The notes beneath the pieces were generated by a model. That model ran no database searches, was not told the origin of the DNA, and worked only from the letters and a program-made list of their open reading frames with translations. The position numbers and the translations under genes are program-made. DNA of 64,000 bases from Roseobacter sp. MED193. Lineage in GTDB: Bacteria > Pseudomonadota > Alphaproteobacteria > Rhodobacterales > Rhodobacteraceae. Location: the NCBI RefSeq assembly GCF_000152965.1, contig NZ_CH902583.1, forward strand, positions 741,343-805,342, in the 5' to 3' direction. This document shows, piece by piece, positions 1 to 64,000 of the stretch. How positions within the stretch are numbered: the stretch's first letter is position 1; each line of letters begins with the position of its first letter.

Positions 1-15
1 CATGATCATTTCACC

Positions 16-276
16 ATGTCATTCGGGCAATCCCGTGATTACGGCATTGACTACCGAGAGTTTGAGAAGGTGGCGCGCCTGCCTGAAGGCATCCCGTTGA
101 TGGCCATTGCCGGTGTCTGGGGTGACTATAGCAACATACGTTGCTTGTTCCTCGATGAGGATGGCAACGGGTATTGCCGAAATATCAGTGGCAGAGGCGG
201 CGAATACATCATCAGAGAATTGGGTCTGAACGCTAAGGATCTGGCGGTGGGGCAGTTGCTAACCGCTAAAGCTTAG
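16..276 (+). CDS. Hypothetical protein, possibly 5'-truncated by the window edge
   Basis: An 86-codon reading frame that I do not recognise. It is acidic and soluble, with no signal peptide, membrane segment or known motif. The frame is open back to base 1 and there is no ribosome-binding site before the ATG at 16, so this may be the C-terminal part of a longer protein. It is followed by a clear hairpin terminator (305-343), which separates it from the restriction-modification operon. Its base composition resembles the island genes that follow rather than the GC-rich core further on. Confidence 0.5.
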   Translation: MSFGQSRDYGIDYREFEKVARLPEGIPLMAIAGVWGDYSNIRCLFLDEDGNGYCRNISGRGGEYIIRELGLNAKDLAVGQLLTAKA

Positions 277-304
277 TGTGCGGTGAGGGTAGGACAAATC
301 TAGT

Positions 305-343
305 AACAGGCAGTCACAGTGAGTGGCTGCCTGTTTTTTTTGT
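305..343 (+). terminator. Rho-independent terminator
   Basis: AACAGGCAGTCAC and GTGGCTGCCTGTT form a 13-bp stem with one mismatch around a short AGTGA loop, followed by a run of eight T. It lies about 30 bp after the stop of the gene at 16-276 and ends that transcript before the hsd operon. Confidence 0.85.
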
Positions 344-462
344 TGTTATGGACAAGCCGCTGCCGCCATCACTGTAGGGGTCCTCGTTCTAAACGTCGTG
401 CTTGCTGGCTACCCATCTTTCCTCTAGTTTCAATCCTAATTCCCAAGGGAGGACATTTTGCA

Positions 463-657
463 ATGCCCAACGTTGATATTTTGACCGTGAAAGAACTCGC
501 TGAGTATCTGAAAATCGCCGAGAAAACGGCATATCGGTTCGCATCAGAGGGTAAGGTTCCGGGCTTCAAGGTAGGGAGCGCGTGGCGGTTTCGCAAAAGC
601 GAAATTGATCGCTGGATCACTGAGCAAGAACAAAAACAAGAAGGGGCAGGAAAATGA
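463..657 (+). CDS. Small helix-turn-helix (excisionase/MerR-type) DNA-binding protein
   Basis: A 64-residue protein made almost entirely of an excisionase-type winged helix-turn-helix. The segment [20 protein letters not shown] is the helix-turn-helix, and [17 protein letters not shown] is the wing and last helix typical of this fold. The ATG at 463 is chosen because AAGGGAGGA sits just upstream; an in-frame ATG at 319 lacks such a site and gives a non-homologous leader. The stop overlaps the hsdM start (ATGA), so it is the first gene of the restriction operon. A role in regulating the operon is an inference from position; a recombination-directionality role is also possible for this fold. 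Confidence 0.8.
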
Positions 658-2198
658 CAGGCCAACAACAGCGCGACGAACTCCACCGTCAAATCTGGGC
701 TATTGCAAACGATGTGCGCGGGGCCGTTGATGGCTGGGACTTCAAACAGTTTGTTCTGGGTGCATTGTTTTACCGCTTCATCAGTGAGAACTTTGTCAAT
801 TATGCCGACGCAGGTGATGACAACGTCAACTATGCAGGTATGTCTGACAGTGAAGTCCCGGATGATTTTGTCATCGAGGCTGTGAAAACCAAGGGATATT
901 TCATCTATCCCAGCCAGTTGTTTTCAAATGTTGTGTCGCAGGCGAATACGAATGACAGTCTGAATACCGATCTTGCCGCCATCTTTGCCGCTATTGAGGG
1001 GTCGGCCAACGGATACCCGTCTGAAGAAGACATTTCTGGCCTGTTCGCTGATTTTGACACCACCAGCAACCGCCTTGGCAACACCGTCAAAGACAAAAAC
1101 GCGCGTCTAGCTGCGGTGCTTAAGGGCGTCGCTGGCTTGCCGTTGACCTTTGATGATAGTCAACGTGACCTGTTCGGCGATGCCTATGAATTTCTGATCA
1201 AGAACTACGCGGCCAATGCGGGTAAGTCCGGTGGCGAGTTCTTTACCCCGCCACACGTTTCTAAACTCATTGCTAAGATTGCGATCCACGGTCAGACGAC
1301 GATCAACAAGATCTTCGATCCTGCTTGCGGTTCCGGCTCTTTGCTGCTGCAGGCCAAATACTTCCTGAAGGATCATGGGGTTGAGGACGGTTACTTCGGG
1401 CAGGAAATCAACCACACCACGTACAACCTCGCCCGCATGAATATGTTTTTGCACAACATCAACTATGACAAGTTCAACATCCAACTGGGGAATACGCTGA
1501 CGGATCCACATTTCGGCGATGATAAGCCCTTTGATGCCATCGTCTCGAACCCGCCCTATTCAATCAAATGGAAGGGCTCTGATGACCCGACCTTGATCAA
1601 CGATGAACGCTTTGCCCCTGCTGGTGTACTGGCCCCGAAGTCCAAGGCTGACTTTGCCTTTGTGCTGCACGCGCTGAGCTATCTTTCTGCCAAGGGCCGC
1701 GCGGCGCTTGTTTGTTTTCCTGGTATTTTCTATCGCGGCGGCGCAGAGCAGAAGATCCGTAAGTATCTAGTGGATAATAACTATGTTGAAGCCGTCATCG
1801 CGCTTGCGCCTAACCTGTTTTACGGCACGACGATTGCGGTGAATATTCTGGTGCTGGCCAAGAATAAACAAAACACTGACGTGCAGTTCATTGATGCAAC
1901 AGGCGAAGACTTCTTTGACAAGAAAACCAACAACAATGAAATGTCTGATGATCATATTGCCGAGGTTATGAGGATCTTCGACAGTAAGGAAAACGAAGCC
2001 CACGTTGCCGAAACGGTTGATCAGGTCAAGATCATTGCGCAGGACTACAACCTGTCCGTCAGCGCCTATGTCGAACCCAAGGACACCCGAGTAAAGACCA
2101 ACATCACAGAGCTGAATGCAGAACTGGTCAAGACTGTTGCTAAGATCGATCAGCTTCGTTCGGAAATCGACGCCATCGTTGCGGAGATCGAGGCATGA
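654..2198 (+). CDS. hsdM: Type I restriction-modification system methyltransferase subunit HsdM
   Basis: N6-adenine DNA methyltransferase subunit of a type I system. Two HsdM and one HsdS make the methylase; adding HsdR makes the nuclease. The 514 residues comprise a helical HsdM N-terminal domain (about 10-150) and a methyltransferase domain with the AdoMet motif DPACGSGS (222-229) and the catalytic NPPY (299-302). The length is close to the roughly 520 residues of the EcoR124I (type IC) subunit. It overlaps the upstream small regulator and downstream hsdS by ATGA junctions, so the genes are translationally coupled. It appears intact, so methylation should persist even though the neighbouring prrC is broken. 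Confidence 0.96.
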
Positions 2199-3382
2199 GC
2201 AACCGGGGCTTTTTGGAAAAGCTACTAGATGGCGCTGTTGTTGAATGGAAGCAGCTTGGCGAACTGACAAATGTGAAAACGGGTCAATCGGTCAACAAGA
2301 ACAAGATAGCAAGCAATCCCGGGCCTTACGCGGTTATCAATAGCGGGCGCGAGCCTTTGGGCTTCATTGATGAATGGAATACAGACGATGACCCAATCGG
2401 CGTCACTACGCGGGGTGCCGGAGTCGGCTCAATCACATGGCAGGAGGGAAAGTACTTTCGAGGAAACCTCAACTACGCTGTCAGTATCAAGTCTGATGCG
2501 AAATTAGAAACTCGTTATCTCTATCATCTTTTGCTTGAAAAGCAGGCTGACATTCACGCGCTTTGCACCTTCGATGGTATCCCGGCTTTGAACGCTGGCA
2601 AACTCAAAGGCTTGGTGATCCCCATCCCATGCCCTGACGACCCAGAAAAATCGCTGGCGATACAGGCAGAGATTGTTCGGATTTTGGACAGCTTCACCGA
2701 GCTGACAGCCGAGCTGACAGCCGAGCTTAAGGCTCGCAAGCAACAATACAACCACTACCGAGATCAGCTTTTGAGTTTCGATGATGGGGATGTGGAATGG
2801 AAGACTTTGGGCGATGTGGTCGATTTCCAGAACGCCAAACCGCATGAAAAACTTGTCACACCAGACGGTGACGTCGCACTGTTGACTGCAGGCTATATTT
2901 CGACCGATGGCAGGTCAGCACGATTTGTAAAAACGACCGATGTTTTGACACCAGCCTTCAAGAACGACGTTGCAATGGTAATGAGTGATCTTCCCAATGG
3001 TCGGGCACTTGCCAAGACGTTTTTCGTTGACGAAGACGGCCGCTATGCAGCCAATCAACGTGTCTGTTTGCTGAGGGTGAAGGACCCAGAGTCTTTCTCT
3101 TCAAAGTTCCTCCACTACGTCATGAACCGCAATAAACAACTGCTCAGATACGATAGCGGCTACGATCAAACGCATCTCAAGAAAGACTGGATTCTCGGCG
3201 TTAAAGTTCCTGTACCCTCTGCCGAAGAACAAAACCGCATCGTCACCATCCTCGACAAGTTCAACACGCTGACCGCATCGCTCAGCGAGGGCCTGCCGCG
3301 TGAAATCAAGTTGCGTCAGCAGCAATACGAATACTACCGCGACCTGCTCTTGAGCTTCCCTAAACCCGAGGAGGCCGCATAG
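2195..3382 (+). CDS. hsdS: Type I restriction-modification specificity subunit HsdS (type IC-like)
   Basis: DNA-recognition subunit with two target-recognition domains (about residues 15-160 and 205-340). Each is followed by a helical conserved region ending in similar QQY-YRD-LLSF motifs. The central spacer helix carries LTAELTAEL, encoded by a 12-bp direct repeat at 2699-2722. In the EcoR124I family the number of TAEL units sets the length of the gap between the two half-sites. The 395-residue length and the spacer sequence place it in the type IC family. The start overlaps the hsdM stop (ATGA). The target sequence itself cannot be read from the protein. Confidence 0.95.
2699..2722 (+). repeat. 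Two 12-bp direct repeats encoding TAEL units in hsdS
   Basis: GAGCTGACAGCC occurs twice in tandem, followed by a partial third copy (GAGCT). It is in frame and encodes [10 protein letters not shown] in the central spacer helix. This is the counterpart of the repeat whose copy number distinguishes EcoR124I from EcoR124II. Confidence 0.9.
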
Positions 3383-3862
3383 ATGCCCGAGCAGGTAGAA
3401 GCCCAAGAAAAGCAAGACGACAAGATCAAGGCCGTTGCGGAAGAGCTCGTCAAATCAAACAAAAAAGTGCAGCTGATCTATGCCTTTAACGGTACGGGCA
3501 AAACCCGTCTGTCCCGCGCGGTGAAGGATCTGGTCGCCCCCAAGCCTGAGAATGGTGAGGAGGAAGAACCAACACGGCGCAAGATCCTTTACTATAGCGC
3601 GTTCACTGAAGACCTGTTCGTTTGGGACAATGATCGTGACAATGACGAAGTTCGAAAAATCGATATCCAGCCGAACTCTTTTACCGATTGGGTCTTGCGT
3701 GACCGAGGGCAGGATCAGAACATCATCGCCAATTTCCAGCGCTATACGAGCAGAAGTATCACGCCAAGTTTTCCCCTTAAGTCCAGAGTGGACTTTAGGG
3801 ATGAAGTGGTCCTGCTTTTTAGGACAGGTTTGCGGCTTGGCTAAGATGCATCTGGTTTATGT

Positions 3863-4717
3863 TCATGCCGCTTTTCGTGTTTCACTTTGTTCGAAGTATG
3901 CCGCGTCTGGCGTGCGCTTGTCGAGGGCGGTGTGAGGCCGCTCTGCGTTGTAAAAGCCGATCCAGTCGTCGATGATCCTTTTGGCTTGAAAGCCGTTGGT
4001 GATCTCGTGCAGATACACTGCCTCCTGCTTCAGGGATCGCCAGAGCCGCTCGATGAAGATGTTGTCCAGATAGCGGCCCCGCCCATCCATAGAGATTTTG
4101 ATATCGGCCTTCGTCAGCGTCTTGATCCAATCCGCGCCCGTGTATTGGCTACCCTGATCCGTATTCATGATCTCGGGCTTGCCATATTTGGCGATGGCTT
4201 CGTCCAGTGCTTCAACGCAAAAGCTGGCATCCAACGTATTTGACAGCCGCCAGGACAGCACTTTGCGTGTTGCCCAATCCATGATTGCCACCAGATACAG
4301 GAACCCGTTCTTCACTGGAATGTAGGTAATGTCGCTGCACCAAACATGGTTGGGCCGCGTAATCGACAGCTTTCTCAATAAGTATGGCCAGATCTTATGC
4401 TGCGGGTGCTTCTTGCTGGTGTTCGGCCCTTTGTAGATGGCCTGCAGCCCCATGATGCCCATCAGGCGACGCACGCGATGCCGTCCTGCCGAGAACCCTG
4501 ATTGGGGCAGATACGCCGCGATCTGGCGGCTGCCGAAGAACGGATACTTCGTAAATATCCGGTCAATCTCATGCATCAGATCAATCGTCGCCTGATCAAA
4601 GCCAACAGGCGTGTAATAGATTGAGGAACGGCTGATCTTGAGCAGCTTACACTGGCGCGTCAGGCTAAGGTCGGTGTTGTCCTTGCGGATCATCTCGCGG
4701 CGTTCAGACAGGCTCAT
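3863..4717 (-). CDS. IS3-family transposase OrfB (DDE integrase domain)
   Basis: The 284-residue catalytic half of an IS3 transposase. It has an N-terminal helix-turn-helix-like HTH_21 region (about 45-105) and a retroviral-integrase-like rve domain (about 115-275). The DDE residues are in CSDITYI, NTDQGSQ and IERLWRSLK, and the C-terminus has the usual FYNAERPHTAL. It starts at an ATG overlapping the orfA stop by 4 bp (ATGA) and lies in the -1 frame relative to orfA. It is therefore probably made both alone and as an OrfAB fusion by frameshifting at 4735-4741. Confidence 0.93.
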   Translation of the reverse strand: MSLSERREMIRKDNTDLSLTRQCKLLKISRSSIYYTPVGFDQATIDLMHEIDRIFTKYPFFGSRQIAAYLPQSGFSAGRHRVRRLMGIMGLQAIYKGPNTSKKHPQHKIWPYLLRKLSITRPNHVWCSDITYIPVKNGFLYLVAIMDWATRKVLSWRLSNTLDASFCVEALDEAIAKYGKPEIMNTDQGSQYTGADWIKTLTKADIKISMDGRGRYLDNIFIERLWRSLKQEAVYLHEITNGFQAKRIIDDWIGFYNAERPHTALDKRTPDAAYFEQSETRKAA

Positions 4718-5004
4718 CGCTTCAGCCCTTGTGACAAAAAATCATTTTCCACCGCCAGCTGACCAATCTTGGCATGAAGCTCTTTGATTTCGCCGTCTTT
4801 GTTCTCAGCCTTTTTGACCTTGTCCGAGAAAACGTTGACCATGCCATCAATCGCCTGCCGTTTCCACGTGCTCACCTGCGTAGGGTGCAGCTGGCGCTTC
4901 GATGCAATCTCCTGCACCGTCTTGTCACCGCGCAATGCTTCAAGGGCCACAGTCGCTTTAAACTTGTCTGAAAAATTCCGTCGCTTTGTCATTCTTGTAT
5001 CCAT
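4714..5004 (-). CDS. IS3-family transposase OrfA (helix-turn-helix)
   Basis: The 96-residue DNA-binding half of the transposase. A helix-turn-helix lies at about residues 8-55 (KFKATVALEAL...VQEIASKRQLHPTQVSTWK), followed by a leucine-rich coiled coil (about 60-92) used for multimerisation in this family. The start codon lies inside an inverted repeat (4997-5021) and has no clear ribosome-binding site; an alternative ATG is four codons later. The TTTTTTG at 4741-4735, in the right phase (T TTT TTG) about 20 nt before the stop, would move ribosomes into the orfB frame. Confidence 0.9.
   Translation of the reverse strand: MDTRMTKRRNFSDKFKATVALEALRGDKTVQEIASKRQLHPTQVSTWKRQAIDGMVNVFSDKVKKAENKDGEIKELHAKIGQLAVENDFLSQGLKR
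4735..4741 (-). promoter_or_regulatory. Programmed -1 frameshift heptamer of the IS
   Basis: Read on the minus strand the heptamer is T TTT TTG with zero-frame codons TTT TTG of orfA. A -1 slip continues as FVTRAEAMSLSERR with no stop into orfB. This is the usual IS3 way to make the OrfAB transposase. Confidence 0.75.
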
Positions 5005-5021
5005 TCAATCGGGTTGGATAC
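4997..5021 (-). repeat. Inverted repeat enclosing the transposase start codon
   Basis: GTATCCA and TGGATAC (7 bp each) are separated by 11 bp, and the orfA ATG (5004-5002) falls in the loop next to one arm. In RNA read in from outside, this hairpin could hide the start. That function is an inference. Confidence 0.6.
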
Positions 5022-6020
5022 ATCTTAGCACGCTGTCCGAATTTGCCGGACCACTTCAGGATGGCGCGAAAAAAATCGACACCTTTCCAGAGATCCGATT
5101 TGCCTACACTGGCGGCGATAACATTGAAAATGATGTGAAAATTTCAAAGGGCGAAGAAAGCAACCTAATCTGGAGCGTTTTCTATACGCTGTTGCAAGAG
5201 GTCGTTGAGATTCTGAGAGAGCCTGATCCAGAAAAGCGAGATGACGATGAATATGATGACCTCAAGTATGTGTTCATTGACGATCCGGTTAGCTCTCTTG
5301 ATGACAGTCATCTGATTGAGCTTGCGGTCGATCTGGCTGAGTTGATCAAAGCTACAGAGTCGGATCTTAAGTTCATCATCACCACACATAGCCCATTGTT
5401 TTACAATGTTCTCTTCAATGAATTTAACAACAAGAAATATAAGGATGTCGATAAAGTGAAGGCGTCGTTGCAAGCAGCTATTGCTAGCGGTGGCGATGTG
5501 GCTGAAGCCCTCGATACTCTTGTAGCACCTGACGATAAAGATAACGTCGCCGCAGCCTTGCAACTATCTGACAATGACGCCGCAATCGCGGCAGTGACCC
5601 GTCCCAAGATGATATACAAGCGAGAACGCTCAGCCAAATACAGGTTAAGCAAAGAAGCTGATGGTTCGTTTGCTTTGGCAGAGCAGGGGAATGACTCGCC
5701 GTTTTCTTACCATCTGCTGTTGTTGTCGGAGCTAAAAAATGCCGTCGATAGTGGTCAAGTTCGGAAATTTCATTTCAACTATCTAAGGAACGTTCTGGAG
5801 AAGACCGCAACATTCCTAGGTCACCATAGGTGGGGTGACCTACTGCCAAAGATCGATGGGAATCCAGATCCATTTGCCTCTCGAATAGTGAATTTGTCGA
5901 GCCATTCAGCGCACTCTGGCGAAGAGGTCGCAGAGCTCGAGGCGCGCGACCAAGAAAAGCTGGGCGAGCTCGTGAATTATTTATTTAGCCACTACCATTT
6001 TTTTAAGCCGAAAGAACAAA

Positions 6021-9000
6021 ATGCCTGAGCAGACAACACCGATTGCAGAGACGCCGAATTACATCGTTCTTGATAAGTACACCAAGGACTGGGTGGCCGC
6101 TGACCAGTACCAAAGCGAAGATGATCTGGAGCGCGAGCTGGTTCAGGATCTACAGAACCAAGGCTATGAATTCTTATCTGCCCTGACCACCCCTGCGGCC
6201 ATGCTGGCCAACGTGCGGGTGCAGCTTGAGGCCTTGAACAGCGTCCGTTTTTCTGATGATGAATGGCAGCGGTTCAATGACAGCTATCTGGATAATCCCA
6301 GCGACAGCATCACCGACAAAGCGCGCAAGATCCATGATGACTACATCCTTGATTTTGTCTTTGATGATGGGCGCATCAAGAACATCTATCTGTTTGATAA
6401 GAAAAACAAAGCACGCAACAAACTGCAGGTGATCAAACAGTTTGAACAGGTGGGCACTCATGCCAACCGCTATGATGTGACAATTTTGGTAAATGGTCTG
6501 CCCCTTGTGCAGATCGAGCTAAAGCGGCGCGGCGTGGCCATTCGCGAGGCGTTTAACCAGATCCACCGGTACAGCAAGGAAAGCTTCAACAGTGAAAACT
6601 CGTTGTATAAGTTTTTGCAGGTCTTTGTGATCTCAAACGGTACGGACACGCGCTATTTCGCCAATACCGTCAAGCGTAACAAGAACAGCTTTGACTTCAC
6701 CATGAACTGGGCAAAATCAGACAATGATTTGATCCGCGACCTGAAAGATTTCACCGCGACGTTCTTTCAAAAGCGTGTTCTGCTGGACGTGTTGTTGCAA
6801 TATTCGGTCTTTGATGCGGGCAATACCCTGCTGATAATGCGCCCCTATCAGATCGCTGCAACCGAGCGGATCCTGTGGAAGATCAAAGGTTCGTATCAGT
6901 CCAAAACGTGGAGCAAGCCAGAAAGCGGCGGCTATACCTGGCACACAACCGGATCAGGCAAGACGCTGACCAGTTTCAAGGCGGCGCGGTTGGCGACCGA
7001 GCTGGATTTCATCGACAAGGTGTTTTTCGTCGTGGATCGCAAGGACCTCGATTTTCAAACGATGAAAGAATACCAGAAGTTTTCGCCCGACAGTGTTAAC
7101 GGGTCTGACAGCACGGCTGGGCTAAAGCGCAATCTGGGTAAGGACGACAACAAGATCATTGTCACCACGATCCAGAAGCTGAACAATCTGATGAAGTCCG
7201 AGGGGGAGCTGCCGGTCTACAAGCAGCAGGTGGTGTTCATTTTCGATGAATGTCACCGCAGCCAGTTTGGTGAGGCCCAGAAGAACCTACAAAAGAAGTT
7301 TAAGCGGTTCTATCAGTTTGGCTTTACCGGAACGCCGATTTTTCCGGAAAATGCTCTTGGGGCGGAAACCACGGCCAGCGTATTCGGGCGCGAATTGCAT
7401 TCCTATGTGATTTCGGATGCGATCCGCGATGAGAAGGTTCTGAAGTTCAAGGTTGATTACAATGATGTCCGTCCGCAATTCAAAGCGATTGAGAGCGAAC
7501 AGGACGAGAAGAAGCTGAGTGCGGCGGAAAACCGGCAGGCGCTTTTGCATCCCGAGCGGATCAAAGAGGTCTCACAATATATCCTGAACAACTTCCGCCA
7601 GAAAACCCATCGGACACAGGCAGGCACAGGCGGCTTTAACGCCATGTTCGCCGTGAGCAGTGTCGATGCCGCCAAGCTGTACTATGAGGCGTTGAACGAG
7701 CTGCAGAAGGACCGCGACAAGCCTCTGAAGATTGCCACCATCTTTTCCTTTGCCGCGAATGAAGCACAGGATGCCATCGGCGACATTCACGATGAAAGCT
7801 TTGACGTGTCTGCCATGAACAGCAGCGCCAAAGAGTTTCTGAATGCGGCGATTGGCGACTACAACGCATATTTCAAAACGAACTTCAGTGTCGATAGTAG
7901 CGGTTTTCAGAATTACTATCGTGATCTGGCTGCACGCGTGCGGTCGCAGGACATTGATCTGTTGATTGTTGTGGGAATGTTCCTGACCGGTTTTGATGCG
8001 CCGACACTGAACACCTTATTCGTCGATAAGAACCTGCGATATCACGGCTTGATGCAGGCCTTTTCCCGCACTAACCGGATTTTTGATGCGACGAAGACTT
8101 TTGGAAATATCGTTGCCTTTCGTGACCTTGAGCAGGCCACCGTGGATGCGATCACGCTCTTTGGTGACAAAAATACGAAAAATGTCGTTCTCGAAAAGAG
8201 TTACGATGAATATATGAACGGCTTTCAGGATCAGGAAACCGGTAAGGCACGGCGCGGGTTCACTGAGATTGTGGAAGAACTGGAAGAGCGGTTCCCAAAT
8301 CCTGAAGATATCGTCAAAGAATCCGACAAGAAGGCGTTTGCAAAACTGTTTGGTGAATACCTGAGGGCCGAGAATATTCTTCAGAATTATGATGAGTTCG
8401 CGGCCTTGAAAGCGTTTCAGCACATTGACCCGTCTGATGCAGACGCCGTTGAGGCCTTTAAGGAAAAACACTACCTGAACGACGAGGATTTACGTGAACT
8501 GACTGCAATCAAGTTGCCCTCTGAAAGATCGGTGCAAGACTACCGGTCAACCTATAACGACATTCGCGACTGGTTGCGGCAGGAGAAGGCAGGAAAAGAG
8601 CAGGAGGAAACCAGCATCGACTGGGATGATATCGTGTTCGAGGTTGACCTTCTCAAGTCGCAGGAAATCAATCTGGACTATATCCTTAAGCTGATTTTTG
8701 AGAAAAACAAGCACGCCAAAGACAAGGGGGATCTGATTGAAGAAGCCCGTCGCATCATCCGTGCCAGCCTTGGACACCGGGCAAAGGAAGGTCTGCTTAT
8801 TGAGTTCATCAACGCAACCGATCTGGGGCAAATGGACGATAAAGCTAGTGTGATTGATGCATTCTTTACCTTTGCAAGGGCAGAGCAGCAACGCGAAGTT
8901 GAAGATCTCATCAATTCCGAAGACCTTAAGCCAAAAGAGGCCAAGCGCTATATATCGGCGTCGATCAAACGCAACTTTGCCAGCGAAAACGGAGATGATC

Positions 9001-9122
9001 TAAACGATATCCTGCCCAAGATGAGTCCGCTGAACTCTCAGTTCCGCACGAAGAAGCAAAGTGTTTTCCAGAAAATATCTGCCTTGGTCGAGAGGTTTAA
9101 AGACGTTGGTGGGAAAATCTAG
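6021..9122 (+). CDS. hsdR: Type I restriction endonuclease and translocase subunit HsdR (type IC)
   Basis: Motor and nuclease subunit of 1033 residues, nearly the length of EcoR124I HsdR (1038). The N-terminal PD-(D/E)xK nuclease has D152 and E166-x-K168 (IELKRRG), almost the same numbering as in EcoR124I. The superfamily-2 helicase motor has Walker A TTGSGKT (309-315), DECH (409-412) and FTGTP. A helical C-terminal domain binds the methylase. All motifs are intact. It starts 8 bp inside the end of prrC, the same order as in the E. coli prr locus. The IS in prrC lies upstream and may reduce expression from the hsdM side, so local promoters would matter. Confidence 0.96.
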
Positions 9123-9305
9123 CGTTCGAACAGTTGAGTCACTCGAACCGACTGACACACATTGTTTGAGGTTAAGCTGGTTCATGCGGAATTTATGGCG
9201 ATTCAGCCACAGTTCCCTCGAAGGCAATTTTGTGTTTTCGCCACCAAAGTCGCCACCAATTTCCAGCGCTCGACTTTTTGCAATCATGTAAGTCATTGAT
9301 TTTAT

Positions 9306-9379
9306 TGGAGGCGAGTACCGGAATCGAACCGGTGTACACGGATTTGCAATCCGCTGCGTCACCACTCCGCCAACTCGCC
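9306..9379 (-). tRNA. tRNA-Cys (GCA)
   Basis: On the minus strand the sequence begins GGCGAGTTGGCGGAGTGG and folds as a cloverleaf. The acceptor GGCGAGT (9379-9373) pairs with ACTCGCC (9316-9310), the discriminator is U, and CCA is encoded at 9308-9306. The anticodon GCA sits in the loop of GGATTGCAAATCC, and the T arm has GGTTCGATTCC. Its 3' end faces the restriction-modification island, which is the usual orientation for an island inserted at a tRNA 3' end. Confidence 0.97.
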
Positions 9380-9786
9380 TTTAGTGACCGTTGTATGGCG
9401 GGTGGTGTCCTGCCACACGGTCTGGGGACCTTCTATTAATGTTCCGTTTTGTTCGCAAGAGGCAAAACGACAATTACTCCGGAAAATCGCCTTTCAAAAA
9501 ATCACGCATTTTGGGGTCTTCTGCTTCGGTATCGCGTCGTACTGGTCAGGCCAGTTCCCTGCTGAGCAACCCCACCTAATTTGACTGGTCCCTTTGTAAA
9601 ACTGGCAGGGCAGATCAGGTGGTTTTTCCAAGAAGCCAAGCACTTACGACGAAACAGAACCACGTATTTCGGTGCCAAGTCGAGCGCCCCCTCCCCCTCT
9701 TCGAAAGCAGATTATGTGCAAATCAGGATCAGGCGAGGTGCGAAGTCGCTCTCTGTAGGCTATATCTGCAGATTGAAGGAAGAGCC
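9380..9786. other. 407-bp intergenic region between tRNA-Cys and the LysR gene
   Basis: I see no convincing gene here; the overlapping reading frames have no start signals or familiar composition. It holds an inverted repeat ACTGG-TCAGG-CCAGT at 9541-9555, and 30 bp later a second TGACTGGTC half-site. These resemble operators of GntR/FadR-type regulators (TGGTC...GACCA). They may be leftovers of a lost transporter locus, given the DctQ-like tail on the next gene. Confidence 0.4.
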
Positions 9787-10818
9787 ATGGCACCACTGCC
9801 ACGGCTTTGTGAGGAGGCAGATCGTATTTGGGCTAAGGGTTTTCAACAAGTTATAACGCTTCGGCACCTGCGTGCACTTGTTTCTCTCTCAGACCTGAAA
9901 CTTCTAGCTCGGGTCTCCGAGGCGCTTGGGGTCACCCAGCCGGCTGTGTCGAAACAGATCGCAGAGCTGGAAAAAATCGTAGGCGTGCCCGTTGTTACGC
10001 GGGATCGCAACAGGCTGTACCTGACACCGATTGGGGTGCGGCTTGCAGAACACGCACGCCTCGCTCTGAGCCAGCTTGATCGTGCCGAATTTGATATCGA
10101 AGCCATGACAAGTGGGGTCACAGGATCTGTCTCCGTTGGCGTTGTCAGCTCGGTGGCCCCAACCCTGTTGCCTGGCACGATTGCCTTATTCAAACGCAGC
10201 ACACCTCAGGCAAACGTATCCGTCTCCGAAGGCCATTTCGTCGAACTCTTACCACAGCCTGAGGCAGGGGCACTGGATCTATTGATTGCGCGGATCTGGC
10301 AGCCAAAAGAACTGGGCGGGATCGACCAGATGACACTGTTTTCGGAACCCGTCGTCGTGGCTGGGCACGACCATCCGCCGGCGCAAGAAGTTGCTGTGGC
10401 CTGGGCAGATGTTGTGAACTATCCTTGGATCCTGCCACACCCTAATTCAGTTGCTCGACGGGCTGTCGACGCGCTGTTTGCGACCAATGGACTGGCGCCA
10501 CCCACCAATACAATAGCCTCTCTTTCGCAGGCGTTGAACCTTGAAATTCTGCAGGCGATGCCCGCGCTTGGCTTATTGCCGCTGCGGCTTGCACAGGCCC
10601 AGGCCAGGCGCGGAGCAATCGCGACGCTGCCACTAAGAGGCGGCTTCGCGAAGGGTTACCTGGCCCGTCAATCCGGCCTGACAGCCGATACACTCGGAAT
10701 ACCGATGGTTTGGATCTCCGTGGCCGTACCCCTCTCCATGATCATTATTCTGATCCACCTCTTTGCCCGTTGGGTGGGAGATCAGGTGACAGAAGACACC
10801 GCCTCCCAGCTCGACTGA
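9787..10818 (+). CDS. LysR-family regulator with a C-terminus replaced by a TRAP small-subunit (DctQ) tail
   Basis: Residues about 20-80 form a LysR winged helix-turn-helix (LKLLARVSEALGVTQPAVSKQ...). About 110-295 form a periplasmic-binding-like effector domain ending ATLPLRGGFAKGYLARQSGL. The last roughly 45 residues (from about 10680) do not look like LysR. TLGIPMVWISVAVPLSMIII is a hydrophobic helix of the kind that ends DctQ subunits, followed by a polar tail. This suggests a deletion that fused lysR to the 3' end of a dctQ. The start at 9787 follows AAGGAAGAG; a longer in-frame start at 9619 gives a non-LysR leader. Whether the chimera works, or is membrane-tethered, is unknown. Confidence 0.8.
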   Translation: MAPLPRLCEEADRIWAKGFQQVITLRHLRALVSLSDLKLLARVSEALGVTQPAVSKQIAELEKIVGVPVVTRDRNRLYLTPIGVRLAEHARLALSQLDRAEFDIEAMTSGVTGSVSVGVVSSVAPTLLPGTIALFKRSTPQANVSVSEGHFVELLPQPEAGALDLLIARIWQPKELGGIDQMTLFSEPVVVAGHDHPPAQEVAVAWADVVNYPWILPHPNSVARRAVDALFATNGLAPPTNTIASLSQALNLEILQAMPALGLLPLRLAQAQARRGAIATLPLRGGFAKGYLARQSGLTADTLGIPMVWISVAVPLSMIIILIHLFARWVGDQVTEDTASQLD

Positions 10819-10873
10819 GATTTCCAGATTTGTTCGTCCCTGCAAAGATCACGTCAGATTGCGCAAGACCGCC

Positions 10874-12607
10874 TTAGCGGTTTTGCGCCTTCCCCCCCTT
10901 CTTTCGGGACTGTAAGACGAAATCATGCACGTCATGAGGCGTCATGGGACGGGCTAGATAGAACCCCTGCACTTCATCGCAGCCCAGCGCCTTGACCACC
11001 TCATACTGCGCTTGGGTTTCGACCCCTTCTGCAATGGTTGCCTGTCCCAGCGCCTTAGCCATATTCGTCACAGCGCGCAGGATTTTCAGGCCAATATCAC
11101 CCTCTGAGCTATCGAGGATCAATGAACGATCAAGTTTCATCGATGTATAGGGCAACCGGGACAGCTGTGACAGGTTGGAGTAACCCGTGCCAAAGTCGTC
11201 GATTGCGATCCTGAAACCTGCGCCTCTCAGGCTGATCATTTGCTCCTGCGTCGTTTCAAAATCATCCATTGCTATGGTCTCAGTTATCTCGATTTCAACA
11301 AGACTGGCGTCAACCCCATGGCGTCTCAGAACTGAGGTCAGCCGCGATACAAGATCCGGCGCCGCAAACTCGGCTGGGGAAACATTGACAGAAACACTCA
11401 ACTCGAGCCCCTGGTCTTGCCATCTACGGCACTGCTGAACCGCTTTTTCGAACACGACCGCCCCGAGAATTGGGATCATCCCGGCCTGTTCTGCAATTGG
11501 CACAAAAACCGCCGGCGAAATATCCCCGCGCTCGGGGTGCGACCATCTTGCCAGCGCCTCGACGGCAACACAGTGCATGTCCGTTGTGGCAAATCTGGGC
11601 TGGTAGGCCAGAACGATCTCGTCGTTCTCCAGGGCGCGCCTGAGGTCTCTTTCTACATCACGACGGTCCTGCCATTTGGCCCGCAAAACCGGGCTAGTGG
11701 CGACCAAACGATTGCGGCCATTGCGCTTTGCCTCGTACATGGCGAGATCCGCCATATTCAACAGCTCTTCCGGGGTAACAGCATCTTCAGGATAATTGGC
11801 CAAACCAATACTGGCGCCAATGTGGACTGTCGCTTCGCTGATCTGAAAGGGTTCCGCCAGGCCTTCGAGGATGTTTGAAGCAAGCGCCTCTGGGTCCCCC
11901 GTTTCCGGCGGCAGCAGAACCACAAACTCATCACCGGAAACACGGGCTAAAACGATGTCATTGGGCACCTCGTCACATAGCTCTCCCGTCGGGGACATGC
12001 AGGTTTCCAACTCTTCCAATGACCGGCCCAGCGCAGAAGCGATGCGTTGGCTTACACCACGCAACAGATCATCCCCTGCTTCGTGACCATGAAGATCATT
12101 CACACGCTTGAAACCGTCCAGATCAATGAAGAGAACGGTTGAGGCATCGACAAGAGGCGCTTGGGTCAAGCGGCTCAACAGATGGAAAATCACCGCCCGG
12201 TTTGGAAGGCCTGTGACCCCATCCGCATAGGCCAGAACATTCATTCGCAAAATGTTGCTGTTGAGCCGCCCCACCATCTTGCGGAAACTGTCAGCCAGAC
12301 CGCCGACCTCGCAGGCACAATCAACGTCAACGGCGGCATTGAAGTCGCCGGAAACAAGTGCCTCTGTACTGCGCCGCAAGGCCAAGATCTGCCCTGTCAA
12401 CTTATGCGCTGCAAGAACTGTAACCAATCCTGGAAGCAGTACCGCAGCAGCAATGGCCAGCCCAAGCCAGCCATTGCTTAGCTCCGCTCGAACCGCCTGC
12501 AGAAGACCCGCAATCGCCAGCCCCCCCATCACTACGGCCATCAGCCCAAATCGCACCGGGATGCTGTTCAGCCCTCGTTCTTTGGCAAACACCAGCACAC
12601 ACTCCAT
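10874..12607 (-). CDS. Membrane GGDEF-EAL protein (c-di-GMP turnover)
   Basis: A 577-residue protein with two transmembrane helices (about 17-37 and 47-67) and a HAMP-like linker (about 68-120). A GGDEF domain (about 125-300) and an EAL domain (about 315-565) follow. The cyclase motif is SGDEF (224-228) instead of GGDEF. The EAL domain keeps its catalytic signature: EAL at 350-352, EITET, IDDFGTGYSNL, KLDRSLI and EGVETQ. It is probably a phosphodiesterase; activity of the GGDEF half is uncertain because S for the first G is unusual. There is no periplasmic sensor domain of any size. It converges on the LysR gene (55-bp gap). Confidence 0.9.
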   Translation of the reverse strand: MECVLVFAKERGLNSIPVRFGLMAVVMGGLAIAGLLQAVRAELSNGWLGLAIAAAVLLPGLVTVLAAHKLTGQILALRRSTEALVSGDFNAAVDVDCACEVGGLADSFRKMVGRLNSNILRMNVLAYADGVTGLPNRAVIFHLLSRLTQAPLVDASTVLFIDLDGFKRVNDLHGHEAGDDLLRGVSQRIASALGRSLEELETCMSPTGELCDEVPNDIVLARVSGDEFVVLLPPETGDPEALASNILEGLAEPFQISEATVHIGASIGLANYPEDAVTPEELLNMADLAMYEAKRNGRNRLVATSPVLRAKWQDRRDVERDLRRALENDEIVLAYQPRFATTDMHCVAVEALARWSHPERGDISPAVFVPIAEQAGMIPILGAVVFEKAVQQCRRWQDQGLELSVSVNVSPAEFAAPDLVSRLTSVLRRHGVDASLVEIEITETIAMDDFETTQEQMISLRGAGFRIAIDDFGTGYSNLSQLSRLPYTSMKLDRSLILDSSEGDIGLKILRAVTNMAKALGQATIAEGVETQAQYEVVKALGCDEVQGFYLARPMTPHDVHDFVLQSRKKGGKAQNR

Positions 12608-12881
12608 AAAACATTCGTCAAGTTTCTACGCTGCCGGCAGTTAAAAATCGTTTCATCGATTTTATTAATTCCTTACAATTGGCCGTAAATTCCGTAAAAG
12701 AGCATTCCGCACGAGCAGAAACCGCGCGCCGCCAACAGCAAAGGTCCGGCGTGTTCTGCGCGCTACGTCAAGGGGCCAAACCTCACCGAGGGAGGTCAGG
12801 CTTGCTCAGATCCCATCACAGGCGATGTGCAGCAATCTGTATTTTATCCGCGCAGCGAACTGATTACGCCCCTGCTATGTG

Positions 12882-14222
12882 CTATCTCGCCATAAGGTAC
12901 TCGGCCACGGCCTGATAGGCGGGCAACGAGGTCGGATCGATGAAGCCGTTTTGCGCCTGCGGGAAGGAGGCCAAACGCACAAGCACCATCTCAGCCGTGG
13001 GATCGACATAGATCGTCTGGCCGTGCACCCCTCTTGCGGCATAGGCCCCGTGGTCATTGTGGAAGACCCACCACTGGCTGGTGTAGCTGCCCGCACCAAA
13101 AGTGGGGAAGCCCTCGCCGAACTTTGAGCGATCGCCTCCTGCACGGATTTTTTCTACTACTTTGGCCGGGAACAGGCGCTGCCCATTCAGCCTGCCCTCG
13201 TTCAGCATCAGCTGTCCCAGACGGCCCAGGTCACGCAGCCCCGCAGTAATGCCGCCACCTGCGAAAGGCACCCCCTTGCCGTCGACGGTCTGATAAGCAT
13301 CCTGTTCCACCCCCATCCGGCGCCACAGGCGATCAGAGGCAAGTTCGGTGACCGATTTCCCCGACACCCGGCTGATGATCCAACCCAACATATCGGAGTT
13401 GATGGTCTTATAGTGGAACTCCGTGCCGTGTTTGCCCTCGCCCTCCACCTGTTGCAGGTATTCCCAATAGCCGTTTGGTCCCTCGTAATCCGCAGGTTTG
13501 GGCAATGGACTGGCGGCAGCGGAATAGAGCCAGATATCGGCGTTAGGATCGGCGTAATCCTCGGAGTATTTCACCCCCGTGGTCATATCCATGACCTGCC
13601 GCACGGTGGCCGACGCAAAGGCGCTATCGCCGATCTCAGGCACCACCTCACGCACCAGTGCCCCATCGTCAAGCAGACCTTCCGCCACCATGATCTCAGC
13701 CAAGAGCCCGGTAAAGGATTTGGTCATCGACATAATGGCGTGTTTGCCGTCTTCCTCAAGGCAGCCGAAATAGCGCTCATAGACGACCTCGCCCCTGTGC
13801 ATGATCAACATGCCGTCGGTGTAATTGGCGTAGAGCGACTGCTCCCAAGTCATCTGTGCTTCGCTGCTTTGCGGAGTGAAGGTGAGCGCGTCGATCTGCG
13901 ACCTAAACTCGGCGAAGTCGGACGGAGACGGGTAGCTCAGTGGCACAGGCGCTCCGATACCGCGGCTGATCTCTTCAGTCGGGAGGAATTCACGCAAGTG
14001 GCAGACAGACCAGCGCAGCCGGGGAAAGCTGAAATAGTGGCTGTCAGGCTGCGTGATAATCTTGTCAGGCGGCGGCGGGAAACCCTGCATCCAGCCCATG
14101 ACATTGGGGTCTGACTCCTGCGCCGAAAGCGGCACGGTTTGCGCCTGTGCGCCCATTGCCAGGCCCAGCGCAATCACGCCCCCCATTGTCCCCGAGAAGA
14201 GCTTAGAAGTTAACAACGACAT
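12882..14222 (-). CDS. Secreted serine hydrolase of the class C beta-lactamase/DD-peptidase fold
   Basis: A 446-residue protein with a signal peptide (residues 1-27, cut near AQA). The beta-lactamase-like domain has the catalytic S165-x-x-K168 (SMTK) and a downstream Tyr motif (HYKTINSD). Relatives include esterases, 6-aminohexanoate-dimer hydrolases and DD-peptidases; the substrate cannot be told from sequence. Its start lies 20 bp inside the end of the upstream porin gene on the same strand, so the two are probably co-translated. That suggests the porin brings in, or shares, its substrate. Confidence 0.85.
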   Translation of the reverse strand: MSLLTSKLFSGTMGGVIALGLAMGAQAQTVPLSAQESDPNVMGWMQGFPPPPDKIITQPDSHYFSFPRLRWSVCHLREFLPTEEISRGIGAPVPLSYPSPSDFAEFRSQIDALTFTPQSSEAQMTWEQSLYANYTDGMLIMHRGEVVYERYFGCLEEDGKHAIMSMTKSFTGLLAEIMVAEGLLDDGALVREVVPEIGDSAFASATVRQVMDMTTGVKYSEDYADPNADIWLYSAAASPLPKPADYEGPNGYWEYLQQVEGEGKHGTEFHYKTINSDMLGWIISRVSGKSVTELASDRLWRRMGVEQDAYQTVDGKGVPFAGGGITAGLRDLGRLGQLMLNEGRLNGQRLFPAKVVEKIRAGGDRSKFGEGFPTFGAGSYTSQWWVFHNDHGAYAARGVHGQTIYVDPTAEMVLVRLASFPQAQNGFIDPTSLPAYQAVAEYLMAR

Positions 14223-15639
14223 TGATGAATCCCCCTGTCCACGGATCAGCGTTTGCGCCGATGACCCTGTCTATCCCCGTACCCGGGAAGGAAACCGAAA
14301 CCCCGGCCGAGAGATAGGTATTGCGATTTATGATATGGCTGTATTCGAGAAACAAATCATCAGAGAGATGGCTGTCCGTAACACCGGACACAACGTTGCC
14401 ATTCACGTTCACCCGCGTCGCCTGCCCAAACTGGACGGGGCTGTTTAACTCATTTGCTCGGATATGGGCATATCGAAGCGTCCAGGTATCCTGTGGCCTT
14501 GGCTGGACACGCAGCGCCAGGGTCAGCGCGTTCACGTTCGAATTGATGAAGGTCGATGCGGATTTCGATCCTGTGGCCCAGGCACTGGGGCTTCCCTGAT
14601 AGTACAGCGGATCGAACCGTTCGAGCTTGGTGGTATTGGGGTCGTCCCCGGAAAAGCTCTGATAGCCTAGGGTGAGGTTGGGCGACCAGGGCAACTGCAC
14701 AAAATCATATCCAGCTGTTATCCGTCCAGCCCAGGCCTCCATGTCGATCCTTTTGTTCCATTGATAAGCGACTTCCCCAGAAAAGGTCCAATTCTTCAAG
14801 CCAGCCGTCAGGGGATTGTTTTTGCCGTAGAGGCCGAGCGTACGCGTCCCCTCCCGCGCCCCCGGCGTTACCGTTGGCGGACCAATTCCACCTGGTGCAG
14901 CCTGGGGGTAAGGCGAGTCGGACTGCAACACCTCAACATATGTCGCGCCCAGATAGCCTCCCGCCGGATCGTCATAGCGTAGATCCATGCCCGCCAGCTC
15001 GTTGTTGCCATCCGTCGATGGCAATTCGTTGGGATCAAGAAAGAAGGCGGTCCCGCTAAAACCCCCAAGGGAGAGTTCTCCGATAGCGGCACGTTCCCAG
15101 GCCTTGCGCGGACCGAGCTTCAACGCCCCCCGTTCGAACCCGCTGGTTGCGCCATTTGAAATCAGCATACCCGTGCCGAGGGTCAATTCTCGCGCGCCAA
15201 GAGACAGATCATAGCTACCCTTGGACCTAAAATCGCCACGGATGGCAAGATAGGCCTCTTCCAGTGTCGTTGCCCCCGTGTCGCCCGTATCAAAGGCGTC
15301 GGTCCCCCAGCTATACGAAGAAACCGCTGAGAGCTTACCATAGACAACCGCGCCAGCGTCGAGCTGGTACTCAAAACTGACTCCAGGCTTAATGTAGCCT
15401 TCTAGCCAGCTTGTGTCGGGATCGAAACCGCTGCCAGGAGCGGTTGTCACCGCGAGATCCCAGAACAGGTTGCCTTCTGCCACTGCGTTTAGGCCAACCT
15501 GTAGGTGTCCCCGTATAGTCAGCGCATCTTGTTGGCGGATCAGCATTGGATCGCGATCCTGGGCCGGTGCCAAATCTGGTACCAAGGTCACACCGCAGAC
15601 AGAGGCGACGACAAGAGGTAACCTGCACGGAAATTCCAT
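14203..15639 (-). CDS. Outer-membrane beta-barrel protein (alginate-export/porin-like)
   Basis: A 478-residue protein with a signal peptide (MEFPCRLPLVVASVCGVTLV, cut near PAQA-D). Alternating amphipathic strands run to a C-terminal aromatic residue (VVNF), the usual signature of an outer-membrane barrel. Features such as TTLEEAYLAIRGDF recall alginate-export-type barrels. The ATG at 15639 is preferred because GGGAGG lies 7 bp before it and the signal peptide follows directly; an in-frame start 105 bp upstream lacks both. It is co-directional with and overlaps the serine hydrolase. The cargo is unknown; simple uptake porin is an alternative. Confidence 0.78.
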   Translation of the reverse strand: MEFPCRLPLVVASVCGVTLVPDLAPAQDRDPMLIRQQDALTIRGHLQVGLNAVAEGNLFWDLAVTTAPGSGFDPDTSWLEGYIKPGVSFEYQLDAGAVVYGKLSAVSSYSWGTDAFDTGDTGATTLEEAYLAIRGDFRSKGSYDLSLGARELTLGTGMLISNGATSGFERGALKLGPRKAWERAAIGELSLGGFSGTAFFLDPNELPSTDGNNELAGMDLRYDDPAGGYLGATYVEVLQSDSPYPQAAPGGIGPPTVTPGAREGTRTLGLYGKNNPLTAGLKNWTFSGEVAYQWNKRIDMEAWAGRITAGYDFVQLPWSPNLTLGYQSFSGDDPNTTKLERFDPLYYQGSPSAWATGSKSASTFINSNVNALTLALRVQPRPQDTWTLRYAHIRANELNSPVQFGQATRVNVNGNVVSGVTDSHLSDDLFLEYSHIINRNTYLSAGVSVSFPGTGIDRVIGANADPWTGGFINVVVNF

Positions 15640-16118
15640 TGGCGCCTCCCATTCCAAAAGAATTCTCTCGCAGCGAGGGTAGCTGGAATGCCTCAAAAGG
15701 CCAGTATTCTTTTCTCTCCATTCTTGCTGCGTCCCAAAGACCAAAGCGCCACGCCCTGCGAAACCCGCAGCGCGAACTATACAGTTTGCAAACGCTAGCT
15801 GTGGTTCTTAGGGACTGGCCCTGTGTTGGCGCCACCAGGCAGGACTTTGAGCCACCATCACTCGCAGGGCGGTCGTCCTAGGCTGGCTCCGGGACCAGCA
15901 ACGTGATCCGCGCCAGACCTTATCCCATGCCACCTGCGGCGCGAAGGGATGCGTAAACAAGCGGCATTGTTGCAAAACAAACGCCTCAATTTCAGAAAGA
16001 TCCACAGTTGTCGCAAAAGTAGATGGCCTGAATCGGTGATAGACCTGCATGATCGCAAAAAGCGGGGAAGCAACGGTTAAGACCAACACCCTGACCAAGA
16101 TATGTGAGTTTACGTTCC
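15640..16118. other. 479-bp divergent promoter region between the porin and the phosphorylase
   Basis: It holds the start regions of two divergent units. I see no gene I can support; the reading frames here lack ribosome-binding sites and resemble nothing known to me. No strong palindrome was found. Confidence 0.4.
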
Positions 16119-17867
16119 ATGAAAGAGCACGCAGGTTCGATTGGCCCAAAACTATCGGGTTTTCTCAAGCAGATATACCCTGAGCTCGACGGTGACATTC
16201 TGTCCAGCATGGTCATCGAAGCCTTCTGGCCCGAAGGGACTGTCAGGCGCAAACGAGGGCGGGTTCCCGGCAATACCCTTTGGACGCAAAAAGACGCGCT
16301 ACTGATCACCTATGGAAACTCAATCATCGACGGAGCCCATAAACCGTTGGATTTGCTTTCGGATTTTTTGGAAACCTATCTGGAGGGCACGCTCAATGCA
16401 GTGCATATATTGCCCTTCTTTCCCTATACTTCCGACGATGGGTTTGCCGTATCCGATTTTCGCGCGGTCAATCCGCAACTCGGGGATTGGCCAGACATCA
16501 ACCGCATTGCCAGTGAATTCATGCTGATGTCGGATCTGGTTCTAAACCACGTGTCGAGCCAGGGAAGCTGGTTCAATGCCTATCGCCAGGGCCAAGCCCC
16601 TTACGACAAATTTTTCTTTGAGGCCTCGCCCGAGGATGATCTGCGTGACGTGGTGCGCCCCCGCACAACCCCGCTGTTGCAAGAGGTCGATACAAGCATG
16701 GGCCCGCGCCATGTCTGGTGCACCTTTAGCCATGACCAGATTGACCTGGATTTTCGCAATCCAGAAGTCTTGCTAGAATTTCTGCGCATCATCCGTCTGC
16801 ATGTGGACAATGGAGTTCAAATCATTCGCCTCGATGCAGTCGCGTTTTTATGGAAAGAGGCCGGCACCCCATCTATCCATCTGCCGCAAACACATGCGGT
16901 GATCAAACTCATGCGGCTGCTATGTGATTTTGCCACGGAGAAGGTGATCCTGCTGACGGAAACCAATGTGCCAAAGGCCGAAAACCTAAGCTACTTTGGC
17001 AAGGGTGACGAAGCGCATGCGATCTACAACTTTCCCCTTCCGCCGCTCATTCTACACGCCATGATGTCTGGAAACGCAGAGTTCTTGCGGCGCTGGCAGC
17101 GTGCCATGCCCCCTGCCCCTATGGGATGTGCCTATTTGAACTTCACCGCGAGCCATGATGGCATTGGCATGCGCCCCGCAGAAGGGTTGTTGCCAGAACA
17201 CGAAAAGCAACGGGTGATTGATACGGTCACAGATCTGGGCGGTTTGGTGTCCATGCGCACACTGCCCGATGGCAGCGAAAGCCCCTATGAGTTGAATACG
17301 ACTTTCTACGACGCGATGTCTCGGACCTTCAAAGGGACCGATAGCTATCATCATGCGCGCTTCATCTGCTCGCAGACGATCGTCATGTCGCTGGAAGGCA
17401 TACCGGCGTTCTACATTCACGCAATGCTTGCCACGCCAAACGATCATGATGGCGTCGAATACCGCGGCATGAACCGCGCAATCAACCGCCACCGTTGGGA
17501 TTACCCGGTTTTGCGCGACCGTCTGGCTGACCCCAGCACAGACCAGGCCCGCGTCATGTCCGACCTGTCTATGCGCTTGCAAATCCGCAAGAAACAGGCA
17601 GCCTTTCACCCCAACGCGACGCAGTTCACGGTCAATATGGGGGATGACCGTATATTTGGTATCTGGCGCCAAAGCCTCGATCGTGGCCAGTCGATTTTTG
17701 CTTTGCACAATGTCTCGGACGCCGCCGTTAAGGTCTCAGCAGCAGATCTCAATCTGATTGAGGATCAGGTTTGGACCGACCTCCTGAGCGATACCGTCAT
17801 TGACACCACCGCCCCTGAGATCACTGTCGCCCCCTATCAGTGCCTGTGGATCACCAACCGCAACTAG
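16119..17867 (+). CDS. GH13_18 sugar phosphorylase, probably glucosylglycerate phosphorylase
   Basis: A 582-residue member of the sucrose-phosphorylase subfamily of glycoside hydrolase family 13. Visible parts are a (beta/alpha)8 barrel with the nucleophile region IIRLDAVAF, the acid/base region LLTETNVP and the HD of NFTASHDGIG. The subfamily uses phosphate to split a glucoside, releasing glucose 1-phosphate. Because it meets gpgS and its phosphatase tail to tail, glucosylglycerate is the likeliest substrate; sucrose is the alternative. Its TAG shares a CTAG with the stop of gpgS. The start is uncertain: ATG 16119 with GTGAG upstream, or GTG 16104. Confidence 0.85.
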   Translation: MKEHAGSIGPKLSGFLKQIYPELDGDILSSMVIEAFWPEGTVRRKRGRVPGNTLWTQKDALLITYGNSIIDGAHKPLDLLSDFLETYLEGTLNAVHILPFFPYTSDDGFAVSDFRAVNPQLGDWPDINRIASEFMLMSDLVLNHVSSQGSWFNAYRQGQAPYDKFFFEASPEDDLRDVVRPRTTPLLQEVDTSMGPRHVWCTFSHDQIDLDFRNPEVLLEFLRIIRLHVDNGVQIIRLDAVAFLWKEAGTPSIHLPQTHAVIKLMRLLCDFATEKVILLTETNVPKAENLSYFGKGDEAHAIYNFPLPPLILHAMMSGNAEFLRRWQRAMPPAPMGCAYLNFTASHDGIGMRPAEGLLPEHEKQRVIDTVTDLGGLVSMRTLPDGSESPYELNTTFYDAMSRTFKGTDSYHHARFICSQTIVMSLEGIPAFYIHAMLATPNDHDGVEYRGMNRAINRHRWDYPVLRDRLADPSTDQARVMSDLSMRLQIRKKQAAFHPNATQFTVNMGDDRIFGIWRQSLDRGQSIFALHNVSDAAVKVSAADLNLIEDQVWTDLLSDTVIDTTAPEITVAPYQCLWITNRN

Positions 17868-19084
17868 ACATACTCCGCCTCATCCGCAGCAGCTGCAGCG
17901 TGGAGTTTAGACAGGAAGTCTGGGTCAGCAGAATGGACCCGGTTCCAGGTGGGAATGAAGGGGGTTTCGTGTGGGTTGTCCAAAAAGAACTGCCCCGCGC
18001 GCATAATGTTCTCGGCAAACAGCTCGATTGCGCGCTCTTCTTTGTGACGATCAATGCTAAGGCCATTCATCTTCGCATCGCTGTAATAGGCTTCGAGCAC
18101 GTCCAAAGCGCTGCGATAATAGGTTGCTTTGAGGGTGCGAAACACATTGGGGGTGAACACGGTACCGTCTGCAGCAAGTTTGCGGAAAATTGCCTTGCAA
18201 ATATCCGTGGACATCCGATTGAGCCCTGAGTTGGCATCCTCTTCCCCCATGTCCTGATGCTTGTGATCATATTGATCAGCGATCTCCACTTGGCAGACTG
18301 CTTGCGATGCCAGGTTGCGCCAGGCTTCGGACAGAATGCCGATCTCCAGCCCCCAGTCTGATGGAATGCGCAGGTCCGGCAGGATCGAGGTCCGCATGGC
18401 AAACTCACCGGACAAGGGGTAGCGGAAACTGCGCAGATAGTCGATGTAATCGCGGTCTCCAACCACCTTTTTAAGCGCAATTAGCAGCGGGCTCACCAAG
18501 AGCCGGGACACACGACCATTCAGGCGATCTTGTCCAACACGGGCGTAGTAACCTTTTGCAAGCTGATAGGGAAAACTCACGTTCGCAACCGGATACACCA
18601 GACGCGCCAGCAGTTCGTTTGTATAGGTCAGGATATCACAGTCATGAATGGCCATGACTGCGCTGTCTTGGCATGAAATCAGATAGCCCATCGCGGTCCA
18701 GACATTTTTGCCCTTCCCCGGCTCAGAGGGAGCCAATCCCATTTCAACAAGCTTGCTGCCCAACTCAAGCATTCTGGGGCTGTCGTTCCAAATCACGATA
18801 TGGTTCTGGTTCAACCCTTTAAAGAACGCCTTCGCGTGACGGTATTGAGCCTCATCAGCGCGGTCTAACCCGATGATGATACGATGCAGATAGGGAACCT
18901 TTGCCAGTTCGTCCAAAATTTTTGGCATCGCGTCTGTTTCCAGTTCAGAATACAGACAGGGCAAAACAAGAGAAATATTGCGGTTCGCTGCAAAGCTTTC
19001 CAACTCATAGGTCAGTTCGTCAACCGAGCGTGTTCGCAGATTGTGAAGGGTTGTGATGTTTCCGTTTTGATGGAAGTCCGCCAT
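17864..19084 (-). CDS. gpgS: Glucosyl-3-phosphoglycerate synthase
   Basis: A 406-residue GT-A glycosyltransferase of family 81. It transfers glucose from a nucleotide sugar to 3-phosphoglycerate, the first step to the compatible solute glucosylglycerate. It has NISLVLPCLYSE near the N-terminus, the metal-binding AIHDCDILTY (DxD-like), the conserved GEFAM and a late DWGLEIG. The start is supported by GAGGGTG 8 bp upstream. It lies 16 bp downstream of the phosphatase gene on the same strand, so the two form an operon. The mannosyl analogue (MpgS) is an alternative, but the sequence pattern and the neighbouring GH13_18 enzyme fit GpgS better. Confidence 0.88.
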   Translation of the reverse strand: MADFHQNGNITTLHNLRTRSVDELTYELESFAANRNISLVLPCLYSELETDAMPKILDELAKVPYLHRIIIGLDRADEAQYRHAKAFFKGLNQNHIVIWNDSPRMLELGSKLVEMGLAPSEPGKGKNVWTAMGYLISCQDSAVMAIHDCDILTYTNELLARLVYPVANVSFPYQLAKGYYARVGQDRLNGRVSRLLVSPLLIALKKVVGDRDYIDYLRSFRYPLSGEFAMRTSILPDLRIPSDWGLEIGILSEAWRNLASQAVCQVEIADQYDHKHQDMGEEDANSGLNRMSTDICKAIFRKLAADGTVFTPNVFRTLKATYYRSALDVLEAYYSDAKMNGLSIDRHKEERAIELFAENIMRAGQFFLDNPHETPFIPTWNRVHSADPDFLSKLHAAAAADEAEYV

Positions 19085-19100
19085 AGTTTTTCACCCTCTA

Positions 19101-19883
19101 TCACAAGTTTAATCGCGTCAGCTGCGCCAGGATTGCAGCGTTCCACCCCTCGGGGCCGGACAGTGTCGTGCGTATGATCCTGCCTGCACTTTCACCCTTC
19201 AACTCAGGTAACGGCGCACGATGTGGATTAGCAATAATGATACCAAGATCAGCTTTCTCCAGCATTTCGACATCGTTGGGCGCATCGCCCAGGGCAATGG
19301 TATGGCGGGGCGCATAGTTGCGCATGAGATCTGCCATTTGATCCGCCTTGGTTGCCCCCAATGAGAGGGTCATAAACCGGCCACCATCGCGGGCAAAAAT
19401 GCGCAGTTTTGCCAATTCTGCAAGGAAATCTTCTTTTTCCTCCAGCGTTCCTGACCAGATCACCGGCTCTGAGAAGGCGCGCTGCTTGGCAAGGCGCGCA
19501 TCAGAGTGTGAGAGCCCGGTCGCCTCAGAGACCTGCGCCTCATTCATATCCCCAAACCCCAAGAACCGCGCCCTGAGTGGTGCTGAAATATTAGACAAAC
19601 CGGCGCGCAATTGGGCATAATCGGAACAATCGGAGGGAGCTTCTGCATAGGCTTCAAGCAGACCGGCACCATTTTCAAGAATCGCGGGCCAGTGCTGCAA
19701 GCCCATTTCGGCGCGCAGGCTTGCTATCTCAGCCCCGGTTTTGCTGCTTGCCATCACAACTCCCGCACCGATATCTGCAAGGCGCCTGAGGGCCGGAGCT
19801 GCCTGCTTCCATTGGTAATCACTATGGGACAGCAGTGTCCCATCAAGATCGGTAAATACGAGCAAAGGCATTTTGAATGTCAT
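19101..19883 (-). CDS. HAD phosphatase, glucosyl/mannosyl-3-phosphoglycerate phosphatase type
   Basis: A 260-residue haloacid-dehalogenase phosphatase of the MpgP/YedP type. Motif I is DLDGTLL (DxDGT) near residue 12, motif II the Ser/Thr in ASSKTG, and motif IV GDAPNDVEML. A cap domain separates them. It should remove the phosphate from glucosyl-3-phosphoglycerate made by the next gene, giving glucosylglycerate. The first ATG has no strong ribosome-binding site; a second ATG four codons later is possible. Confidence 0.85.
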   Translation of the reverse strand: MTFKMPLLVFTDLDGTLLSHSDYQWKQAAPALRRLADIGAGVVMASSKTGAEIASLRAEMGLQHWPAILENGAGLLEAYAEAPSDCSDYAQLRAGLSNISAPLRARFLGFGDMNEAQVSEATGLSHSDARLAKQRAFSEPVIWSGTLEEKEDFLAELAKLRIFARDGGRFMTLSLGATKADQMADLMRNYAPRHTIALGDAPNDVEMLEKADLGIIIANPHRAPLPELKGESAGRIIRTTLSGPEGWNAAILAQLTRLNL

Positions 19884-20369
19884 AGAGGTAATTTAGCGAG
19901 CAATCGAAGAAAGGTTCAACAGTGAGCGAGCCCGGCGAAAACCTCGTTAGCCAACTGTGATCGGATGTCAGCTGCCTCGATCAACCGAAGTGTCGGCAGT
20001 GAACCCCATGGGATTTCCGGCCCGCCTGCTGCTTCCTCTGGTTCAAAACCCACCACAGGGAGGGCTTCAATGACACAAAAGTGCCGCAGGTTCTTGTGCG
20101 AAGCACTCCTTGCCAGCCTCGCAGAACCGTGTTTAGTCCTGCGGTAACTTTGATGGTTTAATTTGCGCCGTGACAACGGGGCTGCCCCAGCGCAGTCTTA
20201 AAATTATTCACAAACGAGAGCAGTCAAAACATCAAACGGCTTGGTGGGCATATTGCATATCGGCCCCACGAAGTATACAATCGCATACAACCAGCTTGTT
20301 CCGACTCGCCAGACCTTTCTGACACCCGTCGTTCAAGCTCACGTGCAACACTCTATCGGCGGGAAAACC
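19884..20369. other. 486-bp divergent region upstream of acnB
   Basis: It separates the phosphatase gene from acnB. An 86-codon minus-strand frame (19916-20176) exists but has no ribosome-binding site or recognisable family. I see no riboswitch or strong palindrome that I can support. Confidence 0.4.
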
Positions 20370-23159
20370 ATGACCTTGTACACTGACTACCTAGCAGAGA
20401 TTGAAACGCGCAAAGAACAGGGCCTGCACCCCAAGCCCATCGACGGGGCTGACCTGGTTGCAGAGCTCATCGCGCAGATCAAGGATGTAGGCAACGCAAA
20501 CCGCGAGGCCTCGCTCGACTTCTTCATTTATAACACCATCCCCGGCACCACCAGCGCCGCAGGGGTCAAGGCGCAGTTCCTGAAAGAGATCATTCTGGGT
20601 CAGGAAGAGGTTGCGGAAATCACCCCGACCTTTGCCTTTGAACTGCTGTCTCACATGAAGGGCGGCCCCTCGGTTGAGGTTCTGCTCGATCTGGCACTTG
20701 GTGACGACGCAGCGATTGCAGCCCAGGCAGCTGAAGTCCTAAAAACTCAGGTCTTCCTCTATGAGGCCGATACCGACCGTCTGGCCGCTGCCCTGGCTGC
20801 AGGCAATGCCGTGGCCAAGGACATCCTTGAGAGCTACGCAAAGGCTGAATTCTTCACCAAGCTTCCCGAGGTGGAAGAAGAAATCAAGGTTGTGACCTAT
20901 ATCGCCGGTGTGGGCGATATTTCGACCGACCTGCTGAGCCCTGGTGCAGAAGCGCATTCGCGCGCGGACCGCGAGCTGCACGGCAAATGCATGATGACCC
21001 CCGAAGCCCAGGCAGAAATTCAGGAGTTGCAAAAACAGCACCCCGATGCACGCGTGATGCTGATTGCCGAAAAAGGCACCATGGGTGTTGGCTCCAGCCG
21101 GATGTCCGGCGTCAACAACGTGGCGCTCTGGACTGGTAAAAAGGCCTCTCCCTATGTGCCCTTCATCAACATCGCCCCTGTTGTGGCTGGGACCAATGGC
21201 ATTTCGCCCATCTTCTTGACCACCGTAGGCGTGACCGGCGGCATCGGCATTGATCTGGACAACTGGGTCAAGAAGCTGGACGCGGATGGCAACGTGGTTG
21301 AGGACGAAGAGGGCGAAGCCGTTCTGGAAGAAGCCTATTCGGTCGCCACTGGCACCGTGCTGACCATCAATTCCAAAACCAAGACGCTGCATGATGCGAC
21401 AGGCAAAGAGCTGAAAAGCGTCGCAGCGGCCTTCACTCCGCAGAAAATTGAATTCATGAAGGCAGGCGGCTCCTACGCCGTGGTCTTCGGCAAGAAGCTG
21501 CAGACATTTGCCGCCGAAGCCCTGGGACAGGAGCTGAAATCGGCCTACGCCCCTTCCAAGGAGATCACCGCCGAGGGCCAGGGCCTGACCGCCGTTGAAA
21601 AAATCTTTAACCGCAATGCCCTGGGCACCACCCCTGGCGCCACCCTGCACGCTGGGTCTGATGTCCGCGTCAAGGTTAACGTGGTTGGCTCGCAGGATAC
21701 CACTGGCCCCATGACGGCGCAGGAATTGGAAGCCATGGCGGCGACCGTGATTTCACCTTCAGTGGACGTTGGCTATCAGTCCGGCTGCCATACTGCATCT
21801 GTGTGGGATAAAAAGGCGCAGGCCAATATTCCCAAGCTGATGAAATTCATGAATGATTTCGGCCTGATCACAGCGCGTGACCCCAAGGACGAATATCACG
21901 CGATGACCGACGTGATCCATAAGGTGCTGAACGACATCACCGTGGATGACTGGGACGTCATCATCGGTGGCGACAGCCACACCCGCATGTCCAAGGGCGT
22001 GGCCTTTGGCGCCGACTCCGGTACCGTTGCTTTGGCGCTGGCCACCGGTGAGGCCTCGATGCCGATCCCGGAGAGCGTTAAGGTGACCTTTAAGGGCAAG
22101 ATGGCCGAGCATCTCGACTTCCGGGATGTGGTCCATGCTACCCAGGCACAGATGCTGGATCAACATGACGAGAACGTCTTCCAAGGGCGTATCATCGAAG
22201 TCCACATCGGCACCCTGTTGGCAGACCAGGCCTTTACCTTCACCGACTGGACAGCCGAGATGAAGGCCAAGGCCTCGATCTGTATCTCTAATGATGAAAC
22301 CCTGATTGGTTCTTTGGAGCTGGCCAAGGGTCGCATCCAGATCATGATCGACAAGGGCATGGACAATGCAGCTAAGCTCTTGCAGGGTCTCATCGAAAAG
22401 GCAGATGCACGTATCGCTGATATCAAATCAGGTGCGAAGCCGGCCCTGACCCCAGACGACAACGCCAAATATTTTGCAGAGGTTGTCGTTGATCTTGGGG
22501 CCATTGATGAGCCGATGATCGCTGACCCGGATGTGAACAACGATGATGTCTCCAAGCGCTATACCCACGACACCATCCGCCCCATCACCTACTACGGTGG
22601 TGACAAGCATGTTGATTTGGGCTTTGTTGGCTCCTGCATGGTGCACAAGGGCGACATGAAGATCGTGGCGCAGATGCTCAAGAACCTTGAAAAGGCGATG
22701 GGCAAGGTGGAGTTCAACGCGCCGCTGGTGGTCGCTGCCCCAACCTATAACATCATCGACGAACTGAAGGAGGAAGGCGACTGGGAGATCCTGCAGCGCT
22801 ATTCCGGCTTCACCTTTGACGATATGTTCCCCAAAACCCAGGCCCGGACCGAGTATGAGAACATTCTCTATCTAGAACGCCCCGGCTGCAACCTCTGCAT
22901 GGGTAACCAGGAAAAGGCCGCAAAAGGCGATACCGTTCTGGCGACCTCGACCCGTCTGTTTCAAGGCCGCGTCGTGGGTGACACCGCTGAGAAGAAGGGT
23001 GAATCGCTGCTGGCCTCGACCCCAGTTGTTGTGCTCTCCGCCATTCTGGGCCGCACGCCCACGATGGAGGAATACAAAACCGCAGTAGAAGGCATCGACC
23101 TCACCAAGTTTGCCCCCCCTCTGACGGTTCCAGCAGGGACCAAATCAGCACATTTCTAA
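20370..23159 (+). CDS. acnB: Bifunctional aconitate hydratase 2 / 2-methylisocitrate dehydratase
   Basis: AcnB of 929 residues, a TCA-cycle enzyme that isomerises citrate to isocitrate on a [4Fe-4S] cluster. The order of parts is AcnB-type: HEAT-like helical domain (about 1-160), swivel domain (about 165-380), then the cluster domains, with SGCHTAS and GCNLCMGN supplying cluster cysteines. The ATG at 20370 aligns with the usual AcnB N-terminus. The frame is open upstream to 20241 but that leader is not AcnB-like. The gene stands alone. It is a little longer than the E. coli enzyme (865), with extra loops in the swivel domain. Confidence 0.96.
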   Translation: MTLYTDYLAEIETRKEQGLHPKPIDGADLVAELIAQIKDVGNANREASLDFFIYNTIPGTTSAAGVKAQFLKEIILGQEEVAEITPTFAFELLSHMKGGPSVEVLLDLALGDDAAIAAQAAEVLKTQVFLYEADTDRLAAALAAGNAVAKDILESYAKAEFFTKLPEVEEEIKVVTYIAGVGDISTDLLSPGAEAHSRADRELHGKCMMTPEAQAEIQELQKQHPDARVMLIAEKGTMGVGSSRMSGVNNVALWTGKKASPYVPFINIAPVVAGTNGISPIFLTTVGVTGGIGIDLDNWVKKLDADGNVVEDEEGEAVLEEAYSVATGTVLTINSKTKTLHDATGKELKSVAAAFTPQKIEFMKAGGSYAVVFGKKLQTFAAEALGQELKSAYAPSKEITAEGQGLTAVEKIFNRNALGTTPGATLHAGSDVRVKVNVVGSQDTTGPMTAQELEAMAATVISPSVDVGYQSGCHTASVWDKKAQANIPKLMKFMNDFGLITARDPKDEYHAMTDVIHKVLNDITVDDWDVIIGGDSHTRMSKGVAFGADSGTVALALATGEASMPIPESVKVTFKGKMAEHLDFRDVVHATQAQMLDQHDENVFQGRIIEVHIGTLLADQAFTFTDWTAEMKAKASICISNDETLIGSLELAKGRIQIMIDKGMDNAAKLLQGLIEKADARIADIKSGAKPALTPDDNAKYFAEVVVDLGAIDEPMIADPDVNNDDVSKRYTHDTIRPITYYGGDKHVDLGFVGSCMVHKGDMKIVAQMLKNLEKAMGKVEFNAPLVVAAPTYNIIDELKEEGDWEILQRYSGFTFDDMFPKTQARTEYENILYLERPGCNLCMGNQEKAAKGDTVLATSTRLFQGRVVGDTAEKKGESLLASTPVVVLSAILGRTPTMEEYKTAVEGIDLTKFAPPLTVPAGTKSAHF

Positions 23160-23183
23160 GAGCTGAAAAAGCAATCCAATACT

Positions 23184-23219
23184 TGGCAGGGGCGTGATGG
23201 CAACATTGCGCCCCTTGCC
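23184..23219 (+). terminator. Candidate terminator stem-loop after acnB
   Basis: GGCAGGGGCG and CGCCCCTTGCC form a GC-rich stem with one bulge around a 14-base loop, 25 bp after the stop. No T-run follows, so termination is uncertain. Confidence 0.4.
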
Positions 23220-23384
23220 TATTTCATGTGCTGTTCTGTTTCGCTCAGCCCCGTGTTTCTCCGGGTGAGGCTTCTCACCGGTTTTTGACGTCTCGAGGCC
23301 TCAGGCCGGAGCTAAGTCGCCGCCAGACCCACCCAAATAGGCGATCAGACGCCGGTTAGACACGGCCATAGCTGCAGGACAGGT

Positions 23385-25970
23385 TCAGGTGGGCCTGTCA
23401 CGGAGATTGGCAGTGGCTTTGTCCAGCGCGGCCAACAAATCGGCCCGGCGAACCGGCTTCATCAGGCGGATATCCTCTGGTCGCAGACCATTGCCATGTA
23501 CGGTCGCCTCGCTGGCATAGCCCGACATAAAAATAACCGGTAGATCCGTCCACCTAAGGCGCAGTTCCTTGGCAAGGGTCGTGCCCTGCAACTTTCCTGG
23601 CATAACGATATCTGTCAGCAACAGATCATAAGTGGGATCTGCAACGAAGGTGGCAAAGGCCTCATCTCCCGAGGCCGTGGCGGTCACCAAGTAGCCTGCC
23701 CGTTCCAAGATGGTCACAAGGGTGTCGCGCACACCTTCTTCATCCTCAGCCAGCAAAAGTCGACGACCCGCCGTCGCCTCGGCAACCTTAATGGATTGCA
23801 CCTTTGTCGGTGTGTCTGGCTGATCCTTAGCAGCAGGGAAATACAGTTTGAACGTCGTGCCCTCGCCAATTTCGGAATAGACCTGCACGGTGCCACCGGA
23901 TTGACGCATAAATCCGAGCGTCATCGACAAGCCGAGCCCCGATCCAACGCCTGGAGGTTTGGTGGTAAAAAAAGGTTCAAAAATCGAAGCCAGCAGTTCT
24001 TTCTCAATTCCAGGACCGGTGTCACTGATCGCCAGCATGACATAGCGCCCAGGAGCAAGCTCTTCCTCTCGACTGTCAATGTAGTCGTCGTCGATCCGCA
24101 CATTGGCGGTCTCAATCGTCAGGTTTCCTTTGCCATTCATCGCATCACGGGCATTGAGGGTCAGGTTAAGCAACGCGCTTTCCAGAGAGGTCCGGTCAGC
24201 ATCAATCGCCCAAAGTCCGGCAAGAAGGGAGGTCTCGACCTGTACGCTTTCTGGCAAAGCGCGACCCATCCAATTCTTGGCCTCCCGCACCACATCATTG
24301 AGGTTGAGTTTTACCGGTTCAAGTGGCGCCTTGCGCGCGAAGGCAAGCATGTTCTTGGTCAGATCGGCCCCGCGCAACGCCGCAGCAATGGCCGCATCAA
24401 TCAGCTGAACTTGTTTTGCTGGCTCTTCATCGTCACGCAACAGTTCCAGATTGCCCAGCACAACCGCCAGCAGGTTGTTGAAATCATGGGCCACACCACC
24501 GGTCAGCTGGCCAATGCTCTCGAACTTTTGTGCCCGGCGGGCGATCTCGCGTTCTTGCTGCATCTGGTTTTGCACTTCAACCTGTCCGGTCGCATCCAGC
24601 TGCACCGCTCTCAACAATACCTCGCCATCTGTCCCCTTGGAAAAGCTGCAATGGAAATCCAACCAGCGGTTTGATCCATCTCGCGAAGTAATCCGGTAAC
24701 GATGCGAAAAGGGTTTGCCCTCTGCACCCTTTGTTTCAATCAGCCCCATGAAATGGTCGATGTCCTCGGGATCATGCATTTCGAACAAGATCTCAGGCCT
24801 GTCATAAATTTCGTGGTCCGAAACCCCCCAGATCTCTTTGCATTTTGGGCTGACATACAAAGGCTTCGGGCGCTTGATATCCGTCATGTCAATTTCCATG
24901 ATCACGCCCGGAATTTCTTCAGCAATCATCGCCAAACGCTCTTGCGAGGCCCTGTTTTGCCTCTCTGCTTCGCGAATGTCAGTAAGGTCCATATGCACGC
25001 CAGTTACACGGGTTGGAACCTCGCCATTCTTTGAATCCGAGACCCAGGCGGCGCGAATAAAGCACACCGATCCATCCGGTCTGAGCGCCCGAAACTCGCC
25101 CCGACCAAACCGTTGCTCACCTCTCCAAACCCGGTCCACCTCGGACAATATCTCAGGTTGGTCTTCGGGCAGGACAAGTTTATCCCACCCAGAGACTGGA
25201 ATGAAACCATGTTTGCCCCCCTCTTCAGAGGCACCAGTGTTATCAAGCCCATAGATTGCGAGCATGCCTTCATCAAAGAATGGCCTAGGATCGCCCTTCT
25301 CCCGTCTGAACCGCCCCATTCCCGACATCCCCATTGCCAGTTCAAAGCTTTCAGACAATTCATTTGCACCGTTTACTTTATCTGCAAGGCGCGCAGCAAA
25401 ATTGAGAATTTTCCATGTGACAACAATGGAGAGCGTCCCATTACCACCGAAAATCAAAGTCATCTTTACGGCCTGGAACAACGAGGACGACGTGGGAGAG
25501 ACATATAGATTGTTCAACAGTGGCGGGATGAACAACAGGCAATAGCCAATCCAAATCGTGAGCAAGGCCCGGCGCGAAATCTGCGGCCAAGCCCGTCCCC
25601 CCTTCAGATAACTCGTTGCCAGACCAAGGGACGGAATCGCGAGCAACATATAAAGGGTCACAGCAGGCATTGGATCGCTACTCAGGACCCGGAACATAAC
25701 CGCACAAAGCCCGGCAATAAAAGCTCCGACCGGTCCTCCAAGGTAGCCTGCCAACAACAACGGTCCGGTCACAGCATTCATCGAAATCCGTTGTGGCCCG
25801 ACCTCTATCGAAATCATGCTCAACGAGATCACGGTCACCCCGAGGCACAGGCCGATCAGAGCTTTCTGTCGTTGCTCCTTGCCGTTGAGATAATCGTTGG
25901 TCAGCGCGACGTAGACCAGAACACCCGCCAGAGAAAGGGAAATTAGGCTTTGCAGAATAAAGGCAAACAT
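23385..25970 (-). CDS. Hybrid sensor histidine kinase with 5TM (LytS-type) input, PAS domains and receiver
   Basis: An 861-residue hybrid kinase. The N-terminal 200 residues hold five to six hydrophobic helices resembling the 5TMR_LYT module (GPLLLAGYLGGPVGAFIAGL). Two PAS/PAC domains follow (about 215-335 and 355-470). A HisKA with the phospho-acceptor in GGVAHDFNNLL comes next, then an ATPase domain with ISDTGPGI and GSGLGLS, and a C-terminal receiver (LLLTDIVMPG). The start at 25970 is chosen because the upstream 44 codons of open frame are not conserved-looking and the membrane segment begins just after it. The ligand and partner are unknown, and no response regulator gene is adjacent. 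Confidence 0.88.
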   Translation of the reverse strand: MFAFILQSLISLSLAGVLVYVALTNDYLNGKEQRQKALIGLCLGVTVISLSMISIEVGPQRISMNAVTGPLLLAGYLGGPVGAFIAGLCAVMFRVLSSDPMPAVTLYMLLAIPSLGLATSYLKGGRAWPQISRRALLTIWIGYCLLFIPPLLNNLYVSPTSSSLFQAVKMTLIFGGNGTLSIVVTWKILNFAARLADKVNGANELSESFELAMGMSGMGRFRREKGDPRPFFDEGMLAIYGLDNTGASEEGGKHGFIPVSGWDKLVLPEDQPEILSEVDRVWRGEQRFGRGEFRALRPDGSVCFIRAAWVSDSKNGEVPTRVTGVHMDLTDIREAERQNRASQERLAMIAEEIPGVIMEIDMTDIKRPKPLYVSPKCKEIWGVSDHEIYDRPEILFEMHDPEDIDHFMGLIETKGAEGKPFSHRYRITSRDGSNRWLDFHCSFSKGTDGEVLLRAVQLDATGQVEVQNQMQQEREIARRAQKFESIGQLTGGVAHDFNNLLAVVLGNLELLRDDEEPAKQVQLIDAAIAAALRGADLTKNMLAFARKAPLEPVKLNLNDVVREAKNWMGRALPESVQVETSLLAGLWAIDADRTSLESALLNLTLNARDAMNGKGNLTIETANVRIDDDYIDSREEELAPGRYVMLAISDTGPGIEKELLASIFEPFFTTKPPGVGSGLGLSMTLGFMRQSGGTVQVYSEIGEGTTFKLYFPAAKDQPDTPTKVQSIKVAEATAGRRLLLAEDEEGVRDTLVTILERAGYLVTATASGDEAFATFVADPTYDLLLTDIVMPGKLQGTTLAKELRLRWTDLPVIFMSGYASEATVHGNGLRPEDIRLMKPVRRADLLAALDKATANLRDRPT

Positions 25971-26540
25971 TTGGCATCCACTTTGGCGGGCAGCAGCCCA
26001 ATTACAGGAAGAGTAGAGCACCCAATACAGACCTACTGTCAACGTTTTGCTCAATTTGGGTTCGCACAAAGGCCCTTGGAGAATTCTAAGCTCCTCCCAC
26101 AAAAAAAACTAAATTCAAAAAGCTAAATGCTCTTAATGGACACTGGGGTTGGCGCGCCTTGGCCAGGCTCCGGCTTCGCCTTTCGTGAACCACTGGTCGT
26201 TCTGGGGGCCGTCCTTTTCGAAAGAAAAGATTTCAACGCACTCTCCCAAGGGTAACCTATTAAAATTTTGGCGGAAGTTGCGCGATCAAAGGCAGCCGCT
26301 CAATGACCAGCGCAGGCGTTTATTGCCCAATCCAAACATATGGAAAGCGGGCCAAACCTCAGGTTACTTGTGTACCCCTTTAGAGTCTGGGATGCGCTTT
26401 ACCCCCTCGGGTTACTGCCTGCGTTTGCGCAGAATGTCCGATCTTAGGCCTGTTGTCCGCTCTAGTACTTTTAGAATGTTATGACATAACATTTCATGCT
26501 ACCTATCGCCGAATCTTGTGCTCATTTTCGGAGATAAAAA
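25971..26540. other. 570-bp divergent region upstream of the ABC importer
   Basis: No gene can be supported. The main feature is the 19-bp perfect palindrome at 26475-26493, close to the ABC operon. A short A/T-rich stretch at 26100-26135 may carry the kinase promoter. Confidence 0.4.
26475..26493 (+). promoter_or_regulatory. Zur-like operator palindrome upstream of the ABC importer
   Basis: AATGTTATGACATAACATT is a perfect palindrome around a central A, 47 bp before the first gene of the importer operon. It contains ATGTTAT-N3-ATAACAT, the pattern of proteobacterial Zur (zinc-uptake regulator) boxes. No other gene starts nearby on that side. Assignment to Zur rather than another Fur-family protein is by pattern only. 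Confidence 0.65.
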
Positions 26541-28067
26541 ATGTTCAGATCCCTAAGCCTCGCCGCAGCCATTGCGCTCGCAGCTGCTGCGAGTCCCGTT
26601 TTAGCGGAGACCAGATCAAGCGTTACAATCGCCTCCCCATGGGAAGTGGCGAGCTATGACCCTGCTGTAGCGGGTTTCACCATCCAAAAACTGCAGATCA
26701 TGGAAAACCTGGTTGATGCGGATGCAACCGGGGCGCTGCGCCCGGGCCTGGCCACGCAATGGGCCGCATCCGAGGATGGGCTGACATGGGAGTTCACCCT
26801 GCGCCAAGGTGTGCGCTTTCACGATGGATCCGCCTTTGATGCCGATGCGGCGGTTCTTGCTCTGACCCGTGCCTGGGGGCAGCCCGGCGTTCTGCAAAAG
26901 GCGCCGATCACCCAAATCACCGCAAAAGAGGGCAAAGTGGTAGTGACGCTTGACGCCCCCTTCACCGCCCTGCCCGCATTTTTGGCCCATGCAACCACAA
27001 TCATACCCGCGCCTGCTGCATTCGACGCAGAAGGTAAGCCAGTGGCGTTGATTGGCACCGGAGCATTTGCAGTGTCTGCCTTCACCCCCCCGCAAAGTAT
27101 CTCGCTGATGCGCAATGACGCCTATTGGGGTGAAAAAGCCAAGCTGGAAACCGCTACCTATTTGGCGGCGGGACGTGCCGAAACCCGGGCTTTGCTCGCT
27201 GAAAGCGGCGATGCTGATATCGTCTTTACCCTTGACGCCGCCGGATACTCGCATTTGAGCCACGTCGAGACCGTTGAGACCTCTGCAGTTCCGATCCCGC
27301 GGGTTGTCGCCCTCAAGGTCAATGCCGCTCACCCATTTTTCAACGACCCAAAGGCGCGTCAAGCCCTAAGCCTTGCCATTCCGCGGGATGGGATCGCACG
27401 CGCGATCACCCGGTTCCCAGAGGCCGCAGCGGATCAGCTTTTCCCGCCCGCACTAAACCGGTGGCATTCCGCAAAAATCGAACCTCTTCAGACAGACATT
27501 GAAGCTGCCAAGGCCCTGCTGGCGGACCTAGGCTGGGTGCCCGGTGACGACGGAGTTCTGACCCGCGATGGTGAACGCTTTGCCATCACCCTGCGGACCT
27601 TCCCCGATCGCCCAGAATTGCCGCTGATCGCTGCAGCCCTACAGGATCAATGGCGTGACATCGGCATCGAGCTGGAAGTCAGCGTAGCAAGCTATTCTGA
27701 AATTCCCGCAGGCCACCAAGATGGCTCGCTACATGTGGCGCTTTACGCGCGGAACTATGGGCTGACGCCCGATCCGATTGGGTCTGTCCTGCAGGACTTT
27801 GGTCCGGGTGGCGGCGATTGGGGCGCCATGGGTTGGGAAAACCAAAAGGTCGTGGATGCCTTGAAGGTTATTGCATCCACCTCTGACCAGGAACTACGCC
27901 AGGCAAACATCGCCACCGTAGCAAACCTGCTGCAGCAGGAGCTGCCGGTGATCCCTGTGGTTTGGTATCAACATACTGTTTCGATTGATAAAAACCTTGA
28001 AGGTGTGGTTATTGACCCGCTGCAGCGTAGCTACGGCCTGAGCGAAATGTATTGGGCCAAAGACTAG
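26541..28067 (+). CDS. ABC transporter substrate-binding protein, peptide/nickel family (SBP_5)
   Basis: A 508-residue periplasmic binding protein with signal peptide (cut after VLA near residue 22). Family-5 features are visible: LRPGLATQWAASEDGLTWEF, LRQGVRFHDGSAFDADA, and the late IGTGAFAV...MRNDAYWGEK. The family carries peptides, opines, nickel or metal chelates. The Zur-like box upstream suggests zinc, or a zinc- or nickel-chelator complex. The start follows GGAG. It is the first gene of a four-gene operon, with the first permease one base after its stop codon. Confidence 0.88.
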   Translation: MFRSLSLAAAIALAAAASPVLAETRSSVTIASPWEVASYDPAVAGFTIQKLQIMENLVDADATGALRPGLATQWAASEDGLTWEFTLRQGVRFHDGSAFDADAAVLALTRAWGQPGVLQKAPITQITAKEGKVVVTLDAPFTALPAFLAHATTIIPAPAAFDAEGKPVALIGTGAFAVSAFTPPQSISLMRNDAYWGEKAKLETATYLAAGRAETRALLAESGDADIVFTLDAAGYSHLSHVETVETSAVPIPRVVALKVNAAHPFFNDPKARQALSLAIPRDGIARAITRFPEAAADQLFPPALNRWHSAKIEPLQTDIEAAKALLADLGWVPGDDGVLTRDGERFAITLRTFPDRPELPLIAAALQDQWRDIGIELEVSVASYSEIPAGHQDGSLHVALYARNYGLTPDPIGSVLQDFGPGGGDWGAMGWENQKVVDALKVIASTSDQELRQANIATVANLLQQELPVIPVVWYQHTVSIDKNLEGVVIDPLQRSYGLSEMYWAKD

Positions 28068-28068
28068 A

Positions 28069-29025
28069 ATGGCTCACTATTTTAAGTCAGTGCTTACAGT
28101 CCTCGCTGCGCGAGGGCTGCAAGCCATTATTGTATCGGTCATCGTCGGCATCGTCAGTTTTGCAATGATGCAGGCCTTGCCCGGTGATGCCGCCTTTCGC
28201 ATTGCCGCTGGTCGCTATGGCTATGATATGATGGATGCCGCCGCCGCCGAAGCTGTTCGTCTGGAATTGGGTCTGGATGCGCCCTGGTTTGTGCAGCTTT
28301 GGGGATGGCTTGGCCAATTGGCCCAATTTGATTTGGGCAATTCACTGGTCTATGGCACGCCTGTTGTCGACGAAATCGCCACCCAACTTGGCTATTCGCT
28401 TTTGCTGGCAGGCGGCGCAGTGGCTGCCTCACTGATGATCGCCCTGCCAGTGGGGATCGCGACAGGGCTGAACCCAAACAGCCTTTTGGACCGGATCTGC
28501 ATGGGGCTCTCCATATTCTTGCGCGCAGTGCCCGCATTTGCACTGGGGGTCGTCTTGGTTTTGATCTTTGCGGTGCAGCTCAAACTCTTTCCTGTTGCTG
28601 GGTTTCGCGGCATTGAAAACCTGATCTTACCCTCCTTTACCCTTGGAATTGGGCTCGCCGCAGTGTCCAACCGAGTGGTGCGCGATGCAGTTGTTGACGC
28701 CATGAATTCAGATTGGCAGCTGTTCGCACGCACCAAAGGTCTGAGTGCGCGTCTAACCCTGACACGCCACGTTTTGCGCAACGCCGCATTGCCGGTTGTG
28801 ACCTATGTGGGTGTCCAGCTGGCCTATCTGATCGAGGGCGTTGTGATCGTTGAAACCGTTTTTGCTTGGCCCGGAATTGGCCACGCACTTGTCCACGCGA
28901 TTTTTGGGCGCGACATCGCCATGGTACAGGGCACAGCCCTAACGCTGGGCTTGCTCTATGTGGCCTTGAACCTCTGCGTTGATCTGGCCTGCCGCGGCAT
29001 CGACCCACGAGAAAGGGCTTTGTAA
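28069..29025 (+). CDS. ABC transporter permease, DppB/NikB type
   Basis: A 318-residue inner-membrane permease with six predicted helices. The N-terminal helix ends in the FAMMQALPGDAA region and an SLGNS-like motif (FDLGNSLVYG) typical of DppB/NikB permeases. The EAA loop is seen as ARTKGLSARLTLTRHVLRNA, and the late GVVIVETVFAWPGIGHAL is characteristic. It starts directly after the binding-protein stop, and its stop overlaps the next permease start (TAATG). Confidence 0.92.
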   Translation: MAHYFKSVLTVLAARGLQAIIVSVIVGIVSFAMMQALPGDAAFRIAAGRYGYDMMDAAAAEAVRLELGLDAPWFVQLWGWLGQLAQFDLGNSLVYGTPVVDEIATQLGYSLLLAGGAVAASLMIALPVGIATGLNPNSLLDRICMGLSIFLRAVPAFALGVVLVLIFAVQLKLFPVAGFRGIENLILPSFTLGIGLAAVSNRVVRDAVVDAMNSDWQLFARTKGLSARLTLTRHVLRNAALPVVTYVGVQLAYLIEGVVIVETVFAWPGIGHALVHAIFGRDIAMVQGTALTLGLLYVALNLCVDLACRGIDPRERAL

Positions 29026-29861
29026 TGCAACAGACAAACGCAATCCAGTCGCCCCATGCGCAGACAAGACTGCCAAAACAACCCATCGCAAAAGTGCTGG
29101 GGTTTGGGCTCGTAACTGGCTTGGCCATCGCGGCTATTGGCGGGCCAGATTTAATCGGAGTGGACCCCGCCAAGCAATCCCTGTTGGCCACGCTTAGCCC
29201 TCCAAGCCTCACACATCCGCTTGGCACAGATCATCTTGGTCGCGATATGGCTGCCCGGCTGTTGTCAGGAGCGCAGCTGTCTTTGTCGCTGGCCTTGTTG
29301 TCCGTCCTGACTGCTGGCTTGCCAGGCACTATCTTAGGCGTCACATCCGCCTGGTTTGGCGGTTGGACAGATCGTCTCCTAGGGGCTTTTGCCGACGCGG
29401 TTCTCGCGATGCCGGGCCTGCTGCTGGTGCTGATGCTTGCAGCGATCGCGCCAGGTTCATGGTGGGCGCTTTATGCCGGTATTTCGTTGACCCTTTGGGT
29501 CGAATACTTCCGCTATACCCGTCAACGGGCTCGGATCATTCTGGCAGACCCCTCGGTTGAGGCCTCTCGCCTGTTGGGCCTTGGTCCCTGGCTTTTGGTA
29601 CGTCGTCACCTGATCCCTGAGATCGGGCCGGGCCTTTTGACCATTGCCGCCTTTGGCGCGGCCACTGCTGTAACTGCGGTTGCAGCACTGGGCTTTGTCA
29701 ACGTCGGTGTTCGGCCCCCAACTGCCGAGTGGGGCGTTATGATGACCGAACTCCTGCCCTATTGGCGAGAGGCGCCGTTTTTGATCCTGCAGCCGGTTGC
29801 CTGCCTGGTCATTACCGTTCTTGCCCTACATCTATCCGTCGGAGGCCTGCGCCGCTCATGA
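29025..29861 (+). CDS. ABC transporter permease, DppC/NikC type
   Basis: A 278-residue partner permease of the DppC/NikC family. HPLGTDHLGRDMAARLLSGA is the hallmark N-terminal motif, and the EAA loop is ASRLLGLGPWLLVRRHLIPE. About six membrane helices are visible. It overlaps both neighbours (TAATG at the start, ATGA at the end), indicating tight translational coupling. Confidence 0.92.
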   Translation: MQQTNAIQSPHAQTRLPKQPIAKVLGFGLVTGLAIAAIGGPDLIGVDPAKQSLLATLSPPSLTHPLGTDHLGRDMAARLLSGAQLSLSLALLSVLTAGLPGTILGVTSAWFGGWTDRLLGAFADAVLAMPGLLLVLMLAAIAPGSWWALYAGISLTLWVEYFRYTRQRARIILADPSVEASRLLGLGPWLLVRRHLIPEIGPGLLTIAAFGAATAVTAVAALGFVNVGVRPPTAEWGVMMTELLPYWREAPFLILQPVACLVITVLALHLSVGGLRRS

Positions 29862-31270
29862 ATACTTCAATCCAAGTGAAAGCCCTTTCAGTCTTTGCGG
29901 GAAAAGAATGCCTTTTGGGACCCGTGAGCTTTCAAGTGGCCCCTGGAGGAACACTTGTTATCATGGGTGAAACCGGCGCAGGCAAAAGCCTTATTGCACA
30001 GGCTATTCTTGGCACCTTACCAGCAGCTTTGCGAGCAGAGGGAGACATCTATATCAACGGCAATCGCGTTGATCAGCTGCCCCAAGTCGAGCGCGCCAAG
30101 CTTTGGGGGCGTGACATTGCAACGCTGCCTCAGGAGCCCTGGCGCGCGCTAGATCCACTGATGCGATCCTTCGGGCAAGTCCAGGAAGCCCATCGCTTTG
30201 TGGCCAGGCGCTCCCCGGACGAAGCACATCAAGCCACCCAAAGCGCGTTTCAGACGCTGAGCCTGACCGGGGCCGAACAGCGCCTTCCTGGAGCGCTTTC
30301 GGGAGGCATGGCGCAACGGGTTGCCTTTGCCGCCGCCACCGCAGCAAAGGCACCGATCCTTCTGGCCGATGAACCAACAAAGGGACTTGACGCCGAACGC
30401 CATAGCAAAGTGATCGATCTATTGGCTGAGGTTCCCCAGGCAGGCGGCACTTTGCTAGCCATCACCCATGAAGCCACTGTTGCTCGTCGTCTTGGCGGTG
30501 TGATGCTGGTGCTGCGAGAGGGCACTTTGGTGGAGCAAGGGCCGACCGCCAAGGTCCTGAATGCCCCGACCGATAGCTACACCCAGTCATTGTTAGACGC
30601 CGACCCGCAGAATTGGCCTGTCAGTGCACCTGCTTCCCTGGGTGAAACGGTCCTAACGGTCAAAAATCTTGCTGTTGCCCGCGGCAATAGGAAATTGTTC
30701 CAAGAGTTTAACCTCGAGCTGCGCGAGGGTGAAAAACTTGCGCTCACAGGCCCCAGCGGGATCGGGAAGACCACGCTCCTGGATGCTTTGGCCGGGCTAT
30801 TGAAACCGCAATCCGGTACAGTTCTGCGGGATCCTTCGCTGTCACGCCACGGGATCCAAAAGCTCTATCAGGACCCGCCCGCGGCCTTTCCAGACCGTAT
30901 TTCCCTGTCGCGCACACTAAAAGACGTTGCAAGGCTGCACAGAACGGATTGGAACGAAGTCCTGCACCATCTGGAACAGCTTGGCATTTCCCCTGCTTTG
31001 CTGAATCGGCGACCAGACGAAGTATCCGGTGGGGAGCTGCAACGGATTTCCATTGCGCGCGCCTTAACCGTAAAGCCAAAGATACTTCTGGCCGACGAAC
31101 CCACCTCGCGCCTTGACCCGATCACCCAACGTGAGACCCTGGCCATGCTCGCAGGCATCGCTGCAAAAACGCGGATCTCCATTGTTCTTGTGACCCATGA
31201 TCAAAATATTGCCCAGAAATGGGCCGATAGAACGATCTCATTGGTGGCAGCGCCCGCGAGCACAGAGTGA
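29858..31270 (+). CDS. ABC transporter ATP-binding protein with two fused nucleotide-binding domains
   Basis: A 470-residue ATPase with two complete domains in one chain, replacing the separate DppD/DppF or NikD/NikE pair. The first domain has GETGAGKS (37-44), LSGGMAQR (147-154) and LLADEPTKGLD. The second has GPSGIGKT (298-305), VSGGELQR and LLADEPTSRLD. The ATG at 29858 overlaps the permease stop (ATGA); a longer frame upstream is only the permease read in another phase. A stem-loop at 31292-31323 follows the gene. Confidence 0.92.
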   Translation: MNTSIQVKALSVFAGKECLLGPVSFQVAPGGTLVIMGETGAGKSLIAQAILGTLPAALRAEGDIYINGNRVDQLPQVERAKLWGRDIATLPQEPWRALDPLMRSFGQVQEAHRFVARRSPDEAHQATQSAFQTLSLTGAEQRLPGALSGGMAQRVAFAAATAAKAPILLADEPTKGLDAERHSKVIDLLAEVPQAGGTLLAITHEATVARRLGGVMLVLREGTLVEQGPTAKVLNAPTDSYTQSLLDADPQNWPVSAPASLGETVLTVKNLAVARGNRKLFQEFNLELREGEKLALTGPSGIGKTTLLDALAGLLKPQSGTVLRDPSLSRHGIQKLYQDPPAAFPDRISLSRTLKDVARLHRTDWNEVLHHLEQLGISPALLNRRPDEVSGGELQRISIARALTVKPKILLADEPTSRLDPITQRETLAMLAGIAAKTRISIVLVTHDQNIAQKWADRTISLVAAPASTE

Positions 31271-31291
31271 ACCGGAAACCTCTGCTCTCAC

Positions 31292-31323
31292 CCCCCTCCG
31301 GCAGGCGCATAGCCTGTCGGGGG
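31292..31323 (+). terminator. Stem-loop after the ABC importer operon
   Basis: CCGGCAGGC and GCCTGTCGG form a 9-bp stem (one G-T pair) with a GCATA loop, flanked by C and G runs that extend it. It is not followed by a clear T-run, so it is a probable rather than certain terminator. Confidence 0.5.
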
Positions 31324-31499
31324 CAATTTGAAGCGCACTCAAACGCCCCCCCCACCCCTAACAGACCTGCGGCAGCGCTCTGGGCAAAGCTTTCCGCTGA
31401 TACTTTATTGGTTTTGCCATCAATAGACCAAAGTGACCTTTGGTGATGCAAGTACCAGGGGCACAAAACGGAGACCTAGCGCCCTTGCCAATCCCAGGC

Positions 31500-32219
31500 T
31501 CAGCCGCGCAAATGCAAATCCGTTTCCTCGGGCGCGAACCATTCATGGTTTGCGGCGCGGATCCGATCTATCTGCTGGCGAATTCGGCTCAGGTGGTCAC
31601 GAATTGCTTCGCTAGCGCCCTCTACATCACGCGCCCTTAATTTTCTCATGATTTCAACGTGGTCGTTCCAGGCATCACGCGAAGCAAAACTGAGCGACAG
31701 CATGCGCACCCGATCCATGTGCCCCTTGTTCTCGGCAATCAGATCCCAGAAGAACCCGACACCAGCACGGGTGCAGATCTCGTGATGGAAAAGATCATCG
31801 AGCCGGTGAAACTCCTGTTTATCCTCGGCCCTGACTGCAACGTCTTGCAGTTCGATCACATTTTCCAGCGCATCAAGGTCTTCTGAATTCAGGGTAAAGG
31901 CAGCTGTACGGACGGTCTCGACCTCAAGCGCTGTGCGGATCGCCCGTGCCCGCATGACCGCGTTTTCAGAAATCAGGGTGATCGTGGTGGCCCGCTGAGG
32001 GCGGATCAAAAGAAATCCCAGCTTCGCAAGACGAAAGAAGGCATCACGCACAGGTTGTCGCGACACCCCCAGAGCCTTCGCCAACTCCGCCTCAGATATC
32101 TTGCTCCCTGGCTCCAGCTCAAGCGAGAGGATCTGCCGCTGCAGCTGCGCAAAGACCTGCTCAGCTGCTGATGGACGCGAAGATGGCTCCTGACTGGCAA
32201 GCGGCTTGATCTCAAGCAT
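31500..32219 (-). CDS. GntR-family regulator (FadR/FCD subgroup) of uronate catabolism
   Basis: A 239-residue regulator. A winged helix-turn-helix occupies about 18-85 (EAELAKALGVSRQPVRDAFF), followed by an all-helical FCD effector domain (about 95-225). The Asp/His residues that bind a metal in this family are visible (RLDDLFHHEI, later H residues). It is divergent from the uronate operon and the two starts are about 100 bp apart, with a near-palindrome between them. By analogy with UxuR/ExuR it is probably a repressor released by a uronate or a pathway intermediate. Confidence 0.88.
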   Translation of the reverse strand: MLEIKPLASQEPSSRPSAAEQVFAQLQRQILSLELEPGSKISEAELAKALGVSRQPVRDAFFRLAKLGFLLIRPQRATTITLISENAVMRARAIRTALEVETVRTAAFTLNSEDLDALENVIELQDVAVRAEDKQEFHRLDDLFHHEICTRAGVGFFWDLIAENKGHMDRVRMLSLSFASRDAWNDHVEIMRKLRARDVEGASEAIRDHLSRIRQQIDRIRAANHEWFAPEETDLHLRG

Positions 32220-32231
32220 GACAATTCTCCC

Positions 32232-32261
32232 TTGACTGAAACTGATATACTAGAATATTAC
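32232..32261 (+). promoter_or_regulatory. Candidate promoter and GntR operator of the uronate operon
   Basis: TTGACT (32232-32237) and TATTAC (32256-32261) are spaced 18 bp as -35/-10. The spacer holds ATATACTAGAATAT (32245-32258), symmetric at 12 of 14 positions around CTAG. That is suited to a dimeric repressor blocking the promoter. The GntR gene starts 12 bp away on the other strand. Confidence 0.5.
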
Positions 32262-32321
32262 TATAAGAGACAGGGCATTGTCCAGCAGATAAAGCCTTTA
32301 AAAAATTGGAAAAATAGAAAA

Positions 32322-33728
32322 ATGCCTATCCTGGACGAGAATCGCCTCCTACCAACTGACCCCACCCTGCGCGGCCTGGCGCGAGAGCTCTATCAGAGCG
32401 TAAAAGACGCCCCTATCCTCTCCCCGCATGGCCACACGGACCCCCGCTGGTTTGCCGAAAACACGCCATTTCAAGATCCCGCACAGCTCTTTGTGACGCC
32501 CGATCACTATGTGTTTCGGATGCTGCACAGTCAGGGGACGCGCCTCGAAGATCTGGGTGTGCCGCGGGTGGATGGCGGTCCAACCGAGGTCGACGGTCGC
32601 AAGATCTGGCGGCGCTTTGCCGAGAACTACCACCTGTTTCGTGGCACACCGTCGCGGATCTGGCTCGATCATGCCTTTCAGGAGGTGTTCGCGCTGGATG
32701 TTCGGCTAAGCAAAGAGACCGCAGACCTATACTATGACCATATCGCCGATTGCCTGGCGCGCCCCGAGTATCGCCCGCGCGCGCTGTTTGAGACCTTCGG
32801 CATTGAAGTCATCGCCACCACCGAAAGCCCCCTGGATGATCTAAAGTGGCACCGGATGATACAGGACAGCGGCTGGAGCGGGCGAGTCATCACCGCCTAT
32901 CGCCCGGATGCGGTCATTGACCCCGACTTCGAAGGCTTTGTGCAAAACGTCGAGACCTTCTGCGCCCTTGCGGGTGAAAGCGCCGCCAGCTTTGACGGAT
33001 ACCTCAATGCCCATCGCAATCGCCGCGCCTATTTCAAACAGTTCGGCGCCACCTCGACCGACCACGGTCACCCCAGCGCGACAACGCGCAACCTCACCCG
33101 CAGCGAGACCGAGGCGCTTTATGCCCGTGTCATGACTGGCAAGGCAGATACGGCAGAGCGCGAGGATTTCCGAGGACAGATGCTGACCGAAATGGCGCGG
33201 CTGTCGCTCGAGGACGGTCTGGTCATGCAGTTGCATCCCGGATCCATGCGCAATCACTCTAGCAGTGTTTTGAACCGTTTCGGCCGCGACAAGGGCTACG
33301 ACATCCCGGCCCGCACCGACTATGTGACGGCGCTGAAGCCACTGCTGGATGCGGTAGGCATGGAACCGGATCTGACGCTGATCCTCTTTACCCTTGATGA
33401 AACCACCTATGCCCGCGAACTGGCGCCGCTGGCCGGCGTCTACCCCTGCCTGCGCCTTGGACCTGCCTGGTGGTTCCACGACAGCTATGAGGGCATGATG
33501 CGGTTCCGCCAGATGACCACGGAAACCGCAGGGTTCTACAACACAGTCGGGTTCAACGATGATACCCGCGCCTTTTGCTCGATTCCGGCCCGTCACGACG
33601 TGGCGCGCCGGGTCGATGCAAGTTACCTCGCCACGCTGGTCTCCACCGGGCGGCTGGCCATGGACGAGGCATTTGAGGTCGTGGAGGACCTCACACACCG
33701 GCTTGCACGCCAAGCCTACCGGCTTTGA
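32322..33728 (+). CDS. uxaC: Uronate isomerase (glucuronate/galacturonate isomerase)
   Basis: A 468-residue amidohydrolase-fold isomerase, close to E. coli UxaC (470). It converts D-glucuronate to D-fructuronate and D-galacturonate to D-tagaturonate. The metal-binding H-x-H is in LSPHGHTDPRWF near residue 35, and other family segments include FEVFGIEVIATTESP-like text and MQLHPGSMRNHS. The ATG at 32322 matches the family N-terminus (LLPTDPTLRGLARELY); an in-frame ATG at 32232 lies in the promoter. It opens the uronate operon. Confidence 0.95.
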   Translation: MPILDENRLLPTDPTLRGLARELYQSVKDAPILSPHGHTDPRWFAENTPFQDPAQLFVTPDHYVFRMLHSQGTRLEDLGVPRVDGGPTEVDGRKIWRRFAENYHLFRGTPSRIWLDHAFQEVFALDVRLSKETADLYYDHIADCLARPEYRPRALFETFGIEVIATTESPLDDLKWHRMIQDSGWSGRVITAYRPDAVIDPDFEGFVQNVETFCALAGESAASFDGYLNAHRNRRAYFKQFGATSTDHGHPSATTRNLTRSETEALYARVMTGKADTAEREDFRGQMLTEMARLSLEDGLVMQLHPGSMRNHSSSVLNRFGRDKGYDIPARTDYVTALKPLLDAVGMEPDLTLILFTLDETTYARELAPLAGVYPCLRLGPAWWFHDSYEGMMRFRQMTTETAGFYNTVGFNDDTRAFCSIPARHDVARRVDASYLATLVSTGRLAMDEAFEVVEDLTHRLARQAYRL

Positions 33729-33752
33729 ACAGCCATTTTCTGGGAGGAAAAA

Positions 33753-34730
33753 ATGAATAAATTGACCCTTACGGCCGCATTGCTGGCCTCTGCTGGCTTC
33801 GCCAGCGCCGCTGGCGCCTGCGAGACCACCCTGCGGTCTTCGGACACCCACCCCGAAGGCTATCCGACCGTCGTCGCGGTCGAGAAGATGGGCGAAATCC
33901 TCAAGGACAGCACCGATGGCAGCCTCTGCGTCGAAGTCTTCCACTCCGCCCAGCTGGGTCAGGAAAAAGACACTATTGAACAAACCCAGTTCGGCGTTAT
34001 TGACCTCAACCGCGTCTCGCTTGGCCCCTTCAATAACATCATTCCCGAAACCCAGATCCCGTCCCTGCCCTATATCTTCCGCTCGGTCGAACATATGCAC
34101 AAGGTCATGGATGGCCCTGTCGGCCAGCAAATCCTGGATGCCTTTGCAGCCCATGATCTGATCGGGCTCGCCTTCTATGATGGCGGCTCGCGCAGCTTCT
34201 ACAATAGCGAAAAGCCGATCCAGTCGATGGAAGATCTGGCTGGAATGAAGTTCCGCGTGATGCAGTCTGACCTGTTTGTTGACATGGTCTCTGCCCTTGG
34301 TGCCAATGCAACCCCAATGCCCTATGGCGAGGTCTATTCCTCGATCCAGACCGGCGTGATTGACGGCGCAGAGAACAACTGGCCCTCCTACGAAAGCTCG
34401 GGCCATTTCGAGGTCGCCAAATACTACACCCTCGATCAGCACCTGATCGTGCCTGAGGTTCTGGTCATGTCGAAGAAGACCTGGGATAGCCTTTCGGCTG
34501 ATCAGCAGGAGGCCGTAAGGGCCGCTGCGCGCGCTTCTGTTCCAGTCATGCGCGACCTCTGGGCCGAACGGGAAAAAGCCTCTGAGGCGAAAATCGTCGC
34601 AGCCGGCGTAGAGGTCATTACTGACATCGACAAAACCCCCTTCATCGAAGCAATGGTTCCCGTCTACCAGAAGTATGTCACAACAGACACGCTCAAGGAC
34701 CTGGTGACGCGGATTCAGGCGACTGAATAA
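33753..34730 (+). CDS. dctP: TRAP transporter solute-binding protein (DctP type), probable uronate receptor
   Basis: A 325-residue periplasmic binding protein with a signal peptide (residues 1-22, cut after AGA). The DctP fold is shown by [20 protein letters not shown] and the carboxylate-binding Arg in [12 protein letters not shown], followed by [20 protein letters not shown]. It lies between uxaC and the rest of the uronate pathway, so a hexuronate or an unsaturated uronate is the likely ligand. A GGGAGG site precedes the ATG. Confidence 0.92.
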
Positions 34731-34802
34731 TCTCAAAACAGCTTTGGGGGCGCGCTCAGGCTGCGCCTCCTCACTCATGAATGACAGCGGAAGGGGGGAT
34801 CC

Positions 34803-35399
34803 GTGCAACAGGTTATGCTACGGATTGCGCGTGCAACAGGGCTATTGGCCCAAACGGGTCTATGGGTGGCGGGGACAGGCGTCGTGCTGATGACCCTCTT
34901 CATCGCAGCCCAGGTGTTCTGGCGCTACGTGCTGAATGATTCACTGCCCTGGACCGAGCCGGCCGCGGTGATGATCATGGGCTGGTTCATCTTTCTGGGC
35001 GCCGCTGTCGGGATTCGCGAAGGCTATCACCTTGCCTTTGACGTGGTGATCTTCGTGCTGCCGGAACGCGCGCGCCTGTGGTGTTTTTCCATATCCGACG
35101 TGGTGATCTGTGCCTTTGGCGCAGGGATGACGAAATATGGCACCGATCTGGCAATCAAAACTGCCGGCAATAAACTACCCTCTCTGGGCATCTCGGGTGC
35201 CTTCGATTTCCTGCCACTGGTGGTGGGCGGTGCACTGCTGGTGCTGTTCACGCTGGAACGGCTGGCCCGCCGCGCTGCTGGCCTGCCAACGCGACGGTTC
35301 GGCGATGATCACGACGATGAGGCGCAAAATCGCCCGACCTCGCAATCTGCCTCTGCGGCGACGTCCGATGGCGCTGCCATGACCACAGAAAAGGCCTGA
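34803..35399 (+). CDS. dctQ: TRAP transporter small membrane subunit (DctQ type)
   Basis: A 198-residue protein with four membrane helices. The family motif is seen as FWRYVLNDSLPWTEPAAVMIMGWFIFLG and GIREGYHLAFDV (shown in parts). It has a long polar C-terminal tail of about 45 residues after the last helix, which is unusual for the family. It starts with GTG after GGGGGGAT. It pairs with the DctM subunit 5 bp downstream. Confidence 0.9.
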   Translation: MQQVMLRIARATGLLAQTGLWVAGTGVVLMTLFIAAQVFWRYVLNDSLPWTEPAAVMIMGWFIFLGAAVGIREGYHLAFDVVIFVLPERARLWCFSISDVVICAFGAGMTKYGTDLAIKTAGNKLPSLGISGAFDFLPLVVGGALLVLFTLERLARRAAGLPTRRFGDDHDDEAQNRPTSQSASAATSDGAAMTTEKA

Positions 35400-35404
35400 C
35401 CCCG

Positions 35405-36685
35405 ATGGAACTCTGGATTCTCTTTGGCACCTTTAGCGTGCTGCTCTTGATCGGAACGCCAGTCGCCTTTTGCCTTGGCGCGGCCTCCTTTGCCACCGTT
35501 CTCTATCTGGATCTGCCGCCGGTGGTGGTGTTTCAGCGCCTGAACTCGGGCGTGTCAGTCTATGCCCTGATGGCGATCCCCTTTTTCATCTATGCCGGCG
35601 ATTTGATGGTGCGTGGAGACATTGCCCGCCGCCTGGTGGCCCTGGCCTCTGCCCTGGTGGGGCACATGCGCGGCGGCCTGGGCCAGGTCAATATCGCCGC
35701 CTCGGTGATGTTTGGCGGGGTATCCGGATCGGCCGCCGCTGATGCCTCTGCTGTCGGCGGCCTGATGGTGCCGCAAATGAAGGAGCGCGGCTACGGCGCT
35801 GACTACGCAGTTAACATAACGGTTGTTTCTTCGATCATCGCGCTGATGCTGCCCCCCTCACACAACATGATCATCTATTCGATTGCAGCCGGCGGCAAGA
35901 TCTCGATCGCGGATCTGTTTACCGCCGGCATTGTGCCCGGGCTGCTGTTGGCCCTGTCTCTAATGGCTGTGGCTTGGTTCGTGGCCAAGAAACGCGGTTA
36001 CCCGACAGAAGCGTTTCCGGGTCTTCGGATGCTGGGCGTTCTCTTTGCCAGTGCCGCGCCGGGGCTGATCCTGATCCTGATCATCTTTGGCGGCGTGCGT
36101 TCGGGTGTCTTCACCGCTTCCGAAAGCTCTAACATCGCGGTGGTCTATGCCTTGTTCGTGACCCTGCTGGTCTATCGCAGCCTGACTTGGAGCGAATTCG
36201 TCGCTGCCACCCTCGCTGCGGTGCGCACCACGGCCATGGTCCTGATGGTCATCGGCTGCGCCGCGGCCTTTGGCTGGCTTCTCGCTTTCTTGCGGGTGCC
36301 CGCCATGCTGGTGGCCGCGTTGCAGGGCCTGTCCGACAATCCCATCGTGATCCTTCTGCTGATCAATCTGGTGCTGCTGCTGCTCGGCACCTTCATGGAT
36401 ATGTCGCCGCTGATCGTGATCACCACACCGATCTTCCTGCCCGTGGCGCAGGCCTTTGGCGTCGATCCGGTGCATTTCGGCGTGATCCTGATCCTGAACC
36501 TCGGCATCGGCCTGTGTACGCCACCGGTGGGCGCCGTTCTCTTTGTGGGCTGCGCCGTCGGGAGGGTGTCGATCTGGTCGGTGATGCACTCGATCTGGCC
36601 CTTCTACCTGGCCGCCGTCGCGACGCTGATGGCCGTGACCTATGTTCCGGCTCTGTCGCTCTGGCTGCCCTCCATGTTCCACTAA
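35405..36685 (+). CDS. dctM: TRAP transporter large membrane subunit (DctM type)
   Basis: A 426-residue sodium-coupled transport subunit with about twelve helices. Typical features are the N-terminal LIGTPVAFCLGAASF, AIPFFIYAGDLMVRG, and FGGVSGSAAADASAVGGLM, plus MLPPSHNMIIYS and a late LNLGIGLCTPPVGAVLF. It works with the preceding DctQ and the DctP receptor. Confidence 0.94.
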   Translation: MELWILFGTFSVLLLIGTPVAFCLGAASFATVLYLDLPPVVVFQRLNSGVSVYALMAIPFFIYAGDLMVRGDIARRLVALASALVGHMRGGLGQVNIAASVMFGGVSGSAAADASAVGGLMVPQMKERGYGADYAVNITVVSSIIALMLPPSHNMIIYSIAAGGKISIADLFTAGIVPGLLLALSLMAVAWFVAKKRGYPTEAFPGLRMLGVLFASAAPGLILILIIFGGVRSGVFTASESSNIAVVYALFVTLLVYRSLTWSEFVAATLAAVRTTAMVLMVIGCAAAFGWLLAFLRVPAMLVAALQGLSDNPIVILLLINLVLLLLGTFMDMSPLIVITTPIFLPVAQAFGVDPVHFGVILILNLGIGLCTPPVGAVLFVGCAVGRVSIWSVMHSIWPFYLAAVATLMAVTYVPALSLWLPSMFH

Positions 36686-36698
36686 GGACCTGTATTCA

Positions 36699-37013
36699 AT
36701 GCTGAAATCATTCCCCGAAGTCGATGCCGGTCCGGATGTCACCCGGCAGGTTCTGTCCGATGCGCCTGAGCTGATGGTGGTCTCGTTCCGCTTTAACGCA
36801 AATGGCGCGACCGGCGCGCTGCATAGCCATCCCCATGTGCAGTCCACCTACTGCAAATCCGGGCGCTTTCGCTTCACAGTCGCGGGCGAAACCTTCGAGA
36901 TTGGCCCTGGCGACAGCTTCATCATCCCCTCCGGCGCCGAACACGGCTGCACCTGCCTAAAACCCGGAGAGCTGATCGACACCTTCACGCCACGCCGCGA
37001 CGACTTTTTGTAA
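36699..37013 (+). CDS. kdgF: Cupin protein KdgF (unsaturated uronate linearisation)
   Basis: A 104-residue single-domain cupin. The metal ligands fit H-x-H (LHSHPHVQ), Q/E and the later H (GAEHGCT), with the cupin turn GETFEIGPGDSFIIPSG. KdgF turns the unsaturated uronates released by polysaccharide lyases into the open-chain 5-keto-4-deoxyuronate used by KduI. Its place directly before kduI and kduD supports the assignment. ATG 36699 is chosen over a longer frame that begins inside dctM; AAGGA lies 11 bp upstream. Confidence 0.88.
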   Translation: MLKSFPEVDAGPDVTRQVLSDAPELMVVSFRFNANGATGALHSHPHVQSTYCKSGRFRFTVAGETFEIGPGDSFIIPSGAEHGCTCLKPGELIDTFTPRRDDFL

Positions 37014-37024
37014 CAGGATACCCC

Positions 37025-37849
37025 ATGCTTCACGTTGAAACCCGCCACGCCGTTCACGCCGATCATGCCAAGGGCATGGACACCGACAGCCTGCGCCGCC
37101 ATTTCCTGACCGAGGACATGTTTCAGGACGGGCAGATCCGGCTGATTTACACCCACTACGATCGCTTCACCATGGGCGGCGCAGTGCCAGGCGGCAGCCC
37201 GCTGACTCTTGGCAAGGTGGCAGAAACCCGCACCGAAACCTTTCTGGAGCGGCGTGAGATGGGCATCGTCAACATTGGCGACACCGGCACCGTCAGCGCC
37301 GCAGGGCAGGTATGGACGCTGGAGCGCGGTGATGTCCTGTACCTCGGCATGGGCGCAGGCGAAGTCACATTTGATGGCGCGGGGCGGTTCTATATCACTT
37401 CGGCCCCGGCGCACCGGACCTGCGACCACCGGCTTATCCGGCTGAGCGAGGCAAGCCAGGTCGAAATGGGCGAAGCCGCCACCTCCAACAAGCGGGTGAT
37501 CAACCAGTTCATCCACCCCACCGTCATGGACAGCTGCCAGTTGGTTCTGGGCTATACCACGCTGGTTGAAGGTTCAGTCTGGAACACCATGCCGGCCCAT
37601 ACCCATGACCGCCGGATGGAGGCCTATCTCTATTGGGACATGACCCCTGAAGCCCGCGTTCTGCACCTGATGGGAGAGCCGCAGGAGACACGGCATCTGT
37701 TCATCGCCAACGAGCAAGGCGCCCTGTCGCCGCCCTGGTCGATCCATTCCGGTGCGGGCATCGGCAGCTACACCTTCATCTGGGCCATGGCCGGCGACAA
37801 TGTTGACTACACCGACATGGATTTCCACCAGCCGGGCGACCTAAAATGA
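37025..37849 (+). CDS. kduI: 5-keto-4-deoxyuronate isomerase (4-deoxy-L-threo-5-hexulose-uronate ketol-isomerase)
   Basis: A 274-residue cupin-fold isomerase, the usual KduI length. It converts 5-keto-4-deoxyuronate to 2,5-diketo-3-deoxygluconate. N-terminal LHVETRHAVHADHAKGMDT and the metal site PAHTHDRRMEAYLYW are diagnostic. The stop overlaps the kduD start (ATGA). Together with KdgF and KduD it shows that the cell eats products of uronic-acid polysaccharide lyases as well as free uronates. Confidence 0.95.
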   Translation: MLHVETRHAVHADHAKGMDTDSLRRHFLTEDMFQDGQIRLIYTHYDRFTMGGAVPGGSPLTLGKVAETRTETFLERREMGIVNIGDTGTVSAAGQVWTLERGDVLYLGMGAGEVTFDGAGRFYITSAPAHRTCDHRLIRLSEASQVEMGEAATSNKRVINQFIHPTVMDSCQLVLGYTTLVEGSVWNTMPAHTHDRRMEAYLYWDMTPEARVLHLMGEPQETRHLFIANEQGALSPPWSIHSGAGIGSYTFIWAMAGDNVDYTDMDFHQPGDLK

Positions 37850-38598
37850 GCGCTTTTTCTCTGGCAGGCCGCAGGGCGCTGGTAACCGGGGCCAATACTG
37901 GCATCGGCCAGGCCATCGCCGTAGCGCTGGCGGCGCAGGGCGCGCGCGTCACCTGCGCCGGTCGACGTCCCTGCGATGAGACGATAACCCAGATCTCTGC
38001 TGCAGGCGGCGCGGCGGAGGGGCTGATCCTTGATCTGACCGATCCCATGGCCGCTGCGGATGTGTTTGCTGGGCAGGACTATTCGATCCTGGTGAACAAT
38101 GCCGGCATTATCCGCCGCGCCGACAGCCTGGAGTTTTCGGAAGAGGACTGGGATGCGGTGATGGACGTGAACCTCAAGGCGCTGTTTTTCACCACGCAGG
38201 CCTTTGCCCGCGCCTATATCAACACGCCCTCCGAAGGAGGCAGCCACGCCGCGGTCGTCAACATCGCCTCCCTGCTGTCGTTTCAGGGCGGTATCCGGGT
38301 GCCCTCCTACACCGCATCCAAACACGGGGTGGCCGGGTTGACCAAGATCCTTGCCAATGAATGGGCCGCCAAAGGCATCAATGTGAACGCCATCGCACCG
38401 GGCTATATCGCCACCAACAACACTGCCGCGCTACAGGCCGATCCCGAGCGCAACCGCGCCATTGTCGACCGGATCCCTGCTGGGCGTTGGGGCGCCCCCG
38501 AGGATATCGCAGGCACCGCTGCCTTTCTGTGCTCTGCCGCCGCGCAGTATATTCACGGCGCGGTTCTGAACGTGGATGGAGGCTGGCTTGCCCGCTGA
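37846..38598 (+). CDS. kduD: 2-dehydro-3-deoxy-D-gluconate 5-dehydrogenase (SDR family)
   Basis: A 250-residue short-chain dehydrogenase. The cofactor motif is TGANTGIG near residue 14, with NNAG and the catalytic Y-x3-K (SYTASKHG). It reduces 2,5-diketo-3-deoxygluconate to 2-keto-3-deoxygluconate (KDG). The position directly after kduI identifies it among the many related SDR enzymes. It ends 23 bp inside the next gene. Confidence 0.93.
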   Translation: MSAFSLAGRRALVTGANTGIGQAIAVALAAQGARVTCAGRRPCDETITQISAAGGAAEGLILDLTDPMAAADVFAGQDYSILVNNAGIIRRADSLEFSEEDWDAVMDVNLKALFFTTQAFARAYINTPSEGGSHAAVVNIASLLSFQGGIRVPSYTASKHGVAGLTKILANEWAAKGINVNAIAPGYIATNNTAALQADPERNRAIVDRIPAGRWGAPEDIAGTAAFLCSAAAQYIHGAVLNVDGGWLAR

Positions 38599-40015
38599 GA
38601 GACTGACCCGCACTGTCGCCGCACCCAAACCGGGTATCGTGCATCTGGGGCTTGGCGCCTTTTACCGTGCCCATGGCGCGATCTATACCGCTGACGCGAT
38701 TGCCAAATCCGGCGGTGACTGGGGCATCATCGGCGTGTCGCTGCAATCGCCGACCATGCGCGACGCCCTGACCCCGCAGGGGGGCACATACATGGCCGTG
38801 GAACTCGGACCAGAGGCAAGCCAGCCACGGCATATCCAGATCATTGACCGGGTGCTGGCCGCCCGCGAGGATCCGCAGGTCGTTCTGGAGGCAATGTCAG
38901 ACCCGGCGATCCGCATCGTGTCGCTGACAGTGACCGAAAAAGGCTATTGCCACGAACCCTCGACTGGCGAATTGAATCTGGATCACCCTGATATTCAGCA
39001 TGACATCGCCCAACCGCTGCCCTGCTCAGCCCCTGGTTACCTGGTGCGCGCGCTGCAAGCGCGGCGGGCCGCAGGCTTCGCCCCCTTCACCGTGCAATCC
39101 TGCGACAACCTGCCTGACAACGGGCGCGTCGTGCGGGGCGTTGTGCTGGCGCTGGCGCAGCAGATCGACCCGGATCTTGCGGGCTGGATCGCCGCCGAGG
39201 GGTGTTTTCCCTCGTCGATGGTGGATCGGATCGTCCCGGCAACCAAGCCCCAGGATATCGTCCATGTTGCCGACCTGATCGGGCAAGGGGATGCCGCGCC
39301 GGTCCTGCATGAACCCTTTCGCCAATGGGTGATCGAAGACGATTTTGTTGCGGGCGCGCGGCCCGACTGGCAGGCCGCAGGGGCGCAGATGGTGGGAGAC
39401 ATCACCGCCTATGAGCATATGAAACTGCGCATGCTGAACGGCACCCATTCGGCGCTCGCCTATCTGGGTTATCTGGCAGGGCATGAGACGATTTCAGACG
39501 CCATGGCGGACGCGCGGATGGCCGCTCTTGTCGAACAGCTTTGGCAGACCGAGATCGCGCCGACCTTGACGCCGCCGGATGGGGTCTCCCTGTGTGACTA
39601 CGCCCAAGCCTTGGCGACCCGCTACGCCAACCCGCAAATCCGGCATCTGACCTGGCAGATCGCGATGGATGGCAGCCAGAAACTGCCTCAGCGCATCCTT
39701 GGAACGCTCAACGATGCCATGACTGCAGGGCGCCCCTGCCCCGGCCTGATCCTCGCGGTGGCCGCCTGGATGCGCTATGTCGGCGGCATAGATGAGAATG
39801 GACATGTGATCGACGTACGCGACCCGCTTGCAGCACGTCTAAAGGCGCTCAGCGATGGTGGCCAAACGCCTGCCGACAAGGTTTCCGCCCTCTTATCAGT
39901 GCGCGAGGTCTTTTCCGCTGACCAAGCGGAAGCCCTGAAGGTTCCCGTGACAGCAGCCTACCAACGGTTGCTCGAGATCGGCGCGCGCGACAGCATCAAG
40001 GAGGTTCTGGCATGA
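38576..40015 (+). CDS. uxuB: Hexuronate-derived keto-acid reductase of the mannitol dehydrogenase family (UxuB/UxaB type)
   Basis: A 479-residue NAD-dependent reductase. The Rossmann region IVHLGLGAFYRAHG lies near the N-terminus, and the catalytic KLRMLNGTHSALAYLG lies near residue 290. UxuB reduces fructuronate to mannonate; the related UxaB reduces tagaturonate to altronate. Both dehydratases follow in this operon but only this one reductase is present, so it may serve both arms. The ATG at 38576 overlaps kduD by 23 bp; the next in-frame initiators are weaker. Confidence 0.88.
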   Translation: MEAGLPAERLTRTVAAPKPGIVHLGLGAFYRAHGAIYTADAIAKSGGDWGIIGVSLQSPTMRDALTPQGGTYMAVELGPEASQPRHIQIIDRVLAAREDPQVVLEAMSDPAIRIVSLTVTEKGYCHEPSTGELNLDHPDIQHDIAQPLPCSAPGYLVRALQARRAAGFAPFTVQSCDNLPDNGRVVRGVVLALAQQIDPDLAGWIAAEGCFPSSMVDRIVPATKPQDIVHVADLIGQGDAAPVLHEPFRQWVIEDDFVAGARPDWQAAGAQMVGDITAYEHMKLRMLNGTHSALAYLGYLAGHETISDAMADARMAALVEQLWQTEIAPTLTPPDGVSLCDYAQALATRYANPQIRHLTWQIAMDGSQKLPQRILGTLNDAMTAGRPCPGLILAVAAWMRYVGGIDENGHVIDVRDPLAARLKALSDGGQTPADKVSALLSVREVFSADQAEALKVPVTAAYQRLLEIGARDSIKEVLA

Positions 40016-41214
40016 TCGAAACTTGGCGCTGGTACGGGCCTGACCTGGACCAGATCACCCTGGATGAGGTGGCGCAGACCGGCGCCACCGGAATCGTGAA
40101 TGCCCTGCATGAAATTCCCTACGGGGAGGTCTGGTCGCAACAGGCGATTGCAGCGCGGCGGAAGCTGATCGAGCAGGCCGGGTTCACCTGGTCCGTGGTC
40201 GAAAGCCTGCCCATCCATGAGCGGATCAAACGCGGCGACGGGGATCTGGCGCATCTCTTTGCCAACTATCGCCAGTCGATGGCCAATCTGGCCGATGAGG
40301 GCGTCTCGGTCATCTGCTACAACTTCATGCCGGTGCTGGACTGGACCCGGACCGATTTGGCCGCGCCACTGGCACGCGGCAGCGGCAGCTGCCTACGCTT
40401 TGAAGCCTACAAGATGGCCGCCTTTGAGGTGCACATGCTGGGCCGCGCAGATGCTGCTAGCGACTACCTGCCCGCCGTGCTTGATCAGGCCCGCAGCTGG
40501 TTCGAAGCCAGTACCGAGAGCGACCGCGACGCGCTGCTGCACGCCATCATGTCAGGCCTGCCCGGCGCCTTTGACCGCTATGATATCGCCGGCCTGCGTC
40601 ACCAGTTGTCGCTTTATGACGGGATCGACCGTGCTCAGATCCGCGCCAACTTCAAACGTTTCCTGGACGAGGTGATCCCAACAGCCGAGGATCTGGGCCT
40701 GCGCCTGTGTGTGCACCCCGATGACCCGCCCCGCGATATTCTGGGCCTGCCCCGGGTGGTTTCGAATGTCGAAGACATTGCCTGGATCCTGGCCGCGGTC
40801 GACAGCCGCGCCAACGGATTGACCCTGTGTTCCGGCTCTTTGGGCGCCAACCCGGCCAATGATGTGCCCGCCATCGCCCGCCAGTTTGCAGACCGCATCC
40901 ATTTCGCCCATCTGCGCAACGTGCGCAAAGATGCAGATGGATCCTTTGAAGAGGCCGCACATCTTGAAGGCGACACCGATATGGCCGCAGTGATCGCAGC
41001 GCTTTTGGACGAAGAAAACCGGCGTAAGGAGATTGAGCGCCAGGATCACCAGATCCCGTTTCGCCCGGATCACGGCCATGAAATTGCCGGTGACATCGGC
41101 AAAGGCACTTTTCCCGGCTACCCCCTGGTGGGGCGTCTGCGCGGGCTGGCAGAACTGCGCGGCGTGATTGAGGGCCTGATGCACATGCAAAAGCAAGGTC
41201 AGGCCCATGGCTGA
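40012..41214 (+). CDS. uxuA: Mannonate dehydratase
   Basis: A 400-residue TIM-barrel enzyme that removes water from D-mannonate to give KDG. Family features include TWRWYGPDLDQITLDEVAQTG at the N-terminus (in part), VVESLPIHERIK, CYNFMPVLDWTRTDL and LCVHPDDPPR, plus a late FRPDHGHE metal-binding segment. It overlaps uxuB by ATGA and is followed by uxaA with an 8-bp overlap. Confidence 0.95.
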   Translation: MIETWRWYGPDLDQITLDEVAQTGATGIVNALHEIPYGEVWSQQAIAARRKLIEQAGFTWSVVESLPIHERIKRGDGDLAHLFANYRQSMANLADEGVSVICYNFMPVLDWTRTDLAAPLARGSGSCLRFEAYKMAAFEVHMLGRADAASDYLPAVLDQARSWFEASTESDRDALLHAIMSGLPGAFDRYDIAGLRHQLSLYDGIDRAQIRANFKRFLDEVIPTAEDLGLRLCVHPDDPPRDILGLPRVVSNVEDIAWILAAVDSRANGLTLCSGSLGANPANDVPAIARQFADRIHFAHLRNVRKDADGSFEEAAHLEGDTDMAAVIAALLDEENRRKEIERQDHQIPFRPDHGHEIAGDIGKGTFPGYPLVGRLRGLAELRGVIEGLMHMQKQGQAHG

Positions 41215-42691
41215 TGCACTGCTCCTACACCCGGCTGATACGGTAGAAATCGTCACGGCCACAGATCATGGCCAGGGCATTGGGCAAGGGCACAAACGAG
41301 CACGGCGGATGATGGAGGCAGGAGATCCGGTCATTAAATTCGGCCAGATCATCGGTACTGCGACCCAAACGGTTTCCCTAGGGGAGCATGTGCATGTGCA
41401 CAATTGCAGCTTTTCAGATCACGATAGATCCTACCCCGTTGGTATTGATTATGCCCATGCAGAGGCGGCAATGCCATCGCCGCGCGCACGCAGTTTTCTT
41501 GGCTACCGCCGAGGCGCTGGTCCGGCAGGCACGCGCAACTACATTGCGCTTTGCGCCACGGTGAATTGCTCGGCAACCGTGATCCGCCAAGCCGCCCAAG
41601 AGCTACAGGCCGAAGCGGCGCTGGCCCCTTACCCAAATGTGGACGGGATCTGCGCCCTGGCCCACGGAACCGGCTGCGGAATGTCTGCCTCCGGTCACAG
41701 TGCCGAGATCCTGGAGCGGGTGCTTTGGGGCCATGCCAGCCATCCAAATGTTGGGGCCGCCGTCTTTGTTGGCCTGGGGTGTGAGGTTATGCAGCTGGCA
41801 CGCATGAAGGCCCGTTTTGGGGAAAATTTTGCTGGACGGTTCCATGGGCTAACCATCCAGGAAACCGGAGGAACCCGCGCCAGCATTGATCGTATCAAGG
41901 CCCATATCAAAGAGATCCTGCCACAAGTCAACGCGCTTCGGCGGCAACACTGTCCGGTGTCAGACCTGCGCGTGGGCTTACAATGCGGCGGCTCTGATGG
42001 CCTCTCTGGGATCACCGCGAACCCCGCTCTCGGGATCGCTTCTGATTTGATCGTCGCCGAGGGCGGAGGCGTGATCCTCTCTGAAACACCTGAAATCTAT
42101 GGCGCCGAGGCCCTGCTGTTGCGGCGAAGCCAACCCGACGTAGCGGAGCGCCTGATCGCCTGCCTGAACTGGTGGGAAGACTATGCAGCCCAGGGGGGCG
42201 GGTCGATGGATAACAACCCCTCTCCTGGCAACAAGGAAGGTGGGATCACCACCATTCTTGAAAAATCGCTTGGCGCCGTCGCGAAGGCCGGGTCCACCCC
42301 CCTGCGTGCCTTTTACCCCTACGGCGAGGCCGTTATCTCACCAGGGCTCAGCTTCATGGATACGCCTGGATATGATCCGGTGTCCGCAACCGGACAAATT
42401 GCAGGCGGTGCGCAGCTCATTGTGTTCACCACCGGACGCGGGTCTGCCTTCGGTTCCAAACCGGCTCCAACCCTTAAACTGGCAACCTCTGACAGACTCT
42501 TGATGCAGATGCCCGATGATATGGACCTTGGCTGCGGCGACATTATATCGACCGGCGTTTCACTGCAGGATAAGGGCGAAGAAATTTTCGAAATGGTCCT
42601 TGCCGTTGCTTCTGGCCAGTCTACCAAAAGCGAACTGCTTGGCCTGGGTGACAATGAGTTCGTCCCCTGGCAGACCGGCGCGGTAATGTGA
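41207..42691 (+). CDS. uxaA: Altronate dehydratase
   Basis: A 494-residue enzyme of the UxaA/GarD family. It has an N-terminal SAF-like domain (about 1-90, with IKFGQIIGTATQ and GEHVHVHN) and the large C-terminal dehydratase domain (about 105-490). The latter contains GYRRGAGPAGTRNYI and the SMDNNPSPGNKEGG region. It converts D-altronate to KDG, the last step of the galacturonate arm. It overlaps uxuA by 8 bp and ends at the start of kdgK. Confidence 0.94.
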   Translation: MADALLLHPADTVEIVTATDHGQGIGQGHKRARRMMEAGDPVIKFGQIIGTATQTVSLGEHVHVHNCSFSDHDRSYPVGIDYAHAEAAMPSPRARSFLGYRRGAGPAGTRNYIALCATVNCSATVIRQAAQELQAEAALAPYPNVDGICALAHGTGCGMSASGHSAEILERVLWGHASHPNVGAAVFVGLGCEVMQLARMKARFGENFAGRFHGLTIQETGGTRASIDRIKAHIKEILPQVNALRRQHCPVSDLRVGLQCGGSDGLSGITANPALGIASDLIVAEGGGVILSETPEIYGAEALLLRRSQPDVAERLIACLNWWEDYAAQGGGSMDNNPSPGNKEGGITTILEKSLGAVAKAGSTPLRAFYPYGEAVISPGLSFMDTPGYDPVSATGQIAGGAQLIVFTTGRGSAFGSKPAPTLKLATSDRLLMQMPDDMDLGCGDIISTGVSLQDKGEEIFEMVLAVASGQSTKSELLGLGDNEFVPWQTGAVM

Positions 42692-42705
42692 AAATGGGAA
42701 CCGAT

Positions 42706-43632
42706 ATGACAGCAACGAACACCTCACGCACAATTGCCTGCGTTGGTGAAGCCATGGTCGAACTAAATATCACCAACACCGCACAGCAAATCGCTTTTGC
42801 TGGCGACGTGCTGAACACTGCAATCTATCTGTCGCGCGGGCTAGACGCCGCAAGCAAGGTCGAGTTTGTCTCGGTCCTCGGGCAGGATCCATTGTCTGCG
42901 GAAATGGAACGCTTTATTCGCAGAGAGGGCGTCGGCACCACGCGCATTCGCCACCATGACACACGACTGCCAGGTATCTACTCCATCGCTGTTGATGCAG
43001 AGGGCGAACGCAGTTTTTCCTATTGGCGCGATCAATCCGCTGCGCGCAGCCTGTTCGAGGATGGCTTTGGCCAACTCGACGGCGCAGACTTGATTTACCT
43101 CAGCGGCATCACCCTCGCCATTCTACCGCAAGAGCGCCGCCTGGCACTGCTGGATCACCTCCAGCACCACCCGGCCCGCATCGCGTTTGACTCCAACTAT
43201 CGCCCAAAGCTGTGGGAGGATCAGGCCACGGCGCGCCGAATGACCGAATCTGCATGGCGCATTTGTGATATCGCGCTGCCCTCGGTCGATGATGAGATGC
43301 TGCTATTTGGAGATCAGGATGACGAGGCCGTCTTAATGCGTTTGCGCAGCTATGGGTTGAGAAACGGCGCCCTGAAACGCGGCGCCCGCGGGCCGCGGCC
43401 GATTGATCCGAACTTGCCCTCTCCCATTCTCCCACAGGCAACAAAGGTTGTCGATACGACTGCGGCAGGCGACAGCTTCAACGGAGCCTGGATGGCCAGC
43501 ACTCTTGGGAACTGCGATCCGGCCACAGCCCTTAAACTGGCCCATGAACAGGCAACTCGGGTGATCGCACACAAAGGAGCCATTGTTCCGCTCTCGAAGG
43601 GCTCTGCAGCCTTTGAGGGTGAAAGAAACTGA
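42706..43632 (+). CDS. kdgK: 2-keto-3-deoxygluconate kinase (PfkB family)
   Basis: A PfkB-family sugar kinase of about 308 residues. It has an N-terminal CVGEAMVELN and the C-terminal signature DTTAAGDSFNGAW with the catalytic Asp. It phosphorylates KDG, where all arms of the pathway meet, to KDPG. The matching aldolase (Eda) is not in the window. The start is open: ATG 42706 with GGGAA 6 bp upstream, ATG 42694, or GTG 42688 overlapping the uxaA stop. It is the last gene of the operon. Confidence 0.93.
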   Translation: MTATNTSRTIACVGEAMVELNITNTAQQIAFAGDVLNTAIYLSRGLDAASKVEFVSVLGQDPLSAEMERFIRREGVGTTRIRHHDTRLPGIYSIAVDAEGERSFSYWRDQSAARSLFEDGFGQLDGADLIYLSGITLAILPQERRLALLDHLQHHPARIAFDSNYRPKLWEDQATARRMTESAWRICDIALPSVDDEMLLFGDQDDEAVLMRLRSYGLRNGALKRGARGPRPIDPNLPSPILPQATKVVDTTAAGDSFNGAWMASTLGNCDPATALKLAHEQATRVIAHKGAIVPLSKGSAAFEGERN

Positions 43633-43824
43633 TATCTACCGCAGTCGATCTGTCAGGGGCAGAAGACCTCGGATTGGTAAAACGCCCCATAACCAGCCGG
43701 GAGCCCTGCAAGGCGATCACCGAGATCCTTGATTTGCCAGTTTAGGGAGGCACGCTAATCAATCAGGCCCTCAGGTTCACTGAACCAATGCATGCTTCGT
43801 AAAACAGCACTAAGCTATTGGAAG

Positions 43825-43899
43825 TGGTGGGTGATAAGAGATTTGAACTCCTGACATCTTCGATGTGAACGAAGCGCTCTACCACTGAGCTAATCACCC
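43825..43899 (-). tRNA. tRNA-Val (CAC)
   Basis: On the minus strand it begins GGGTGATTAGCTCAGTGG. The acceptor stem GGGTGAT (43899-43893) pairs with ATCACCC (43835-43829), the discriminator is A and CCA is encoded at 43827-43825. The anticodon loop TTCACAT gives anticodon CAC (valine, codon GUG). The T arm has GAGTTCAAATCTC. Confidence 0.96.
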
Positions 43900-43918
43900 T
43901 TGGCGCCGGGTACTACCT

Positions 43919-44479
43919 TTAGGTCTCGCTCTGCGCAAGTGGGTTCAGAGAAGAAACATCCAGCTCCCCTACACTTTCTTGATCAATGCTTTGGCGCTCC
44001 AGCGGCTGGCGCAATCTGCAGACATGAACCGTGCCATTGCTACGTATATCACTGCGATTCACATGCAACTTACCAAAAGGTTTGAGGTTCAGATCCCGCC
44101 CTGCGGCCACGGTCTCTCCGAGGATCGCCAAGAGCGCCTCGACAACGGGTTTGGCATCCTTTTTCTTGACGCCAGAGCGCAATACGGCCTCGTCAATTAG
44201 CTCTCTCTTGTTCAGGGCCGGTTCTTTGACGACCGCCGCAGAGGGGACAACAACGGGGCTGGGCTCCTGTCCGGCGGCCAGGGCCTGGGGGGGAGAAACT
44301 GTTTTTGCCGATCCATCTGACATTGGGAGCTCTTCTTTTTCTTGCTGAAGCGGCGCGGTCTGAAGGGCGGTCTTACCCTTTGTCAATCTCGCCTTGGTTG
44401 CTGATTTCGGCGGCAATGTCTTTCGCACTGTGGGTTTTCTCACCCCAGATTTGCGACTGCCTGTCTTACTGCTTGCCAT
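43919..44479 (-). CDS. HU-family DNA-binding protein with a long basic N-terminal tail
   Basis: 186 residues. The first roughly 95 are rich in Lys, Ser, Pro and Ala (repeated SRKSG, RKPTVRK, TKARLTKGK-like pieces) with no fold. Residues about 95-150 match the HU/IHF body (KRELIDEAVLRSGVKKKDAKPVVEALL, then PFGKLHV; shown in parts). The DNA-binding arm is short and the protein ends in an acidic tail. The ATG at 44479 follows GAGG; an in-frame TTG lies 12 bp upstream. Tailed HU-like proteins bind and compact DNA in some bacteria; the role here is inferred. It sits next to tRNA-Val, facing the same way. Confidence 0.8.
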   Translation of the reverse strand: MASSKTGSRKSGVRKPTVRKTLPPKSATKARLTKGKTALQTAPLQQEKEELPMSDGSAKTVSPPQALAAGQEPSPVVVPSAAVVKEPALNKRELIDEAVLRSGVKKKDAKPVVEALLAILGETVAAGRDLNLKPFGKLHVNRSDIRSNGTVHVCRLRQPLERQSIDQESVGELDVSSLNPLAQSET

Positions 44480-44630
44480 GATGTGCCTCAATTATATGAT
44501 TTTTGCTTATCCATCATCTAAAGACAGGCTAGGCTCTCCTCCCCCGCATGGCCAGCCGAATGATTAACAAAAGGTTAACCTGTGACTTTTCAATGCCGCA
44601 CCTGAAGCTGTTCCCAAGGAAAGGTCCTCG

Positions 44631-45086
44631 CTAAAACTGCGGCAAGGCGTTGCGGGCGATCATTGTCCGCAGGGTGAAGCTGGACCGGGTATTTCGAATG
44701 CCAGAAACCCGCATCAGGCGCTCCTCCAGAAATCGATCAAAATCACTCAGGTCCTGAGCCACAACCCGCAACAGGATATCGCGGGTTCCCGTCATCAAAT
44801 AGCATTCCATCACTTGATCAAACTGGCTAACAGCACGCTCAAACGCCTGCAGGGCGTCTGTTGATTGGCGCTCCAGCTCCACCGCGACAAAGATCGTCAC
44901 CGGCAGCCCTAGCTTTGCCTGATCCACCCGCGCCGAGTAGCCGCTAATCACACCGGCATCTTCTAACATTGCAACGCGCCGCGCGCAGGGCGTAGGGGAA
45001 AGACCGACGCGCTCAGAGAGCTCCGCCATCTTGATCCGCCCTTCGGTCTGTAGAATGGCGACGATCCTCCGATCAATGGAGTCCAT
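44631..45086 (-). CDS. Lrp/AsnC-family transcription regulator
   Basis: A 151-residue regulator. A helix-turn-helix lies at about 15-40 (KMAELSERVGLSPTPCARRV), and a RAM ligand-binding domain at about 65-145 (YLMTGTRDILLRVVAQDLSDF). It is divergent from the leucine dehydrogenase gene (131 bp between starts), which suggests that it controls that gene in response to a branched-chain amino acid. The ATG at 45086 gives the standard N-terminus (DSIDRRIVAILQ); the frame is open further upstream. Confidence 0.92.
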   Translation of the reverse strand: MDSIDRRIVAILQTEGRIKMAELSERVGLSPTPCARRVAMLEDAGVISGYSARVDQAKLGLPVTIFVAVELERQSTDALQAFERAVSQFDQVMECYLMTGTRDILLRVVAQDLSDFDRFLEERLMRVSGIRNTRSSFTLRTMIARNALPQF

Positions 45087-45217
45087 GGTTTTTTCCCTAA
45101 TTTTTTCCTCCACTTTAGATGAACCCTCGAAATTTTCAACCAAAGAAGCCGATTTTTGACGAAAACCGCCAATCGCTCCGGGCTAACCTATGTGTCAATC
45201 TAGGAGGAGCCATCGCA

Positions 45218-46270
45218 ATGACAGTCACCCCAGTCGCAACCACGACGCATGAAGAAATCTACCGGGTCGAAGACAAACCCACAGGGCTTGTCGGCTTCAT
45301 TGCCCTGCATTCCACCCAGCTGGGACCAGCCGCTGGCGGGTTGCGCATGCGCCCCTACGCCAGCGAGGCGGAGGCGCTGACGGATGTCAAACGGTTGAGC
45401 GAAGGCATGACCTACAAGAACGCTGCCGCAGGCCTGGCGCTTGGCGGAGGCAAGGCGGTAATCATGGGGGATCCCCTTACCGAAAAATCGCCAGCCCTGT
45501 TGCGCGCCTTCGCCCGCGCCATTCACAGCCTTGAAGGGCGCTACTACACTGCCGAGGATATGGGGATGAGCCCCGCAGATATGGCGATACTGGCAGAGGA
45601 GACACCATATGTCGCTGGTCTGGCTGATGGGGAATTTGCCAGTGGTGACCCCTCCCCGATTACCGCGCGCGGCATCTTTAATGCCATTCGCACCAGCCAG
45701 TCCCACAGGAGTGGCAGCAAGGATCTGTCTGGTCTAACCGTATCGGTGCAGGGCTTGGGACATGTGGGCTATTATCTCTGTGAGTACCTGCATGAGGCCG
45801 GTGCCAAATTGATCGTAACAGATGTCAATCAAGGGCAAATCGACAAAGCGATCACCGAGTTTAACGCCATAGCCGTAGCACCGGATGAGATCTACGCGGT
45901 CAAAGCAGATATCTTTGCCCCCTGCGCCATTGGCGGTATTTTGAACGCCCAGACCATCCCGCAACTCAAGGTCGCAATTGTCTGCGGCGGCGCCAACAAC
46001 CAGCTGGCGACCAAAACGGATGGGCAGGCCCTGCAGGATGCGGGTATTCTCTATGCGCCTGATTTTGTGGCCAATGGCGGCGGCATCATCAATGTGGCCA
46101 CCGAGATCGAACAGATCACCGACCGAAAGGCCTATGTCGCAGAGAAACTTAAGGCTCTGGATGTAACCATGGCGAATATTCTCAAACAGGCCAAAGTGGA
46201 AGGCCAGAGCCCCGATTCAGTGGCAATCAGCACTGTCCTGGCCAAAATGGACAGACAAAACGCCGCCTGA
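45218..46270 (+). CDS. ldh: Leucine/branched-chain amino acid dehydrogenase (Glu/Leu/Phe/Val family)
   Basis: A 350-residue NAD-dependent dehydrogenase that deaminates leucine, valine or isoleucine to 2-oxo acids. The catalytic Lys is in the GGGKAVI segment, LGPAAGGLRM binds substrate, YTAEDMGMSP follows, and the cofactor motif is VQGLGHVGYYLCEYL. The ATG at 45218 follows AGGAGGAG; the in-frame ATG at 45119 adds a non-conserved leader. It is paired with a divergent Lrp gene. Confidence 0.93.
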   Translation: MTVTPVATTTHEEIYRVEDKPTGLVGFIALHSTQLGPAAGGLRMRPYASEAEALTDVKRLSEGMTYKNAAAGLALGGGKAVIMGDPLTEKSPALLRAFARAIHSLEGRYYTAEDMGMSPADMAILAEETPYVAGLADGEFASGDPSPITARGIFNAIRTSQSHRSGSKDLSGLTVSVQGLGHVGYYLCEYLHEAGAKLIVTDVNQGQIDKAITEFNAIAVAPDEIYAVKADIFAPCAIGGILNAQTIPQLKVAIVCGGANNQLATKTDGQALQDAGILYAPDFVANGGGIINVATEIEQITDRKAYVAEKLKALDVTMANILKQAKVEGQSPDSVAISTVLAKMDRQNAA

Positions 46271-46349
46271 TCCGGCTACACCCCAGCATAACAATTCGAG
46301 CCCTTGCCAAGGGGGCCAGAACGGTAAGAGTAAAAACAAAACACCTAAT

Positions 46350-46382
46350 AAGGGCGACCCCTGTGGGCCGCCCTCACTTTTT
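46350..46382. terminator. Bidirectional terminator between ldh and lon
   Basis: AGGGCGACCC and GGGCCGCCCT form a stem with a CTGT loop between the two convergent genes. It is followed by CACTTTTT on the plus strand, and by a weaker T-containing stretch on the minus strand. Confidence 0.7.
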
Positions 46383-46407
46383 CCAGATCTCCAACAGCAG
46401 ATCGCGT

Positions 46408-48822
46408 TTAATGCGCTGGCGCACCTGAGCTACGCGCCTGGGCCTCCAAAGCAGCCTTTGCGGCAGCAGCCTCTTCTTCGGCGGCCTCATCCCACTCAAT
46501 GGCTTCTGGCTGCTTTACCAGAGCATGTTCCAGCACCTCGGAGACATGGCTTACGGGAATGATTTCCAGGCCTTCCTTTACGTTGTCCGGGATCTCAGGC
46601 AAGTCTTTGGCGTTTTCCTGCGGGATCAGCACGGTTTTGATACCGCCACGCAGAGCCGCCAAGAGCTTCTCCTTGAGACCACCAATGGCCAGCGCATTGC
46701 CGCGCAGGGTGACTTCACCGGTCATGGCGATGTCCTTGCGCACAGGAATCTGCGTCAGCACCGACACGATGGAAGTCACCATAGCCAATCCCGCAGAGGG
46801 GCCATCCTTGGGGGTGGCGCCTTCGGGCACGTGGACGTGGATATCCCACTTGTCGAACTTGGGAGGCTTCACACCGATCTTGGGCGAAATTGACCGCACA
46901 TAAGAAGAGGCTGCCTCGATGCTTTCCTTCATCACATCGCCCAGCTTGCCGGTGGTCTTCATCCGGCCCTTGCCCGGCAGGCGCAGGGCCTCGATGGACA
47001 GCAGCTCCCCGCCAACCGACGTATAGGCAAGCCCGGTGACCACACCAACCTGGTCTTCTTTCTCTGCCAGACCATAGCGGTATTTGGCAACACCCAGGAA
47101 CTCATCCAGATTATCAGAGGTGACCGAAACGCTCGCGGCTTCCTTTTTGACGATCTTTGTCAGAGACTTACGCGCTACCTTAGCGATTTCACGCTCCAGA
47201 TTCCGCACGCCCGCCTCGCGGGTATAGACGCGGATAATATCCTTCAGCGCGTCATCGCTCATCTCGAATTCCTTGGCCTTCAGACCATGGTTCTTGACCT
47301 GCTTGGACACCAGGTGCTGCTTGGCAATCTCGCGCTTTTCATCCTCGGTGTAGCCAGACAGCGGGATGATCTCCATCCGGTCCAACAAAGGCCCAGGCAT
47401 GTTGTAGCTGTTCGAAGTAGTCAGGAACATCACGTTGGATAGGTCATATTCGACCTCCATATAGTGATCCACAAAGGTCGAGTTCTGTTCCGGATCAAGC
47501 ACTTCCAGCATCGCTGAAGCCGGGTCGCCGCGGAAATCCTGACCCATCTTGTCGATCTCATCGAGAAGGATCAGCGGATTGGTGGTCTTGGCCTTTTTCA
47601 GCGCCTGGATGATCTTGCCGGGCATGGAGCCAATATAGGTCCGGCGGTGACCACGGATCTCGCTCTCGTCACGCACCCCCCCCAGAGAGATACGGATGAA
47701 TTCGCGGCCCGTAGCCTTGGCCACGGATTTTCCAAGCGAGGTTTTACCAACACCGGGAGGGCCAACAAGGCAGAGGATCGGACCTTTGAGCTTGGCCGAG
47801 CGCTGCTGCACCGCGAGATACTCAACGATGCGCTCCTTGACCTTCTCCAGGCCATAGTGATCCGCATCCAGAATGTCCTGCGCCTTGCCCAGGTCCTTTT
47901 TGACGCGCGACTTCACCCCCCAAGGGATGCCAAGCATCCAATCGAGGTAGTTGCGCACCACAGTGGCCTCTGCCGACATGGGCGACATGTTTTTGAGCTT
48001 CTTCAGCTCCGCATCCGCCTTTTCACGGGCTTCTTTCGACAATTTGACGGCAGCTATTTTCTCTTCCAGCTCGGCGATTTCGCCAGCCCCTTCTTCGCCG
48101 TCACCCAGTTCCTTCTGAATGGCCTTCATCTGCTCATTCAAATAATACTCGCGCTGGGTCTTCTCCATCTGGGATTTGACGCGGGTCTTGATCTTTTTCT
48201 CGACCTGCAGCACGGACATCTCGCCCTGCATCAGGCCATAGACCTTCTCTAGGCGCTCGCTGACCGACAGGGTCTCCAGAAGTTCCTGCTTGCGGTCGAC
48301 CTCGATCCCAAGGTGGCCTGCAACCAGATCCGCCAGTTTGGCAGGTTCTGCGGTTTCACCCACTGCGGACAATGCTTCTTCGGGAATGTTCTTGCGGACC
48401 TTGGCGTAGCGCTCGAACTCATCGCCCACAGTGCGCACAAGCGCCTCAATGGTGGTGGCGTCGCCCGGAATTTCGGTCAGATACTCGGCACTGGCCTCGA
48501 AATAATCGTCATTCTCGAGGAAATTGGTGATTTTGACGCGCGCGTGACCTTCGACAAGCACCTTGACGGTGCCATCGGGGAGCTTCAGCAGCTGCAGCAC
48601 ATTGGCCAGAACACCTGTTGGATAGATGCCATCGGTCTGTGGCTCGTCCTCTGCCGGATCAATCTGGCTGGACAGCAGAATCTGCTTGTCATCGGCCATC
48701 ACCTCTTCGAGGGCGCGCACAGATTTTTCCCGACCCACAAACAGCGGCACGATCATATGAGGGAAGACCACAATGTCGCGCAGCGGCAGTACAGGATAGG
48801 AAGAATTAAGCGGCTCGTTCAT
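46408..48822 (-). CDS. lon: ATP-dependent protease La (Lon)
   Basis: An 804-residue LonA protease. The N-terminal substrate domain spans about 5-200 and a coiled-coil helical region about 205-300. The AAA+ module has GPPGVGKT (354-361) and ILLDEIDKM. The C-terminal Ser/Lys protease domain has the catalytic Ser in KDGPSAGL and the Lys in GGLKEKLLAA. An Ala-rich tail of about 25 residues ends the protein. ATG 48822 follows AAGGA. Candidate promoter boxes lie at 48899-48927. Confidence 0.97.
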   Translation of the reverse strand: MNEPLNSSYPVLPLRDIVVFPHMIVPLFVGREKSVRALEEVMADDKQILLSSQIDPAEDEPQTDGIYPTGVLANVLQLLKLPDGTVKVLVEGHARVKITNFLENDDYFEASAEYLTEIPGDATTIEALVRTVGDEFERYAKVRKNIPEEALSAVGETAEPAKLADLVAGHLGIEVDRKQELLETLSVSERLEKVYGLMQGEMSVLQVEKKIKTRVKSQMEKTQREYYLNEQMKAIQKELGDGEEGAGEIAELEEKIAAVKLSKEAREKADAELKKLKNMSPMSAEATVVRNYLDWMLGIPWGVKSRVKKDLGKAQDILDADHYGLEKVKERIVEYLAVQQRSAKLKGPILCLVGPPGVGKTSLGKSVAKATGREFIRISLGGVRDESEIRGHRRTYIGSMPGKIIQALKKAKTTNPLILLDEIDKMGQDFRGDPASAMLEVLDPEQNSTFVDHYMEVEYDLSNVMFLTTSNSYNMPGPLLDRMEIIPLSGYTEDEKREIAKQHLVSKQVKNHGLKAKEFEMSDDALKDIIRVYTREAGVRNLEREIAKVARKSLTKIVKKEAASVSVTSDNLDEFLGVAKYRYGLAEKEDQVGVVTGLAYTSVGGELLSIEALRLPGKGRMKTTGKLGDVMKESIEAASSYVRSISPKIGVKPPKFDKWDIHVHVPEGATPKDGPSAGLAMVTSIVSVLTQIPVRKDIAMTGEVTLRGNALAIGGLKEKLLAALRGGIKTVLIPQENAKDLPEIPDNVKEGLEIIPVSHVSEVLEHALVKQPEAIEWDEAAEEEAAAAKAALEAQARSSGAPAH

Positions 48823-49229
48823 ACTTGGTCCTTTACTTGGCAAGAGTGCCCAGCCCCGACATTCGGCGACCTCTGGCGCTCTCCTCTTTGGAAGTCTTTA
48901 TCTGGTAGAGCAGTTAATATTTTTCAACCACCCAGCCTACAAGTTGGATCGCAGTGTGCCCGCAAGCCAAAGCAACCACAAGGGCACAATTGGCCTCGTG
49001 GCTTCCAAGGAACAAGGTTTGTAGACGAGAGAATTCCGGCTGGTGAGGATACTGCGAGGGAGAAGCTCCCTGCAATTCCTCAAAACGACAGGCTTTCAAG
49101 GGCTCGGCCTGAAAAATCAAAAATCATCTTCTGCTTGGAGGAGCACCTGTGCTTCCCGAACATGAGACTTTGCTACCAACAGACCAGCCGCGTATCGACC
49201 GCAGGGCCCTCAAGACCCCAATGCGCCGA
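48823..49229. other. 407-bp region upstream of lon
   Basis: It holds the lon leader and promoter (see 48899-48927). No gene can be supported in the rest of the stretch. Confidence 0.4.
48899..48927 (-). promoter_or_regulatory. Candidate lon promoter
   Basis: Read on the minus strand, TTGAAA (48927-48922) and CAGATA (48904-48899) are spaced 17 bp and lie about 80 bp before the lon start. This fits a sigma-70 promoter; a heat-shock promoter is not excluded. Confidence 0.35.
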
Positions 49230-49382
49230 CTACTGAGCAGCACTGCTGTGAAGATGTGACAGCTCTGCAAACTCGGTTTGCTGGGCGGAGCTTCCATCCC
49301 AAAATCCAATCAATGCGACGCCAAGACCCAGGACAACAAATAGCGCAATATGCGCCGAATTCGCGGATATAGTGTTTTTCAT
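49230..49382 (-). CDS. Small single-pass membrane protein (50 residues)
   Basis: It begins MKNTISANSAHIALF, followed by a hydrophobic helix (about residues 11-28, VVLGLGVALIGFW) and a polar tail that ends in HSSAAQ. GGAGATGAGTA directly precedes the ATG. No family is recognised. It lies between lon and a second small membrane protein on the same strand. The clean start signal and single membrane helix make it more likely real than chance. Confidence 0.55.
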   Translation of the reverse strand: MKNTISANSAHIALFVVLGLGVALIGFWDGSSAQQTEFAELSHLHSSAAQ

Positions 49383-49547
49383 TACTCATCTCCAATCACC
49401 ATTTAACTGATGATCAACAGACCCGCTGTTTGCGGCAAAAACTGGGCTCGATCAGGTCACTCTGCTGGAGAACCGCTCAAATTCAGGTCAAATCCGCTGC
49501 GTCCGATCCCTACAGGTTGCCCCAAGCGCTAGCGCTAGTTCGCACCG

Positions 49548-49793
49548 CTAACGAGGCCCGACAATACCCGCGCTGCCAGCAGTCGCCATGTCGCTCACGC
49601 CCTGCGTCGTGGCAGCCTGAGACAAAATATTCTGCTGATTTTGCGCGTTCACGGAGTTTTCATAGGCAAATCCACCGCGTGCCCAGATCAGACTGATGAC
49701 CCAAACCGTACCGACCAGGGCCAATGCAACAGGTGAAGGACCTCCCGCCCTCTGGCGGGCCTGTTTTCTACCATGCGTGCTTTCTGTAACCAT
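49548..49793 (-). CDS. Small membrane protein (81 residues)
   Basis: A basic N-terminal stretch of about 20 residues (GRKQARQRAGGPSP) precedes one hydrophobic helix (about 22-38, ALALVGTVWVISLIW). A Gln/Ala/Ser-rich extracytoplasmic tail follows. GAGGAAAAA lies about 8 bp before the ATG. No family is recognised. It shares strand and layout, but not sequence, with the 50-residue protein 165 bp downstream. Confidence 0.5.
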   Translation of the reverse strand: MVTESTHGRKQARQRAGGPSPVALALVGTVWVISLIWARGGFAYENSVNAQNQQNILSQAATTQGVSDMATAGSAGIVGPR

Positions 49794-49922
49794 AACCAGT
49801 TTTTCCTCGTATCAAAAACCCTTCACAGAGTTTCCCTACAAAGAGGCAAAAATAAGGGGCACGCATCACACCCCCATGATTTTTAAACATAGTTTTAGTC
49901 AAAGACTGCAGTTCGAGCCAGA

Positions 49923-51053
49923 TTACAAAGGCTCGATATCGCCCTGAGCACGCTGGTCATGAAAATCCTTCTGCCAGGCCTCGAAGGTGCCTGCCGAGAT
50001 GGCTTCGCGCATGCCCTGCATGATCTCCTGGAAATAGTGCAGATTGTGCCATGTCAGCAGCATGCCCGAGATCATTTCGTTGCTGCGGAACACATGATGC
50101 AGATAGGCGCGGCTGTATTTTGAACAGGCCGGGCAGCTGCAGTTTTCATCCAGGGGGCGTGGATCATCCGCGTGGCGGGCGTTCTTGATGTTGACCACAC
50201 CATGACGGGTGAAAGCCTGCCCGGTACGACCCGAACGGGAGGGCAGCACACAGTCCATCATGTCGATACCCCGCGCCACCGCGCCGACGATATCATCGGG
50301 TTTGCCAACCCCCATCAAATAGCGCGGCTTGTCCTGCGGCAGCATATCGGGGGCATAGTCGAGGCACTTAAACATCGCCTCCTGCCCCTCGCCCACCGCC
50401 AGGCCGCCTACCGCATAGCCATCAAAGCCAATCTGCTTCAGCGCCTCGGCGCTTTCTTCGCGCAGATCCTGCTCCAGTCCGCCCTGAACAATGCCAAAAA
50501 GTGCATGCCCCGGGCGATCTCCAAAGGCCTCTTTCGAGCGTTCCGCCCAGCGCATCGACAGGCGCATGCTTTCGGCAATGCGATCACGGGTCGCGGGCAG
50601 CGCGGGACATTCATCAAAACACATCACGATGTCAGAACCCAACAGCCGCTGGATCTCCATCGAGCGTTCCGGGGTCAGCTCGTGTTTGGAACCGTCAATA
50701 TGGGACTTAAAAGTGACGCCCTTCTCCGTAAGCTTGCGCAGCCCTGCCAGGGACATCACCTGAAACCCGCCGGAGTCGGTCAGGATAGGGCGCTCCCAAT
50801 TCATGAACTTGTGCAGCCCCTCCAGGCGGTCAATCCGCTCTGCCGTGGGGCGCAGCATCAAATGGTAGGTATTGCCCAGCAGAATATCAGCGCCGGTTTC
50901 GCGCACGCTTTCGGGCATCATCGCCTTGACCGTGGCAGCGGTGCCAACTGGCATAAAAGCCGGGGTGCGGATGTCGCCGCGTGGAGTTGAAATGACCCCA
51001 GTGCGGGCCTTGCCATCCTGGGCTTTCAGATCAAAGGTGATTTTCGGCGCCAT
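49923..51053 (-). CDS. tgt: Queuine tRNA-ribosyltransferase
   Basis: A 376-residue enzyme that replaces guanine 34 with the queuosine precursor in tRNA-Asn, -Asp, -His and -Tyr. It has an active-site [11 protein letters not shown] near residue 95 and the nucleophile region [10 protein letters not shown]. The zinc site is C-x-C-x2-C with a following His ([16 protein letters not shown]). ATG 51053 follows AAGGAG; the frame is open upstream without a matching N-terminus. Confidence 0.97.
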
Positions 51054-51198
51054 TTTACTCTCCTTTGACTGCGGAACCCGGCGCATTTGCCTGATTGCGG
51101 CGCGTTTGACAAGCCTCAAGCCATCTTGCCAGCCTGCCAAGGGCAGCCCATACATAACATAAGCCCTATTCTTGAAAACGCGCCAGCGCGACCACATA

Positions 51199-51216
51199 TG
51201 TATACAATAGTACACA
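51199..51216. promoter_or_regulatory. Inverted repeat in the tgt-qmcA intergenic region
   Basis: TGTATAC-AATA-GTACACA is an inverted repeat with one mismatch, about 20 bp before the qmcA start. It may be an operator or part of an AT-rich promoter. No regulator can be named. Confidence 0.35.
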
Positions 51217-51236
51217 GTATTTATTAGGAGGACCCG

Positions 51237-52127
51237 ATGAACGAAGACTTCCTCATTGGACTAATTTCACAAAACGCCATCTATCTGCTGGGGGCGATCT
51301 TCCTGATCGTCATCATCTTCAAGGGCGTCCACATCGTCCCGCAGTCTGAAAAATATGTAGTGGAACGCTTTGGCCGCCTGCATGCGGTTCTGGGGCCCGG
51401 CATCAACTTTATCGTACCGCTGTTGGATAGCATTGCCCACAGGATCTCAATTCTGGAGCGTCAGCTGCCAAGCGCCAGCCAGGATGCCATCACCAAGGAT
51501 AACGTGCTGGTGCAGATCGACACCTCGGTCTTCTACCGCATCACCGAGCCAGAAAAGACTGTCTACCGCATCCGCGACGTGGATGCCGCCATTGCCACCA
51601 CTGTGGCAGGCATCGTGCGGGCAGAAATCGGCAAGATGGATCTGGACGAGGTGCAATCAAACCGCGCCCAACTGATCGGCCAGATCCAGGAAAGCGTCGA
51701 GGATGCCGTAGATGACTGGGGCATCGAAGTCACCCGTGCCGAAATCCTGGATGTGAACCTCGATCAAGCCACCCGCGACGCCATGTTGCAGCAGCTGAAT
51801 GCCGAACGCGCCCGCCGTGCTCAGGTGACCGAGGCCGAGGGCAGCAAACGCGCGGTTGAATTGTCTGCCGATGCTGAGCTTTACGCTGCCGAACAGATCG
51901 CCAAGGCCCGCCGCATTCAAGCCGATGCCGAAGCCTATGCCACCGAGGTGGTTGCCAAGGCGATCCGCGAAAACGGTATTGAAGCCGCGCAGTATCAGGT
52001 TGCCCTGAAACAGGTTGAGGCGCTGAATGCGCTTGGCAATGGTGAGGGCAAACAGACCATCGTGCTGCCCGCCCATGCAATCGAGGCCTTTGGCGATGCC
52101 TTCAAACTGCTGAAAGGTGGCAAATGA
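51237..52127 (+). CDS. qmcA: SPFH/Band 7 membrane protein (QmcA/stomatin-like)
   Basis: A 296-residue protein. An N-terminal membrane helix (about 12-28) precedes an SPFH domain (about 30-190, [22 protein letters not shown]...). A coiled, Ala/Glu-rich stretch (about 190-260) then supports oligomers. Such proteins form ring-like membrane assemblies and associate with NfeD partners and membrane proteases. A strong AGGAGG precedes the ATG. The stop overlaps the NfeD gene start (ATGA), confirming the pair. Confidence 0.92.
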
Positions 52128-52414
52128 TGGAACAGGTAGCCGCCTATTGGGAGCTCTGGTGGGTCTGGTGTGCCGCCGCGCTGGTGCTCGCCATCCTTGA
52201 GGTCCTCGCCCCCGGTTTTGTCTTCCTTGGATTTGCCCTGGGCGCCCTGGCCTGTGGCATTCTGCTCGCAGTGCTGGGTGGTGGCGCTATAGCCCTGCCC
52301 GCCCTGATCTTCCTCTTTGCGGCCCTGTCGCTGATCTCCTGGCTGCTGATGCGCCGCTATTTTGCCCTGCCCAAAGGCCAGGTGAAGACCTTTGAACACG
52401 ATATCAACGACTAA
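52124..52414 (+). CDS. Short NfeD-family membrane protein
   Basis: 96 residues with two to three membrane helices (about 8-24, 28-48, 53-72) and the family EVLAPGFVFLGFALGALA. This is a short form in which the usual C-terminal OB-fold is reduced to a roughly 20-residue tail. It overlaps qmcA and is its likely partner. Confidence 0.88.
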   Translation: MMEQVAAYWELWWVWCAAALVLAILEVLAPGFVFLGFALGALACGILLAVLGGGAIALPALIFLFAALSLISWLLMRRYFALPKGQVKTFEHDIND

Positions 52415-52502
52415 AGTCAGAAGTCACTGATCCAAGGTCATTTGTTGAACACCAAGGATATTGCCTTGGGTCATCTAGCTGGCCCCATGAAGGGAAGCAC
52501 CA

Positions 52503-53057
52503 TTGCACGGCCCCCAAAAAACCATTTACTTTGACCGAAACACGCCCCGCCTGATCTGTTTGATCGCCTTAAACTGCGTATTTTGTTACTTGGGTTTCCT
52601 AATCGCGCAGGGTTGGGCCTATGGGACCAAGGGAAGTATTTCCATAGTAGTTGGTTGGCTTACATTGGTGGTTTTCGGTTCGTTCCTTATCCTTGGAGTA
52701 ATCCGTTTGGTCAAAACACCCAAGACCACCCTCGTGTTCTCACCAGTTGGCGTTTTGGATAGGAGATTGTCCGTTGGGATCATCCCTTGGAGCAACATTG
52801 AAAAGATTTCGCAAAAGAACTATCGAGGCCACGAATTTCTTGGCCTCCAGATTACAGAAGAGGGAATTCAGCAACTAGACCTAAATTTGCAAGGACGGTT
52901 ATCGTTCTGGCTCAACTCCGTCTTGGGGAGAAACACTGTGTGGATTTCCACCTACGAGTTCGATGCCCCCTTTAGCGAACTTTGGGAGCGCATGTGCCAG
53001 TTTCTGCAAGAGCACAATCCCAAGGCTCTGCCGGACAGGATAAACCACTTCAAGTAA
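52503..53057 (+). CDS. STM3941-like membrane protein of unknown function
   Basis: 184 residues with two N-terminal membrane helices (about 16-36 and 46-68). A cytoplasmic beta-rich domain follows (VFSPVGVLDRRLSVGIIPWSNIEKI), reminiscent of bacterial PH-like or STM3941-type proteins. It starts with TTG at 52503 after GAAGGGAAG; a nearby ATG at 52487 is in another frame and soon stops. It is less GC-rich than its neighbours, so it may be a later arrival. Confidence 0.65.
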   Translation: MHGPQKTIYFDRNTPRLICLIALNCVFCYLGFLIAQGWAYGTKGSISIVVGWLTLVVFGSFLILGVIRLVKTPKTTLVFSPVGVLDRRLSVGIIPWSNIEKISQKNYRGHEFLGLQITEEGIQQLDLNLQGRLSFWLNSVLGRNTVWISTYEFDAPFSELWERMCQFLQEHNPKALPDRINHFK

Positions 53058-53194
53058 CGCCACTCCTATCAATCTGTGTCCTGCACCTCAACAGCCCCGG
53101 TTCTAACTTGGCGCGATCAGACTTTGTCACGGGCTATGGACCTCCTCCCACAGTTTCCCTATATAAACAGTCGGATTAACTGTCAGGGATCGAC

Positions 53195-53557
53195 ATGACC
53201 AACGCTTCCGAACCGCTTGAAGGCACGCCGCTGATCGCGCCGTCTTCCGTTGAACACCCGCTTTTCGATCAAATCGTTGAGGCCTGCCGTTCTGTTTATG
53301 ACCCTGAAATTCCGGTCAACATCTACGAACTCGGCCTGATCTACACCATCGACATCACGGATGAAAACGATGTGCAGATCATCATGACCCTCACCGCGCC
53401 CGGCTGCCCTGTCGCCGGTGAGATGCCCGGTTGGATCGTTGATGCGGTCTCGCCTGTGGCAGGCGTCAAATCCGTTGATGTCGAAATCACCTGGGAGCCG
53501 CCCTGGGGCATGGAGATGATGTCCGATGAGGCCCGTCTCGAGCTGGGCTTCATGTAG
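53195..53557 (+). CDS. sufT: SUF-associated Fe-S assembly protein SufT (MIP18/DUF59 family)
   Basis: A 120-residue single-domain protein of the MIP18 family. The conserved segments are VYDPEIPVNIYELGLIY and MTLTAPGCPVAGEMP, the latter with the invariant Cys. It helps deliver Fe-S clusters to target proteins. No other suf operon genes adjoin it except sufA about 1.5 kb downstream. A clear terminator follows. Confidence 0.92.
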   Translation: MTNASEPLEGTPLIAPSSVEHPLFDQIVEACRSVYDPEIPVNIYELGLIYTIDITDENDVQIIMTLTAPGCPVAGEMPGWIVDAVSPVAGVKSVDVEITWEPPWGMEMMSDEARLELGFM

Positions 53558-53606
53558 GATTGACCAAGCACTACACCATCAAAGATGGTCATAAAAGCTT
53601 CACCGG

Positions 53607-53646
53607 ATCGCGGCAAAGGTTTTACCTTTCGCCGCGATTTCTCTTT
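53607..53646 (+). terminator. Rho-independent terminator after sufT
   Basis: ATCGCGGCAAAGG and CCTTTCGCCGCGAT form a 13-bp stem (one bulge) with a TTTA-type loop, followed by TTCTCTTTT. It lies inside the open frame upstream of the next gene, which supports the later TTG start of that gene. Confidence 0.8.
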
Positions 53647-53674
53647 TGAAAATCAACTTCTTTGGAGACCTCCC

Positions 53675-54901
53675 TTGCGCAATATCATCGCCCTTACGCT
53701 GACCGCCTTAACCCTGGCGCCTGCCGCTTCAGCGCTTGATGCCACGCCTACAGATGCCGGCCTCAGCTATGGTCCGCGCCCGGCCTATCTGATCAGCCTG
53801 CTGCCCGAAGGTGATTTGAAATCCAAACTGCAGTCCTGCGCTGCACAGGTCCCGGCCCGTAGCACCTTCTCCATCGGCCACCGTGGCGCGCCGCTGCTGT
53901 TTCCCGAACATACCGTGCAATCCAATGTCGCCGCCGCGCAGATGGGGGCCGGCATTCTGGAATGCGATGTGACCTTTACCAAGGATCTAGAGCTGATCTG
54001 CCGCCATGCGCAAAACGATCTGCACACAACCACCAATATCCTGACCACGGATCTGGCCGAGACCTGCATCACGCCTTTCTCCCCGGCCACTGGCGACAGC
54101 CCTGCCACAGCTGAATGCCGCAGCTCGGACATCACCCTGGCTGAATTCCGCACCCTGGCGCCCAAGATGGACAGCTTTGACAAAAGCGCGACCACCGCAG
54201 CGGCCTCGCAGGGCGGCGTCGCCTCCTGGCGCAGCACCCAATACTCGGATGGCGCCACCGCCATGACCCATGCAGAGAGCATTGATCTGTTCAAATCTCT
54301 CGGCGCCAAATTCACCCCCGAGCTCAAGTCCCCAGCCGTCGAGATGCCCTTTAACGGATTCTCCATGGATGACTACGCTCAGAAGATGATCAATGAATAC
54401 AAGGCCGCCGGCATCCCCGCAGCGGATGTCTGGGCCCAGAGCTTTGATCTTGAGGTGGTGAAATATTGGATCGACAACGAGCCTGAATTTGGCAAACAAG
54501 CGGTTTATCTGGATGGCCGCTACAGTGGCGACCTGCCCCTGGACCCCAGCGACCCCGATAGCTTCAGCCCCTCGATGCAGGAACTGGCAGATATGGGCGT
54601 GAACTATATCGCGCCGCCGATGTGGTTCCTCGTCACGCTTGAAGATGGCAAAATGGTGCCCTCCGCATATGCCAAAGAGGCCAAGGCGGCCGGGCTGAAG
54701 CTGATCACCTGGACGCTGGAACGCTCAGGCCCGCTGACCACAGGTGGTGGCTGGTACTTCCAGAGCGTGCAGCCCGCCGTCAGCAATGCCTCCAGCTACT
54801 ATGAGATCCTCGACGTTCTGGCCCAGGATGTCGAAATCGAAGGTATCTTCTCCGACTGGCCCGCAACGGTCACCTATTATGCCAACTGCATGGGGCTTTA
54901 A
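53675..54901 (+). CDS. glpQ: Periplasmic glycerophosphodiester phosphodiesterase
   Basis: A 408-residue enzyme that splits glycerophosphodiesters to glycerol 3-phosphate and an alcohol. It has a signal peptide (RNIIALTLTALTLAPAASA). The GDPD domain has the catalytic GHRGAPLLFPEHT, ILECDVTFT and a later His (ICRHAQND). The TTG at 53675 with GGAG 8 bp upstream is chosen because the signal peptide starts there; the longer open frame runs back through a terminator. A terminator at 54934-54963 follows. Confidence 0.9.
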   Translation: MRNIIALTLTALTLAPAASALDATPTDAGLSYGPRPAYLISLLPEGDLKSKLQSCAAQVPARSTFSIGHRGAPLLFPEHTVQSNVAAAQMGAGILECDVTFTKDLELICRHAQNDLHTTTNILTTDLAETCITPFSPATGDSPATAECRSSDITLAEFRTLAPKMDSFDKSATTAAASQGGVASWRSTQYSDGATAMTHAESIDLFKSLGAKFTPELKSPAVEMPFNGFSMDDYAQKMINEYKAAGIPAADVWAQSFDLEVVKYWIDNEPEFGKQAVYLDGRYSGDLPLDPSDPDSFSPSMQELADMGVNYIAPPMWFLVTLEDGKMVPSAYAKEAKAAGLKLITWTLERSGPLTTGGGWYFQSVQPAVSNASSYYEILDVLAQDVEIEGIFSDWPATVTYYANCMGL

Positions 54902-54933
54902 GATCCTCTAAAGCCATCAGAGCTAGGTTTTTG

Positions 54934-54963
54934 ACGGGCCACATCCCCTTGTGGCCCGTTTTG
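54934..54963 (+). terminator. Rho-independent terminator after the GDPD gene
   Basis: ACGGGCCACA and TGTGGCCCGT form a 10-bp perfect stem with a short CCCCT-type loop, followed by TTTT. Confidence 0.85.
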
Positions 54964-55033
54964 CCATGCAGCCCTCTTGAGCCCGCGCCCTTGCGCGCCT
55001 AGATAGGTTGTAACGCGCGCATTGGAGACACTC

Positions 55034-55393
55034 ATGTTCGGCATTCCCGGCAAACAGGCTGTGACAATCACCCCGAAGGCTGCGGCCCAGATCACCAAGC
55101 TGATGACCAGCGGCGGCCACGCGGGCCTGCGCATAGGCGTCAAAAAGGGCGGCTGTGCGGGTATGGAATATACCATGGAATATGTCGACGAGCCGGATAA
55201 CAACGACGAGGTGGTCGAGCAAGACGGCGCCAGGGTTCTGATCGCCCCGATGGCGCAGATGTTCCTCTTTGGCACCGAAATCGACTATGAGACATCGCTG
55301 CTGGAAAGTGGGTTCAAGTTCAACAACCCCAATGTGTCCGAGGCCTGTGGCTGCGGCGAATCCATTAGTTTCAAGGATGTGCCAAGCCTGTAA
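55034..55393 (+). CDS. sufA: Iron-sulfur assembly scaffold protein, IscA/SufA family
   Basis: A 119-residue HesB/IscA-type protein that binds iron or an Fe-S cluster. The three Cys are in KKGGCAGMEY and in ACGCGES near the C-terminus. ATG 55034 follows TTGGAGA; an in-frame ATG four codons upstream has no such site. It stands alone between two terminators. Confidence 0.93.
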   Translation: MFGIPGKQAVTITPKAAAQITKLMTSGGHAGLRIGVKKGGCAGMEYTMEYVDEPDNNDEVVEQDGARVLIAPMAQMFLFGTEIDYETSLLESGFKFNNPNVSEACGCGESISFKDVPSL

Positions 55394-55417
55394 AGCGCAG
55401 CACCGTGACGCGCCACA

Positions 55418-55445
55418 GAGGCGGGTGTTTCCCCGCCTTCTCTTT
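55418..55445 (+). terminator. Rho-independent terminator after sufA
   Basis: GAGGCGGG and CCCGCCTTC form the stem around a TGTTTC loop, followed by TCTTT. Confidence 0.65.
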
Positions 55446-55510
55446 GTCCGATTGCCCCGCACAGCGGCTGGTGTTACCACTTGGCCAAGTCATAACTTGG
55501 GGAGCATCAG

Positions 55511-56260
55511 ATGCGTCAAAAACTGGCAGCAGGCAATTGGAAGATGAACGGCACAGGCGCGGCCCTGGCGGAACTTGAAGCCCTCATTCAGACGCAGAGT
55601 GCTGCAAAATCGGAAATCCTGATCTGCCCTCCCGCGACACTCCTGTCTCGCGCAGCCGATATTGCCAGCGAAAGCAACCTCTCCCTAGGAGGTCAGGACT
55701 GCCACGCCGCCAGCTCCGGCGCCCATACCGGCGACCTCTCTGCCCAAATGCTGAAAGAGGCAGGCGCAACTTCGGTCATCCTGGGCCACTCGGAACGGCG
55801 CGCAGACCACAATGAAACCAGCGAGACTGTCGCCGCCAAGGCCGCAGCCGCCTGGGGCGCGGGTCTCACCGCCATTGTCTGCCTTGGTGAAACCTTGGCA
55901 GAGCGGGAAGCCGGTGACACCCTGCAGATCATCGGTGCCCAGTTCGCCACCTCCCTGCCCGATGGTGCAACGGCTAAAAACACCGTCATCGCCTATGAGC
56001 CTGTCTGGGCCATTGGCACCGGAAAAGTGCCCAGCCTGGCACAAATCGCTGAGGTCCATGATTTCCTGCGCGCAGAACTTAGCACAAGATTCGGCGCTGA
56101 AATGGCCGCAACCACGCGCCTTCTCTACGGCGGCTCGGTCAAACCAGGCAATGCCTCTGACATCTTTACCACATCAAACGTTGATGGGGCCCTGGTCGGC
56201 GGTGCCAGCCTAAAGGCCGAAGATTTCTCCCCCATCATCGCGGCCCTCGACGCCAGCTAA
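55511..56260 (+). CDS. tpiA: Triosephosphate isomerase
   Basis: A 249-residue TIM barrel that interconverts glyceraldehyde 3-phosphate and dihydroxyacetone phosphate. Catalytic Lys is in AAGNWKMNG, His in VILGHSERR and Glu in VIAYEPVWAIGTG, with the phosphate loop LYGGSVKPGN. GGGGAG precedes the ATG. It converges on the second TRAP operon across a strong terminator. Confidence 0.97.
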   Translation: MRQKLAAGNWKMNGTGAALAELEALIQTQSAAKSEILICPPATLLSRAADIASESNLSLGGQDCHAASSGAHTGDLSAQMLKEAGATSVILGHSERRADHNETSETVAAKAAAAWGAGLTAIVCLGETLAEREAGDTLQIIGAQFATSLPDGATAKNTVIAYEPVWAIGTGKVPSLAQIAEVHDFLRAELSTRFGAEMAATTRLLYGGSVKPGNASDIFTTSNVDGALVGGASLKAEDFSPIIAALDAS

Positions 56261-56283
56261 CCCTACGTCGGCTTTCACCTTTC

Positions 56284-56333
56284 CCCAAATATTCCGGGGG
56301 AGCGCCCTTTGGGCGCGGGGGCAGAGCCCCCTC
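56284..56333. repeat. Short GC-rich palindromic intergenic repeat
   Basis: CCCCAAATATTCCGGGGG is followed by GCGCCC-TTT-GGGCGC and GGGGGC-AGA-GCCCCC. Such compound palindromes look like dispersed intergenic elements. Only one copy is evident in this window, so repetition elsewhere in the genome is a prediction. Confidence 0.45.
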
Positions 56334-56347
56334 CTCGCCGCCAGAAA

Positions 56348-56380
56348 AAACGCCCCGGATCTCTCCGGGGCGTTTTTCTT
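56348..56380. terminator. Bidirectional terminator between tpiA and dctM
   Basis: AAACGCCCCGGA and TCCGGGGCGTTT form a 12-bp stem with a short TCTC loop. T-runs lie on the plus strand and A-runs at the other end, so it serves both convergent genes. Confidence 0.88.
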
Positions 56381-56408
56381 GGTCTCCTACTCAGGCCTCA
56401 GAAACCCG

Positions 56409-57827
56409 CTAATTGGTAATGATCTCAGGCCCCATCAGGGCGTTGGGGATCAGGGTGCTCAGCCAGGGGATATAGGTGACCATGATCAAGAAAACAAAAA
56501 GCACCGCAAGGAAGGGCAAGGCCGCCCGCACCACCGACATCATCGGCATGCCCGCCACCCCAGAGGTGACAAAGAGATTGAGCCCCACTGGCGGTGTAAT
56601 CATGCCGATCTCCATGTTGACCACCATGATGATGCCCAGATGGATCGGATCAATCCCCAATTCGATGGCGATGGGGAAAACCAGCGGCGCCACGATCACC
56701 AACAGTCCCGATGGCTCCATGAACTGGCCACCAATCAACAGGATTACATTGACCACAATCAGGAACATGACAGGGCCGAACCCTGCAGATAGCATCGCAT
56801 TGGCGATATGCTGCGGCACCTGTTCATCGGTCAGCACATGTTTCAGGATCAGCGCATTGGCGATCACAAACATCAGTGTCACCGTCAGCTTACCGGCATC
56901 AAACAGCGCCTTCTTGGTGTCCTTATGCGCCCAAACCGTCAACAAGGCCTGCGGCGCCTGAAACACCGAGCGACGCGGTCTCTCGGAAGTTTCAGCCAAC
57001 GGCCCCATATCACGGTAGACAAAGGTAGCGACAAAGAAGGCATAGACAGAGGCCACAGCCGCCGCTTCTGTTGGGGTAAAGATGGCGTCTTCTTTGTAGA
57101 GCCCCAGTTCAGCGGAGTACCACGGGTAACCATAGATGCCGACCATGATGATCACGATCAGGAACAGCCCCCAAAAGGCCTCACGGAAGGAGGCGCCAAC
57201 CTCGCCCCAACCGGCCCAATTGCCTTTGGGCATATTCTTGATGCGGGCAATCACATAGATCGTCACCATCAGCATAATACCAGCCAACAGGCCTGGAATA
57301 ATGCCAGCCAGGAACATCCGCCCAACAGAGACATCGACTGAGGCCGCATAGACCACCATGACGATGGAGGGCGGGATCAAAATACCAAGCGTCCCGGCGT
57401 TACAGATCACCCCGGCAGCGAATTCCTTGGTGTAGCCCGCCTGGCGCATCGCGGCGATGACGATCGAGCCGATTGCCACAACCGTGGCCGGCGAGGAACC
57501 CGACAGGGCGGCAAACATCATACAGGCAAAGACACCGGCAATGGCCAAGCCGCCCTGGAAGTGGCCGACACAGGCGATGGAAAACCGGATGATCCGCTGC
57601 GCCACGCCGCCCGTTGACATGAAGGTGGAAGCCAAAATGAAAAATGGGATGGCCAACAGGGTGAAATGCCCTTCAAAAGCCTCAAACAGAGTACCGGCAA
57701 CGGAAGCCAGCGAGCTATCCGAGTAGACAAGCAAAAACAAAACCGAACTGAGGCCAAGCGAAATGGCAATCGGCACCCCGATCAGCATCAGGCCAATCAC
57801 CATGGCAAAAAGGATTACGACGTCCAT
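56409..57827 (-). CDS. dctM: TRAP transporter large membrane subunit DctM (C4-dicarboxylate type)
   Basis: A 472-residue sodium-coupled permease with about twelve helices. Typical parts are LIGVPIAISLGLSSVLF, AIPFFILASTFMSTGGVAQR, FAALSGSSPATVVAIGSI and NMEIGMITPPVGLNLFV. It has a long hydrophilic loop around residues 220-310. It overlaps dctQ by one base. It is the last gene of the operon. Confidence 0.95.
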   Translation of the reverse strand: MDVVILFAMVIGLMLIGVPIAISLGLSSVLFLLVYSDSSLASVAGTLFEAFEGHFTLLAIPFFILASTFMSTGGVAQRIIRFSIACVGHFQGGLAIAGVFACMMFAALSGSSPATVVAIGSIVIAAMRQAGYTKEFAAGVICNAGTLGILIPPSIVMVVYAASVDVSVGRMFLAGIIPGLLAGIMLMVTIYVIARIKNMPKGNWAGWGEVGASFREAFWGLFLIVIIMVGIYGYPWYSAELGLYKEDAIFTPTEAAAVASVYAFFVATFVYRDMGPLAETSERPRRSVFQAPQALLTVWAHKDTKKALFDAGKLTVTLMFVIANALILKHVLTDEQVPQHIANAMLSAGFGPVMFLIVVNVILLIGGQFMEPSGLLVIVAPLVFPIAIELGIDPIHLGIIMVVNMEIGMITPPVGLNLFVTSGVAGMPMMSVVRAALPFLAVLFVFLIMVTYIPWLSTLIPNALMGPEIITN

Positions 57828-58516
57828 TATTTTTCTCCCTCGGTGGCACGGGCCCGGGCCTCGTCCAGCTCGTCTTCGACTTCATGGCTGGCAACCAGCC
57901 GGTCCGCATCGCCGCGCAGCACCTGCAGGGCCGCCTGAGCAAAGCGGATCACCAACAACAGCATCGACAGCGGCAACACGACGTAGGGCACCACCTTCGG
58001 CAGTTTTTCATAAGAATCGCCGTAGTTGATCAAATCTTCCAGAAACCGAAACATGCCCACCATTGGCACATCCTGCACCTCATAGAAGCTCTGACTGCGG
58101 GCTTTCATGTCAAACCCGGTAGGAAACCAACGCCCGGAGGTGGGCGGCAGGTCCGCAAAAACCGCCCAGTAGTCATAGGCGCCTTTCAGCAGCAACAATG
58201 AAAACAGAAGGCAGGCCGCCGCCGCGATCAGCGCAACCACTCGGCGCGCGCCCGGAGACAGGATATTGACGATGGCATCCACGCCCAGGTGGGTATGGGT
58301 CTTTACCGCATAGGCCGCGCCCAAAAGCACCAGCCAGGCAAAAAGGAAAACGGTCAGCTCCAGCGCCCATAGGATGTTGGAGTTAAAGGCAAAACGCGCG
58401 ATTACATTGGCAAATGTAATCAGCGTCATCAGCCCCAGAAGCAACGCAATCAGCGTTTCTTCCAATGTGTTGATAAACCCGGACAGGCCGGTTTTTGCCC
58501 CCGACATAGTTATCAC
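57827..58516 (-). CDS. dctQ: TRAP transporter small membrane subunit DctQ
   Basis: A 229-residue subunit with four helices (about 16-36, 50-70, 90-110 and 172-192). The family motif is NVIARFAFNSNILWALELTVFLFAW, in part, with TLGVDAI-like HTHLGVDAIVN. An extra roughly 50-residue loop lies before the last helix, as in many C4-dicarboxylate DctQ proteins. Two hairpins separate it from dctP. Confidence 0.92.
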   Translation of the reverse strand: MITMSGAKTGLSGFINTLEETLIALLLGLMTLITFANVIARFAFNSNILWALELTVFLFAWLVLLGAAYAVKTHTHLGVDAIVNILSPGARRVVALIAAAACLLFSLLLLKGAYDYWAVFADLPPTSGRWFPTGFDMKARSQSFYEVQDVPMVGMFRFLEDLINYGDSYEKLPKVVPYVVLPLSMLLLVIRFAQAALQVLRGDADRLVASHEVEDELDEARARATEGEK

Positions 58517-58543
58517 CCCGATAATGTTGAGAATAAGTAAGGT

Positions 58544-58569
58544 CAGGCGGCGGATCCCCGCGCCGCCTG
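58544..58569 (-). repeat. Stem-loop in the dctP-dctQ spacer
   Basis: CAGGCGGCG and CGCCGCCTG form a perfect 9-bp stem around an 8-base loop. No T-run follows. In transporter operons such hairpins often protect the 3' end of the binding-protein message so that it outnumbers the membrane subunits. That role is inferred. Confidence 0.65.
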
Positions 58570-58612
58570 AAGGTCCGTGGAGGCCCGATCACACAGGATC
58601 GCCGCCGCGGAT

Positions 58613-58638
58613 GCGGCCCGCCAGTCGGGCGGGTCCGC
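58613..58638 (-). repeat. Second stem-loop directly after dctP
   Basis: GCGGCCCGCC and GGCGGGTCCGC pair with one bulge around an AGTCG loop, 17 bp after the dctP stop. It is probably part of the same differential-expression structure. Confidence 0.55.
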
Positions 58639-58655
58639 TTGTCAGAACCAATCAA

Positions 58656-59657
58656 TCAGTGATTGGCGTTGATCGCCTGCGCTGCGTCGATCTTGTCCTG
58701 ACCTACGTCACCAGCGAACTGCTCCCAAACCGGCATCATGGTTTCAACCCAGGCCTGACGCTGAGCGGCATCAAGGCTGCGCACTTCGCCGCCAGCTGCG
58801 ATGATTGCGGCCTTGGCTTCGTTGTTCACCTGTGTGGACTCCGCGTTGCGGGTTTCGGTCACTTCACCAAGGATCTGCAAGAACTGTTCACGTACGGGCG
58901 CATCCAGGCTTTCCAGCCAATCCACATTGGTCACGACCAGATAGTCGATGATGCCGTGGTTGGTCTCGGTGACTCCGTCCTGCACTTCGAAGAACTTTTT
59001 GCCGTAGATGTTGGACCAGGTGTTTTCCTGCCCGTCAACAACGCCCTGCTGCAGCGCACCGTAGACTTCCGAGAAGGCCATCTTTTGGGGCGAACCACCA
59101 ATGGCTTCCATCTGGGCTACCAGCACGTCAGAGGATTGAACGCGGAACTTAAGGCCATTGGCATCCGTTGGCGCAACCAGTGGCTTGTTTGCCGACATCT
59201 GCTTCATGCCGTTGTGCCAATAGGCCAGCCCTTGCAGACCACGGCGCTGCATGCTGTCCAGCAGGGCTTGCCCATCGGGCGAGGCCTGGAAGGCATCAAC
59301 CGCATCAATATTTTTGAACATGAAGGGCAGATCAAACAGACGGAACTCTTTGGTGAACTTCTCGAACTTTGACAGAGAGGGCGCAGCCAGCTGCACATCG
59401 CCCTGCAACATGGCTTCCAGAACCTTGTTGTCGTTATAGAGCGTCGAGTTCGGGTAGACTTCCAGGCACATGGTGCCGTTCATCTCATCGTTGATGCGCT
59501 GTTCCAGCAAGGAGGCCGCAATCCCCTTAGGGTGCTTATCCGTGTTGGTAACATGGCTGAATTTAACAACGATTTCGCCGTCGTCACAGGCGGCAGATGC
59601 AGCGCCTGCGGTGACTGTCAGGGCCATTGCAGTGGCAGCAGCGGTTACAAATTTCAT
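58656..59657 (-). CDS. dctP: TRAP transporter solute-binding protein DctP (C4-dicarboxylate type)
   Basis: A 333-residue periplasmic receptor. It has a signal peptide MKFVTAAATAMALTVTAGAA (cut after ASA). The DctP fold shows KFSHVTNTDKHPKG, GDVQLAAPSLSKF, LKFRVQSSDVLV (Arg that binds carboxylate) and FSEVYGALQQGVVDGQENT. GGGAGGATT precedes ATG 59657; an upstream in-frame ATG has no ribosome site and a non-signal leader. The DctB/DctD pair next door suggests succinate, fumarate or malate. Confidence 0.94.
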   Translation of the reverse strand: MKFVTAAATAMALTVTAGAASAACDDGEIVVKFSHVTNTDKHPKGIAASLLEQRINDEMNGTMCLEVYPNSTLYNDNKVLEAMLQGDVQLAAPSLSKFEKFTKEFRLFDLPFMFKNIDAVDAFQASPDGQALLDSMQRRGLQGLAYWHNGMKQMSANKPLVAPTDANGLKFRVQSSDVLVAQMEAIGGSPQKMAFSEVYGALQQGVVDGQENTWSNIYGKKFFEVQDGVTETNHGIIDYLVVTNVDWLESLDAPVREQFLQILGEVTETRNAESTQVNNEAKAAIIAAGGEVRSLDAAQRQAWVETMMPVWEQFAGDVGQDKIDAAQAINANH

Positions 59658-59782
59658 ATCAATCCTCCCAGAGATATCCAGAACTCCTACCCTCGATAGG
59701 AGCTTCTTCATCAGGATTGCCCGTTGCGTGGCTTTGCTCAACAATTGATTAAAATTTGTAGTGTCTTCAGGTGGTTTGCATA

Positions 59783-59806
59783 TTTTTCAAACAGTTGCTT
59801 GAAAAA
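59783..59806 (-). repeat. Inverted repeat in the dctP promoter region
   Basis: TTTTTCAA and TTGAAAAA are 8-bp arms separated by 8 bp. The repeat lies between the two upstream sites and the dctP start, and may overlap the promoter (a TTGAAA -35-like box). It is too AT-rich in its arms to be a strong terminator. Confidence 0.45.
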
Positions 59807-59839
59807 GGTAGCCGTGGCACCCACATCCCATCAGGCAGT

Positions 59840-59857
59840 TGTGCGAAATTTCGCACA
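59840..59857 (-). promoter_or_regulatory. Upstream activator site 1 for the DctD-like regulator
   Basis: TGTGCGAAATTTCGCACA is a perfect 18-bp palindrome about 185 bp before dctP, just downstream of dctD. It has the TGTGCG-N6-CGCACA form expected of DctD upstream sites. Confidence 0.7.
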
Positions 59858-59870
59858 GTGATTAGCGCGG

Positions 59871-59890
59871 TTGTGCGGATTTTCGCACAA
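59871..59890 (-). promoter_or_regulatory. Upstream activator site 2 for the DctD-like regulator
   Basis: TTGTGCGGATTTTCGCACAA has 7-bp perfect arms (TTGTGCG, CGCACAA). It lies 32 bp centre to centre from site 1, about three helical turns, so two dimers would sit on the same face of the DNA. Confidence 0.7.
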
Positions 59891-59953
59891 CTCAGCTCTG
59901 TGATGGCTCGGCAAAGATTCGCCAACACGCGCCCTCAACCCGACAGGGCCCAA

Positions 59954-61186
59954 TCAAGCACGGCGGTAGTCTTCAGGGCGGATGCCATATCGGGCCAATT
60001 TATCATAGAAGGTCTTGCGCGGGAGTTTCAGCGCCTCAGCCGCAGCCGCAGCCCGACCATTTTGTCGGCCCAGCGCCGCGATCAGGAGCGAGCGTTCCAC
60101 CTGGGCCATTTGCTCTGCCAACCCGAGTTCAGTGGCGCCGCTGATCTCATCCGGCATGCCCAGCACAAACCGCATTGCCGCTGACATCAATGATCGTGCA
60201 TTACCTGGCCAATCCTGCGCCATGAGGGCCGCCAAATGTTCCTGGCTAATCTGCGGTGCCTCAATCCCGGCCTGTTCCGCGGCCTGGGCCACATAAAGTC
60301 GGAACAACACAGGGATATCGCCCGGGCGCTCTGCCAGCGACGGGATACGCACCCGCATCCCTTCGAGCCGGTAATAGAGATCCGCACCAAAGCTGCCTGC
60401 CTCCACCAGCGCCGAAAGATCGGCGGTACTACCAGCAATAAGCCGCGCCTCGCCGCCCTGTTCAAGCCACTCCAGCACCGCATATTGCAAGGCCTCTGAC
60501 AGGGCTGAAATCTCATCCAGAAACAGCGACCCCCCCGCCGCCTGCTGGCAAAGATCCTGAAGACCTGCCACGCTAAGCCCCGCTGACGGCGATTTGACAA
60601 AGGGCCCCTGTGCCCGCGGCGACATCAGATGAATGACCTCTGCCACCTTGGAAATGCCGCTGCCTGCAGGCCCCGCAACCAGCACCTCAGCTGTTGTCGC
60701 AGAAACCGCCCGTACCCGCGCCCGCAATTCGTCAGACTGAGGCGAGGTCCCGAACAGCATACGGGCCGCAGGATCGCCCTCCTCCAATTGCTGTTTGAAG
60801 TCGCGGTTTTCTAGCACCAAATCCCGCGTCTTGAGCGCCCGTTGCAATGCCGTCAGAAGATCCGCTGTGACACAGGGTTTCTCAAGAAAGCCAAAGGCAC
60901 CGCGGGTCATCGCCTTGACTGCCATCGGGATATCCCCTTCCCCGGTCAACAGGATCACCGGCAGGTCATCATCGATACCCTGCACATAATCGAGCAGATG
61001 AAAGCCATCTCGCCCAGGCATGCGGATATCCGACAGGATCACCCCGCCAAAATCAGCGGTGATCAGATCTTTTGCAGCCACAAAGGACCCCGCCGTGATT
61101 GGCTCAAGATCATTCAGCTCCAGTGTCTGCGCCAAAGCCTCTCGCAGGGCGGCATCGTCATCGACAACCAAGACTTTTGACGTCAT
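59954..61186 (-). CDS. dctD: DctD-like NtrC-family response regulator lacking the GAFTGA loop
   Basis: 410 residues. Receiver at about 1-120, with phospho-acceptor Asp in ILSDIRMPG and Lys in FLEKPC. The AAA+ domain (about 145-340) keeps Walker B GGSLFLDEI and DLYYRLEGMRVRIPSLAERP. A Fis-type helix-turn-helix lies at about 375-405 (NGRAAAAAEALKLPRKTFYD). Two odd points: Walker A reads GPAGSGIS, with Ile where the Lys should be, and roughly 19 residues are missing where the sigma-54-contacting GAFTGA belongs. It therefore may not open sigma-54 promoters; precedents are NtrC and HupR of Rhodobacter capsulatus. It overlaps dctB by ATGA. Confidence 0.9.
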   Translation of the reverse strand: MTSKVLVVDDDAALREALAQTLELNDLEPITAGSFVAAKDLITADFGGVILSDIRMPGRDGFHLLDYVQGIDDDLPVILLTGEGDIPMAVKAMTRGAFGFLEKPCVTADLLTALQRALKTRDLVLENRDFKQQLEEGDPAARMLFGTSPQSDELRARVRAVSATTAEVLVAGPAGSGISKVAEVIHLMSPRAQGPFVKSPSAGLSVAGLQDLCQQAAGGSLFLDEISALSEALQYAVLEWLEQGGEARLIAGSTADLSALVEAGSFGADLYYRLEGMRVRIPSLAERPGDIPVLFRLYVAQAAEQAGIEAPQISQEHLAALMAQDWPGNARSLMSAAMRFVLGMPDEISGATELGLAEQMAQVERSLLIAALGRQNGRAAAAAEALKLPRKTFYDKLARYGIRPEDYRRA

Positions 61187-62925
61187 GTCGCAGCACTCTC
61201 ATTCCAATGGTCCAGCTCTACGGTAAACACTGCGCCGCGCCTGCCGTTCCTGCCGTGGATATTGCCCCCAAAGCTCTGCAACAGCCCATAAGAGATCGAA
61301 AGCCCCAGCCCCATCCCCTCTGAACTGCTCACCACTTTGGTGGAGTAGAACGGATCAAACATTTTCTCTGGTTCCTTGATGCCCGGGCCAATGTCAGAGA
61401 CCACGACGGCTAGCCGCGTTCCAGCCTCCAGCGTTATGCTTATCGCGCGCTTATCCTGCCCCAGCATCGCATCCGCAGCATTGTTGATAAGATTGACGAA
61501 GACCTGTGTCAGTCGCACCTCGCCGCCCCATGCATAGATCGGATCATCCCCTTCGGGCGGTGTCCAGCTGAGCATCACCGCATCCGTTTCAAGACGCGAG
61601 GCTGTGAGCTCCACTGCGGTATTGATCACCTGCACCAAATCCACCCGCGCCATCGGTTCGTTCTCATTGCGCGAAAAGGCCCGCAGATTCTTGATAATCC
61701 GCGCCATGCGGGCCGACATGCCAGCAATGCGAGACAGATTCTCGCCCACCCGGTCAATCTGGCCGCGCTGCAAAAAGGCATCTCCGTTTTCTGCAAATTG
61801 CTGGATCGCCATCAGCGGTTGGTTCAGCTCGTGGCTGATCCCCGCCGACATCTGTCCCAGGGCCGATAGTTTTCCTGCCTGCACCAGTTCTTCCTGAGCC
61901 TTTTTTAACGCTGCCTCTGCATCCTGGCGCTCGCTCACTTCGCGGCGAAGCTGGCTGTTGGTAGATTGAAGCGCCCGTGTGCGTGTTTCAACCCGGCTTT
62001 CCAATACCGCATTTGCCTCAGCCAGGGTGCGACGACGCTCCATGGTCAGGAAAAGAAAGGCCCCAAAGGCCAAACAAAGCGCCCCTAGCGCCGCCGCCTG
62101 AAGCAGCGCAAGCCTGCGGGCCGGTGCCACATCCACCAAAATCTGCCCATTCAATCCGATCACAGGCAACCCCACCGACAAATGCAAGGCGCGATCGGGC
62201 AAATAGGCGCTTCCGGACAGCGCCCAAATCTCATAGCCGCCTATGGTTGAAACCTCATAATTCAACTCTTTCCGGCGCAAGGTCCCATTGGCGGTCTCCT
62301 CCTGCCCTTGGTGCCAGAACAGCAGCTCAGGCCGGTTGGAGATAAAGACTTCGCCGCGATCATTGGTAAAAAAGACCGCAGGCAATGAGCCGCGCCAGGT
62401 CTGTTCCACGTCTTCGACATCGGCAACCACGACAAGCGCCCCAGCCACTTCCCCCTGTGGCGAAAAGCTGGGCGCGGCGTAAAAATATGCGCGTCGCCCG
62501 GTGCCGGTCAGCACATCCGCACCAATGCCCAATGCCCCCTGCATGGCACGGCGAAAGTACCCAGCCTCAGAGATGTTGGTTCCTGTAACCCCTTCAGCGG
62601 CGGCCAGCACCTCGCCTGAGGCCTGTGCATAAAACACATCCAGTGCCGATGTTTTATCCGCAACCCCGCGCAAGACCTGATGCGCAGCCGTACGCCCAGC
62701 CGCAGTGTCGAGCTGCTCCAGAACCGGATGATCCGCCATAATCACCGCAAGTTCTTGATAGATCTGCAACTGGGTACTGACCCGATCCGAGGCCAGAGCG
62801 AGATCCGCCGCACTACGCTTTGCCAGGGAATCAAGCGCCTGACGGTAGCCGTACATCCAAGTCGCTCCGACTATACAAGACACTGCAAGCGCAAACCCCA
62901 GTAACAACGGCCATCTCTGCATCAA
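61183..62925 (-). CDS. dctB: C4-dicarboxylate sensor histidine kinase DctB
   Basis: A 580-residue membrane kinase. The first helix is at about 8-26, a periplasmic dCache-type sensor at about 35-270, the second helix at about 275-295 and a coiled coil at about 300-345. HisKA has the phospho-His in GISHELNQPLMAIQQFAENG, and the ATPase domain has VVSDIGPGI and GMGLGLSIS. The text around the His is typical of DctB. It senses external dicarboxylates and should phosphorylate the adjacent DctD-like regulator. It is divergent from the P450 gene. Confidence 0.93.
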   Translation of the reverse strand: MMQRWPLLLGFALAVSCIVGATWMYGYRQALDSLAKRSAADLALASDRVSTQLQIYQELAVIMADHPVLEQLDTAAGRTAAHQVLRGVADKTSALDVFYAQASGEVLAAAEGVTGTNISEAGYFRRAMQGALGIGADVLTGTGRRAYFYAAPSFSPQGEVAGALVVVADVEDVEQTWRGSLPAVFFTNDRGEVFISNRPELLFWHQGQEETANGTLRRKELNYEVSTIGGYEIWALSGSAYLPDRALHLSVGLPVIGLNGQILVDVAPARRLALLQAAALGALCLAFGAFLFLTMERRRTLAEANAVLESRVETRTRALQSTNSQLRREVSERQDAEAALKKAQEELVQAGKLSALGQMSAGISHELNQPLMAIQQFAENGDAFLQRGQIDRVGENLSRIAGMSARMARIIKNLRAFSRNENEPMARVDLVQVINTAVELTASRLETDAVMLSWTPPEGDDPIYAWGGEVRLTQVFVNLINNAADAMLGQDKRAISITLEAGTRLAVVVSDIGPGIKEPEKMFDPFYSTKVVSSSEGMGLGLSISYGLLQSFGGNIHGRNGRRGAVFTVELDHWNESAAT

Positions 62926-63010
62926 TCAAGGCTTTCTTTTGACCTTTGGTTTTTGAACACTCTAGCAAGACTGCTCTTGCAAACACCAGCCATGACGGCA
63001 AAATCCCTCC

Positions 63011-64000
63011 ATGAAAACAGTCACTCAATCCCCGACAGATCCCGCCTTTGTGCAAGACCCCTACCCGTTTTATGAAAAGGCCCGCGCGCAGGGCGGGCTG
63101 AACTTTTGGCAAGACTACGGTATGCCTGCAGCCTTTCGCCGTGCCGCCGTACATGCGATCCTGCGTGATCGCCGTTTTGGCCGCGAGATTCCACCCGAAG
63201 CCGCCAGGCCCGCGCCCGAACACCTGGCGCCCTTTATGGCCATCGAAGCCCATTCCATGCTTGAGGCAGAGCCCCCTCGCCATACCAGACTGCGCAAACT
63301 GGTGATGCGCGCCTTCACCTCGCGTGAAATTAAGGCACAGGAGGCAGGCCTTGCGAGGCTGTGCCATCAGTTGATTGATACCTTTCCCGATCAGCCTTTT
63401 GACCTGCTGTCAGCCTATTGCACTCAGGTGCCGGTGATCACCATTTGCCGCCTGCTCGGGGTGCCAAGCGACATGGCTCCACAGCTGCTGAGCTGGTCAC
63501 ACGACATGGTCGCAATGTATCAAGCCGCAAAAACTGTTGAGACCGAACACGCAGCGGCCAATGCGGCACAGGCCTTTAGCGATTTCCTAGCCAGCTATAT
63601 AGAGCAGCGCCGCAGCACGCCTGCGGATGACCTCATCACACGCCTGATTGCCGCAGAAGAAGAGGGCGACAAGCTTAGCACTCAAGAGCTGATCGGTACC
63701 TGCATCTTACTGCTGAACGCAGGCCATGAGGCGACCGTGCACGCCCTTGGCAACGGCATCAAAACCATGCTGCAGCAGGGCTGGGACTCCGCGTGGTTGG
63801 CGCCAGATGGCATCGAAAATCTGGTGGAAGAAATCCTGCGGTTTGATCCACCGCTGCATATGTTCACCCGCTACGCCTATGAAGAGATAGAGGTCATGGG
63901 CCACACCTTTAAACGTGGCGACCAGGTCGCGCTATTGCTGGCCTCTGCCAACAGGGACCCTGCCGCCGAAGACAAGGCAGAAATTTTTGATCCCACCCGG
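63011..64000 (+). CDS. Cytochrome P450 (3' end beyond the window)
   Basis: The first 330 codons of a bacterial P450, cut by the window end. The N-terminus MKTVTQSPTDPAFVQDPYPF has no membrane anchor, so it is a soluble bacterial type. The C-helix region is EPPRHTRLRKLVMRAFTSRE, the I-helix oxygen-binding motif is LLLNAGHEATV, and the K-helix E-x-x-R is VEEILRFDPP. The heme-binding Cys lies beyond base 64000. Substrate and redox partner are unknown. It is divergent from dctB with an 85-bp gap. Confidence 0.93.
   Translation, partial: MKTVTQSPTDPAFVQDPYPFYEKARAQGGLNFWQDYGMPAAFRRAAVHAILRDRRFGREIPPEAARPAPEHLAPFMAIEAHSMLEAEPPRHTRLRKLVMRAFTSREIKAQEAGLARLCHQLIDTFPDQPFDLLSAYCTQVPVITICRLLGVPSDMAPQLLSWSHDMVAMYQAAKTVETEHAAANAAQAFSDFLASYIEQRRSTPADDLITRLIAAEEEGDKLSTQELIGTCILLLNAGHEATVHALGNGIKTMLQQGWDSAWLAPDGIENLVEEILRFDPPLHMFTRYAYEEIEVMGHTFKRGDQVALLLASANRDPAAEDKAEIFDPTR

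What the first reader, a model, noticed from the sequence alone, without database searches (positions are those of the whole stretch)
3383..6028. Type IC locus whose anticodon nuclease gene prrC is interrupted by a precisely excisable IS
The sequence shows an hsdM-hsdS-X-hsdR order in which X, once the 1257-bp IS and one GGA copy are removed, is a continuous 461-codon ATPase. It has Walker A, signature and Walker B motifs and an R-x3-E...H triad (codons at 5786, 5798, 5903) like the PrrC nuclease. Established knowledge: PrrC is a suicide tRNA-Lys nuclease kept silent by its type IC partner. Inference: the cell kept restriction but lost the suicide arm. No other prrC damage is evident in either fragment, so the insertion is probably recent and could be reversible.
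Basis: partly seen in the sequence, partly recalled or inferred. Interest (0 to 1): 0.75.

Follow-up and report, generated by a model that had tools for sequence, protein, structure and literature searches.

The report
Insertion element splits prrC suicide nuclease
In this bacterium a mobile DNA element has landed inside prrC, a self-destruct gene that normally guards a DNA-restriction system against viruses; the restriction genes are whole, so the finding is real but a fairly ordinary gene loss, with one oddity: this branch of PrrC carries an extra segment between its two working domains.

Summary
The locus is hsdM-hsdS-prrC-hsdR. A 1257-bp IS3-family element (3802-5058, GGA on both sides) splits prrC. 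Searched apart, both pieces match PrrC (PADLOC 2.8e-44 and 3.5e-86), and the R/E/H codons at 5786, 5798 and 5903 align with E. coli PrrC R320/E324/H356. A Ruegeria MAG (L045) carries the same locus with an uninterrupted 461-codon prrC. The element moved recently: five full copies and one truncated copy in this genome are 100% identical, and both prrC pieces differ from L045 mainly by silent changes. PrrC lost with hsdM, hsdS and hsdR whole is well supported; that restriction is still expressed is untested. 'Precisely excisable' and 'reversible' are not supported: IS3 elements move by copy-and-paste. Broken prrC is uncommon: 1 of 42 other genomes, also cut by an insertion element, and 0 of 30 viral-contig loci. 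New here is a ~64-residue insert at the ATPase/nuclease hinge, seen only in this gene and L045 and not in 75 other PrrCs. Overall: an ordinary IS knockout in a known system, plus a mildly interesting PrrC variant.

The parts
409..657 (+). small helix-turn-helix ORF (HTH_17 / excisionase type) upstream of hsdM; role in the locus unknown
   Evidence: PF12728 4.1e-17; TIGR01764 3e-13, MAD1 model 79.7 bits against a cut-off of 80
654..2198 (+). hsdM, 514 aa, whole
   Evidence: TIGR00497 4.4e-183; 76% identical to HsdM of E. coli L047
2195..3382 (+). hsdS, 395 aa, whole
   Evidence: PF01420 1.5e-34, two stretches
3383..3801 (+). prrC 5' piece: Walker A region, about residues 1-139
   Evidence: PADLOC PrrC 2.8e-44; 48% identical to E. 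coli PrrC over 139 columns
3799..3801 (.). left copy of target-site duplication GGA
3802..5058 (-). IS3-family insertion sequence, 1257 bp, imperfect terminal inverted repeats, transposase frames on the minus strand
3863..4717 (-). IS orfB (integrase core, 284 aa)
   Evidence: NF033516 1.2e-78, PF00665 5.7e-25
4714..5004 (-). IS orfA (HTH_Tnp_1, 96 aa)
   Evidence: NF033516 5.7e-11 (below that model's cut-off on its own), PF01527 3.7e-10
5059..5061 (.). right copy of target-site duplication GGA
5062..6028 (+). prrC 3' piece: ABC signature, Walker B, switch His, linker insert, nuclease domain with R/E/H triad
   Evidence: PADLOC PrrC 3.5e-86; alignments
5438..5599 (+). 54-codon core of the linker insert between ATPase and nuclease domains, shared only with L045 among the proteins compared
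6021..9122 (+). hsdR, 1033 aa, whole, start overlaps prrC stop by 8 bases
   Evidence: PF12008 EcoR124_C 1.1e-67; 75% identical to HsdR of E. coli L047

Best explanation
This is a type IC restriction-modification locus with a PrrC anticodon-nuclease guard, in which a recently active IS3-family element has inserted between the Walker A part and the signature/Walker B part of prrC. Shown: both pieces are PrrC, the triad is kept, the other three genes are whole, a relative has the uninterrupted gene. Inferred: no functional PrrC is made, because the N-piece (139 residues plus an IS-encoded tail) lacks the nuclease domain and the C-piece lacks Walker A, which E. coli PrrC needs. The cell therefore keeps (if hsdR is still transcribed) DNA cleavage without the backup that shuts translation down when a phage inhibits the restriction enzyme. 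The gene was under purifying selection until recently, and the insertion is probably a chance IS hit, not a switch.
For: PADLOC PrrC hits of the separate pieces; triad, Walker and signature columns aligned to E. coli PrrC; R-E-H triad in all 77 aligned sequences that cover it (window C-piece, L045 and 75 others). E. coli triad numbering from PMC2610378 (passages). Uninterrupted 461-aa homologue in the same locus of L045; the DNA alignment runs gap-free over 577 columns up to the IS on the left (3226-3802) and resumes on the right (5053-9382, six gap openings). Five full and one truncated IS copies at 100% identity; matching 3-bp duplications at 4 of the 5 full copies. dN/dS against L045: hsdM 0.063, hsdR 0.044, prrC N-piece 0.074, C-piece 0.103. 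All three PrrC matches in this genome are pieces of this locus and only one EcoR124_C HsdR is found. Walker A mutations abolish E. coli PrrC activity (PMC3014915, passage).
Against: No expression data; a polar effect on hsdR is possible. The C-piece frame is open into the IS (4784-6028) with several start-like codons, so a fragment could be made. The nearest relative found is about 86% identical in DNA, so the date of insertion is bounded only by IS identity. One full IS copy (L004) lacks a matching duplication. The prrC pieces have somewhat higher dN/dS than hsdM and hsdR.
Confidence: 0.9

Rival explanations
1. The insertion is selected: losing the suicide arm is favoured (for example after the restriction enzyme was impaired, or in phage-poor settings), and prrC is a preferred target of inactivation among the four genes.
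For: A second, independent prrC, in G675 (L079/L121), is also cut by an insertion element with hsdR whole; hsdM and hsdS were not found in the 16.4 kb taken there.
Against: prrC broken in 1 of 42 other genomes, hsdR in 0 of the 36 in which it was found: no clear excess, and numbers are small. 0 of 30 viral-contig loci have a broken prrC. 6 of 6 E. coli genomes with the canonical prrC cover it fully, and 14 more with a different prrC cover the query at 93-100%.
Confidence: 0.12
2. The insertion is a reversible phase switch: precise excision restores PrrC in part of the population.
For: Duplication intact and both flanks undamaged.
Against: IS3 family moves by copy-and-paste (PMC3299598); a 3-bp duplication offers little for recombination (recalled); four identical full copies and one truncated copy elsewhere point to copying.
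Confidence: 0.03
3. The IS blocks hsdR too (polarity), so restriction is silent as well and only modification remains.
For: IS is upstream of hsdR; prrC and hsdR overlap by 8 bases, suggesting coupled translation; the scan shows no promoter-like site on the plus strand between the IS and hsdR.
Against: hsdR is under strong constraint versus L045 (0.044), though the insertion is too young for this to tell; the scan knows only the sigma-70 consensus and found no more sites than shuffles.
Confidence: 0.3
4. The protein is not PrrC but another AAA_13 / Rad50-like ATPase (RloC, PtuA).
For: Weak PF13166 and other ATPase hits.
Against: The PrrC model outscores all others by far, gene order is canonical, triad aligned, and the length (461 aa in L045) leaves no room for the long coiled coil of RloC.
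Confidence: 0.01

Closest known systems
E. coli PrrC / EcoprrI (prr locus)
   Same: hsdM-hsdS-prrC-hsdR order, HsdR 75% and HsdM 76% identical to the E. coli locus L047, R320/E324/H356 columns identical
   Different: prrC split by an IS; linker between switch His and nuclease domain is 106 residues against 42
PrrC170 system of Klebsiella quasipneumoniae (PMC11555353, passages)
   Same: type I RM with PrrC, reported to arrest growth and to act on tRNA-Lys; reported 35% identical to EcoPrrC, so divergent PrrCs can keep the substrate
   Different: functional; its sequence was not compared with this window
Ruegeria sp. MAG locus L045
   Same: same four genes, 86% identical PrrC C-part, same linker insert, tRNA-Cys behind hsdR
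   Different: no IS in prrC; hsdS recognition parts differ (hsdS dN 0.55)
RloC
   Same: ABC ATPase plus ACNase triad (PMC2610378, passages)
   Different: zinc-hook coiled coil, about twice the size, rarely linked to type I RM (same passages)

Membership tests
PrrC anticodon nuclease | sequence match to the PrrC family model | tested here: met
   2.8e-44 and 3.5e-86 for the two pieces
[quoted passage not shown]
   A1 alignment: NGTGKTR, KISKGEES, FIDDPVSSLDD, TTH, spread over two separate pieces
PrrC anticodon nuclease | catalytic triad Arg-x3-Glu...His (E. coli R320, E324, H356) | tested here: met
PrrC anticodon nuclease | linked to a type IC hsd locus between hsdS and hsdR | tested here: met
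PrrC anticodon nuclease | one uninterrupted reading frame | tested here: not met
   IS at 3802-5058; so this is a broken member, not a working one
PrrC anticodon nuclease | tRNA-recognition residue Asp287 | tested here: inconclusive
   aligned to a gap in A1 and to Asp in two larger alignments
PrrC anticodon nuclease | cleaves tRNA-Lys, silenced by Hsd, freed by an anti-restriction peptide | not testable with these tools
   needs biochemistry
Type IC restriction-modification | HsdR with EcoR124-type C-terminal domain, HsdM of the same class | tested here: met
   PF12008 1.1e-67; 75-76% identity to the E. coli prr-type locus
IS3 family | orfA HTH plus orfB DDE integrase in two overlapping frames, terminal inverted repeats, 3-bp duplication | tested here: met
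IS3 family | programmed frameshift making OrfAB | not tested
   orfA 4714-5004 and orfB 3863-4717 overlap by 4 bases

The most novel reading that the evidence does not exclude
The window and the Ruegeria MAG define a PrrC subgroup with an extra ~64-residue helical module at the hinge between the NTPase and nuclease domains (E. coli residue about 265). The module is under constraint and could change how the restriction enzyme or a phage signal is relayed to the nuclease; the window would then be a natural knockout of this variant, with an intact sister to compare.
Probability: 0.3. Interest if true: 0.45.

Novelty: new member of a known kind. Interest (0 to 1): 0.27.

Why it matters
PrrC is a guard that punishes phages for inhibiting restriction. 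A natural guard-minus locus with whole restriction genes, and an uninterrupted sister locus, make a pair for asking what the guard costs and buys outside E. coli. The survey suggests that such loss is uncommon, so the guard is usually kept. The hinge insert offers a handle on how PrrC is switched.

Tried and rejected
Rejected: PrrC as RloC/PtuA/other AAA_13 protein. Not supported: excess of prrC breakage over hsdR breakage (1 of 42 versus 0 of 36; the window itself left out because it was chosen for being broken). Not found: a second PrrC or a second EcoR124-type HsdR in the genome (with PF13166 gave the two prrC pieces and one further weak match under the cut-off at C1:456953, not followed up).

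Led nowhere: PDB by sequence, only chance-level hits for either piece (best E 0.4 and 0.093) and none at E <= 0.1 for the 7-sequence profile; Foldseek gave mostly ABC/Rad50/SMC-type ATPases at low TM-score (0.2-0.3 on the query). The linker insert was not found in plasmids or in 294 other genomes of the family. Phage records hold no match to the L045 protein. The first viral scan with L045 alone gave no relative. The single-sequence structure model was poor (pLDDT 42) and not used. Paper searches 'prrC + insertion sequence + restriction + disrupted' (0 papers), 'prrC + pseudogene' (7 papers; two opened for passages), 'anticodon nuclease + Roseobacter' (0) and 'PrrC + orthologues + type I restriction + hsdR + insertion' (14 papers with at least 4 terms, 10 listed; three of them opened for passages) showed me no report of an IS-split prrC; this is an open-access library, and most listed papers were not opened.

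Rows dropped before counts: 29 of 38 matching genomes had only hits weaker than 1e-20 and were not counted as prrC nor examined further. In one search, two loci (L070, L079) failed my motif filter; L070's gene was recovered as L112 (399 aa, one frame), L079 is the broken one. In one search, 27 of the 31 available proteins (L045 plus 30 viral) were used for the structure alignment; L133, L145, L150 and L151 were left out as apparent close kin of rows already in. Some loci appear to be the same genome twice (L105 and L148, probably L093 and L130), so the 75 comparison proteins include near-duplicates.
Full report
What is there. The window is a stretch of contig C1 of a 4.67-Mb genome. From 654 to 9122 it holds hsdM, hsdS, a split prrC and hsdR, all on the plus strand. 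HsdM matches TIGR00497 at 4.4e-183, HsdS matches PF01420 and HsdR carries the EcoR124-type C-terminal domain PF12008 at 1.1e-67. HsdR and HsdM are 75% and 76% identical to those of an E. coli prr-type locus (L047). This is a type IC system.

The split gene. Searched apart, 3383-3799 and 5063-6025 match the PADLOC PrrC model at 2.8e-44 and 3.5e-86. Aligned with two E. coli PrrCs of 396 aa, another E. coli homologue, a Klebsiella homologue and members from the window's own bacterial family, they carry NGTGKTR (Walker A), KISKGEES (signature), FIDDPVSSLDD (Walker B) and TTH (switch), and the codons at 5786, 5798 and 5903 fall on E. coli R320, E324 and H356, the triad given in PMC2610378 (passages).

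The insertion. Between the pieces lies a 1257-bp element with imperfect inverted repeats and two overlapping minus-strand frames matching the IS3-family transposase. GGA flanks it on both sides. The genome holds five full copies, this one included, and one copy lacking its first 40 bases, all 100% identical; four of the five full copies have a matching 3-bp duplication, one (L004) does not. Of the 11 other genomes of the genus searched, 9 have some match and one of these (G301) a full-length relative at 86%. So the element was active recently in this lineage.

The uninterrupted state. A Ruegeria sp. MAG contig (L045) encodes the same locus with a single 461-codon prrC. Window and L045 align gap-free over 577 columns from 3226 up to the IS, and again from 5053 to 9382 with six gap openings. 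dN/dS between the two is 0.063 for hsdM, 0.044 for hsdR, 0.074 and 0.103 for the two prrC pieces; no stop or frameshift is seen in either piece. Of the 11 other genomes of the genus, only G295 has prrC, as one 407-aa frame.

How it most likely works now. In E. coli, PrrC is kept latent by the Hsd complex and released when the phage peptide Stp inhibits the enzyme; Walker A mutations abolish its activity (PMC3014915, passages). Here the N-piece has Walker A but no nuclease, and the C-piece has the nuclease but no Walker A, so I infer that no working PrrC is made. Restriction genes are whole, so 'restriction kept, suicide arm lost' is the likely state, but expression of hsdR downstream of the IS is untested; no promoter-like site on the plus strand was found between IS and hsdR, and the scan found no more sites than shuffles. 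All PrrC matches in this genome belong to this locus and only one EcoR124-type HsdR was found.

Reversibility. [quoted passage not shown] that the donor copy stays behind is recalled. I see no support for 'precisely excisable', but excision could not be tested directly.

How unusual is it? PrrC was sought in 295 genomes of the family, 12 of the genus, 390 of the order, 398 of the phylum and 385 of the class, with overlaps. At E <= 1e-20, 42 genomes other than this one have it. Larger stretches of all 42 were taken: prrC is one open frame in 41 of 42 (in one of these, L125, it starts at the contig end); hsdR is one frame of 992 aa or more in the 36 where it was found; in the other six none was found, and there prrC lies within 1.5 kb of the contig end behind which hsdR would be expected. 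The one broken prrC (G675, L079/L121) is cut by an insertion element between the triad Glu and His, with a second copy upstream; hsdR is whole, and hsdM, hsdS and the N-part were not found in the stretch. In 30 of 30 viral-contig loci prrC is one frame, four of them starting at a contig end; that scan relied on motifs near the N-terminus. Six of 5426 E. coli genomes carry a prrC close to L047, all six at full coverage; 14 others carry one closer to the Klebsiella gene, at 93-100% coverage. So IS-broken prrC recurs but is uncommon, with no clear excess over hsdR.

The oddity. From the switch His to the position of E. coli Tyr294, window and L045 have 106 residues; 75 other PrrCs have 37-60 (near-duplicates included). 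The extra stretch sits near the domain boundary (residue 265 in E. coli, PMC3014915), is under constraint (dN/dS 0.17 over 54 codons; higher than the rest of the C-piece at 0.087) and in the AlphaFold model of L045 PrrC (27-sequence alignment, mean pLDDT 77.5) forms four short helices at moderate confidence, block means about 58-74. It was found in none of the 294 other family genomes and in no plasmid record. Its function is unknown; a regulatory hinge module is a guess.

Verdict. The PrrC variant is the part with some novelty.

Noticed in passing
L090, L092, L096, L098, L102, L104, L106, L109, L110, L114, L115, L117, L119, L120, L126, L149, L150, L152, L153, L156: A second class of PrrC loci with the order hsdR-(hsdS)-prrC-hsdM and an HsdR only about 32-33% identical to the E. 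coli type IC one (hsdS was often not recognised by my references). The passage read in PMC2610378 says PrrC is invariably linked to type IC, so this class may deserve its own look.
   Followed up: partly
L079 / L121 (G675): Independent prrC broken by an insertion element (IS5-like by recall, no family search done) lying between the triad Glu and His, with a second copy of the same transposase in inverse orientation upstream; hsdR whole.
   Followed up: partly
window 9306-9379 (-); L045 14242-14315; L091 4726-4799: tRNA-Cys(GCA) lies directly behind hsdR in 3 of the 6 loci scanned (not in L089, L093, L121): possibly a shared site of island exchange.
   Followed up: partly
window 409-657: Helix-turn-helix ORF before hsdM that nearly reaches the cut-off of the MAD1 model (79.7 bits, cut-off 80), a part of another methylation-linked defence system.
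   Followed up: no
G000:C1:2644899-2646155 (L004): Full-length identical IS copy without matching target duplication, about 7 kb from another copy (L003): possible IS-mediated rearrangement there.
   Followed up: no
L093 (G295) 5274-7568: The HsdM frame runs on into an HsdS-like stretch in one 764-codon open frame, an apparent M-S fusion beside an intact prrC.
   Followed up: no
L131 7280-7987: Viral-contig prrC locus in which only a 235-codon frame matching the C-terminal half of HsdS was found, so hsdS may be broken there while prrC is whole.
   Followed up: no
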